This document shows, piece by piece, positions 1 to 38,257 of a stretch of DNA of 38,257 nucleotides (its first letter is position 1; each line of letters begins with the position of its first letter). Position numbers and translations under genes: made by a program. Source of the DNA: Candidatus Methylomirabilota bacterium (lineage in GTDB: Bacteria; Methylomirabilota; Methylomirabilia; Rokubacteriales; CSP1-6); the NCBI GenBank assembly GCA_036001065.1, contig DASYUQ010000209.1:1-38257 (forward strand), in the 5' to 3' direction. The notes beneath the pieces were generated by a model. That model made no database searches, was not told the origin of the DNA, and saw only the letters and a list, made by a program, of their open reading frames with translations.

Positions 1-1212
1 ATGAAACGCTGGACTCCTCTCGGTGCTCTCCTCGCCGTGGCGGTGACCGCCGGCACCGTGCTCGCCGAGCCGTGTCTCTCGCCGTACGTGAAGCGATTGG
101 CCGGTCCGGAAAAGTACCTTTACGTGTACTCGGTCGATGCCGACGCCAAGGACAACGACTTTCTCGCGGTCATCGACGTCAGCCTGGCCTCGCCCACCTA
201 CGGCCGGGTCCTCACCACCGTCGACATCGGCTCGGCGGGCAACGAGCCGCACCACATGGGCTTCACCGACGACCGGACCAAGATCTGGGCGGGGACGCTC
301 TTCTCCAAGCGGCTCTTCATCCTGGACGTGGCGTCGGACCCCGCCCAGCCCAGGATCGTCAAGACCATCGACGACATCACCGCGGTGACGGGACTGCACG
401 GCCCCCACACCTACTACGCCCTGCCAGGGCGCATGCTGATCACGTTCCTGTCGTCGGCGGACGGCAACCCGCCCGGCGGCATGGCCGAGTTCACCAACGA
501 CGGCCAGCTCATCCGCGTTTTCAAGAACCCGGCCAACGCGCCCTACGCCTACGACGTGGCCGTCAAGCCCGAGATCAACCGCATGATCACCTCCGGCTTC
601 ACGGTCCTCCGGAACTACTCGAAGCCGCTCGCGCAGTGGGACATGAAGGACGGCGGCAACGCGCTGCTCGTGTGGGACTTCAAGGAGCGCAAGGTCCTCC
701 AGACTCTCGTCACCGACCCGGTGCCGCTGGAGGTGCGCTGGAGCCTCAGGCCCGGCCGCGCCTACGGCTGGACGAACTCGGCGCTGGGCGACTCCATCTG
801 GTTCTTCAGCCAGGGCAAGGACGGGCGCTTTTCCGCGAAGAAGGCCGCCGATCTCGGGAAGGGCTGCCTGCCGGCCGACCTGCGCCAGTCGCCGGACGAC
901 CGCTATCTCTACGTATCCTGCTTCATGAAGAGCGAGATCCAGGCCTGGGACGTCTCCGTACCCGACCGGCCGCGTCTCCACGACAGCGTGGTGCCCGGCG
1001 TGTCGCCGAACATGATGCACGTGACGTCGGACGGCAAGCGGATGTACGTCAGCAACTCGCTGCTGTCCACGATGGACTACTCGGGGAACTTCTGGGTCAG
1101 GCTCGCCCACATCGGTCCGGACGGCCGGCTCAAGATGGACCCGTTCTTCGACGTCGACTTCACGAAGTTCCCGTCGGGGCCGGCGCGCGCTCACGACATG
1201 CTCCTCAACTGA
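1..1212 (+). CDS. mtoX: Exported SBP56-family protein, methanethiol oxidase-like
   Basis: 403 residues with an N-terminal signal peptide (MKRW, then a hydrophobic stretch ending near LAEP at residue ~23). The body is a WD-like beta-propeller of the selenium-binding protein 56 family. Family-typical stretches include GNEPHHMGF (~80-88), HGPHTYYALPG (~133-143), PYAYDVAVKPEINRM (~180-194) and a C-terminal AHDML. Bacterial SBP56 proteins include a periplasmic copper-dependent methanethiol oxidase that makes formaldehyde, sulfide and peroxide, and those genes are often next to a SCO1/SenC gene, as here (3 bp to the next gene). The export signal and the copper-chaperone neighbour favour that role over an unspecified selenium-binding role. 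The ATG is the first base of the window, so the promoter is not visible. A further upstream start is unlikely because the signal peptide begins here. Substrate is inferred, not shown. Confidence 0.8.
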   Translation: MKRWTPLGALLAVAVTAGTVLAEPCLSPYVKRLAGPEKYLYVYSVDADAKDNDFLAVIDVSLASPTYGRVLTTVDIGSAGNEPHHMGFTDDRTKIWAGTLFSKRLFILDVASDPAQPRIVKTIDDITAVTGLHGPHTYYALPGRMLITFLSSADGNPPGGMAEFTNDGQLIRVFKNPANAPYAYDVAVKPEINRMITSGFTVLRNYSKPLAQWDMKDGGNALLVWDFKERKVLQTLVTDPVPLEVRWSLRPGRAYGWTNSALGDSIWFFSQGKDGRFSAKKAADLGKGCLPADLRQSPDDRYLYVSCFMKSEIQAWDVSVPDRPRLHDSVVPGVSPNMMHVTSDGKRMYVSNSLLSTMDYSGNFWVRLAHIGPDGRLKMDPFFDVDFTKFPSGPARAHDMLLN

Positions 1213-1215
1213 GCG

Positions 1216-1857
1216 ATGGGCGGTGAGCGCCGGCTCGCCGCCGGCCTCCTGGCCGGGGCGTTGCTCCTGGCGGCGCCCCCGCCCGTCCGCTCCCACGAGC
1301 CTCCGGCCGAGAGCCGGCCGGTCGTGCCGTCGCCGGCGGCGAATCCCAGCCTGGCGGTCATCCGGCCGGCGCCCGACTTCACGCTGCTGGACCCCCAAGG
1401 CCGCCCGGTGCGCCTGTCGGAGCTGCGGGGGCGCGTCGTCCTGCTCTCCTTCGTCTACACCTCGTGCCCTTCGGCCTGCCCGCTGATCACGCAGCGGATG
1501 GCGCTGCTCCAACGGCGGCTGGCCGAGGCGCGCCTGCTCCCCGCCCGCGTGAGCCTCGTGTCCGTCACGGTCGATCCCGAGCGCGACGGTCCCGCCGCGC
1601 TCGCGCGTCACGCCAAGGCCTCCGGCGCCCACCCGGAGGGCTGGCGGTTCCTGCGCGAGAGCACGGAACGCCTGCGGCCGGTGCTGGCCTCCTACGACGA
1701 GTGGACGAGACGGCTGCCGGGCGGCGAGATCGACCATCCGGCGCGTCTCTACCTCATCGACCGCGCTGGGCGGGTACGGGAGATCTACAGCCTGGCCCTC
1801 TTCGACGAGTACCAGGCGTTGCGGGACATCCGGGCGCTGCTGCGCGAGCCCCGCTAG
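1216..1857 (+). CDS. SCO1/SenC family copper chaperone, exported
   Basis: 213 residues: an N-terminal hydrophobic signal (residues 6-22), then a thioredoxin-like SCO1/SenC domain. The copper ligands are visible: the CxxxC pair in YTSCPSACP (Cys84, Cys88) and the conserved distal histidine in DHPARLYLID (His174). The stretch VSVTVDPERD is also typical of SCO proteins. These proteins deliver copper to cytochrome oxidase CuA or to other exported copper enzymes. The start lies 3 bp after the previous stop, so the two genes are probably co-transcribed and this protein may metallate the SBP56 product. The stop codon TAG sits in a CTAG tetramer. Confidence 0.85.
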   Translation: MGGERRLAAGLLAGALLLAAPPPVRSHEPPAESRPVVPSPAANPSLAVIRPAPDFTLLDPQGRPVRLSELRGRVVLLSFVYTSCPSACPLITQRMALLQRRLAEARLLPARVSLVSVTVDPERDGPAALARHAKASGAHPEGWRFLRESTERLRPVLASYDEWTRRLPGGEIDHPARLYLIDRAGRVREIYSLALFDEYQALRDIRALLREPR

Positions 1858-1865
1858 CAGACTCG

Positions 1866-1969
1866 GAGGGGGGCTTCACCCCCCTTCCGAAACCTCCCCC
1901 CAGGAATAGGTTGCGCCGGCAAAGCCGGCGGGTCGATCACGTCGGCGGGGGCGAGACGCCCCCTCCGAC
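1866..1969. terminator. Cluster of three hairpins between convergent genes
   Basis: Three inverted repeats lie between the convergent SCO1 and deacetylase genes. They are a G6/C6 stem at 1868-1873/1879-1884, a perfect CGCCGGC-AAA-GCCGGCG hairpin at 1914-1930, and a 13-bp stem with one mismatch at 1941-1953/1957-1969. None has a clear T tract, so factor-independent termination is an inference. The G/C-rich pattern could also be a dispersed intergenic repeat. Confidence 0.45.
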
Positions 1970-1974
1970 TGAGT

Positions 1975-3105
1975 TCAGAGCCCGTGCCGTGGGAAGATCA
2001 GCCGCTGGATCGCGTCCACCTGACGGTCGGCGTACTCCTGGACGAGCCGACGGCGCGGCTCCTCGAGGACGGCGGGCGGATCCCAGAGCGAGACGGCCTT
2101 CACGCGGAGCCCCCGCGCGTGCTCGAGGTACGCGGGAGGCAACGCGGGAGGTAGCTCCACCTCGTTCATGGCCGCCCAGGCGGCCGTCCACGCCCGGGCG
2201 ACGTTGCCGATGTCGTAGCCACCGCCCCCCAGCGCCACCAACCGCGGCGCCAGACCGACGATGCGCTTGACCGCGCCCGCGAAACCCTGCACGTCGAGGG
2301 CCAGGTGCGTCAGCGGATCGGTGCGGTGCGAATCGATCCCCAGCTGGGCCACGATCACGTCGGGGCGGAACGCCTTGACCAGTGGCGGCACCACGGCCTC
2401 GAACGCGGGCAGATAGATGCTCGAGTCCGTCAGCATGTCGAGCGGCAGGTTCACGGAGTAGCCCCGGCCGTCGCCCTCGCCCATCTCCTCGACGAAGCCC
2501 GTGCCGGGAAAGAGCCGGTCCCCCCGCTCGTGCGTGGAGATGGTCAGCACGCGGGGATCGCGGTAGAAGGCGGCCTGCACGCCGTCACCGTGGTGGGCGT
2601 CGATGTCGACGTAGGCCACGCGCAGCCCCTGCGCGCGCAAGTGCAGGATCGCCAGCACCGCGTCGTTGACGTAGCAGAAGCCCGACGCGCGATCCGGCAT
2701 CGCGTGGTGGAGCCCGCCGGCGAAGTGGAAGGCACGGCCCACCTCGCCGCTGGCGACCAGGCGCGCGGCCAGCAGCGAGCCGCCGGCGGCCAGCCGGGCG
2801 ACGTCCCAGAGGCCGGGGAAGACGGGATTGTCGCCGGGACCGAGCCCGTAACGACAGATCACGGCCGCCGAGGCCCGGCCGGTGTTGGCCGCCTTGAGGA
2901 CGCTCAGATACTCCTCGGTGTGAAACGCCAGCAGCGCCGCCTCCTCCGCCGGCGCCGGCGCCTTGACGAGGCTCCCGGGCAGCGTGGTGAGGCCGTAGGC
3001 CTCCAGGAGCCGCCAGGTGAGCCCCAGGCGCTCCATGCGCAGCGGATGCTCGGGACCGTAGTCGAACCGCGCGTACTCGTCGAAGTGGACCAGCGCCGTC
3101 TTCAT
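1975..3105 (-). CDS. Histone deacetylase-family protein (AcuC-like)
   Basis: 376 residues of the class I/II deacetylase (arginase-like) fold. Visible motifs: HPLRMERL near the N terminus, HFAGGLHHAMPDRASGFCYVND (the active-site His-His pair), YVDIDAHHGDGV (zinc-binding Asp and His), STHERGDRLFPGTG, GIDSHRTDPLTHLAL (second zinc aspartate region) and LGGGGYD. Family members remove acetyl groups from lysines or from small molecules. The bacterial AcuC type deacetylates and so activates acetyl-CoA synthetase. No acuA or acs gene is in the window, so that partner is inferred. The ATG overlaps the moaC stop (ATGA, 3102-3105), indicating translational coupling. Confidence 0.85.
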   Translation of the reverse strand: MKTALVHFDEYARFDYGPEHPLRMERLGLTWRLLEAYGLTTLPGSLVKAPAPAEEAALLAFHTEEYLSVLKAANTGRASAAVICRYGLGPGDNPVFPGLWDVARLAAGGSLLAARLVASGEVGRAFHFAGGLHHAMPDRASGFCYVNDAVLAILHLRAQGLRVAYVDIDAHHGDGVQAAFYRDPRVLTISTHERGDRLFPGTGFVEEMGEGDGRGYSVNLPLDMLTDSSIYLPAFEAVVPPLVKAFRPDVIVAQLGIDSHRTDPLTHLALDVQGFAGAVKRIVGLAPRLVALGGGGYDIGNVARAWTAAWAAMNEVELPPALPPAYLEHARGLRVKAVSLWDPPAVLEEPRRRLVQEYADRQVDAIQRLIFPRHGL

Positions 3106-3629
3106 CCGCCCGCCGCCCGGCGCGCGCCGCGGCCCCGTTTCCAGCGGCCGGACTTGCCGCCGGACTTCTCCAGGAGCTGCACGCGGGCGATCGTCACGCC
3201 TCTTTCCACCGCTTTCACCATGTCGTACACCGCGAGCGCGGCGATGCTGGCGGCGGTCAGCGCTTCCATCTCCACGCCGGTCTTGTCCACCGTCCTCACC
3301 CGGGCCTCGACGGTGAGCTGACCGCGGCGCACGTCGTCGCTGAAGTCGATGTCGATGCCGGTGATGCGCAGCGGATGGCAGAGCGGGATCAGCTCGTGCG
3401 TGCGCTTGGCCGCCAGGATGCCCGCCGTGCGCGCGACCCCGAGCACGTCGCCTTTGGGCGCGTTGCCGGCCCGGACCAGACGCAGCGTCTTGGGCGTCAT
3501 CAACAGGACGGCCCGGGCCACCGCCTCGCGCGCCGTCTCCGGCTTGACGGACACGTCCACCATGCGGGCGTCGCCCCGGGAGGACAGGTGAGTGAGGCCG
3601 CGGACCGCCTTCGACGCGTTCCGCGGCAT
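3102..3629 (-). CDS. moaC: Cyclic pyranopterin monophosphate synthase MoaC
   Basis: 175 residues. MoaC, with MoaA, makes cyclic pyranopterin monophosphate, the first intermediate of molybdenum/tungsten cofactor. Family motifs are present in order: LTHLSSRGDARMVDVS (~12-27), KGDVLGVARTAGILAAKRT (~54-72), ELIPLCHPL (~74-82), VRTVDKTGVEMEALTA (~107-122), AALAVYDMVKAV. The start chosen is the ATG at 3629, which gives the usual N terminus; the reading frame is open further upstream but is not MoaC-like there. The protein has an extra basic, Gly/Arg-rich C-terminal tail (~15 residues). It ends in an ATGA overlap with the deacetylase. It lies ~400 bp downstream of the molybdate/tungstate transporter locus, on the same strand. 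Confidence 0.92.
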   Translation of the reverse strand: MPRNASKAVRGLTHLSSRGDARMVDVSVKPETAREAVARAVLLMTPKTLRLVRAGNAPKGDVLGVARTAGILAAKRTHELIPLCHPLRITGIDIDFSDDVRRGQLTVEARVRTVDKTGVEMEALTAASIAALAVYDMVKAVERGVTIARVQLLEKSGGKSGRWKRGRGARRAAGG

Positions 3630-3655
3630 GGGATACGACCGGCGTCGGCTCGCCG

Positions 3656-3877
3656 TCAGGCCGTGACGCGAGCGTGTCGGATGATGGCCTCCATGCGGTC
3701 CTTGGCCATCAGCTTCAGCTTCTTCAGCTCCGTGATCCGCCATTGCTGCTCGGCCGAGAGCGGGGCCTTTCCTTTCAGCGCCTCCAGTTCGCGGTCGCAA
3801 CTCTGGTGCTCGCTGCGGAGGCGGCGGAACTCCTCGTTCTCGGCCATCAGTCGCTCGATGAGGCTCTCCTGAGTCAT
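3656..3877 (-). CDS. YdcH-like DUF465 small coiled-coil protein
   Basis: 73 residues, highly charged and helical, starting MTQESLIERLMAENEEF and containing the ELKKLKLMAKDRM stretch typical of the DUF465/YdcH family. The function of this family is unknown. The ATG at 3877 is supported by an AAGGAGG ribosome-binding site 7-8 bases upstream. The frame upstream of it lacks conservation features. It precedes moaC by 26 bp on the same strand. Confidence 0.8.
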   Translation of the reverse strand: MTQESLIERLMAENEEFRRLRSEHQSCDRELEALKGKAPLSAEQQWRITELKKLKLMAKDRMEAIIRHARVTA

Positions 3878-4033
3878 GCGTAGCCTCCTTGAGGTGGGCG
3901 GAGCAGGTGGAAAACAAACGCAGCCAGCGTCGTGGCGGTCGCTGGCTGGGCTGAAGTGTCCGTCAATCCCTACCCCCGGTCCCATACTCCTGGTTACGGG
4001 TGACTGACATATAGCCCCGGACCCGCCGCCAAG

Positions 4034-4780
4034 TCAAGAACTCCCCGGTGACGTCTCGACGCCGACGAAGCGCGCGACCTCCCATGAGGCCGGCGCCCGG
4101 AAGACGCGCGCAGTCTCGTCCACCTGGTGCAGGCGCCCGCCGATCAGCACCGCCACCCGATCGGCCAGCGCCTGGGCTTCGACGCGGTCGTGGGTGACGA
4201 GGATCGTCGTCACCCCCTCGGCCCGGACGATCCCACCCAGCTCGGGGATGAGGGCCGCGCGCGAAGGCTGATCGAGTCCCGCGAAGGGCTCGTCGAGCAG
4301 CAGCACGTCGGGCTCGAGCACGAGCGCGCGGGCCAGCGCCACCCGCTGCGCCTCGCCCCCGGACAGCGTGCGGGCCTGGCGGCGGGCCAGCTCCGCGACC
4401 CCCAGGCGCGCGAGCCATCGCGCCCCCCGCGCGTCGCGTTCGGCCGCCGGCACGCCGCGGAAGGCGAGCCCCAGCGCCACGTTGTCGGCGACGGTCGCGT
4501 CGGCCAGCAGCGGCTGCTGGAAGACCATCGCCATGCGGCGGCGCGCGGCCAACCCGCCCGCCACCGTCACCGGCTCACCGCGGAAGCGCACCTCCCCCCG
4601 ATTCGGGGCCTGCAGGAGCCCGAGGATCCGCAGAAGCGTGGACTTCCCGCTGCCGTTGGGGCCGATGATCGCCATCACCTCGCCCGCATAGACGTCCAGC
4701 GCGGGGATGGCGAGGGCGAGGGCCGGGGAGTAACGGACGCCGATGTCCCGGAGCGCGAGGATCGTCGACCGCGCGCTCAC
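4034..4780 (-). CDS. tupC: Oxyanion ABC transporter ATPase, probably tungstate TupC
   Basis: 248 residues from a GTG start at 4780 whose GTGA overlaps the modC stop. The full set of ABC ATPase motifs is present: Walker A GPNGSGKST (40-48), signature LSGGEAQRVALARAL, Walker B VLLLDEPFAGLD and the VTHD switch histidine. It has no C-terminal TOBE/MOP domain, which fits TupC rather than ModC. TupC powers tungstate import with the TupA binding protein and TupB permease, both encoded ~4-6 kb upstream in the same locus on the same strand. Identity as TupC rests on that context. Being distal to the IS110 element, its expression may now depend on read-through or a promoter inside the element. Confidence 0.82.
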   Translation of the reverse strand: MSARSTILALRDIGVRYSPALALAIPALDVYAGEVMAIIGPNGSGKSTLLRILGLLQAPNRGEVRFRGEPVTVAGGLAARRRMAMVFQQPLLADATVADNVALGLAFRGVPAAERDARGARWLARLGVAELARRQARTLSGGEAQRVALARALVLEPDVLLLDEPFAGLDQPSRAALIPELGGIVRAEGVTTILVTHDRVEAQALADRVAVLIGGRLHQVDETARVFRAPASWEVARFVGVETSPGSS

Positions 4781-5904
4781 GCCGGCAGGACCTGGATCGA
4801 GCCGCGGTGGACGGAGAGCTGCCAGTGACGATCGCGATCGATCTCGAGTATCTCGTAGACGAGGCGGGGCACCTCGACCTCCAGGTCGTAGTCGCCCTGG
4901 GCCGGCGCCCCGGGCTCGTCGAGACGGATGGTCAGCGTCCAGGTCGTGCCCAGATCGGCCTCGGCGACCACGTACCCGCTCATGAGGTTCATGTGGTGCT
5001 GAGGGTCCGGGGCACCGCGGTCCTTCCGGATGAGGCGCACGTACTCCGGCCGAATGAAGAAGGCGATCGGCGTCTCCGGCGGAGGCAGGTAGGCCCGCGT
5101 CGGCGAGTTGACCGATTCCAGGAGCTGGCCGCGCCAGCGGAGCTGGATGCGCTCTGGCGTCGCCTTGACCACCGTCCCGGCCAAAATATTGCGGACTCCG
5201 ATGATCCGCGCCACCGCTTCCGACGCCGGCCGCCACAACAGCTCTGCACGCGGCGCCGACTGGATCACGCGTCCCCCGTCGTAGACGACGACGCGATCGC
5301 CGAGCTGGTAGGCTTCGGTGAAGTCGTGGGTCACCACGACGGCCGCCGTGCCGCAGTGCTCGAGGATCGCGCGCAGCTCGTCGCGCAGGGCCCGCCGAAG
5401 CGGCTGGTCGAGGGCCGAGAGCGGCTCGTCGAGCAGCAGCAGCGCCGGGTCGATCGCCAGCGCCCGGCCCAGCGCGACGCGTTGTCGCTGGCCGCCGGAG
5501 AGCTCGCCCGAATAACGCCGTTCGAGCCCCGTCAGCCCCAGACGCTCCATGACGCCGGCCACCCGTTCGTCACGGCGCGGGCGGGGGAGATCGCGAAGGC
5601 CGAAGGCGACGTTCTGGGCGACGGTGAGGTGGGGGAAGAGGGCGTACCCCTGGAAGACGTAGCCGACCCGCCGCCGTTGCGGCGGCAGCTCCACGCCGGC
5701 CCCGGCGTCGAAGAGGACGGTGCCGTCGACGACGACCCGACCCGCGTCGGGCCGCAGGAGCCCGGCCAAGCACTGCAGGGTGAGCGTCTTGCCGGCGCCG
5801 GAGGGCCCGAAGAGGACGACGACCCCGTCCCCGGCCGCCCACTCGACGTCGAGCGTGAACCCGGGGAGCCGCTTGACCAGCCTGATCTGCAGGCGTTCGC
5901 TCAC
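4777..5904 (-). CDS. modC: Molybdate ABC transporter ATPase ModC
   Basis: 375 residues from a GTG at 5904 that overlaps the modB stop (GTGA). N-terminal ABC domain: Walker A GPSGAGKT, signature LSGGQRQRVALGRAL, Walker B LLLLDEPLSALDQ, switch VTHD. A C-terminal domain of ~130 residues follows (from about RIQLRWRGQLL), in the position of the TOBE/MOP-like regulatory domain of ModC. It is somewhat longer than usual and includes FFIRPEYVRLI. ModC hydrolyses ATP to drive molybdate import through ModB. The overlapping starts and stops in modB-modC-tupC indicate one translational unit. Confidence 0.88.
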   Translation of the reverse strand: MSERLQIRLVKRLPGFTLDVEWAAGDGVVVLFGPSGAGKTLTLQCLAGLLRPDAGRVVVDGTVLFDAGAGVELPPQRRRVGYVFQGYALFPHLTVAQNVAFGLRDLPRPRRDERVAGVMERLGLTGLERRYSGELSGGQRQRVALGRALAIDPALLLLDEPLSALDQPLRRALRDELRAILEHCGTAAVVVTHDFTEAYQLGDRVVVYDGGRVIQSAPRAELLWRPASEAVARIIGVRNILAGTVVKATPERIQLRWRGQLLESVNSPTRAYLPPPETPIAFFIRPEYVRLIRKDRGAPDPQHHMNLMSGYVVAEADLGTTWTLTIRLDEPGAPAQGDYDLEVEVPRLVYEILEIDRDRHWQLSVHRGSIQVLPA

Positions 5905-6566
5905 GTGGCCCGAACTCCCAGACGCCCGGCGACGACCAGCACGGCGCACGACAAAGCGGTGAGCGCGGCGACGAGCAGGAGCGCGTCGTGCATCTCTCCC
6001 GTCTGGACCGCGGTGTAGATCGCCAGCGGCACCGTCGTCGTTCGGCCCGGGATGTTGCCCGCCAGCATCAGCGTCGCGCCGAACTCGCCCAGCGCGCGCG
6101 CGAAGGCCAGTACGAGTCCGGCCAGGATCCCGTTACGGGCGAGCGGCAGCGTCACCTCCAGCGCCGTCCGCCATTCCGGGCGCCCCAGGGTGAACGCGGC
6201 CTTCTCGAGGTCGCGATCGACGGACTCGATCGCGGCGCGGGCCGTGCGCACGAGCAGGGGGAGCGCCATGACGGTGGCGGCGATCACGGCGGCGTACCAG
6301 GTGAAGGCCACGGTCCAGCCGGTCAGCGCGTACAGGGGCGTACCGAGCCAGCCGCGGCGGCCGAGGAGAACGATGAGGTAATAGCCGGTGATCGTGGGCG
6401 GCAGGATGAGGGGCAGCGTCACCAGGAGATCGACGAGCGCGCGGCCCCGGAAGGAATGGCGCGCGAGCACGTAGGCCAGAGGGATCCCGGCCAGGGCGTT
6501 GACCGTGGTGGCGAGAACCGCCACCCGCAGCGATAGCGCGAGCGCGTCCAGGTTCTCCGCGCTCAC
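5901..6566 (-). CDS. modB: Molybdate ABC transporter permease ModB
   Basis: 221 residues from a GTG at 6566 preceded by a GGGAGGG ribosome-binding site; the in-frame ATG further upstream lies in the insertion element and is not used here. The protein is a five- or six-helix permease with the ModB-typical LPLILPPTITGYYLI stretch and the cytoplasmic EAA-type loop around ARALGEFGATLMLAGNIPGRT. It forms the membrane channel with ModC and receives molybdate from ModA. In this genome the start and ribosome-binding site lie only about 14 bp from the left edge of the IS110 element, which has cut modB off from modA. Confidence 0.9.
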   Translation of the reverse strand: MSAENLDALALSLRVAVLATTVNALAGIPLAYVLARHSFRGRALVDLLVTLPLILPPTITGYYLIVLLGRRGWLGTPLYALTGWTVAFTWYAAVIAATVMALPLLVRTARAAIESVDRDLEKAAFTLGRPEWRTALEVTLPLARNGILAGLVLAFARALGEFGATLMLAGNIPGRTTTVPLAIYTAVQTGEMHDALLLVAALTALSCAVLVVAGRLGVRAT

Positions 6567-6581
6567 TGGGCTACCCTCCCT

Positions 6582-6919
6582 TGGAGATGTTCGAAGAGAG
6601 TCCTGTTCGAGGGGATACCGAGGTATGGCCTGGTGGGCGATCGTCGATCCTGCGGGCAATGCGCGATCGTATTTCTTGGGCGCCCCTCGCGAAACCGCTC
6701 ATCCTGGAGAGGAATGGAACTGGACGGGTTCGGGGAGAGCCAAGTGCGCTTGCCGCTCGACGGCCACGATGAGACCCGCTCCCCCGAATCAGATGACGAG
6801 AGGCCCAGACCGGCCACAGGGTGTCGCGCCAGGGGCAACTGAAGCCCGGAGCGCCGAGCAGTGAGCGACCGGCAGGACCTCTCACCGCGCAGTGTCTCGC
6901 CATCTCCGGGAGGAGTGCA
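6582..6919 (+). ncRNA. IS110 left-end non-coding region, candidate bridge RNA
   Basis: IS110-subgroup elements encode a structured bridge RNA in the left end, just upstream of the transposase. One of its loops carries a guide matching the sequence at the element's own right end. Here the 11-mer CACAGGGTGTC at 6815-6825 recurs exactly once at the right end, at 8144-8154, directly abutting the inferred CT core. That is the position expected for a left-donor guide. I did not find a convincing partner for the right-donor guide or the target guides, so the RNA boundaries and second loop are unresolved. No credible protein-coding frame fills this stretch. Confidence 0.5.
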
Positions 6920-8128
6920 ATGAATTTCCCCGTCGGCTTCGACTGGGCGAGCCAGGAGCACGCCGTATGCGTCCTCGACGCGACGGGCCAGGTGTGCTGG
7001 CAGGGCCGCGTAGAGCACTCGGCCGACGGCTTGGCGGAGCTGCTGCGCCAGTTGGCGCGCTTCGGCCCCCCCGCCTGCCTCCCCGTCGCCATCGAACGCC
7101 CCTCGGGCCTCGTCGTCGATATCCTCATGGACGCCGGCCACCCGGTCGTCCCTATCCATCCCAACGCTCTCAAGGCCAGTCGGCCCCGCTACTCGGCGGC
7201 GGGCAGCAAGAGTGATCCCGGCGACGCCTTCATCCTCGCCGATCTGCTCCGCACCGACGGCCATCGCTTCCGCCCCCTCCAGCCCTTGTCCGACGCGACG
7301 CGCGCCCTCCGCGCCTTGGTGCGCAGCCGCGACGATCTCGTCGTGCAGCGCGGCGCCCTCGCCAATCAGCTCCGGGCGCTGCTCGAGCGCTTCTGGCCCG
7401 GGGCCGCCGCGATCTTCGCCGATATCGCGACGCCCATCGCCCTCGCCTTCCTCAGCCGCTACCCCACCCCCCACAGCGCCGAGCGGCTCGGCGAGAAACG
7501 CCTCGCGCGGTTCCTCATGCAGCACGCTTACTGCGGCCGCCGGCCGGTCCCCGACCTCCTCGCGCGACTGCGCACGGCGCCCCTCGCGCAGACGGGCGAG
7601 CTCGAGGCCGAAGCCAGTGGCGAGATCGTCCGCGCGCTCGTGGCGGTGCTGCTCCCGCTCGTGGCTCAGATCCAGCAGCTCTCGGCGGCCATCGCCGCCG
7701 CCCTGCCGCAGCACCCTGACGGCCCCCTCCTGCAATCGCTGCCGCGCAGCGGCAGCGTGAACGCCGCCCAGATCCTGGCCGAGCTCGGGGATGATCGCAC
7801 CCGCTTTCCCACCAACGAGCAGCTGGCGGCCGAGGGAGGCATCGCGCCCGTCACCCGCGAATCCGGCAAGCACCGCGGCGTCGCCTTTCGCTGGGCGTGC
7901 AACAAGCGCCTGCGGCAGGCCCTTACCACCTTCGCCGACAACTCGCGCCACGGCTCGCCCTGGGCGGCGGCGATCTACGCCGCCGCGCGCCGGCGAGGCT
8001 GCCGTCATCCCCATGCGATCCGCATCCTGGCTCGCGCGTGGATTCGTGTCCTGTGGCGCTGCTGGCAGAATCGCCGCCCCTACGACGTCACGCTTCACCG
8101 TGGCGCCCAGCGCCTGGCCGCCGCGTGA
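6920..8128 (+). CDS. IS110-family DEDD transposase (bridge recombinase type)
   Basis: 402 residues from ATG 6920 with GGGAGGAG a few bases upstream. The N-terminal RuvC-like DEDD domain shows GFDWASQEH (first Asp), AIERPSG (Glu), and KSDPGDAFILADLLR (final Asp pair). The C-terminal Transposase_20 domain shows LLQSLPRSGSVNAAQILAELGD and GIAPVTRESGK, the latter holding the conserved serine region. The length matches the family and there is no frameshift, so the copy looks intact. It is transcribed against the mod/tup genes. Confidence 0.93.
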   Translation: MNFPVGFDWASQEHAVCVLDATGQVCWQGRVEHSADGLAELLRQLARFGPPACLPVAIERPSGLVVDILMDAGHPVVPIHPNALKASRPRYSAAGSKSDPGDAFILADLLRTDGHRFRPLQPLSDATRALRALVRSRDDLVVQRGALANQLRALLERFWPGAAAIFADIATPIALAFLSRYPTPHSAERLGEKRLARFLMQHAYCGRRPVPDLLARLRTAPLAQTGELEAEASGEIVRALVAVLLPLVAQIQQLSAAIAAALPQHPDGPLLQSLPRSGSVNAAQILAELGDDRTRFPTNEQLAAEGGIAPVTRESGKHRGVAFRWACNKRLRQALTTFADNSRHGSPWAAAIYAAARRRGCRHPHAIRILARAWIRVLWRCWQNRRPYDVTLHRGAQRLAAA

Positions 8129-8154
8129 CCACTCGAGGGTTGACACAGGGTGTC

Positions 8155-8925
8155 TCATCGGACGCCAGGGGACGGCGGCTGGAATCCCCGCCGCGCGAGG
8201 ATCGCCCGCCCCTCGGGCCCGACGAGCACGTCGATGAAGGCCCGGCCCAGCGCCTGGTGGTTGGAGGCCGCGACGACGGCGACCGGATAGACGATCGGCC
8301 GATAGGTGTCTTCCGGCGGGCGAAACGCCTCCTTCACGCGGTCCGCGCGCGCGGCGGCATCGGTCGCATAGACGAAGCCGGCCTCGACCTCGCCGCGGGC
8401 GACGTAGTCGAGGGCCTGGCGGACGTTCTCGGCGAAGACCAGCCTGGGGTGCAGCCGCTCCCACAGGCCGAGGTTGCGCAGGCTCTCCTCGGAATACTGG
8501 CCGACCGGCACCGTCTTCGGATTGCCGATCACGATCCTTCCCACCCGCGGGCCGAGCAGATCGCCAGGCTTCGAGAGATCGACGCGCGAGTCCGCGGGCT
8601 TGACGACGACCAGCACGTTGCGCGCGAACAGGCGGCGGGTGGCGCCGGCGATCAGCCCCCTCCGCTCCAGCTCGTCCATCTGCCGCTGGGCGGCCGAGAC
8701 GAAGAGATCGACCGGGGCACCGGCCTCGATCTGCTTCTGCAGCTCACCCGAGGCGCCGAGGTTATAGCGCAGCGTCAGCCCGGGCCGGCCTTCGACGAAG
8801 CGCCGGCCGATCTCTTCCACGGCCTCCTTCATGCTGATGGCCACGGACAGCGTGAGCTCGTCGGCGCGCGCCGAGCCGGCCGCCACCAGGAGCGTGAGCA
8901 GGACGAACCCGAGGCGAGCCATCAC
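8155..8925 (-). CDS. modA: Molybdate-binding protein ModA
   Basis: 256 residues with a signal peptide (FVLLTLLVAAGSARA, cleavage before DELTLS near residue 22). The mature part is a ModA/type-2 periplasmic binding protein: ISMKEAVEEIGRRF, YNLGASGELQKQIEAGAPVDLFVSA, GRIVIGNPKTVPVGQYSEESL, RGEVEAGFVYATDA, ending RRGFQPPSPG. It binds molybdate outside the membrane and hands it to ModBC. The stop codon lies at the inferred edge of the IS110 element, so the gene is intact but its partners modBC are now on the other side of a 1.57-kb oppositely oriented insertion. Confidence 0.9.
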   Translation of the reverse strand: MMARLGFVLLTLLVAAGSARADELTLSVAISMKEAVEEIGRRFVEGRPGLTLRYNLGASGELQKQIEAGAPVDLFVSAAQRQMDELERRGLIAGATRRLFARNVLVVVKPADSRVDLSKPGDLLGPRVGRIVIGNPKTVPVGQYSEESLRNLGLWERLHPRLVFAENVRQALDYVARGEVEAGFVYATDAAARADRVKEAFRPPEDTYRPIVYPVAVVAASNHQALGRAFIDVLVGPEGRAILARRGFQPPSPGVR

Positions 8926-8968
8926 GCCGGATTATACGCCGCAGCGCGCGGGGTCCCGCCGCCGTCGC

Positions 8969-9664
8969 TCAGGAGGCGCGGCGTTGCTGGATCGACGTCA
9001 GCGCCCAACTCACCGCGAAGACGAGCACCAGCAGCAGGATCGCCAGCGCGATGGCGATGTCGAAGTTGCCTTTGTTGGTCTCCAGCACCATCGCCGTCGT
9101 CAGGGTGCGCGTCTGGCCCTTGATGTTGCCGCCGACCATCATCGAAGCGCCGATCTCCGAGATCACGCCGCCGAAACCGGCCATCACCGCCGCCAGCATG
9201 GGCAGCCGCGCCTCGCGGAGCACGACCCACACCATCTGGGTCCGCGAGGCGCCCAGGCCCAGCAGCTGCAGCCGGAACGCTTCGGGCACGTGCTGCACGG
9301 CCGCCAGCGTGATCCCGGTGACGATGGGCGAGGCGATCACGGCCTGCGCGATGACGATGGCCGCCGGCGTGTAGAGGATCTCGAGGTCGCCGAACGGTCC
9401 GCTTCGCCAGAGCAGGATGGAGACGAAGAGCCCGACCACGACCGGCGGCAGACCCATCCCGGTGTTCACGGCGCTGACGACGAGCCGGCGGCCGGGGAAG
9501 CGGTTCAGCGCCAGCAGCACGCCCAGCGGAATCCCCATCAGGAGCGCCACCAGGGTCGCGGACCCCGACACGAGGAGCGACAGCCACAGGATCGACCAGA
9601 TCTCGACATCGCCGCCGACCAGCAGCCCGAGCGCCTGGCGAAGCCCCTCGACCAGCACGCTCAC
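8969..9664 (-). CDS. tupB: Tungstate ABC transporter permease TupB
   Basis: 231 residues, a hydrophobic permease with about five or six membrane helices and the ABC-permease cytoplasmic loop (EIGASMMVGGNIKGQTRTLTTAMVLET). The segments MGLPPVVVGLFVSILLWRSGPFG and TGITLAAVQHVPEAFRLQLLGLGAS are typical of TupB-type permeases. The start is 3 bp downstream of tupA's stop. It pairs with TupA upstream and presumably with the TupC-like ATPase at the far end of the locus. Confidence 0.87.
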   Translation of the reverse strand: MSVLVEGLRQALGLLVGGDVEIWSILWLSLLVSGSATLVALLMGIPLGVLLALNRFPGRRLVVSAVNTGMGLPPVVVGLFVSILLWRSGPFGDLEILYTPAAIVIAQAVIASPIVTGITLAAVQHVPEAFRLQLLGLGASRTQMVWVVLREARLPMLAAVMAGFGGVISEIGASMMVGGNIKGQTRTLTTAMVLETNKGNFDIAIALAILLLVLVFAVSWALTSIQQRRAS

Positions 9665-9667
9665 CGG

Positions 9668-10510
9668 CTACAGGTCCTCCTCCTTCTTGCCGGCGATCGG
9701 CACGAACAGCGCCTGGCCGTACCTGTCCCCGCCGAAGGTCTTGATCACCTCCTGCACCGCGGGCGAGACCATGAAGTCGGCGAAGGCCTGGCCGCCCGCC
9801 GCGTTGACCCGGGGGCCGTTGGCCGGGTTGACCTCCATGACCGAGTAGACATTGAGCAACGGCCGATCGCCCTCGACCATCACCTCGAGCGCCACTCGCT
9901 TGCGGAACGCCAGCAGCGTGGCGCGATCGGCGAGCGTGTAGGCCCTCCGGTCATCGGCGAGACCCAGAGTCGCCCCCATCCCCTGGCCCGACTCGATGTA
10001 CCAGGGCCCGGCGGGCGGGAGGCCGGCTTGTTTCCAGAGGTTCAGCTCCAGCGTGTGAGTGCCCGATTTGTCGCCTCGGGAGACGAAGCGCGCACCCGTC
10101 TCGGCGATTCTCTTCAACGCCGCCACCGCCCGCCTCTCTCCTTTGATCCTGGCCGGGTCGGCCTCGGGCCCGACGATGATGAAGTCGTTGTACATGACCA
10201 GACGCCGGTTGAGCATCCTTCCCTCGGCGACGTACTTCTTCTCGAGCTCCGGCGCGTGGGCCAGCGTCACGTCGGCCTCGCCCCGCGCCGCCAGCGCCAG
10301 CGCCTGGCCAGTGCCCACCGAGATCGTCTTGAGCGTCAAGCCAGTCTTGCCCTCGAAGATCGGCACCAGCACGTCGAGGAGGCCGGAGTCCTGCGTGCTC
10401 GTGGTCGTGGACAGGATGACGACCTTCGAGTCCGCCCGGGCGGCCCCGCCACAGACCAGGACCCCGAGGGCGGCCAGCCCACCAACGATCGACCGGTATC
10501 CCTGGCCCAT
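9668..10510 (-). CDS. tupA: Tungstate-binding protein TupA
   Basis: 280 residues: signal peptide (GGLAALGVLVCGGAARA, mature from ~DSKVV), then a tungstate-specific binding protein. Diagnostic TupA motifs are present: ILSTTTSTQDSGLLD (~32-46), FVSRGDKSGTHTLEL (~160-174) and GQGMGATLGLADDR (~194-207). The TTTS segment and the SRGDKSGTH loop are known anion ligands in this family, separating it from ModA. The ATG directly abuts an 18-bp palindrome (10511-10528), and there is no good ribosome-binding site in the preceding 12 bases. The nearest purine-rich site, GGAGGG, is ~27 bases away. Confidence 0.9.
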   Translation of the reverse strand: MGQGYRSIVGGLAALGVLVCGGAARADSKVVILSTTTSTQDSGLLDVLVPIFEGKTGLTLKTISVGTGQALALAARGEADVTLAHAPELEKKYVAEGRMLNRRLVMYNDFIIVGPEADPARIKGERRAVAALKRIAETGARFVSRGDKSGTHTLELNLWKQAGLPPAGPWYIESGQGMGATLGLADDRRAYTLADRATLLAFRKRVALEVMVEGDRPLLNVYSVMEVNPANGPRVNAAGGQAFADFMVSPAVQEVIKTFGGDRYGQALFVPIAGKKEEDL

Positions 10511-10528
10511 TATGCTTTGGCAAGCATA
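10511..10528. promoter_or_regulatory. Perfect palindrome touching the tupA start codon
   Basis: TATGCTT-TGGC-AAGCATA is a perfect 7-bp inverted repeat with a 4-bp spacer, ending exactly where the tupA ATG begins and lying between the modE-like regulator and tupA. The A/T-rich arms stand out in this GC-rich region. It looks like an operator or translation-controlling hairpin for the oxyanion transporter genes. The binding protein is not shown; the adjacent ModE-like protein is the obvious candidate. Confidence 0.5.
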
Positions 10529-10551
10529 GTTGAGCGCAAAACCCTCCGCAA

Positions 10552-10890
10552 CTACTTCCCCCTCCCGAACGATCGGTGGAAGTGGCGGTCCACGACCGTT
10601 TCCAGCCCCCGGCGGAAGCGCCAGTATCGCGTGAGGAACGCCTTACCCTCGCGCGTCAGCCTCGTTCCGCTCCGCGGTCCCCCCCCCGGCCTTCGCTCCA
10701 GCAACCGGAACCCCGCGGCCTTCTCCAGTTCCCGGAAGTACCCCCAGGCGTTCCGGTACGACATCCGCATCCGCGCCACCGCCTTCTTGAACGAGCCGAG
10801 GTCGTCGACGAGCTCCAGGAGTCGCGCGCGGCCGTCGCCGAACTTGACGCGACCGGCAAAGACGACCCACACCTTGAGCCGGGGCTTCAC
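10552..10890 (-). CDS. ModE-like winged-helix regulator without a Mop domain
   Basis: 112 residues from a GTG start. It is the LysR-type N-terminal winged helix-turn-helix of ModE: GDGRARLLELVDDLGSFKKAVARMRMSYRNAWGYFRELEKAAGFRLLER, followed by GTRLTREGKAFLTRYWRF. Full-length ModE carries C-terminal Mop/TOBE domains that bind molybdate. They are absent here, as in the short single-domain ModE-like proteins seen near oxyanion transporters. It is the first gene of the tup/mod locus, 41 bp before tupA, so it probably regulates these genes. How it would sense metal is unclear. No ribosome-binding site is evident before the GTG. Confidence 0.82.
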   Translation of the reverse strand: MKPRLKVWVVFAGRVKFGDGRARLLELVDDLGSFKKAVARMRMSYRNAWGYFRELEKAAGFRLLERRPGGGPRSGTRLTREGKAFLTRYWRFRRGLETVVDRHFHRSFGRGK

Positions 10891-11007
10891 GCAGGCTGCT
10901 CGCTTATGTCGAACTCGGAGAAGGTCGAGCGCACCGGGTCAAGCGTCGCCGCGGGCTGCCGGTGGCGGGCCTGAGGTCCGCCCGCCACCCAGCGCAACCG
11001 GCAGAAC

Positions 11008-11097
11008 CTAGTGCCGTTCCAACTATTCGCGCCTAGGAAGGCACCGTGTACGTCGTTCGTGGACAGATTTAGTATCAACAAGTTGGAACGGCACTAG
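11008..11097. mobile_element. 90-bp MITE-like element, copy 1
   Basis: The element is bounded by a perfect 17-bp terminal inverted repeat, CTAGTGCCGTTCCAACT (11008-11024 and its complement at 11081-11097). It is identical over all 90 bp to the copy at 18543-18632. Its first 43 bp and last 47 bp align with the two ends of the GIY-YIG-encoding element at 37960, with about 5 differences in the shared portions visible. It keeps a GGAAGG site and a GTG that correspond to the nuclease start, but the frame is destroyed. The right-hand CTAG contains the stop codon of the hydrolase-like gene on the minus strand. Confidence 0.85.
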
Positions 11098-11489
11098 CGG
11101 GCCTCGTCGAGAAAGAGCTGCACCTCCCGGAAGAGCTGCATCCGGTTCTTCTCCAACGCGACGCCGTGCGTGCCCTCGCCGATCAGCACGAGCCGCTTGC
11201 GGGGGACGTTTGTGAGCTTGGCGAACACGGCCTGGGCCATATAGAAGGGGGTGTCGGCGTCCCATTCGGCGAGGATCAGGAGCGTGGGGACCGCGATGTT
11301 CGACGGATCGTAGTACGGCCTACCGGCGGACCAGTATCGCTGGCCGTCCTCGACGATGCCCGGATCGGTCGCCGGCACGAAATAGCTCTCCGTGACGATC
11401 CTGGGCGTCGGGGCCGAGGCCGCCGGCGCCACGACCAGCCCGACGGCCAGGACAGCGACCAGCCAGAAGAGAGCGCGATGCCAACTCAT
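11094..11489 (-). CDS. Shortened secreted alpha/beta-hydrolase C-terminal domain
   Basis: 131 residues: a clear signal peptide (LFWLVAVLAVGLVVAPAASA) fused directly to what matches only the C-terminal third of an alpha/beta-hydrolase. RYWSAGRPYYDP, the acid-residue segment LILAEWDADTP, the catalytic-histidine segment GEGTHG and the end EVQLFLDEA are present. The nucleophile elbow (GxSxG) and the oxyanion region are missing, so hydrolase activity is unlikely unless the protein works with another subunit. ATG 11489 is supported by GGAGGAG upstream. It is the last gene of a five-gene minus-strand run, 25 bp after the aldehyde dehydrogenase. Its TAG stop lies in the CTAG edge of the 90-bp element. 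Either an internally deleted gene or a small secreted family. Confidence 0.65.
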   Translation of the reverse strand: MSWHRALFWLVAVLAVGLVVAPAASAPTPRIVTESYFVPATDPGIVEDGQRYWSAGRPYYDPSNIAVPTLLILAEWDADTPFYMAQAVFAKLTNVPRKRLVLIGEGTHGVALEKNRMQLFREVQLFLDEAR

Positions 11490-11514
11490 GGCAGTTCTCC
11501 TCCGCTTGCGCGGT

Positions 11515-12960
11515 TCAGGAAAGGTCCACCCAGACGCTCTTGACCTCGGTGTAGTGCTCCAGCCCGGCCGAGCCCATCTCGCGTCCGAAGCCGGATTCCT
11601 TGAAGCCGCCGAAGGGCAGGGCGGCGTCGTAGAGGTTATAGGCGTTGACCCACACCGTGCCGGCGCGGATGGCCCGCGCCGCCTTGAGCGCCTTGGCGAC
11701 ATCCCGCGTCCACACCGCCGCCGCCAGGCCGTAGGTGGTGGCGTTGCCCTCGGCGATCCCGTCCTCCACCGACTTGAACGGGATGACCGCCAGCACCGGA
11801 CCGAAGATCTCTTCGCGGGCGATCTTCATATGGTTGCCGACGCCCTCGAAGATCGTCGGCTCCACGAAGTAGCCCTTGCCGGTGCCCACGTTGGCGCGGC
11901 CGCCGCCCGTCACCAGGCGCGCGCCTTCCTTCTTGCCCGACTCGATATAGCTGAGGACCGTCTCCATCTGCTGCTTGGACACCACCGGTCCCATGCGCGT
12001 CGACTTGTCCAGGGGATCGCCGACCTTCAGGCCCTTCACCCGCTCGGTGAGCTTGGCCACGAACTCGCCGTGGATCTTCTCCTCGAGGAACAGGCGGGAG
12101 CCCGCGGCGCAGACCTCGCCCTTGTTGTAGAAGATTCCCGTCATCGCCCCGCGGATGGCGGCCTCCAGGTCGGCGTCGGCGAATACGATATTCGGCGACT
12201 TGCCTCCCAATTCGAGAGACAGTCGTTTCAGCGTCCCCGCCGCCTCCCGCATGATCTGCTTGCCCACCTCCGTCGAGCCCGTGAAGGCGATCTTGTCCAC
12301 GCGCGGATCGCGGACCAGCGCCATCCCCGCCTTGCCGCCGGGCCCGGTGACCACGTTGAAGACGCCCTCGGGGAGCCCCGCCTCCTGGCAGAGTTCGGCG
12401 AACTTGAGCGCCGTCAGCGGCGTCTGCGAGGCCGGCTTCAGCACCACCGCGTTGCCGGCGGCAAGTGCCGGCGCGATCTTCCACGACGAGAGCAGGAACG
12501 GGAAGTTCCAGGGGACGATCGCGCCCACCACGCCGACGGGATGGCGGAGCGTGAAGGTGAAGGCGTTTTCCCGGAGCTGGAGCGTCTCGCCGTGGATCTT
12601 GGTGGCCCAGCCGGCGTAGTAGCGGAAGACGTCGGCGGCGAACGGGATCTCGACCTTCCCCGAATCGAAGAGCGTCTTGCCCGTGCACAGGCTCTCCAGG
12701 CGCGCCATCTCGTCGAGGTTCTGCGTGATCAGGTCGCCGAGCTTCCAGACGATCCGGCCCCGCTCGTGAGGGCTCATCTTGGGCCAGGGGCCGGAGTCGA
12801 AGGCCTTGCGCGCGGCGGCCACGGCCAGATCGATGTCGCGCTCGTCGCCCTTGCCGACCTGGGTGACCGGCTCCTCGGTGGCCGGGTTGATCGGTGCGTA
12901 CGTCTCGCCAGAGAGCGGCGGACGCCAGGTGCCGTTGATGAAGAGCTGTCCCGCTGGCAT
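11515..12960 (-). CDS. NAD(P)-dependent aldehyde dehydrogenase
   Basis: 481 residues, full length for the ALDH superfamily. Motifs: FINGTWRPP near the N terminus, VVGAIVPWNFPFLLSSWKIAPALAAGN (~143-169), FTGSTEVG (cofactor region), LELGGKSPNIVFADADL (general-base Glu), YNKGEVCAAGSRLF (catalytic Cys), EEIFGPVLAV and LPFGGFKESGFGREMG at the C terminus. It oxidises an aldehyde to the acid. The substrate is unknown, although the sequence resembles betaine-aldehyde/phenylacetaldehyde-type enzymes. ATG with AAGGAGG a few bases upstream. It lies between the D-aminoacylase and the hydrolase fragment. A 7-bp GC hairpin (12972-12989) lies in the gap before it. Confidence 0.93.
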   Translation of the reverse strand: MPAGQLFINGTWRPPLSGETYAPINPATEEPVTQVGKGDERDIDLAVAAARKAFDSGPWPKMSPHERGRIVWKLGDLITQNLDEMARLESLCTGKTLFDSGKVEIPFAADVFRYYAGWATKIHGETLQLRENAFTFTLRHPVGVVGAIVPWNFPFLLSSWKIAPALAAGNAVVLKPASQTPLTALKFAELCQEAGLPEGVFNVVTGPGGKAGMALVRDPRVDKIAFTGSTEVGKQIMREAAGTLKRLSLELGGKSPNIVFADADLEAAIRGAMTGIFYNKGEVCAAGSRLFLEEKIHGEFVAKLTERVKGLKVGDPLDKSTRMGPVVSKQQMETVLSYIESGKKEGARLVTGGGRANVGTGKGYFVEPTIFEGVGNHMKIAREEIFGPVLAVIPFKSVEDGIAEGNATTYGLAAAVWTRDVAKALKAARAIRAGTVWVNAYNLYDAALPFGGFKESGFGREMGSAGLEHYTEVKSVWVDLS

Positions 12961-12994
12961 GGTGCCTCCTTCGCCGCCCGGTGGCGGCGTAGCC

Positions 12995-14593
12995 TTATGG
13001 AGTGAGAACCCGTCCGGTGCCGGCGGCGTGGAACCGGCCGCCGTCCACGACGACCGCGCCGTTGACGACGACGTACGGGATGCCCGTCGGATACCGGTGG
13101 GGATCGGCGAAGGTCGCCTCGTCCTTGACGGTGTTCGGATCGAAGAGGGCGAGGTCCGCCGCGTAGCCGGGGCGCAGGAGGCCGCGGTCCTCGAGGCCGA
13201 GGCGGGCCGCGCACAGGCCCGTCATCTTCCGGACCGCCGTCTCCAGGGAGAAGAGCTTTCGCTCCCGCGCGTACACGCCCAGTACCCGGGGAAAGGTGCC
13301 GTACATGCGCGGATGCGGCTTGCCGGGATGCGGCCCCGGCCCGGTCGCCAGGCCGAGCGAGTCGGAGCCGATCATGATCGCCGGATGCGCCAGCACCTTG
13401 GCGACGTTGTCCGGGCTCTGGGAGAAGGCGATCATGGAGACGGTCGCCCGCTCCTCGAGCAGGAGATGCAGTATCGCCTCGGCGGGCGGTGTCCCTCTCT
13501 TCTTGGCCAGCGCGGCCACGGTCATGCCCTCGAGATCGCGCTGGGCGCACGTCGCGATCTGGATCTCGTCGAACCCCACGGCACCCATGGACAGAGTCCG
13601 CCACCGCTCGCCGGCCACCAGACACTCCTCGACGATCCGCTGTCGGGTCGCGGCGTCGCCGATCCGCTCCAGCAGCCTGGCGGTCCCGCCGTCGTGGACC
13701 CACCCCGGGAGCAGGTTGTCCATCTTGGTGGAGCCCGCGTGGTACGGATAGACGTCGCCGCCCACGTCCACGCCGCGCGCCCGCGCGTCGTCGATCAGCT
13801 TGAGCACGCGGTCCATCTTCGACCAGTTCTCGCGTCCCCCCACCTTCACGTGCGCGATCTGCACGCCGACCCCGCCGTCCTCGCCGATGCGGATCGCCTC
13901 GCCGATGGAGTCCTCCACCGTCGAGGACTCGCCACGCACGTGGGAGAAGTAGAGCCCGCCCCGCGGCGCCATCGAGCGCGCCAGCGCGATCAGCTCCCCC
14001 GCCGTGCCGTACGCGCTCGGAGGGTAGACGAGCCCCGTCGAGAATCCGAAGGCCCCCGCGTCCAACGCCTCGTGGAGCAGCCGCTCCATCGTCCCGAGGT
14101 CGTCGGGGCCGGCCGGGCGATCGTGGGGGCCGACAGAGGCCAGCCGCAGCGCGCCGTGGCCCACGAAGTGCGCGACGTTGATGGAGGGTCGGGCCGCGCG
14201 CAGGACGTCGAGGTACTGGCCGAAGGTCTCCCAGCGGATGTCCAGGCGCGCGCCGATCCCGCCAGCCCACGTCCGCACCAGCTCGTGCCGCTCCGGATGG
14301 ACCGGCGCCGGCGAGAAGGAGCACATGCCCACCACCTCGGTCGTGCACCCCTGCCGGATCTTCGACTCCGCCGCCGGGCAACCGAGGTAGAAGAGATCGG
14401 AGTGGGAGTGGACGTCGATGAACCCGGGGGCGACGACGTGGCCGGTGGCGTCGATCACCCGGACGGCCTCGCCCCTCAGCCCGGCGCCGACCGCCACGAT
14501 ACGGTCGCCTTCGATCGCCACGTCGGAGCGCTGCCCCGGCGCGCCGGTGCCGTCGATGACGGTGCCGTCGCGGACCAGCAGGGACCAGGTCAC
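12995..14593 (-). CDS. N-acyl-D-amino-acid deacylase family amidohydrolase
   Basis: 532 residues of the D-aminoacylase/amidohydrolase family. Metal-site and family motifs: PGFIDVHSHSDLFYL (~60-74), CTTEVVGMCSFSPAPV, HGALRLASVG, GFSTGLVYPPSAY, YFSHVRGESSTVEDSIGEAI, QIAHVKVGGRENW, MIGSDSLGL (metal aspartate) and a final strand GAVVVDGGRFHAAGTGRVL. Enzymes of this group hydrolyse N-acyl-D-amino acids (or related dihydropyrimidine-like substrates) to D-amino acids. It starts 4 bp after the cyclophilin stop, so the two are cotranscribed. Substrate is inferred from family only. Confidence 0.9.
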   Translation of the reverse strand: MTWSLLVRDGTVIDGTGAPGQRSDVAIEGDRIVAVGAGLRGEAVRVIDATGHVVAPGFIDVHSHSDLFYLGCPAAESKIRQGCTTEVVGMCSFSPAPVHPERHELVRTWAGGIGARLDIRWETFGQYLDVLRAARPSINVAHFVGHGALRLASVGPHDRPAGPDDLGTMERLLHEALDAGAFGFSTGLVYPPSAYGTAGELIALARSMAPRGGLYFSHVRGESSTVEDSIGEAIRIGEDGGVGVQIAHVKVGGRENWSKMDRVLKLIDDARARGVDVGGDVYPYHAGSTKMDNLLPGWVHDGGTARLLERIGDAATRQRIVEECLVAGERWRTLSMGAVGFDEIQIATCAQRDLEGMTVAALAKKRGTPPAEAILHLLLEERATVSMIAFSQSPDNVAKVLAHPAIMIGSDSLGLATGPGPHPGKPHPRMYGTFPRVLGVYARERKLFSLETAVRKMTGLCAARLGLEDRGLLRPGYAADLALFDPNTVKDEATFADPHRYPTGIPYVVVNGAVVVDGGRFHAAGTGRVLTP

Positions 14594-14597
14594 CGGG

Positions 14598-15032
14598 CTA
14601 CTCCTCGACGATCGCCACCGACTTCATCCGATCGCCCGGCTTGATGCGGTCGACGTGCTCCAGGCCGGCGACCACCTGCCCGAAGACCGTGTAGTGGCCG
14701 TCGAGGTGGGGCTGCGGCCCATAGGTGATGTAGAACTGGCTGCCGGCGGAGTCGGGCTGCTGGCTGCGCGCCATGGCCACGGTGCCCCGCCCGTGCGTCC
14801 GCGGGTTGAACTCGGCCTTGATCGTGTACCCCGGGCCGCCGGTGCCGTTGCCCTTCGGGTCGCCGCCCTGCACGACGAAGTCGGGGACCACGCGGTGGAA
14901 GGTGAGACCGTCGTAGAAGCCCTTCTGGGCCAGCGTCACGAAGTTCTCAACGGTCCGGGGGGCGTCTCGGGGGAAAAACTCGATCCGGATCTGGCCCCCG
15001 TTCTCGAGCATGATGACGGCCGTCTGCTTCAC
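14598..15032 (-). CDS. Cytosolic cyclophilin peptidyl-prolyl isomerase
   Basis: 144 residues, a single cyclophilin domain without a signal peptide. Active-site segments are present: TFHRVVPDFVVQGGDP (catalytic Arg and Gln), MARSQQPDSAGSQFYI, HLDGHYTVFGQV. It isomerises X-Pro peptide bonds to help folding. It is 11 bp downstream of a second, exported cyclophilin and 4 bp upstream of the D-aminoacylase. Confidence 0.95.
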   Translation of the reverse strand: MKQTAVIMLENGGQIRIEFFPRDAPRTVENFVTLAQKGFYDGLTFHRVVPDFVVQGGDPKGNGTGGPGYTIKAEFNPRTHGRGTVAMARSQQPDSAGSQFYITYGPQPHLDGHYTVFGQVVAGLEHVDRIKPGDRMKSVAIVEE

Positions 15033-15043
15033 GGGACTCTCCT

Positions 15044-15595
15044 CTAGCGGTCCGTGACGGCAATCGACCTGATGCGATCGCCGACCTTGATCCTGTCCAC
15101 GACCTCCATGCCGCTCACGACGCGCCCGAAGGCCGTGTACTTACCGTCCAGGAAGTGCGCCGGCCCCAGCATCACGTACACCTGGCTGCCCGCGGAGTCA
15201 GGATGGCCCGAGCGCGCCATCCCCAGCACGCCACGGTCGAACGGGCGCTTGTTGAACTCGGCCTTGATCGTGTAGCCCGGACCGCCGATGCCCATCCGCG
15301 GGTCGTCCATCGGGAGGGTCTTCGACTGTGGATCGCCGAACTGCGCCACGAACCCGGGTTCGACCCGGTGCACGCGCTGCCCGTTGTAGAACCCCTTGCG
15401 CGCGAGATCGAGGAAGTTCTTGACGTGGTTCGGCGCGTCGGCCGGCCAGAGCTCCAGCCTGATCTCTCCGCCCTTCTCCAGCGTGATCACGGCCGCCGGC
15501 GACTTTGCACTTTTGGGCTGCGCGAGGGTTGAGCCAGTGAGTAACGCGACGACGGCGACCGCGATCAGCCAGCGAATCACTTCCCGCGTGTCCAC
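15044..15595 (-). CDS. Exported cyclophilin peptidyl-prolyl isomerase
   Basis: 183 residues from a GTG at 15595, which puts a charged N terminus (DTREVIR) directly before the hydrophobic signal WLIAVAVVALLTGSTLA; GGTGG lies upstream. An in-frame ATG 96 bp further upstream is possible but would bury the signal. The mature domain is a cyclophilin: RVHRVEPGFVAQFGDP, GMARSGHPDSAGSQVYVML and FLDGKYTAFGRV, with a small insertion around SKTLPMDDPRMGIGG. A periplasmic folding role is likely. It heads the five-gene minus-strand run. The stop TAG lies in CTAG. Confidence 0.9.
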   Translation of the reverse strand: MDTREVIRWLIAVAVVALLTGSTLAQPKSAKSPAAVITLEKGGEIRLELWPADAPNHVKNFLDLARKGFYNGQRVHRVEPGFVAQFGDPQSKTLPMDDPRMGIGGPGYTIKAEFNKRPFDRGVLGMARSGHPDSAGSQVYVMLGPAHFLDGKYTAFGRVVSGMEVVDRIKVGDRIRSIAVTDR

Positions 15596-15971
15596 AGCGC
15601 TACCACCCGCGGCGCTGAAGCAGACACTCCGCAATGTCAGACAAGGGCTTGGGCACCCGGCCGGGCGCGATTGGCCCAAGATACCGATCACCTTCGCGGC
15701 CAGCGGAGCTGTAGCTGTGGATCTCGATGCCGCGATTCCATCTGAGGCCGACCCACTTCGCCTCCATAGCGCCCTCCGCAGACGAGCCCATCACTGACCC
15801 TCAGTCCGTGATCGGGCCCGCGTGAGTGAGCGTCATTATACACGCATGATGCGCACGCTCGATACGTGCCGGGCGGGGTTCGACGTCGGCGGCCAGTGGC
15901 GGTGGCGGCGCCACCGAAGGTGTCGCCCACTGTCATTTGACCCACACCAGGCACATAGCTAACATAGCCAC
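15596..15971. other. Intergenic stretch, no confident gene
   Basis: 376 bp between the divergent exported cyclophilin and the antitoxin. A 64-codon minus-strand frame (15794-15600, ending LSDIAECLLQRRGW) has mixed codon usage and no recognised domain; I treat it as unproven. The 15830-15971 part is A/T-richer and probably holds the toxin-antitoxin promoter, but I cannot assign boxes. Confidence 0.4.
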
Positions 15972-16268
15972 ATGAAGAGGGCCAAGATCGCCGAACTGAA
16001 GAACAATCTGTCCAGCTATCTCGACCATGTCCGCGCCGGTGGCTCGGTCCTCGTGCTTGACCGGGACCAGCCGATCGCCCAGATCGTCCCGCTCGGCCCG
16101 ACCCCCCGCGCCGCTGGAGGCTCCGACGAGCGCCTCATCCGTCTGGAGCGGCGAGGGATCGCCCGCCGCGGCAAGGGCGGTCTGCCGCCGTGGCTGGGTC
16201 GGCCCCGGCTGCGCCTGAAGGGCGGCCTCCTGAAAGAGTTCCTTGCCGAGCGCCGGAGAGGTTGGTGA
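15972..16268 (+). CDS. Phd/YefM-type antitoxin
   Basis: 98 residues. The N-terminal half is the Phd/YefM DNA-binding fold: MKRAKIAELKNNLSSYLDHVRAGGSVLVLDRDQPIAQIVPL. The C-terminal half is basic and less conserved, as expected for a toxin-neutralising tail ([17 protein letters not shown]). The stop overlaps the PIN-toxin GTG (GTGA at 16265-16268). Such antitoxins repress their own promoter and neutralise the ribonuclease encoded next. Confidence 0.88.
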   Translation: MKRAKIAELKNNLSSYLDHVRAGGSVLVLDRDQPIAQIVPLGPTPRAAGGSDERLIRLERRGIARRGKGGLPPWLGRPRLRLKGGLLKEFLAERRRGW

Positions 16269-16693
16269 GGTTCTGGGACACTTCTGCGCTGATCCCGCTA
16301 CTCGTCGCTGAGCCCACCACCCACCGCGTTCAGGCTTGGCTCCGGGCGGATCCCGACGTCGTGGTCTGGACCCTCACGCGTGTCGAGCTCCTGGACGCGC
16401 TCGCCCGCCGGCGCCGTGAGAAGCCCCGCACCGCGGAGCGCCTGCTCGCCGCGCGTCGAGAGCTCCTCGAGGCCTGGGAACGGTGGACCGAGATCATTGC
16501 GACGGAGATCGTCCGGCGCCAGGCGGAGCGGATCGTAGAGACCCATCCCTTGCGGACCGCGGATGCGCTCCAGATCGGAGCCGCTATCGTCGCCGCCGAG
16601 GAGGATCCATCCCGCCTGCAGTTCGTGACCCTCGACCGACACCAGGCCGTGGCGGCCGAGCGTGAGGGTTTCCTTGTACTCGGGCCGGAGTGA
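16265..16693 (+). CDS. VapC-type PIN-domain ribonuclease toxin
   Basis: 142 residues from GTG 16265 (overlapping the antitoxin stop), giving [13 protein letters not shown] at the N terminus. PIN-domain acidic residues are visible: Asp in FWDTSAL, Glu in TRVELLDAL, Asp in [11 protein letters not shown] and Asp in [16 protein letters not shown]. VapC toxins cleave tRNA or rRNA. The pairing of a Phd-type antitoxin with a PIN toxin is common. The frame extends upstream through the antitoxin gene, but only the overlapping start gives a normal PIN N terminus. Confidence 0.87.
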
Positions 16694-16745
16694 TCCGCAT
16701 CCGGCACGCGCTGCGCGCGTGCCCCCGCGTGATAGGATGAACAGG

Positions 16746-18545
16746 ATGCTGCAGCGCGACGACATCCGAAACATCGCGATCATCGCCCACGTCGATCACG
16801 GCAAGACCACCCTGGTGGACGCCATGCTCTGGCAGTCGGGGCTCTTCCGCGCCAACGAGTCGGTGCCCGAGCGCATCCTGGACTCCATCGACCTCGAGCG
16901 CGAGAAGGGCATCACCATCATGGCCAAGAACACGGCCATCAAGTACAAGGGCGTCCACATCAACATCGTGGACACGCCGGGCCACGCCGACTTCGGCTCC
17001 GAGGTGGAACGGACGCTGACGCTGGTGGACGGCGTGCTGCTGCTGGTGGACGCGGCGGAGGGGCCGCTGCCCCAGACGCGCTTCGTGCTGAAGAAGGCGC
17101 TGGAGGCGGGGCTGCCGCCGATCGTCGTCATCAACAAGATCGACCGCAGCGACGCCCGCCCGGCCGAGGTCCTCGACGAGGTCTACGACCTCTTCATCGA
17201 CCTCGACGCCGCCCAAGAGCAGCTCGAGTTCCCGGTGCTCTACACCAACGCCAAGGCCGGCACGGCGACGGCGGATCCGAAAGCGCCCGGAAAGTCGCTG
17301 GAGCCGCTGTTCGAGACGATCCTGGCCACCGTGCCCGCCCCGCGGTTCGACCCGGCCGGGGGGCTGCAGTTCCGGGGTGCCATGCTCGACTGGGACGATT
17401 ACGTCGGCCGTCTCGTCATCGGCCGGATCTTCAACGGTCGCATCCGCCAGGCCGATCGCGTCGCCGTCGTGCACCGCGACGGCTCGATCGAGTCCGCCAA
17501 GGTCACCGTGCTCTACGGCTACGAGGGGCTCAAGAGAATCGAGGTGCCGGAGGCCAGCGCTGGGGATCTGGTGGCCATCGCAGGTATCGAGGCTATCGAA
17601 ATCGGTGAAACAATCGCCGATCCGGAAAGCCCGCAAGCCCTACCCCTGATCCGCATCGACGAACCGACGGTGTCAATGCTCTTCTCCGCCAACGTCTCGC
17701 CATTCGCCGGCAAGGAGGGGCGCTTCGTCACCTCGCCGCAGCTGCGCGAGCGGCTCATGAAGGAGCGTCGGATCAACGTGGGCATCCGCGTCGAGGAAAC
17801 CGATTCACCCGACACCTTCCGCGTCTCCGGCCGCGGCGAGCTGCAGCTGGCGATCCTCATCGAGATGATGCGGCGCGAAGGGTTCGAGGCGGAGGTGGGC
17901 AAGCCCGAGATCATCACCCGCCAGGACCGCGGCCAACTCCTGGAGCCGATGGAATACCTGGTCATCGACATCCCCGAGGAGCACATCGGGGCGGTGACCC
18001 AGAAGGTCGGGCCGCGCCGGGGCGCCATGACGAAGATGGTCAACCACGGCACCGGACGCGTGCGCCTGGAGTACCGCATCCCGGCCCGCGGCCTCATAGG
18101 ATATCGAACGGAGTTTCTGACCGATACCCGAGGGACAGGACTGCTGAATCATCTGTTCGACGGCTGGGACGCCTGGCAGGGCGAGATCGCCCACCGTCAG
18201 AACGGCGCGCTGGTCGCCGATCGCGCCGGCCGCACGACCGCCTACGCCATCGACCACCTCCAGGCGCGGGGGGTGATGTTCGTGGGGCCCGGCCTCGAGG
18301 TCTACGAGGGCCAGATCGTGGGCGAGAACTCGCGCGACAGCGACATCGACGTCAACATCACCAAGGAGAAGCGGCTCACCAACATGCGCTCGTCCACCGC
18401 GGACGAGTCCGTCAAGCTCACCCCGCCCCGCATCATGAACCTCGAGCAGAGCCTGGAGTGGATCCGCGAGGACGAGCAGCTCGAGGTGACCCCGAAGTCG
18501 CTGCGCCTGCGCAAGCGCCAGCTGAGCGGCCGGCGCCGCTTCTAG
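16746..18545 (+). CDS. typA: Ribosome-associated GTPase TypA/BipA
   Basis: 599 residues, a complete translational GTPase. Motifs: [16 protein letters not shown] (G1), [14 protein letters not shown] (G2), [10 protein letters not shown] (G3), [10 protein letters not shown] (G4). EF-Tu-like domain 2, two EF-G-like domains ([21 protein letters not shown]) and the BipA-specific C-terminal domain ([28 protein letters not shown]) follow. ATG 16746 is chosen with AGGA 8 bases upstream; ATG 16737 is an alternative adding three residues. BipA assists 50S subunit assembly and stress adaptation. The TAG stop is within the CTAG that forms the left edge of the second 90-bp element, so the insertion lies exactly at the end of this gene and leaves it intact. 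Confidence 0.97.
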
Positions 18546-18632
18546 TGCCGTTCCAACTATTCGCGCCTAGGAAGGCACCGTGTACGTCGTTCGTGGACAG
18601 ATTTAGTATCAACAAGTTGGAACGGCACTAGT
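18543..18632. mobile_element. 90-bp MITE-like element, copy 2
   Basis: Identical over 90 bp to the copy at 11008-11097, with the same perfect 17-bp terminal inverted repeats. The left CTAG is the last base of the TypA Phe codon region plus its TAG stop. Flanks outside CTAG differ from copy 1 (cgccgctt / tacacctc versus cggcagaac / cgggcctc), so this is an independent insertion rather than a duplicated locus. Confidence 0.87.
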
Positions 18633-18868
18633 ACACCTCCAACCAGTTCCGGCGATGCCTCAACGGGGGTGCCCTGCCAGGGCCGGTCCAAGTAACGAGC
18701 CAGACGAGGCCCGAGGGAGGCGCCGGCCGGAGGCGTACGCGGTTGTCCGTCGAGGACCGGCGTGGGAGTGCGAAGCCGCAGGGCGGCCGCTGCCCGAGGC
18801 GAGCCTGAGTGAATCCGAGAACGAAGTATGGCGAAGTTAATTGGACCGGCCCTAGCCGGCGCCCGTCG

Positions 18869-19699
18869 ATGGCGCGGCACCCGGCCCTGCTCGGCGCGCT
18901 GGGGCTGGTCCTGGCCGCAACGGCCGGGTGCCGGGCCGGCGGTCCGGGGTTCAGCGGACCCGACGTCCTTTACGTCGCCACCCCGGATCTGGTCGGCCTC
19001 GAGATGCTCAGGCTGGCCGGGGTGACGACCGGCGACGTCGTCTACGACCTGGGCAGCGGCGACGGGCGGCTCATCATCGCCGCCGCTCGGGACTTCGGCG
19101 CGCGCGGCGTCGGCGTGGAGATCGAGCCCGCGCTGGTGCAGACCAGCCGGGAGAGCGCCCTCACGGCGGGCGTCGGCGACCGCGTCCAGTTCCTCTGGCA
19201 GGACCTCTTCGCCGCCGACATCCGGGGGGCGACTGTCGTCGCGCTCTACCTGCGCGACGACGTGAATCTTCGGCTTCGTCCCCGACTCCTGCGCGAGTTG
19301 CGGCCCGGCACGCGCATCGTCTCCCACGACTTCGGGATGGCCGACTGGCGACCCGACCGTCTCCAGCGCGTGCGCGGCCCCGACCGCGAGCACACGATCT
19401 ACTACTGGCTGGTGCCGGCCGACGTCGCCGGCACCTGGCGCGCAACGCTGCGCCCGGGGGAGGGCGAGAAGGCGGCCGTGATCGAGCTCCGCCAGCGGTT
19501 CCAACAGGTGAGCGGCACGCTGGACCTCGAGGAACGGCGGATTACCGTCGAGGGCCGGCTCGCCGGTGAGCAGCTCAGCTTCACCGCCGAGGGGGTGGTC
19601 TTCACCGCGCGGATCGAGGGGGATCTCGCGGCGGGCCGCTTCGGGGAGCCGGGCGGGCGCTCGAGCGAGTGGAGCGCGCGGCGCCGGACGGGTCGCTGA
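18869..19699 (+). CDS. Methyltransferase-fold protein with export signal
   Basis: 276 residues. N-terminal hydrophobic segment LLGALGLVLAATAGC (possible lipoprotein or membrane anchor, with Cys21 but a weak lipobox). This is followed by PDVLYVATPDLVGLEMLRLAGV and a class I SAM-binding motif VYDLGSGDGRLIIAAA (~58-73), then a VEIEPALVQTSR acidic loop. After residue ~190 the sequence becomes a beta-rich region of unknown role (TWRATLRPGEGEKAAVIEL, then repeated strands). A family of methyltransferases with such signals exists. A translation start at the internal Met46 would remove the signal and make it cytosolic. Substrate unknown. Confidence 0.72.
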   Translation: MARHPALLGALGLVLAATAGCRAGGPGFSGPDVLYVATPDLVGLEMLRLAGVTTGDVVYDLGSGDGRLIIAAARDFGARGVGVEIEPALVQTSRESALTAGVGDRVQFLWQDLFAADIRGATVVALYLRDDVNLRLRPRLLRELRPGTRIVSHDFGMADWRPDRLQRVRGPDREHTIYYWLVPADVAGTWRATLRPGEGEKAAVIELRQRFQQVSGTLDLEERRITVEGRLAGEQLSFTAEGVVFTARIEGDLAAGRFGEPGGRSSEWSARRRTGR

Positions 19700-19915
19700 G
19701 GGCGCCGCTCGCCGGGCCCAGTGGGGTGACGATATTTTTTGTGCATCCTGGCATAATCTGCCTTCCCGAGTGGCATGGCCTGACCGCGCCGACGGCCTGA
19801 CCGTCACTTAACCCCCTGTCGTCACGTGATTCTCGGCCCAGGTTTCGGGCCAGAAGAAAATCGGCGAGGAGTTTGCATGAGGGAGGTGGTGAGACCCGTG
19901 AGTTGGGAGGTGCAG

Positions 19916-20170
19916 ATGAACCGACTCACACAGGAAGAGCGCCGTCGCGTCTTTCTCGCCCAGCAGAAGGCCCGTGAGGCCATGCTCGCCCGGCCGGCCG
20001 CCGGTTCGGCTCCCAGGATCAGCGCGGCCCACTCCGACCGAGCCGGACTGCGACGACTCCTGAAGACCGCGATGATCGTGACGCTGCTCGGCGGCGGGCT
20101 CCTCGCCTATCAGGCGTTGGAGTTCCACCTCCCGGCGTCGCTGGTCGAGGCGCTGCTGCCCCGTCTGTAG
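19916..20170 (+). CDS. Small single-pass membrane protein, unrecognised
   Basis: 84 residues: a charged amphipathic N terminus (MNRLTQEERRRVFLAQQKAREAML), a Pro/Ala linker, and one membrane helix (LLKTAMIVTLLGGGLLAYQAL) near the C terminus. ATG 19916 has GGGAGG 5 bases upstream. The alternative ATG 19877 has GAGGAG upstream and adds 13 residues. No family is recognised. An 8-bp GC hairpin (20200-20221) follows the gene. Confidence 0.6.
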   Translation: MNRLTQEERRRVFLAQQKAREAMLARPAAGSAPRISAAHSDRAGLRRLLKTAMIVTLLGGGLLAYQALEFHLPASLVEALLPRL

Positions 20171-20264
20171 GCCCTCGGCGGCCGACGTGAGGCCGCCCCG
20201 CTCGGCGACACGCCGCCGAGCCTGAAGTCGTTCCCCCCCCCGGCGTCCTCTGAGCACCTCGGTC

Positions 20265-20270
20265 TATAAT
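20265..20270 (+). promoter_or_regulatory. Possible -10 element TATAAT
   Basis: A perfect TATAAT 31 bp before the carbamoylase start, in otherwise GC-rich DNA. No clear -35 is seen at the right spacing. Plausible promoter for the carbon-nitrogen hydrolase gene. Confidence 0.35.
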
Positions 20271-20300
20271 GGCGCCCATCCTGAGAGCCAGGAGGCTGCC

Positions 20301-21176
20301 ATGCCGCGCTTCGTGAAAGTCGCCGCCGCGCAGATGGGCGCGATCAACGAGGGCACGCCGCGGGAGACGGCCGTCGAGCGGATGCTCGCGCTCATGGACC
20401 AGGCCATCGCCGAGGACGTCGAGCTGCTCGTCTACCCCGAGCTGGCGCTGACGCCCTACTTCCCCAAGCGCATCCGCGAGGCCTACGACCAGTTCTTCGA
20501 GCCCGAGATGCCCTCCAAGGTCGTGGCGCCGCTCTTCGAGCGGGCGCGCGCGGCCCGCCTGGCCTTCCATCTGGGCTACGCCGAGCGCGACGGCGCCGGC
20601 CGCTACAACACCGCCGTCCTGGTGGACGAGGACGGCACGATCTTCGAGAAGTACCGGAAGACCCATCTGCCCGGGCTGTCGCACCCCGACCCCGAGGGCA
20701 TCGCGCGCGTCTTCGAGCCTTACTACTTCGCCCACGGCGACACCGGCTTCAAGGTGTACGAGGCCAAGAAGGCGCGGGTGGGCATCGCCATCTGCCAGGA
20801 CCGGCGCTATCCGGAATCGTACCGGTGCCTCGGGCTGCTGGGCGCCGAGATCATCGTCACCGGCTACAACACGCCCGCCTACCCGCTGGCGCTCGCCCAC
20901 AACGAGCTGGTCATGCGGGCCGGCGCCTACGAGAACAGCCTCTTCGTCGTCGGCTGCGCCAAGGCCGGCCTGGAGGACGGCGTCGAGTTCATCGGCGGCA
21001 GCGCCATCGTCAACCCGCTCGGCGAGATCGTCGCCAAGGCCTCGACCACCGGCGACGAGCTGGTGGCGGCGCGCATCGACCTCGAGCAGATGATCCCCGC
21101 CCGCAAGCGCTGGAACTTCTTCGGCCGCCGGCACCCCGAGCACTACGGGCTGCTCGTCGAGCGGCGGCAGCCATGA
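20301..21176 (+). CDS. Carbon-nitrogen hydrolase, N-carbamoyl-D-amino acid hydrolase-like
   Basis: 291 residues of the nitrilase superfamily. The catalytic triad is visible: Glu in LLVYPELALTPYF, Lys in FEKYRKTHLPG, Cys in GIAICQDRRYPESYR. The DRRYPE and YNTPAYPLALAHNELVMRAGAYEN stretches resemble N-carbamoyl-D-amino-acid amidohydrolases, which release D-amino acids. A D-aminoacylase is also encoded in this window, so a D-amino-acid salvage theme is possible. The ATG follows GGAGG by 5 bases. Confidence 0.85.
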   Translation: MPRFVKVAAAQMGAINEGTPRETAVERMLALMDQAIAEDVELLVYPELALTPYFPKRIREAYDQFFEPEMPSKVVAPLFERARAARLAFHLGYAERDGAGRYNTAVLVDEDGTIFEKYRKTHLPGLSHPDPEGIARVFEPYYFAHGDTGFKVYEAKKARVGIAICQDRRYPESYRCLGLLGAEIIVTGYNTPAYPLALAHNELVMRAGAYENSLFVVGCAKAGLEDGVEFIGGSAIVNPLGEIVAKASTTGDELVAARIDLEQMIPARKRWNFFGRRHPEHYGLLVERRQP

Positions 21177-21252
21177 GGTGGGCGCGCTGCTCGAGCTGGT
21201 GATGATCGATCAGTCGGTGCCGAACCGTCCGGTCTGTTAGCGACGCCGGCGG

Positions 21253-21399
21253 CTAGCCCGCGATCCACACGGAGGCCACCAGGCTCAGCCCCGTCAACAG
21301 CGCGGCGCCCGCGAACGACTCCGCATAGATCCGCCGGGCCTGGGCGCGGAGCCGGCGCGCTTCTTCCGGATCCCTCACCGCCTCGTCGGCGCCGTCCAT
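21253..21399 (-). CDS. Very small membrane protein (48 aa)
   Basis: 48 residues beginning MDGADEAVRDPEEARRLRAQ, followed by one predicted membrane helix (ESFAGAALLTGLSLVASVWIAG) that ends the protein. Codon third positions are GC-rich like neighbouring genes. It lies 30 bp downstream of another small membrane protein on the same strand. There is no strong ribosome-binding site, so the start is uncertain. No family recognised. Confidence 0.5.
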   Translation of the reverse strand: MDGADEAVRDPEEARRLRAQARRIYAESFAGAALLTGLSLVASVWIAG

Positions 21400-21429
21400 G
21401 TTGCGCGCGCCGCGCGCGGCCAGGCGTAC

Positions 21430-21627
21430 TCAGGTCCGCTCGCGGGCCTGGATCAGCCCGAGGGCGCCGACCCAGAAGGGCACGACGGCCAGCACGATCC
21501 AGCCGCGCGCCGCGCCGCCGATGATGAGCGCGGCCACCGCGGCCACCCCGACGGCCAGCGCGACCACGCCGAGGATCAGCCGCCGGCGCCGCTCTCGGGG
21601 GCCGATGTTGGCGACCCGCGCGTTCAT
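21430..21627 (-). CDS. Small two-helix membrane protein (DUF2892-like)
   Basis: 65 residues: N-terminal MNARVANIGPRERRRRLILG, two membrane helices (GVVALAVGVAAVAALIIG; WIVLAVVPFWVGALGLI) and a short charged tail. The NVxxxER(R)xR start and paired helices resemble the DUF2892/YgaP-membrane-domain family of inner-membrane proteins. It is 24 bp downstream of the cyclase-family gene, so cotranscription is likely. Confidence 0.7.
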   Translation of the reverse strand: MNARVANIGPRERRRRLILGVVALAVGVAAVAALIIGGAARGWIVLAVVPFWVGALGLIQARERT

Positions 21628-21651
21628 GAGCAGACTCCTTCGCGGGCCCTC

Positions 21652-22596
21652 TCAGAACACCGCGATCGGGTTCACCGGCGAGCCGGTGGTGTTCTGCAGC
21701 CGGAGCGGCGCGATCGTCAGCATGAATTCCCAGCGGCGCCGGGCCGCGCAGGCCTGGGCCAGCTCCTCGAGGTTCATGTTGTCGATGAGCCACAGCCCCA
21801 GCGTGACCAGCGCCACCACGTGCAGCGCGTTGCCGACCTTCGGGTAGGGCGGCGGCGTCACGTCGTTGTGGGTGTCGGTGCCCAGCATGGCGATGCCGCG
21901 CTCGCGGAACCACGGCGCACAGGCCACGTGCGCCGCCGGCGAGCCGTCCTTCAGCGGACTGCGCGGGCCCTCCTTCAGCCGGCGGCCATAGTAACCGGTC
22001 CGCAGCAGGAGGATGTCGCCCTCCTCGACCCGCAGGCCGGCCGCTTTCTCGGCAGCCTCCAGGTCTTCCGGCATCACGCCCTCGCCCGAGCTCAGCCAGC
22101 GCCCGCGCAGGGCGGCGATGTCGAGCAGGACGCCACGGCTGACCACGCCGTCGCGCAAGAGATCGACGGACTCCACCTGCGCGCCCTCGCGCGAGGTGAT
22201 GAGGTTGCACGAGCGCCCGTTGTAGATCCGGCCGTTCCAGAAATAGTGGGCCGGCGTGTCGACGTGGGTGATCGAGTAGCCGTGGAAGACCATGCCGATG
22301 AATTCCGAGGCCCCGCGGCGCTGGAGCACGCGCTCGGGCGACGCGGTATCGCGCCCTTCGCCGCTGTCCACCATGAAGCGCAGCGGCTGAAAGGTCGTGT
22401 CGGCCGCGATCTCGGTCGAGATAGGACGCGCGCAGCTCACGGGCACGCCGTCCGCGACCAGCCGCGCGGCCCGCCGGCGCTTGTCGGGCGTGATGAAGTT
22501 GATCGTCCCCAGCTGATCTTCCGCTCCCCAGCGCCCCCAGTTGCTGAGGCTGTCGATCATCTTGATGACGTCGCTCTCGGTCGGCATCTGCCCCAT
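21652..22596 (-). CDS. Cyclase-family metal-dependent hydrolase
   Basis: 314 residues of the cyclase/kynurenine-formamidase-like family (PF04199 type). Visible features: WGAEDQLGTINFITPDKRRRA near the N terminus, the metal-binding segment HGYSITHVDTPAHYFW (a variant of HxxTHxDxPxH), RGVLLDIAALRG, GDILLLRTGYYGR and the GIAMLGTDTHNDV region. Members hydrolyse amide or ester bonds in small molecules. The actual substrate cannot be told from sequence. Divergently transcribed from the SIS-domain gene. Confidence 0.85.
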   Translation of the reverse strand: MGQMPTESDVIKMIDSLSNWGRWGAEDQLGTINFITPDKRRRAARLVADGVPVSCARPISTEIAADTTFQPLRFMVDSGEGRDTASPERVLQRRGASEFIGMVFHGYSITHVDTPAHYFWNGRIYNGRSCNLITSREGAQVESVDLLRDGVVSRGVLLDIAALRGRWLSSGEGVMPEDLEAAEKAAGLRVEEGDILLLRTGYYGRRLKEGPRSPLKDGSPAAHVACAPWFRERGIAMLGTDTHNDVTPPPYPKVGNALHVVALVTLGLWLIDNMNLEELAQACAARRRWEFMLTIAPLRLQNTTGSPVNPIAVF

Positions 22597-22667
22597 GGAG
22601 TCTCCTCGACCGCCGTCAACCCGGCGCGGCGAAAGATTGGACGGCCGCCACTATACACCGATGGCGG

Positions 22668-22695
22668 TTGACAGGCCCTTGCCCGCTGCTAGAGT
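22668..22695 (+). promoter_or_regulatory. Sigma-70-type promoter just upstream of the SIS gene
   Basis: TTGACA at 22668-22673, a 16-bp spacer, and TAGAGT at 22690-22695. Transcription would be expected to begin around 22702-22703, which is at or within 2 bases of the ATG at 22704. The mRNA would then be leaderless or nearly so; this agrees with the lack of a ribosome-binding site. Confidence 0.55.
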
Positions 22696-22703
22696 CGGAA
22701 TCC

Positions 22704-23789
22704 ATGGCCTGGACACCGCCGCCGCCGCGCACCGGCCACCCGTACTACATGCACGACGCGATCTACGCCCAGCCGGGCGCGCTCCGGCTGGTCACGCGCG
22801 GCCAGGAGGCCACGTTCGCCGCCGCCGCCGAGCGGCTGCAGGCGATGGAGCGCGTGCTGCTGTCCGGCATCGGCACCTCGTGGCACGCCACGCTGGTGGG
22901 CGAGCTGCTCTTCGCCCACGTGGGCCGCCTGGGCCACCGCGTGCGCGCCTTCCACTCGTTCGAGTTCAAGAACTCCTGGCCCGAGCCCGACCCGCGCACG
23001 GGCGTCGTCGTCGTCAGTCACCGCGGCACCAAGCGCTTCTCCCTGGAGGCGCTGGCCAAAGCCAAGGCCGGCGGCGGCGTGGCCGTGGTGATCACCGGCA
23101 AGGGCAGCGGCGAGGGGCTGGCGATCGCCGACTACACGCTGCGCACGGTCGATCAGGAAGCCTCCGCCGCCCACACCATCAGCTACACCTGCGCCATGAT
23201 GCTGCTGGCCGCGCTGGCCGCCGAGATGGGTGGCGCCGACGACGTGCGCCACGAGCTGGAGGGGATCCCCGATCACCTCGCGCTGCTGCTCGGCCAGGAG
23301 GCGTGGGACGACCTCGCCGCCCGCTTCGCGACCCGCCGCTGCTACTACTTCATCGGCGGCGGCCCCAACACCGCGACCGCGCTGGAGGCGGCGCTGAAGA
23401 TGAACGAGGCCAGCTACGCGAAGACCGTCGGCATGAACTGCGAGCAGTTCCTCCACGGCCCCTGGGCCGCGCTGGAGGCCGACGACGTCGTGTTCGTCAT
23501 CGCGCCGCCCGGTCCGTCGTACGAACGGTGCCTGGCCGTCGCCCGCGCGGCCAGGGAGGTCGGCGCGCCCGTGGTGGCCCTGGTGCGCGAGGACGACAAG
23601 GAGATCGCCGCGCTGGCGGCGGAGACGATCGCCATCCCGCCCGTGAACGAGCTGCTGTCGCCCCTGCTCACCGTGGTTCCGCTGCAGCTCTTCACCTACC
23701 ACACGGCGCTCCAGCGGGGGGCCAACCCCGACACGATGCGCGCCGATCAGCCGGCGCACGGGCGCGCGCGGGCGTCGCTGGCGCTCTAG
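22704..23789 (+). CDS. Tandem SIS-domain sugar isomerase-like protein (GlmS isomerase-like)
   Basis: 361 residues with two sugar-isomerase (SIS) domains. First: ERVLLSGIGTSWHATLVGELLF (~52-73) and VVVVSHRGTKRFSLEAL. Second: CYYFIGGGPNTATALEAALKMNEASYAKT (~215-243), EQFLHGPWAALEADDVVFVIAP. This is the layout of the GlmS/AgaS isomerase half without a glutaminase domain. It probably acts on or binds a phosphorylated amino sugar. ATG 22704 lies ~8 bases after a -10 box, so upstream in-frame codons would not be transcribed. The TAG stop overlaps the stop of the convergent helicase gene in one CTAG (23786-23789). Confidence 0.85.
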   Translation: MAWTPPPPRTGHPYYMHDAIYAQPGALRLVTRGQEATFAAAAERLQAMERVLLSGIGTSWHATLVGELLFAHVGRLGHRVRAFHSFEFKNSWPEPDPRTGVVVVSHRGTKRFSLEALAKAKAGGGVAVVITGKGSGEGLAIADYTLRTVDQEASAAHTISYTCAMMLLAALAAEMGGADDVRHELEGIPDHLALLLGQEAWDDLAARFATRRCYYFIGGGPNTATALEAALKMNEASYAKTVGMNCEQFLHGPWAALEADDVVFVIAPPGPSYERCLAVARAAREVGAPVVALVREDDKEIAALAAETIAIPPVNELLSPLLTVVPLQLFTYHTALQRGANPDTMRADQPAHGRARASLAL

Positions 23790-25240
23790 GGCTGGGTGGG
23801 ACCTTCGGGGCGCGGGCCGTGGCGGCGGCGGCGCCGGCGGCGTCCGGAGCGCTCGGGAGCCGGGGACCCCGCCCCGGCTTCGCGAGGCGGCGGCGCGGGG
23901 CGCTGGGGCGCCGGCGGGGCGGGACGTTGGGGTGCCGGCTGGCCGTGGCCGGCCGGCCCCCGGTCGTGACCCCGGTCGCGCTGACGCCGCTCGCCCGGGC
24001 GGCCGCCGCGGTCCCCGCGCCGCGCCGCCAGACGGGCGCGACGCTCCTCGGCGAAGCGGCGGCGCTCCTCGGCCGTCGGCATCACCTCGGAAGCGAAGAG
24101 ACCGTCTTCCGCCCAGGCGACGAGGATCTTCTGGCCGATGAACTTCTCGATCGCCTCGATGCGCAGCGCGCTCACCTCGTCGACGAGGCTGATCGCTTTG
24201 CCGCCGGCCCCGGCGCGCGCCGTCCGCCCGATGCGGTGGACATAGTCCTCGGCGTCGTCGGGCAGATCCCAGTTGACGACGTGGCTCACCGCTTCGATGT
24301 GCAGGCCGCGCGAGGCCACGTCGGTCGCCACCAGGACGGGCAGCTTGCCCTCCTTGAAGTCGTTGAGGATCCGCAGCCGCTTCTTCTGATCGACGTCGCC
24401 CGTGAGCGCGCGCGCCTGCCAGCCGTTGCGGCAGAGGCGGTCCTCGAGGCGGCGCGCCTCCTCGCGGGTGTTGGTGAAAATCAGGATGCGGTCGCCCCCC
24501 TCGCGGCGCAGGAGACCGAGGAGCAGCGGAAACTTCTCCTCGCGCCCGACGTGGTAGAGGCTCTGCTCGACCTTCTCCACCGTCTTCTGCTGGGGCGAGA
24601 TGGAGATCTGGGCGGGGTTGTTCATGAACTCCCAGGTCAGCTCGAGGACGCGGAAGGACAGGGTGGCCGAGAAGAGGAACGACTGGCGCTGCTCGGGCGG
24701 CGGCAGCCGGCGCAGGATGAACCGCAGGTCGGCGATGAAGCCCATGTCGAACATGCGGTCGGCCTCGTCGACCACCAGGACCTCCACCCGCTTGGGCGAC
24801 CACACGTGCTGCTTGAGGTAGTCGATCAACCGTCCCGGCGTGCCGACGAGGAGGTCACACCCCTCGCGCAACGCCTCCCGCTGCTTGTTGTAGTCGATCC
24901 CGCCGTAGACGGCGAGGATGCGGAAGGGCGTGAAGCGGCCGAGCAGCTTCGCGTCCGACTCGATCTGCACCACCAGCTCGCGCGTCGGCGCGATGATGAG
25001 CACCCGCGGCGCCGCCGCGCCCGGCGGGGCCGGCCGCTCCGGGTTCCGCAGCAGGCGCGTGAAGGCGGCGATGAGGAAGGCGGCGGTCTTGCCGGTGCCA
25101 GTCTGCGACTGGCCGGCGACGTCCTTGCCCTTGAGGGCCAGGGGCAGCGCGGCCTCCTGGATCGGGGTGGCGGTCACGAAGCCCGCCTCGCGGATCCCGC
25201 GCATGACCGGCTCCGGCAGGCTGAGGGATTCGAAATTCAC
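23786..25240 (-). CDS. DEAD-box RNA helicase (RhlE/RhlB type)
   Basis: 484 residues from a GTG start. Q motif (FESLSLPEPVMRGIREAGF...TPIQ), Walker A SQTGTGKTAAF, PTRELVVQ, GTPGRLIDYL, VVDEADRMFDMGF, the SAT motif FLFSATL, FTNTREEARRLEDRL, ATDVASRGLHIEAVSHVVNWDLP and HRIGRTARAG. The last ~90 residues are a disordered Arg/Gly/Pro-rich tail (repeated RPAPPAPQ segments and a run of arginines), typical of RNA-binding extensions. It remodels RNA in decay or ribosome assembly. The start shares one base with the acetolactate synthase stop, and the 3' end overlaps the convergent SIS gene stop. Confidence 0.95.
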   Translation of the reverse strand: MNFESLSLPEPVMRGIREAGFVTATPIQEAALPLALKGKDVAGQSQTGTGKTAAFLIAAFTRLLRNPERPAPPGAAAPRVLIIAPTRELVVQIESDAKLLGRFTPFRILAVYGGIDYNKQREALREGCDLLVGTPGRLIDYLKQHVWSPKRVEVLVVDEADRMFDMGFIADLRFILRRLPPPEQRQSFLFSATLSFRVLELTWEFMNNPAQISISPQQKTVEKVEQSLYHVGREEKFPLLLGLLRREGGDRILIFTNTREEARRLEDRLCRNGWQARALTGDVDQKKRLRILNDFKEGKLPVLVATDVASRGLHIEAVSHVVNWDLPDDAEDYVHRIGRTARAGAGGKAISLVDEVSALRIEAIEKFIGQKILVAWAEDGLFASEVMPTAEERRRFAEERRARLAARRGDRGGRPGERRQRDRGHDRGPAGHGQPAPQRPAPPAPQRPAPPPREAGAGSPAPERSGRRRRRRRHGPRPEGPTQP

Positions 25241-26880
25241 TAGATCGGGCAGACGAGCTGGCCCATGCGCTCGGCCAGCTTGAGGTTCTCACGGTAGTCG
25301 ACGGGCACCTCGACCAGGCAGGGCCCCTGGCCCCCGAAGCCCGTCTCCAGGGCCGGCAGCAGCTCGTCGGCGGCCTCCACGCGTTCGCCCCGGCAGCCGA
25401 AGGCGCGCGCCAGCGCCACGAAGTCCGGATTGCCGAAGGCCACGCCCGACTCGCGGCCATAGCGGGTCAGCTGCTTCCAGCGGATGACGCCGTAGGCGTC
25501 GTCGCGGAAGATGAGGACCACCACGTTGAGGTTCAGGCGCACCGCCGTCTCCAGCTCCTGGACGTTCATGAGGAAGCCGCCGTCGCCGACCACCGCGACG
25601 ACGCGGCGCTCGGGCTGCAGGAGCTTGGCGGCGACGGCGCCGGGCAGGGCGATGCCCATGGCGGCGAACCCGTTGGAGATGATCACCGTGTTGGGTTCCT
25701 CGGCCTGGAAGAGCCGCGCCACCCAGAGCTTGTGGGCGCCCACGTCGGAGATGAGGATGTCGTGGGGGGCCAGCACCTTGCGCAGATCGTGGAGCACGCG
25801 CTGCGGCTTCATCGGGAAGCCGTTGTCGGCGGCGCCGGCGTGCAGCTCGCCGAGGATCCAGTCGTGGAGCTGCCGCGTGCGCGTGGGATCGCGCCGCGTG
25901 GACACCAGATCGGTCAGCAGATCGAGCGCCTCGCGGATGTCGGCCACCACCTCCACGGCCGGCTGGTAGTCCTCGTCCACCTCGGCGGGCGTGAAGTCGA
26001 TGTGGACGATCGTCTTCTCCCGCTCGCCGTTCCAGAGCTTGGGCGCGAACTCGACGGGATCGTAGCCCACCGCGACCACCAGATCGGCCCGATCGAAGCC
26101 GCACGACACCACGTCGCGCATCTGCAGGCCGATCGTGCCCAGCGCCAGCTCGTGATCCCAGGGCAGGCAGCCCTTGGCCATGAAGGTGTTGGCGACGGGG
26201 ACGCCGGTGCGCCCCGCGAACTCCCGGAGGGCCAGCGAGGCCTTGCCGCGGATGACGCCGTTGCCGGCGAAGATCAGCGGATTCTTCGCCCGGTCGATCA
26301 GCTCGGCCGCCCGGCGGAGCGCGGGCCGATCGGGCGAGGGGCGCCGGGGCCGCTCGGTCGAGAGCGGCGCCGACGTGGTGGACACCTCCTCGTCGGCGAC
26401 GTCCTCCGGCAGCTCGAGGTGGCAGACCCCCGGCTTCTCCGCCTCCGCGACCTTGAACGCCTTCCGCACCGCCTCGGGGATCACGCTGGTGATCTCCAGG
26501 CGCGTGTTCCACTTGGTGATGGATCGGAACATGTCCACGACGTTGACGTACTGGTGCGACTCCTTGTGGATGCGGTCCCGGCCCGCCTGGCCGGTGATGG
26601 CCACCACCGGCGCCCGATCGAGGTTCGCGTCGCCGAGGCCGGTGGCGAGGTTGGTCGCCCCGGGGCCGAGCGTGCCCAGACAGACGCCGGCGCGGCCGCT
26701 GAGGCGCCCCCATACGTCGGCCATGAACGCCGCGCCCTGCTCGTGACGGCAGGTCACGAACTGGATGCCGGAGTCGAGGAGCGCGTCGAGGAGGCCGAGC
26801 GTCTCCTCGCCCGGCACGCCGAAGAGGACCCGGACGTCCTCGTTGCGGAGACAACGCACCAGCAGCTCGGCGCCCTTCAT
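25240..26880 (-). CDS. Acetolactate synthase-like ThDP enzyme (large subunit type)
   Basis: 546 residues: ThDP-dependent enzyme with three domains. N-terminal: VLFGVPGEETLGLLDAL and the activating glutamate in TCRHEQGAAFMADVWG, LGTLGPGATNLATGLGDANLD, KWNTRLEI. Middle: NPLIFAGNGVIRGKA. C-terminal: NGFAAMGIALPGAVAAKL and the ThDP-binding VVAVVGDGGFLMNVQELETAVRL...DDAYGVIRWKQ. The sequence resembles catabolic AlsS-type synthases (pyruvate to acetolactate). No small regulatory subunit gene is adjacent. The ATG at 26880 overlaps the tatC stop (ATGA). A related oxoacid decarboxylase cannot be excluded. Confidence 0.87.
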   Translation of the reverse strand: MKGAELLVRCLRNEDVRVLFGVPGEETLGLLDALLDSGIQFVTCRHEQGAAFMADVWGRLSGRAGVCLGTLGPGATNLATGLGDANLDRAPVVAITGQAGRDRIHKESHQYVNVVDMFRSITKWNTRLEITSVIPEAVRKAFKVAEAEKPGVCHLELPEDVADEEVSTTSAPLSTERPRRPSPDRPALRRAAELIDRAKNPLIFAGNGVIRGKASLALREFAGRTGVPVANTFMAKGCLPWDHELALGTIGLQMRDVVSCGFDRADLVVAVGYDPVEFAPKLWNGEREKTIVHIDFTPAEVDEDYQPAVEVVADIREALDLLTDLVSTRRDPTRTRQLHDWILGELHAGAADNGFPMKPQRVLHDLRKVLAPHDILISDVGAHKLWVARLFQAEEPNTVIISNGFAAMGIALPGAVAAKLLQPERRVVAVVGDGGFLMNVQELETAVRLNLNVVVLIFRDDAYGVIRWKQLTRYGRESGVAFGNPDFVALARAFGCRGERVEAADELLPALETGFGGQGPCLVEVPVDYRENLKLAERMGQLVCPI

Positions 26881-27641
26881 AGGCTCGCGGGTGTCTCCTC
26901 GGCGACGGGCACCGGCTTGGGCCGGCGGCGGCCGAAGATGCGGGCGCAGACGATGCCCACCTCGTAGAGCAGGATCAGCGGCCCGGCCATCAGCGTCATG
27001 TTGAAGGCGTCTCCGGTCGGCGTGAGCATCGCGGCCGCCACCGCGCACCCCAGGACCGCATACTTGCGGTTCTTCGCCAGAGTGCCGGTGGTCACCAAGC
27101 CCACCCGGACCGCCAGTGTGAGAGCCAGCGGGACCTCGAAGATGGCGCCGAATGCGAGCGTGAACTTCAGGATGAAGTCGAAGTAGGCGCCGATCGTCAG
27201 CATCGGGATCAGATCGGGCCCCCCGAAGCCGAGGAGCACGGGCAGCGAGAACGGCACGACCACCAGCAGCGAGAAGGCCCCTCCCCCGATGAAGAGCAGC
27301 GAGCCGACGATCACGAAGGGCGCCGCATACTTCTTCTCGTGGGCGTGCAGGCCGGGCGCCACGAACCTCCACACCTGCCAGAGGATGGCCGGCGCGGCGA
27401 GGAACAGGCCACAGATCAGCGCGACCTTCATCTGCGCCCAGAAGGCCTCGGTGGGGGTGATGAAGACGAGCTTGTTGCCCGTGTTCTTCACCGGTCGTGA
27501 GAGGAACTCGATCACCCGCGGGCTGAACGGGAACGCGATGCCGAGGCCGACCAGCAGGGCGAGGAGGCTCCGGACGATGCGCGTGCGCAACTCGCCCAGG
27601 TGCTCCATGAACGACATCCGGTCCTGCAACGTGCGCCCCAC
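26877..27641 (-). CDS. tatC: Twin-arginine translocase subunit TatC
   Basis: 254 residues, six predicted membrane helices. TatC landmarks: MSFMEHLGELRTRIV at the N terminus, ITPTEAFWAQMKVAL, PAILWQVWRFVAPGLHAHEKKYA, and AMLTPTGDAFNMTLMAGPLILLYEVG near the end. TatC is the receptor of the Tat pathway, which exports folded proteins such as molybdoenzymes. No tatA/B is visible nearby. It starts 4 bp after thiD. Confidence 0.95.
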   Translation of the reverse strand: MGRTLQDRMSFMEHLGELRTRIVRSLLALLVGLGIAFPFSPRVIEFLSRPVKNTGNKLVFITPTEAFWAQMKVALICGLFLAAPAILWQVWRFVAPGLHAHEKKYAAPFVIVGSLLFIGGGAFSLLVVVPFSLPVLLGFGGPDLIPMLTIGAYFDFILKFTLAFGAIFEVPLALTLAVRVGLVTTGTLAKNRKYAVLGCAVAAAMLTPTGDAFNMTLMAGPLILLYEVGIVCARIFGRRRPKPVPVAEETPASL

Positions 27642-27645
27642 CGCC

Positions 27646-28434
27646 CTACCAGCGCTCGACGAAATGACGCAAGGCGCCCACGCCGCGCCCGGGCTGGAAG
27701 CCCTCGCGGATGGCGGCGGTCACGTAGGCCTTGGCCTCCCGGATCGTGCGCTCCAGCGCCTGGCCCCGGGCCAGGCCCGCCGCGATGGCCGCCGAGAAGG
27801 TGCAGCCGGTGCCGTGGGTGTTGGGCGAGTCGACCCGCGGCGCGGTGAAGCGCGTGAACTCGCGTCCGTTCCAGAGGATGTCGGTGGCCGACTCCTTGAG
27901 ATGGCCGCCCTTGACCAGCACGTGCTTGGGGCCGAGGGCCAGGATGCGCCGGGCCGCCTGCTCCATCTCGGCTTCGCTGCCGACAGGCATGTCGGCCAGG
28001 GCGGCGGCCTCGGGGAGGTTCGGCGTCACCACGTCCGCCAGCGGCAGCATGTGCTTGACCAGCGCCGCCCGCGCGTCGGGCTCGAGCAGCGGATCGCCCG
28101 ACTTCGCGATCATCACCGGGTCGAGCACGATGTTGCGCTGGCGGTGCGCGCGCAGCCGCTCGGCCACCGCCTGGATGATCGGTCCCGTCGACAGCATCCC
28201 GAGCTTCACCGCGTCGGCCCCGAAGTCGGCCAGCACCGAGTCGATCTGCCGGGCGACGAACTCGGGAGGCAGGTTGAAGACCCCCTGCACGCCGAGGGAG
28301 TTCTGCGCGGTGATCGCCGTCAGGACGGACATGCCGTAGACGCGGAAGGCCGAGAAGGTCTTGAGATCCGCCTGGATGCCGGCGCCGCCGCCGGAATCGG
28401 ACCCGGCAATGGTCAGCGCTTTCGGAATGGCCAT
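27646..28434 (-). CDS. thiD: Hydroxymethylpyrimidine (phosphate) kinase ThiD
   Basis: 262 residues, full-length ThiD. Substrate/ATP motifs: ALTIAGSDSGGGAGIQADLKTF (~6-27), LGMLSTGPIIQAVAE, VLDPVMIAKSGDPLL, VTPNLPEAAAL, VLVKGGHL and DSPNTHGTGCTFSAAIAAGLARG with the catalytic Cys region. It phosphorylates hydroxymethylpyrimidine in thiamin biosynthesis. It is the first gene of the thiD-tatC-acetolactate synthase-helicase run; the ThDP-dependent synthase downstream uses the end product of this pathway. The upstream in-frame ATG at 28494 is less likely. Confidence 0.95.
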   Translation of the reverse strand: MAIPKALTIAGSDSGGGAGIQADLKTFSAFRVYGMSVLTAITAQNSLGVQGVFNLPPEFVARQIDSVLADFGADAVKLGMLSTGPIIQAVAERLRAHRQRNIVLDPVMIAKSGDPLLEPDARAALVKHMLPLADVVTPNLPEAAALADMPVGSEAEMEQAARRILALGPKHVLVKGGHLKESATDILWNGREFTRFTAPRVDSPNTHGTGCTFSAAIAAGLARGQALERTIREAKAYVTAAIREGFQPGRGVGALRHFVERW

Positions 28435-28777
28435 AGACTTCCGAAGTATACGCGCCGCTCGGCGGCCCGACAAACGGAGCCGTATCGCCGGCACGACGTT
28501 GACGGACGTCCGGCCGGGAAGGTGGGGTGGGGCCGATGAGCCGCTTCACCCTTCGCGAGCGCAGATGGAGGACACCTCACACCGCTGGCCGCGCCCCGGG
28601 CCCGCATCCCGGTGGCTGACCTCCTGCCCTAGCGCCCGGCCGTCACCAGCCGTCCACGACGATGGCGACCGCGAGGACGCCCAGCGCCAGGCCCATCACG
28701 TAATTGAAGGCCGTCAAGAAGACGCGGCCCAGCCCGGCGCCGGTCGTCCAGAACGAGAAGAGACAGCGGTCGGACGC
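28435..28777. other. Intergenic stretch with a possible gene remnant
   Basis: 343 bp. On the minus strand, directly after the rsmI stop and in another frame, about 40 codons read ...FSFWTTGAGLGRVFLTAFNYVMGLALGVLAVAIVVDGW and stop at about 28639. This looks like the last membrane helix of a protein but has no usable start codon, since an in-frame TGA precedes it. I regard it as a remnant or a very short gene with a non-standard start. The rest, including the likely thiD promoter region, shows nothing recognisable. Confidence 0.35.
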
Positions 28778-29449
28778 TCACCCGGCCGGGATCACCAGCG
28801 TGAACTCGCCGCGGGCCGCGCCCGCCGCCAGCCGCGCGAGATGCGCGGAGGGCGGCCCACTCACCACCTCCTCGAACTGCTTGGTCAGCTCGCGGGCCAC
28901 CACGATCTCGATGTCGCCGAACACCTCGCCGATCGCCGCCAGCGTGGCCGCGATGCGGTGGGGCGACTCGTAGAGGACGATGGTCGTCTCCAGCCCGCGC
29001 AGCGCCTTCAGCCGGTTCACCCGCCGGCCCGGTTTGACCGGCAGGAAGCCGTCGAAGACGAAGCGGTCGGCGGGGATCCCGGCGGCGGAGAGCGCCGTCA
29101 CCAGTGCCGACGGGCCGGGCACGGGCACGATCGGAATGCCGGCCGCCCGCGCCTCGCGAACGAGCAGGAAGCCGGGATCGGAGATGCCGGGGGTGCCGGC
29201 GTCGGTGACCAGCGCCACCGACCTGCCCTCGGCGAGCTGGCGGAGAATCTGCGGGCCCTTCTGCAGCTTGTTGTGCTCGAAGTAGCTGGTGGTCGGCGTG
29301 TGGATGTCGAAGCGGGCCAGCAGCGCCCGCGTGCGCCGGGTATCCTCGCAGGCGATCAGGTCGACCTCCCGGAGGACGCGCAGCGCGCGCAGGGTGACGT
29401 CCTCGAGATTGCCGATCGGGGTGGCGACGACGAAGAGGGTGCCGCTCAG
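28778..29449 (-). CDS. rsmI: 16S rRNA 2'-O-methyltransferase RsmI, non-canonical start
   Basis: 223 residues of the tetrapyrrole-methylase fold. RsmI motifs run without interruption from residue 4: TLFVVATPIGNLEDVTLRAL, LIACEDTRRTRALL, TSYFEHNKLQKGPQIL, VALVTDAGTPGISDPGFLLV, IPVVPVPGPSALVTALSAAGI, FVFDGFLP, VLYESPHRIAATL, VVARELTKQFEEV. The conserved N terminus begins two bases after the clpX TAG, and the frame has no ATG, GTG or TTG until residue ~78, inside the catalytic core. The only plausible initiator is CTG at 29447-29449 (or re-initiation from clpX). The C-terminal helical extension found in many RsmI proteins is absent. It methylates C1402 of 16S rRNA. Confidence 0.9.
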   Translation of the reverse strand: MSGTLFVVATPIGNLEDVTLRALRVLREVDLIACEDTRRTRALLARFDIHTPTTSYFEHNKLQKGPQILRQLAEGRSVALVTDAGTPGISDPGFLLVREARAAGIPIVPVPGPSALVTALSAAGIPADRFVFDGFLPVKPGRRVNRLKALRGLETTIVLYESPHRIAATLAAIGEVFGDIEIVVARELTKQFEEVVSGPPSAHLARLAAGAARGEFTLVIPAG

Positions 29450-29450
29450 A

Positions 29451-30698
29451 CTAGGCCGACTGCTCTTTCGCTTCCGACACCAGCACCGGAGATTCGTGCT
29501 CGAGGATCACCTCGCGCGTGATGATGCACTCCTTGAGCCCCTGGATGGACGGCAGCTCGTACATGATCTCGAGCATGACCTCCTCCAGGATCGCGCGCAG
29601 GCCGCGGGCGCCGGTGCCGCGCTTGAGCGCCTCCCGGGCGATCGCCACCACCGCGTCGTCCGTGAACTTCAGGCGGACCTTCTCGAGGTCGAAGTACTTC
29701 TGGTACTGCTTGATGATCGCGTTCTTGGGCTCCCTGAGGATCCGGACCAGCGCCGGCTCGTCGAGGTCGTGCAGGGTGGCGATGACCGGCAGCCGGCCCA
29801 CGAACTCGGGGATCAGCCCGTACTTCAAGAGATCTTCGGGCTGGATGAGAGCCAGCAGGTCGCCCACCCGACGCTCGTCGCGGCTCTTGATCTCGGCGCC
29901 GAAGCCCATCCCCGAGCGCCCCACCCGCGACTCGATGATCTTGTCGAGGCTGACGAAGGCGCCCCCGCAGATGAACAGCACGTTGGACGTGTCGACCTGG
30001 ATGAACTCCTGGTGCGGGTGCTTGCGTCCGCCCTGGGGCGGGACGTTGGCCACCGTCCCTTCCAGGATCTTCAGGAGAGCCTGCTGAACGCCTTCGCCGG
30101 AAACGTCCCGAGTGATCGACGGGTTTTCGGACTTCCGGGCGATCTTGTCGATCTCATCGATGTACACAATCCCCCGCTCGGCCCGCTCGACATCGTAATC
30201 GGCCGCCTGGAGCAGCCGGAGGATGATGTTCTCCACGTCCTCGCCCACGTAGCCGGCCTCGGTCAGCGTGGTGGCGTCGGCGATGGTGAAGGGCACTCGC
30301 AGCATCTTGGCCAGCGTCTGGGCGAGGAGCGTCTTCCCCGAGCCGGTCGGGCCTATCAATAAGATGTTCGACTTCTGCAGCTCGACGTCGCCGGCGTCGC
30401 TCCCCGATTCGATGCGCTTGTAGTGGTTGTGGACGGCGACGGCGAGGATCTTCTTCGCGCGCTCCTGCCCCACCACGTACTGATCGAGCACCGTCTTGAT
30501 CTCGGCGGGCTTGGGGAGGCTCCGGATCTCCCGGCTCTTCTCCTCCTCCCACTCCTCCGCGATGATGTCGTTGCAGAGCTCGATGCACTCGTCGCAGATG
30601 TAGACCGTCGGCCCGGCGATCAGCTTGCGGACGTCGTTCTGGCTCTTGCCGCAGAACGAGCACTTCAGCGTGCCGTTGCCCTCGCGTCGTCCCGCCAT
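29451..30698 (-). CDS. clpX: ATP-dependent Clp protease ATPase subunit ClpX
   Basis: 415 residues. N-terminal zinc-binding domain [11 protein letters not shown]...CDECIELC (Cys13, 16, 35, 38), Walker A GPTGSGKT, pore-loop/[10 protein letters not shown], Walker [10 protein letters not shown], sensor and arginine-finger regions ([16 protein letters not shown]) and the C-terminal [13 protein letters not shown]. ClpX unfolds substrates and feeds them to ClpP. ATG 30698 chosen because it precedes the zinc domain by 12 residues; upstream in-frame residues are not ClpX-like. It sits 25 bp after clpP. Confidence 0.97.
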
Positions 30699-30723
30699 CT
30701 CTGGTCTGTCCTGGCTCGGAGCC

Positions 30724-31359
30724 CTATTTCTGGACCTGCGCCGCCAGCGCGGCCTGCTCACTCACCGCGCGGGTCGTGGGCTTCGACGAGATAACGTCGT
30801 CAACGATTCTATATTCCCGGGCCTGCTCCGCGGTCATGAAAAAGTCCCGGTCCGTGTCCCGTTGGATCCGCTCCTGGGGCTGACCGGTGTGCAGGGCCAG
30901 GATGCGGTTGAGCTCCTCGCGCATGCGGAGGATCTCACGCGCCTGGATGTCGATGTCGGTGGCCTGCCCCTGCACGCCACCCAGCGGCTGATGGATCATG
31001 ATCCGCGCGTGCGGCAGCGCGAACCGCTTGCCCTTGGCGCCGGCCGCCAGCAGGAGCGCGCCCATGGAGGCCGCCTGCCCCATGCAGATGGTGGAGATCC
31101 CGGGCTTGACGTACTGCATCGTGTCGTAGATCGCCATGCCCGCGGTCACCGAGCCCCCGGGGGAATTGATGTAGAGATAGATGTCCTTGTCCGGGTCCTC
31201 GGCCTCGAGAAAGAGCATCTGGGCGATCACCAGGTTGGCGAGCTCGTCTTCGATGAACGTGGGCAGGAAGATGATCCGCTCCTTGAGCAGCCGCGAGAAG
31301 ATGTCGAAGGCGCGCTCGCCACGTGGCGTCTGCTCGATCACCATCGGAACCAGAGCCAT
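30724..31359 (-). CDS. clpP: ATP-dependent Clp protease proteolytic subunit ClpP
   Basis: 211 residues. Catalytic triad segments: Ser in [16 protein letters not shown], His in [10 protein letters not shown], Asp in [13 protein letters not shown]. Also [23 protein letters not shown]. The start [20 protein letters not shown] is standard and is preceded by AGGAGAGG. Forms the tetradecameric protease with ClpX. The adjacent tig-clpP-clpX order is conserved in many bacteria. Confidence 0.97.
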
Positions 31360-31435
31360 GACCCTCTCCTTTTTGCTCGCCCTCGGGACGCTCGGACCGC
31401 CCCCCGGCGCGGTCGGCGGGGTGCGCCGGTGCGGA

Positions 31436-32704
31436 CTATTCATGGATTTTCGCCTCGCTGATCAGGAAGTCGAGTGTCATGCGCTCGCGCAGGCCATGCC
31501 CCAGCCCCTCCAGGTCTCCGCTCTTCTCCATCATACGCCGGATCGCCGGCGTCGGGCGCTGGCTGGCGCGGGCGATCTTCTCCACCTCGGCCTCGAGGTC
31601 CGCCGGGGAGGGGGTGATTCCCTCGCGCTCGGCGACGGCCTCCAGGAGCAGCGCGCGGCGGACGGCCCGCTCGGCGCCGGGGCGCAGCTCGGCCAACAGC
31701 TTGGCGTAGTCCCACTTGATGCCGTCGGGATCCACTCCCTGCCGCCGCAGGCGCTCACGCGCGTGCTCGACCTGATGGCCGACCTGGCGCATGATCAGCG
31801 AGTCCGGCACCGCGAACTCGTGGCGGGCCAGGAGCGCCTCGACGATCTTGTCCTCCAGCGCGTGGCGGCCCTCGCTGGCCCGGCGCGCCTCCAGCTGCCT
31901 GAGGACCTCGGCCCGCAGGGCCTCGAGCGTTTCGAACTCGCCCAGTGACTTCGCCAGATCGTCGTTCAACTCGGGCAGCACCTTCTCCTTCACCTCGACG
32001 ATCTTCACGGTGGCGGTGCCGGACTTGCCGCGCAGCTCCTCCCGCCGGTGATCGTCGGAGAACCGGAAGTTGACCGTGCGCTCGTCCCCGACACCCATGC
32101 CGACGACGGCCTGGTCCACCTCCGGCAAGACCGAGCCGTCGCCCACCTGGAAGGCGTAGCCGGCCTGGCTCGAGGGCTCCTGACCCTCGATCGCCAGCGT
32201 GTAGTCCATGATGACGAGGTCGCCCGGCCCGGCGGCTCGCGAGACGCTGCGGAACTGCGCCTGCTGCTCGCGCATGCGCCCGATCGTCTCCTCGACCTCG
32301 GCGGTCGTCACCGGTCTGGGCGCGTGCTGCAGCTCGAGGCCTCGGTACTCACCCAGCGTGATCGCCGGCTTGACCTCCACCACGGCGACGAAGGAGAGCG
32401 GCGCCCCCTCCTCGAGCCGAACGTTCTGGAGGTCGGGCTCGTCGACGGGCTCCAGACGCGCCTCGGACAGCGCCCGCCGGTAGACGTCGGGAATCAGGTG
32501 CTGGGCGACCTCGCGGCGCACGTCGTCGGAGAAGTGCACCTTCACGAGCGACCGCGGCACGTGCCCCTTGCGGAACCCCGGCAGCCGGGCTTGCTTCTGC
32601 ACGCGCCCGTACGCGCGCTCCCACTCCTTCTGGACGAGATCGACCGGCGCCTCGACCGCGAGCCGGCGCTTGCATCCCTCCATGGCTTCGACGGCAACCT
32701 TCAT
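31436..32704 (-). CDS. tig: Trigger factor chaperone
   Basis: 422 residues with the three trigger-factor parts. The N-terminal ribosome-binding domain carries the signature [16 protein letters not shown] (~43-58). The FKBP-like isomerase domain begins around [15 protein letters not shown] and includes [24 protein letters not shown]. The long helical C-terminal arms run from [20 protein letters not shown] to the end. The ATG at 32704 is internal to a longer open frame that continues into the tRNA and is not protein-like there. It binds nascent chains at the ribosome exit. First protein gene of the tig-clpP-clpX-rsmI run. Confidence 0.96.
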
Positions 32705-32734
32705 CGACACCCCTGCGTGGCGACCGTTATAACG

Positions 32735-32823
32735 TGGTGCGAGAGGGGGGAGTCGAACCCCCAAGGGCTTTTGGCCCACTGGATCCTAAGTCCAGCGCGT
32801 CTGCCAGGTTTCGCCACTCTCGC
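32735..32823 (-). tRNA. tRNA-Leu (anticodon UAG)
   Basis: Read on the minus strand: acceptor GCGAGAG pairs with CTCTCGC, with discriminator A and an encoded CCA (32735-32737). The anticodon stem-loop is CTGGA-CTTAGGA-TCCAG, giving anticodon TAG. There is a long variable arm (GGGCC-AAAA-GCCC-type) as expected of class II leucine tRNA, and the T arm contains GGGGGTTCGACTCCCCC. 89 bases including CCA. It lies 30 bp upstream of tig on the same strand. Confidence 0.95.
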
Positions 32824-33027
32824 GTGATGTGGTGACGCGACCGCTAGAATATCCGTCTCGCGCCGACGCCGCAAGGAATGGCGTTTTGTAGAATTGCGCG
32901 CGCCCGCCGCGGGCGAGCCGCTGGCGCGGCCTTGAAATCGCCCGCTTCGATCGGCACCCCCGCTGGCACCTCCTTTGAAGCGTTCGGCCAGGCGACCTCA
33001 CTCAACCACCATCAGGGAGGATCACGT

Positions 33028-33486
33028 ATGAAGACCAGGAAGCGTGCGACCGGGCTGATCGCCGCGGCCAGTTTGCTGGCCATCGGGACGGTGGCTCAGG
33101 CGGCGACCCCCAGCCAGGCGGATTTCGATACGTGCAACAAGGAAGCGCAGGCCCGCGCCAGCAGCCCGGCCGCCTCGCCGGGGGGCACCACCGGCAGCGA
33201 CACCGGCGCTCGCGCGGGGACCGGCAACGTTCCACCGCAGTCCGTATCGGGTGGCGGCGCCTCCGGCTCAAGCGGGACGAGCGGCGGCACCTCGGGCTCG
33301 GCCGGCACGGGGATGAGCGGCGGCGGGTCGGGTTCGACCGGCACTGGCGCGGCGGGCTCGACCAGCGGCGGCGTGTCTGGCTCGGCCTCGACGGACCAGC
33401 AGCTTCAGGGCATCGCCTCGAGCGGGGCCAACGATCCGGCCTACCAGCAGGCGTACCGGGAGTGCATGAAGCGCCTCGGGTTCTAG
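33028..33486 (+). CDS. Secreted Gly/Ser/Thr-rich low-complexity protein
   Basis: 152 residues. A clear signal peptide (TGLIAAASLLAIGTVAQAA, cleavage near residue 26) is followed by a short segment with DFDTCNKEAQARA. About 80 residues are then almost entirely Gly, Ser, Thr and Ala in GSTGTG/SGGTSG-like repeats, followed by a structured end (QQLQGIASSGANDPAYQQAYRECMKRLGF). The two cysteines, one on each side of the repeat, could pair. Function unknown; likely a periplasmic or surface protein. ATG 33028 follows AGGGAGG. A strong terminator follows immediately. Confidence 0.8.
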   Translation: MKTRKRATGLIAAASLLAIGTVAQAATPSQADFDTCNKEAQARASSPAASPGGTTGSDTGARAGTGNVPPQSVSGGGASGSSGTSGGTSGSAGTGMSGGGSGSTGTGAAGSTSGGVSGSASTDQQLQGIASSGANDPAYQQAYRECMKRLGF

Positions 33487-33495
33487 TGTGACGCC

Positions 33496-33537
33496 ACGAG
33501 GGGCTCTTCGTACCAACGAAGAGCCCCTCGTCTTTTC
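33496..33537. terminator. Strong intrinsic terminator, 16-bp perfect stem
   Basis: Arms at 33496-33511 and 33516-33531 form a perfect 16-bp stem with loop ACCA, followed on the plus strand by a short T tract (CTTTTC). It closes the secreted-protein gene; because it is between convergent genes it may act in both directions. Confidence 0.85.
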
Positions 33538-33574
33538 GGAAGGGTCGCGCGCAGGTGGATCGAGACGCGGTCGG

Positions 33575-33775
33575 CTAGGCGGCGACCTCCGCCTCGGTAG
33601 GTGCCTTGTCGGGACGACGCTCGAAGAGCTCGCGGTGCTCGGTGCGGAAGCGATCGAGGCACCGCGGGCAGATCCCGTCGGTGAACTTGAACCCCCAGCC
33701 GCGCCAGGAGGCCACGCCGCTCCAAAGCGGATGGCCGTAGTACTTCGGGTGCCAAGCGCAACGGCAGATCATCAT
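33575..33775 (-). CDS. Small Cys-rich protein, possible zinc-binding
   Basis: 66 residues from ATG 33775: MMICRCAWHPKYYGHPLW...WRGWGFKFTDGICPRCLDRFRTEHRELFERR. The CxCxxH and CPRC pairs look like a zinc ribbon split by an aromatic-rich middle. GGGAGG lies about 12 bases upstream of the chosen start; the frame is open for 29 more codons. No family is recognised with certainty. It converges on the terminator after the secreted-protein gene. Confidence 0.6.
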   Translation of the reverse strand: MMICRCAWHPKYYGHPLWSGVASWRGWGFKFTDGICPRCLDRFRTEHRELFERRPDKAPTEAEVAA

Positions 33776-33862
33776 GCCCCGCGTCACCTCCCAGCTCAGC
33801 CGCGGCAACGAACCGCGTTTGGAGTTGCAAACCGTGTGCCCCACTGGCTGGTCAGGAGCCAC

Positions 33863-34250
33863 GGGTACTTAGGCGGCAAGACGAAGCAGCGGGAATGAAA
33901 TTTTAGGCCAGCGAGGGAAAACCTCTTCAGAGGGAAACCCTCTTCAGGGGTCAGCGCCGCGATCGCCATGGCCTTGGTGAGCTGACGCACTCCCCCTTTG
34001 GTGGCGACGGGGGCCGCCGATTCGGGCCGCGCCACCTCCGCGTTGACCGACGCCGCCTGGGCCACCAGGAAGGACCCGGGCCCCCATCGCCGATCGAGCC
34101 CAGCGAGACCCGCGGCTGGGAAATCAAATCCCGAGCTTGGGCAACATCTTTCCCAGCCGAGTCGTAACCCCGTGATTTTCACACCGCCCCTTCGGCACGC
34201 ACAGTGCAGCCAGCTACGTTGGACCTCTATCGACCCCTGGGGAGGGTTTG
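33863..34250. other. Intergenic stretch with a short direct repeat
   Basis: 388 bp. CCTCTTCAG occurs twice 17 bp apart (33922-33930, 33939-33947), and AGAGGG-AAA-CCCTCT (33929-33943) forms a small hairpin between them. A 128-codon minus-strand frame (34182-33796) overlaps this, but it has no recognisable motif, no supported start, and unusual composition; I do not call it. A GGGGAGGG ribosome-binding site for the next gene is at 34238-34245. Confidence 0.4.
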
Positions 34251-34532
34251 ATGCCCGTCGAGCGGGCGCAGAGCGGCACGAGCTTGGTCGATGCCCTCGA
34301 TCGGGTGCTGGACAAGGGCATCGTCATCGACGCCTGGATCCGTGTCTCGCTGATGGGCATCGATCTGGTGACCGTGGAGGCGCGCGTGCTCGTGGCGTCC
34401 ATCGCCACGTACCTCAGCTCTTCAGAGGCGCTGGGGCAGCTCGCGGCCGTCTCGAGGCCGGCGATGGCAGGTGTCGGGGAGAAGGCATACTCACCGGTCC
34501 CGGAGCCCGCCAGGCCTTCTTTCCAGATCTGA
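34251..34532 (+). CDS. Orphan gas vesicle structural protein GvpA/GvpJ family
   Basis: 93 residues from ATG 34251 (GGGGAGGG upstream; the TTG just before is not needed). The core SLVDALDRVLDKGIVIDAWIRVSLMGIDLVTVEARVLVASIATYLSS is a textbook GvpA fold: amphipathic helix 1, the two-strand hairpin, helix 2. A 35-residue Ala/Pro-rich tail follows, which argues for GvpJ/M- or variant GvpA-like roles as much as for the main shell protein. No gvpN, F/L, G, K or O gene is visible in this window, so it is isolated from the genes normally needed for vesicle assembly. Confidence 0.9.
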   Translation: MPVERAQSGTSLVDALDRVLDKGIVIDAWIRVSLMGIDLVTVEARVLVASIATYLSSSEALGQLAAVSRPAMAGVGEKAYSPVPEPARPSFQI

Positions 34533-34924
34533 CGCGTCAGTCGGTCATGTTGTGCCTGGTAGGCGCTGCGAATCAATTGAACCAACCCGCGCGCTTGACC
34601 TTCTCACGCTCGGCGAGGATGCTCGGCAGCGCTGCCGTCAGCTCCCGCCGCGTCTCGTCGCCCCACAGTCGCGCATCGGCCCGAATCCAGCTCACCACAC
34701 GCTCGATTCGGAGCCAGGGATGGGCGTGGTCAGCGGACGGGACGCGGCCGCATCCGTAGACGCGACTCGGCGGCATCATTGACGCTCACCATCGGACGAC
34801 GGCGGCTCGGTCTTCGTCGCCCGGGTGGCCAGGCGGTGGCCTCGCATAGGTGGGGGAGAGTAGGCCAGACGTGTAACCAGGTCAAGAGGTGGGTGTTCCG
34901 GCCACGGTCGAAGACGGAGGCGCG
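34533..34924. other. Intergenic stretch, one doubtful small frame
   Basis: 392 bp. A 68-codon minus-strand frame (34779-34573) ends HPWLRIERVVSWIRADARLWGDETRRELTAALPS... and then ...KVKRAGWFN. Its helical, charged character could be a real small protein or a gene remnant, but I recognise no family and see no ribosome-binding site. No other feature seen. Confidence 0.35.
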
Positions 34925-35362
34925 ATGCCGACGACGCTCATGATGCTGCCACCGCAGACCCCGACGACGCGCGCGTGGGCCGCCCGGCTCGCTGCCGCCG
35001 CCATCCCGGACCTCTCCGTCGTGGTCGCCGAAACCGAGCCCGATGGCGCGCGGGCCGTCGGCGACGCCGACGCCGCGTTCGGCACGATGCCAGACGCGCT
35101 GCTCCGTGAGGCGCGGCGGCTCCGCTGGCTCCAGGCGCCGCAGGCGGCGCCGCCCGCCGGCTACTACACGCCGGCGCTGATCGCGCACCCCGTGGTCGTG
35201 ACCAATTTCCGCGAGATCTACAACGACCACATCGGCGCCCACATCATGGCGTTCGTCCTGGCGTTCGCCCGTGGGCTCCACAACTGCATCCCGCGACAGC
35301 TCCGGCGGGAGTGGCGCCGGGAGCCGCTCCGCAACGTGGTGGACAAGGCGACCTGGTTCTAG
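34925..35362 (+). pseudogene. Truncated D-2-hydroxyacid dehydrogenase (N-terminal part)
   Basis: 145 residues from ATG 34925 (GGAGG 4 bases upstream). The sequence matches the N-terminal catalytic domain of a D-isomer-specific 2-hydroxyacid dehydrogenase: LRWLQAPQAAPPAGYY, VVVTNFREIYNDHIGAHIMAFVLAFARGLH, then RQLRREWRREPL. In intact members the NAD-binding GxGxxG domain follows at once. Here the frame ends at a CTAG (35359-35362) after only a few more residues. The Rossmann domain and catalytic Arg/Glu/His are therefore missing, and no continuation is seen downstream. Confidence 0.75.
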
Positions 35363-35738
35363 TCGAGCCCATTCCCGGCCCCTTCGACTCCCCGACCAGG
35401 TCCAGCACCGCGGCCACACGGTCGCCGCGATCTAGACAACCCGACCCGAAACTCCCGCTTGCCGTGCCAGATCGCCACTCCGCACGGCGTGCAGACACGT
35501 ATATCCGCAGGGTTAGCCGTGGCACGTCCCTTGAAACAACATGGACGCCGGTCCAGTTGGCAGCGGTATTGGACTGTGCTGACGCGGGCCGGACGGGGGA
35601 CAAGTGCAGAATCGTCTTACCGGTAGCCGATCGGGAGTGCGACGGGCGACCGAGCAAGGTCTCCGGAAGGCCACGGACTCGTTCGCAGGGCAACACCAGC
35701 ACCAGAACCGCCACCGCATCTGAGAAAGGAGTCGAACG
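35363..35738. other. Intergenic stretch with a sigma-54-like site
   Basis: 376 bp between the broken dehydrogenase and a three-gene operon. No gene is supported. A TGGCACG-TCCC-TTGAA sequence is at 35520-35535; a second CTAG lies at 35432-35435. An AAAGGAG ribosome-binding site for the next gene is at 35725-35731. Confidence 0.4.
35520..35535 (+). promoter_or_regulatory. Sigma-54-like -24/-12 promoter candidate
   Basis: TGGCACG, 4 bases, TTGAA. This matches the sigma-54 consensus (TGGCACG-N4-TTGCW) except that the highly conserved -12 C is A. It lies ~200 bp upstream of the three-gene operon, on its strand. The -12 mismatch makes this tentative. Confidence 0.3.
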
Positions 35739-36050
35739 GTGCTCAATGACACAGAGGTCAAACGAATTATTGAGGCCATCACCGAGTACCGTGAGCTGGT
35801 CCAGCAGTCCGGCGAGATGCGCGACCAGCTCGAGTCGCTCCAGAAGCGCTGGTTTTCCCTGCGGCAGGAACGGGAGCAGCTCCGGACCGGCGTCGACGCG
35901 CTCCATCAGACGCTAGCCCAGCTGAAGGTCGACTACCAGTCGATCATGAAGCGGATGACCGACCTCTACTCCACCGAGGACACCGTCCTGGACAACATGA
36001 AGTTCCTCATCGACGAGCTGACCTCGGTCCTCAAGAAGCACGAGGCCTAG
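35739..36050 (+). CDS. Small coiled-coil protein, first gene of VWA module
   Basis: 103 residues from GTG 35739 with AAAGGAG 7 bases upstream. The protein is almost wholly helical and heptad-patterned (EYRELVQQSGEMRDQLESLQ; SLRQEREQLRTGVDALHQ; QLKVDYQSIMKRMTDLY), soluble, acidic-to-neutral, with no cysteine. No family recognised. It is 5 bp upstream of a membrane protein that also carries coiled coils, so a direct helical contact between them is plausible. Confidence 0.75.
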   Translation: MLNDTEVKRIIEAITEYRELVQQSGEMRDQLESLQKRWFSLRQEREQLRTGVDALHQTLAQLKVDYQSIMKRMTDLYSTEDTVLDNMKFLIDELTSVLKKHEA

Positions 36051-36055
36051 CGGTC

Positions 36056-37087
36056 GTGGATCTCCCTCGCTTCGGATCCAAGCAGCCATCGACGCCCTTC
36101 ACGGAGGAGCGCATCCAGGCCGAAGGCCAGAAGGACGGCGAGCGAAACATCCCCGAGATGGGATCGTACATGCCGCCGCCGTTCGAGCAGGCTTTGATCG
36201 CTCACGGAGAACAAGAGGTCCAGCAGATCTACAAGCAGGCCTCGGTCCAGATCGCCAAGCTCCAGCCGGTGTTCCAGTCCTTTCAGAAACGCCTGGAGGA
36301 TATCGAACGCCGGATCCAGCCGATCGCCGACGGCTACAAGGCCCGGTCCCAGGCGCTGGGGCGGGACGTGACGATTCCCTTCCCGGCCGTGCTGCACTGG
36401 GGGCTGATCATCTTCCTCGGCATCGGCGAGTTTCCTCTGAACACTGTCGTGTTCCGCCTGTTCGGGGAGGCCGAGTACCTGACGTACATCATGGCGTCCA
36501 CCCTGGCGATCATGATCCCGCTCATCGGTGTGTTCATCGGCATCCACCTGCGGCACTCGGTTCCCCGTCTGGCCGGCAACATCCTGATCGGGGTCCTGAC
36601 CCCGGTCGCGGTGGGAGCGGCCCTCTACTCGGTGAGCCTGCTGCGAAACACCTACATTGCCTCCCAGTTCTCCCCGGGAGCTGCCGCGGCGGCCGACCAG
36701 GGGACCATGGCCCTCGCCCTGTTCGCGCTCAACACCCTGGTCTTCTTCGGGGCCATGTCCGCCTCCTACTTCGCCCATGATCCGGACGAGAAGCTGGACC
36801 TGCTCCACAAGTCGCTCGCCTCTCAGGACCGGAAGCGGAACGCCATCCGCAAGAAGCTCTTCGAGATCGGCCCCCGGATCAACGGGGAGATCCAGGCGAC
36901 CAAGAGCCAGGTCGAACAGATCCGGGCGCTGACCAACCAGCGGGTGGCCCTGTACCGGCAGACCAACATGCGCTTCCGGCGCCTGTTGCCGCCGCCGACC
37001 TTCAGGAAGAACCCCGAGTTTCCCAAGCTGGAGTGGTGGCCGGAGGTCTCTCTGAACGGCGAGAACGGGGCGTTGGATGGCCGTTGA
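36056..37087 (+). CDS. Four-helix membrane protein with flanking coiled coils, unrecognised
   Basis: 343 residues from GTG 36056. The N-terminal ~105 residues are soluble, with a coiled coil around EQEVQQIYKQASVQIAKLQPV to DIERRIQPIADGYK. Four membrane helices follow at about 112-136, 141-165, 173-197 and 218-242. A ~100-residue C-terminal helical region (LDLLHKSLASQDRKRNAIRKKLFE; RINGEIQATKSQVEQIRAL) ends in a Pro/Trp-rich tail. No enzymatic motif seen. It overlaps the VWA-like gene by 11 bp and follows the small coiled-coil gene by 5 bp. It could be a membrane scaffold that links a cytosolic coiled coil to an outer lipoprotein. Confidence 0.78.
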   Translation: MDLPRFGSKQPSTPFTEERIQAEGQKDGERNIPEMGSYMPPPFEQALIAHGEQEVQQIYKQASVQIAKLQPVFQSFQKRLEDIERRIQPIADGYKARSQALGRDVTIPFPAVLHWGLIIFLGIGEFPLNTVVFRLFGEAEYLTYIMASTLAIMIPLIGVFIGIHLRHSVPRLAGNILIGVLTPVAVGAALYSVSLLRNTYIASQFSPGAAAAADQGTMALALFALNTLVFFGAMSASYFAHDPDEKLDLLHKSLASQDRKRNAIRKKLFEIGPRINGEIQATKSQVEQIRALTNQRVALYRQTNMRFRRLLPPPTFRKNPEFPKLEWWPEVSLNGENGALDGR

Positions 37088-37913
37088 GTCCCTCGTCCGA
37101 CGCCGGCTGACGCCCTGGGCCCTCCTCCTCCTGACGACGCAGGCGCTTGTCCTGACGACCGGCTGCACGCCGTCCGCGCCGGCCGCCGTCCAACAGGGGA
37201 CCGCCGTCGTGATCTTCATCGACTTCTCCCAGAGCATCGCGGGCGACGACCGGGCGTCCTTCCGGCGGGAGATCGAGAGCCAGATCCTCTCTTCGCTGTC
37301 GGCAGGAGACAGACTCCTGATCGCCCCCATCCACGATAGGACCCTGACCGACTTCCGTCCTCTGCTCGAAGTCATCCTGCCGGCCAAGCCAGGGTTCAAC
37401 GGGTTCCTCGACAACGTCTTGAAGTACAACCGCCAGGCCAAGGAGATCGAGGCCCAGGTCCGCCAGCTCAAGGAGAAGACCAAGGCGGACGTCGCTCAGG
37501 TGTTCGCGCAACGCTTCTCGAGCCTGCAAACCGACATCTTCAGCTCGCTCCTCGTCGCCCAGAAGCTGTTCCACGACGAGTCACGACGGAAAGTGCTCGT
37601 CCTGATGTCCGACATGATCGAAGACAGTCCGCAGTACAACTTCGAGCGAATCTCCTGGAGCTCCGCCACGATCGAGAGGACCCTCTCCGAGCTGGACGCC
37701 AAAGGCCTCATCCCCAAGCTCCCGGGCGTCTGCCTCTACGTATCGGGGGCCTCCGCGAAGTCGGCCGCCCTCGCCGAGAACATCGGCCGCTTCTGGCAAG
37801 CCTACTTCCGGCGGACCGGGGCCGACGTGGATCCGAGCCGGTATGCCCACGTCCTCCTCCACTGGCCTCCGGCCAACTCCTGCCGTCCGACCGGCGCGCC
37901 CCGCGTCATCTGA
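37077..37913 (+). CDS. VWA-like lipoprotein
   Basis: 278 residues. Signal peptide with hydrophobic core WALLLLTTQALVL and a lipobox-like TTGC (Cys30). The body begins with a von Willebrand A-type strand and MIDAS-like motif VVIFIDFSQSIAGDD (DxSxS), later KVLVLMSDMIEDSPQYNF (the DMxED turn) and CLYVSGASAKSAALAENIGRFWQAYF. A helical insertion (VLKYNRQAKEIEAQVRQLKEKTK) interrupts the domain. VWA domains bind partners through a metal at the MIDAS. ATG 37077 lies inside the end of the preceding gene, so translation is coupled. Function unknown. Confidence 0.78.
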   Translation: MAVESLVRRRLTPWALLLLTTQALVLTTGCTPSAPAAVQQGTAVVIFIDFSQSIAGDDRASFRREIESQILSSLSAGDRLLIAPIHDRTLTDFRPLLEVILPAKPGFNGFLDNVLKYNRQAKEIEAQVRQLKEKTKADVAQVFAQRFSSLQTDIFSSLLVAQKLFHDESRRKVLVLMSDMIEDSPQYNFERISWSSATIERTLSELDAKGLIPKLPGVCLYVSGASAKSAALAENIGRFWQAYFRRTGADVDPSRYAHVLLHWPPANSCRPTGAPRVI

Positions 37914-37959
37914 GGCTGGGCTACCCGTACCGCCCCCGTTTTTTGACCCCGCTGTCGCC

Positions 37960-38257
37960 CTAGTGCCGTTCCAACTATTCGCGCCAAGGGAGGCGCCGTG
38001 TACCACACGTACGTGTTGCGGAGTGATCGAGATCAACGGCTCTACACCGGAACGACGCACGACCTCCGCACCCGAATCAAGCTGCACGCTGACGGAAAGG
38101 TGCGCGCGACCGCTTACCGACGGCCACTGGTACTCGTGTACTACGAGGCCTGCCTGAGTGGCGATGATGCGTTTCGCCGGGAACGGTTCTTGAAGACGGG
38201 GAAGGGTAAACGCTTCTTGCGCAACCGCCTCGCGTCGTTCCTGGCCAGATTTAGTAC
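37960..38257 (+). mobile_element. GIY-YIG element, parent form of the 90-bp repeats (right end cut)
   Basis: Starts with the same 17-bp repeat CTAGTGCCGTTCCAACT as the two 90-bp elements. Bases 37960-38002 align to the left 43 bp of those elements (3 mismatches). Bases 38233-38256 align to their right part beginning CGTCGTTC (2 mismatches). The 230 bp in between are absent from the short forms. By alignment the missing right end would lie about 22 bp beyond the window, giving a 320-bp element. A T-run (37939-37944) lies just outside its left edge. Confidence 0.8.
37998..38257 (+). CDS. GIY-YIG nuclease (UPF0213/YhbQ-like), partial at window end
   Basis: 86 codons visible from GTG 37998 (AAGGGAGG 4 bases upstream, inside the element end). 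It is a compact GIY-YIG domain: TYVLRSDRDQRLYTGTTHDL (the two tyrosine motifs, Tyr5 and Tyr16 with Gly18), RTRIKLH (Arg26, His30), ATAYRRPLVLVYYEA (Glu50), FRRERFLKTGKGKRFLRNRL. These single-domain nucleases cut DNA at one strand with a metal ion. If the right end matches the short elements, the frame continues 7 more codons and stops at the TAG of the terminal repeat, giving 93 residues and filling the element. Confidence 0.88.
   Translation, partial: MYHTYVLRSDRDQRLYTGTTHDLRTRIKLHADGKVRATAYRRPLVLVYYEACLSGDDAFRRERFLKTGKGKRFLRNRLASFLARFS

Follow-up and report, generated by a model that had tools for sequence, protein, structure and literature searches.

The 38,257-nucleotide stretch of DNA analysed here (the window), which is contig C209 of the draft genome of a Methylomirabilota soil bacterium (G000; 4.46 Mb in 239 contigs, estimated to be 100% complete), ends inside an insertion-sequence-like element whose sole gene encodes a stand-alone UPF0213/Slx1-like GIY-YIG nuclease, and this GIY-YIG-only mobile element is most probably mobilised by its own nuclease. 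With slightly more reserve, we favour the view that it represents a new class of DNA transposons in which a GIY-YIG nuclease serves as the transposase, characterised by a length of about 300 bp, a gene that is coextensive with the element, a stop codon located in the right terminal inverted repeat (TIR), and co-evolution of nuclease and repeat in six or more phyla, Patescibacteria among them. The occurrence in several phyla of relatives that have their own matching ends suggests a jumping gene that uses no known transposase.

The element is truncated by the end of the contig, where the reading frame is still open (Table 1), and the part missing from the window is equivalent to positions 38258-38279, with the right TIR lying just past the contig end. 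Five complete copies, each of 320 bp, are present elsewhere in the same genome (contigs C202, C33, C187, C5, and C116). They run from CTAGTGCCGTTCCAACT to AGTTGGAACGGCACTAG and contain a 93-codon GIY-YIG ORF as their only gene; no recognised transposase of the DDE, HUH, serine, or tyrosine type was found within the 320 bp. All five have the right end AGTTGGAACGGC(A/G)CTAG, and their 17-bp TIRs are perfect in four copies, with one mismatch in C116. The right TIR encodes the C-terminus of the protein (NKLERH, or NKLERR in C116), and its TAG is the stop codon. An initial annotation made from the window alone had predicted a right terminal repeat at 38263-38279, a full length of about 320 bp, 93 codons, and a stop at the TAG within the right repeat. 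Each of these features is seen in the complete copies, in which the repeat occupies the equivalent position, and the proposed near-coextensiveness of gene and element holds as well; a lack of the right repeat downstream, named in that annotation as evidence against the element, is thus not what was found. The left end, the ribosome-binding-site-like motif, and the GTG start also lie where they had been placed. The copies are not uniformly intact, as C33 has a stop at the codon of the catalytic glutamate (E62*) and C187 a G18R substitution in the YIG motif.

Table 1. Coordinates of the element, its short derivatives, and a tRNA gene in the window
Feature	Position	Strand	Remark or basis
GIY-YIG element	37960..38257	+	truncated by contig end; full length of 320 bp would end at 38279 (complete copies in G000)
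Left terminal inverted repeat CTAGTGCCGTTCCAACT, including CTAG insertion site	37960..37976	+	sequence
Ribosome-binding-site-like motif AAGGGAGG	37986..37993	+	sequence
GIY-YIG nuclease ORF, GTG start at 37998 (element base 39)	37998..38257	+	PF01541, 5e-11
Right subterminal arm, also retained in 90-bp derivatives	38234..38257	+	43/46 bp in common with short form
90-bp derivative at CTAG forming the stop codon of ORF 8831-11011	11008..11097	+
90-bp derivative at CTAG forming the stop codon of TypA/BipA GTPase ORF 16662-18545	18542..18631	+
tRNA gene	32738-32823	-	Rfam

A search with the 15-bp end core AGTGCCGTTCCAACT (at most one mismatch) recovered 351 ends in the genome versus 3 for a reversed-pattern control, and 349 ends were still recovered with a 20-mer consisting of the core and five subterminal bases of either arm (at most two mismatches). 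As 349 of the 351 ends carry the element's own subterminal sequence, essentially all such repeats in this genome are the element or its derivatives. Every TIR pair inspected encloses either an element of about 320 bp or a short one; no larger TIR-bounded element was found among these pairs, and the subterminal comparison extends to all but two of the ends. The total of recent insertions is about 170 elements, which, apart from the full-length copies, are nearly all 90-bp derivatives. This bears out on the scale of the genome the dispersal of the element as well as the short derivatives described in the initial annotation. Counting from paired halves, the full-length copies would number roughly 13-16, and since many contigs break within the repeat, the assembly under-represents them.

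The 90-bp form joins a left arm of 44 bp from the nuclease element to a right arm of 46 bp, and these match the known full-length arms at 41 of 44 and 43 of 46 bp, respectively (93% identity). Judging from these alignments, the short copies are MITE-like internal-deletion derivatives that have kept the TIRs of the full-length element, which itself is presumably autonomous. Sixteen of the 24 short copies read are identical, and because divergence from the consensus averages just 0.5%, the burst must have been recent. The 90-bp copy folds into a hairpin that pairs all 17 TIR positions (z = -6.1). On contig C54 (21844-21960, L222), a 25-bp unit reaching from the terminal to the internal CTAG of the short element is repeated five times head-to-tail. 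Ligation of partial units was considered for these tandem arrays and rejected, as repeated nesting into the internal CTAG probably explains them; the contig ends ahead of the expected right-hand remnants.

CTAG borders the element on either outer side in every one of the 29 placements read, a few of which are nested or overlap. No target consensus extends beyond these four bases, the flanks containing at most 0.34 bit per position. The tetranucleotide is about five-fold rarer in the window than expected (23 versus 108 sites). Where it forms the stop codon of a gene (Table 1), the stop is restored after insertion because the element itself begins with CTAG. A preference for stop codons was nonetheless rejected, as TAG stops of long frames are found at 19 of 25 elements compared to 11 of 16 background CTAG sites in the window. 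The search for full-length copies and empty-site alleles proposed in the initial annotation yielded both, including an empty allele for one full-length site. For this search, 57 family genomes were screened with the joined flanks of occupied sites. Uninterrupted alleles that have one CTAG were found for three short-copy sites (C159, C15:1455, and C15:2316) in a genome of the same genus that has zero TIR copies (G052; 91-92% identity across the junction), and for the full-length copy on C33 in G005 (78% identity, likewise a single CTAG), while at a fifth site (C36) G052 matched on one side only. Insertion is precise, with a single CTAG when the site is empty and CTAG at both ends when it is occupied. 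The target duplication amounts to 2-4 bp, the palindromic CTAG hiding its exact length (TA versus CTAG). The internal CTAG of the short form has itself received full-length or short elements (L008, L010, C26, and C54), and in two further cases (L006 and C3) the element has its terminal CTAG in common with a 90-bp copy.

The PF01541 domain is recognised in all 13 family members. Across 25 alignment rows, Y5 and R26 are invariant and Y16 and E62 nearly so, which means that the catalytic Tyr/Tyr/Arg/Glu residues of the GIY-YIG superfamily are present in the family, with losses in some copies. The AF2 model (pLDDT 94) presents a bare GIY-YIG fold, and no separate DNA-binding domain was seen in the 93-amino-acid protein. 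Its best fold match is the UPF0213 protein BH0048 (1zg2), followed by Slx1, a branched-DNA nuclease, and I-TevI, with Foldseek E-values of 1e-3 to 0.3 that support the fold family and not the function; the best sequence matches among solved structures are BH0048 (1zg2, 2e-9) and EF2693 (1ywl, 2e-7). Purifying selection on the nuclease is indicated by comparisons between lineages, in which pN is 0.23-0.30 versus a pS of 0.69-0.81; the lineages compared were G000, Methylomirabilis (G082), and one MAG each of Nitrospirae and Gemmatimonadetes. Within G000, the five copies differ from their own consensus by 17 nonsynonymous changes and 1 synonymous change, active-site losses among them. Constraint between lineages combined with decay within a genome marks the gene as belonging to an element and selected for its spread, rather than as a host gene, and is the usual pattern for transposons.

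A scan of 85,000 species genomes for the nuclease showed that the gene is paired with matching inverted repeats not only in Methylomirabilota but also in Nitrospirae, Gemmatimonadetes, Omnitrophota, Cloacimonadota, and Patescibacteria. Outside G000, CTAG-type elements were found in Methylomirabilis (L135), the Nitrospirae MAG (L136, with 23-bp TIRs), and the Gemmatimonadetes MAG (L137), where the ORF also ends in NKLERH followed by the stop and a second copy (L207) is truncated. The contig names of the latter two MAGs both carry '14_1009_16_40cm'. Different matched repeats accompany the nuclease genes of other groups, namely (A)CCCCGTTAGAGAT in Omnitrophota and Patescibacteria, ACCC(T/C)GTTAAATAA in Patescibacteria, a Deltaproteobacteria MAG, and others, and TGCCCCGTGGAATA in Cloacimonadota. 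Flanking inverted repeats scoring at least 12 were present at 38 of 92 nuclease loci versus 4 of 363 shuffled pairings, in which the upstream flank of one locus was paired with the downstream flank of another. Whereas the right repeat frequently codes for the protein C-terminus and stop, the left one has no coding role; as the two nevertheless match within each element, the repeat itself is maintained by selection or recent copying. In a nuclease tree based on 84 columns, in which most other forks are unresolved, the CTAG type forms one clade (SH-aLRT 97) whose nearest neighbours have CCCCGTTGGATA-like repeats. Repeat types cluster on this tree, with 19 changes versus 38.5 after shuffling and none of 200 shuffles as low, and the related elements in other phyla appear to carry co-evolved repeats of other types. 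Of the 287 genomes sampled from the phylum to which the Moraniibacteriota genome G099 belongs, 54 contain close homologues (E<=1e-28).

The initial annotation had regarded repeats that spread independently of the nuclease, or a nuclease conserved without repeats, as speaking against the element, and such a separation is found in part. Short TIR elements are abundant in G088 and G072 (250 and 95 TIR ends), two fragmented MAGs in which the full-length nuclease element was not found, and a tRNA-associated nuclease clade is repeat-less. On the other side, in at least one of their kin, G071, a short element (L239) encodes a nuclease C-terminus (RDERFLK...NKLERH and the stop) that reads into the TIR, and the nucleases with CTAG repeats form a single clade; on balance, we do not regard the separation as overturning the link between nuclease and repeat.

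Several further arrangements were observed among the relatives. Many MITE-like families of 75-240 bp with CTAGTGCCGTTCCAACT ends and differing interiors are present in G069, G072, G073, and G088 (L107-L111, L120, and L231-L241). An Omnitrophota genome (G103) has three copies of a nuclease element (L164, L200, and L210) that are about 90-93% identical and have unrelated downstream flanks, i.e., within-genome dispersal of a non-CTAG type, with an upstream similarity that partly extends past the TIR. The nucleases of the repeat-less clade (L146, L152, L155, L156, L100, and L101) directly precede intact tRNA genes whose 5' portion is duplicated upstream of the nuclease, with fragments of both tRNA halves at L156 that end in GGTCTGCAA near the anticodon; these look like tRNA-gene-targeting nuclease elements that leave the tRNA intact. 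Other TIR-bearing or related nucleases are embedded near the start of NAD-epimerase or purN-like genes, within their 5' end (L202 in G101:C32, L201 in G106:C217, and L138/L188 in G097:C23) and are followed by a second copy of the gene start, and at L202 a 106-bp unit comprising the element right end, leader, and gene start is tandemly repeated with 105/106 identity. Four-helix-bundle (S23 IVP-like) genes are interrupted by nuclease elements at '...SNIA' (L185, L189, L191, and L197; translations compared by eye). An exact 17-mer search of IMG/VR returned six contigs, one of which contains a 109-bp TIR pair; the other five have one identical flank and were rejected as the element, being a single repeated sequence that lacks a partner TIR. 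The plasmid collection gave one weak match only.

Since IS630 also prefers CTAG, the main alternative is a MITE-like cargo moved in trans by an IS630/Tc1-mariner DDE transposase with the GIY-YIG gene as a passenger, an explanation that we consider rather unlikely. IS630 inserts preferentially at the TA within 5'-CTAG-3' and duplicates the TA (Tenzen and Ohtsubo 1991, as cited in PMC2170065), and this duplication would fit junctions of the form C-TA[element]TA-G. IS630-type copies do occur in the phylum, one each in G082 and G087, the former starting with CTAGTG, and the TIR elements of G088 and G072 in which no full-length nuclease element was detected would also suit such a passenger. However, DDE_3 (PF13358) has 0 matches in G000, despite the completeness of this genome and its recent burst, and is likewise absent from G088, G072, G073, G069, G071, G070, G067, G095, and G096. 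The ends of the G082 copy start with CTAGTGT and then differ from the element TIR, no TIR of the element type is present within the locus examined around the G087 copy, and the TIRs of G000 belong almost without exception to the nuclease element or its derivatives. Neither purifying selection between lineages nor a nuclease tree that tracks repeat types, including non-CTAG ones, would be expected of a passenger gene. Counting against a nuclease-driven movement is that the draft assembly could conceal an unassembled transposon.

That the gene encodes a free-standing GIY-YIG homing endonuclease and enters cognate alleles through double-strand-break repair seems very unlikely to us, although GIY-YIG is a classical homing-endonuclease fold (PMC1564403) and the relatives in other phyla are lodged in certain host genes of the four-helix-bundle, NAD-epimerase, and purN-like kinds, some beside a repeated host-gene start. 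The roughly 170 insertions have just the 4-bp CTAG in common and no flanking homology, and perfect 17-bp TIRs and still-spreading 90-bp derivatives are not typical of homing genes. No intron was matched either, and a group I intron is excluded at the sensitivity of Rfam, which gave nothing at E<=5 for the surroundings of the C33 copy. The strong hairpin of the 90-bp copy and the many contigs that terminate in the element could also be taken to indicate REP/BIME-type repeats carried by chance by a domesticated host nuclease, or an assembly artefact, but both are extremely improbable. Complete copies lie within long contigs (C33 and C116), the copies decay individually within G000, the nuclease-TIR unit recurs in unrelated phyla, and the empty alleles by themselves go most of the way to refuting both readings.

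Under the favoured explanation of mobilisation by the encoded enzyme, we infer that the nuclease acts on the element ends. It would recognise the terminal repeats, either as duplex or as an extruded hairpin or cruciform, and would cut the element at its CTAG ends as well as the target at CTAG. Cleavage as CTA^G on both strands would produce 2-nt 3' overhangs and so leave element and target with self-complementary TA ends that host ligation or repair might then join to give CTAG at either side. Such overhangs are typical of GIY-YIG enzymes, for example I-TevI and Eco29kI, and at CTA^G they would explain TA-type junctions without strand transfer of the transposase type. Nuclease from full-length copies would move the short ones in trans. 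A nuclease that cuts every CTAG would be lethal, so a further specificity must exist, and transposition is not a known activity of GIY-YIG enzymes.

If this reading is correct, the element is among the smallest autonomous transposons known, adds a transposase chemistry, gives stand-alone UPF0213-type genes a function, and offers a very small system for asking whether a nuclease together with host ligation or repair suffices for transposition. It also accounts for the dispersed repeats of G000 and for their counterparts elsewhere in Methylomirabilota. Should an IS630-like enzyme move it, the element would still be new, as a conserved cargo nuclease inside a MITE-like unit.

To our knowledge, the described bacterial transposase chemistries are those of DDE, HUH, serine, and tyrosine enzymes, and GIY-YIG genes are known from homing and, together with reverse transcriptase, from Penelope elements. 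A bacterial TIR element with a GIY-YIG gene only was not found in the open-access literature, which omits most subscription papers. UPF0213/bacterial Slx1-like proteins (BH0048, EF2693) resemble the element nuclease in their stand-alone GIY-YIG domain size; no described link to terminal repeats was found for the solved proteins, whereas the element gene is TIR-bounded, multi-copy, and decaying copy by copy. The IS630/Tc1-mariner elements and their MITEs have CTAG insertion, TIRs, and short non-autonomous derivatives in common with the element, which differs from them by a GIY-YIG gene in place of any DDE transposase and by a length of 320 bp versus about 1.1 kb. GIY-YIG homing endonucleases (I-TevI and the free-standing Seg/mob enzymes) have the same nuclease fold and presumably likewise owe their selfish spread to an initial DNA break, but the element has TIRs and non-autonomous derivatives, lacks an intron, and inserts ectopically at dispersed sites of 4 bp. 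Penelope-like elements likewise combine a GIY-YIG endonuclease with mobility, although those are eukaryotic retroelements with a reverse transcriptase, which is lacking here.
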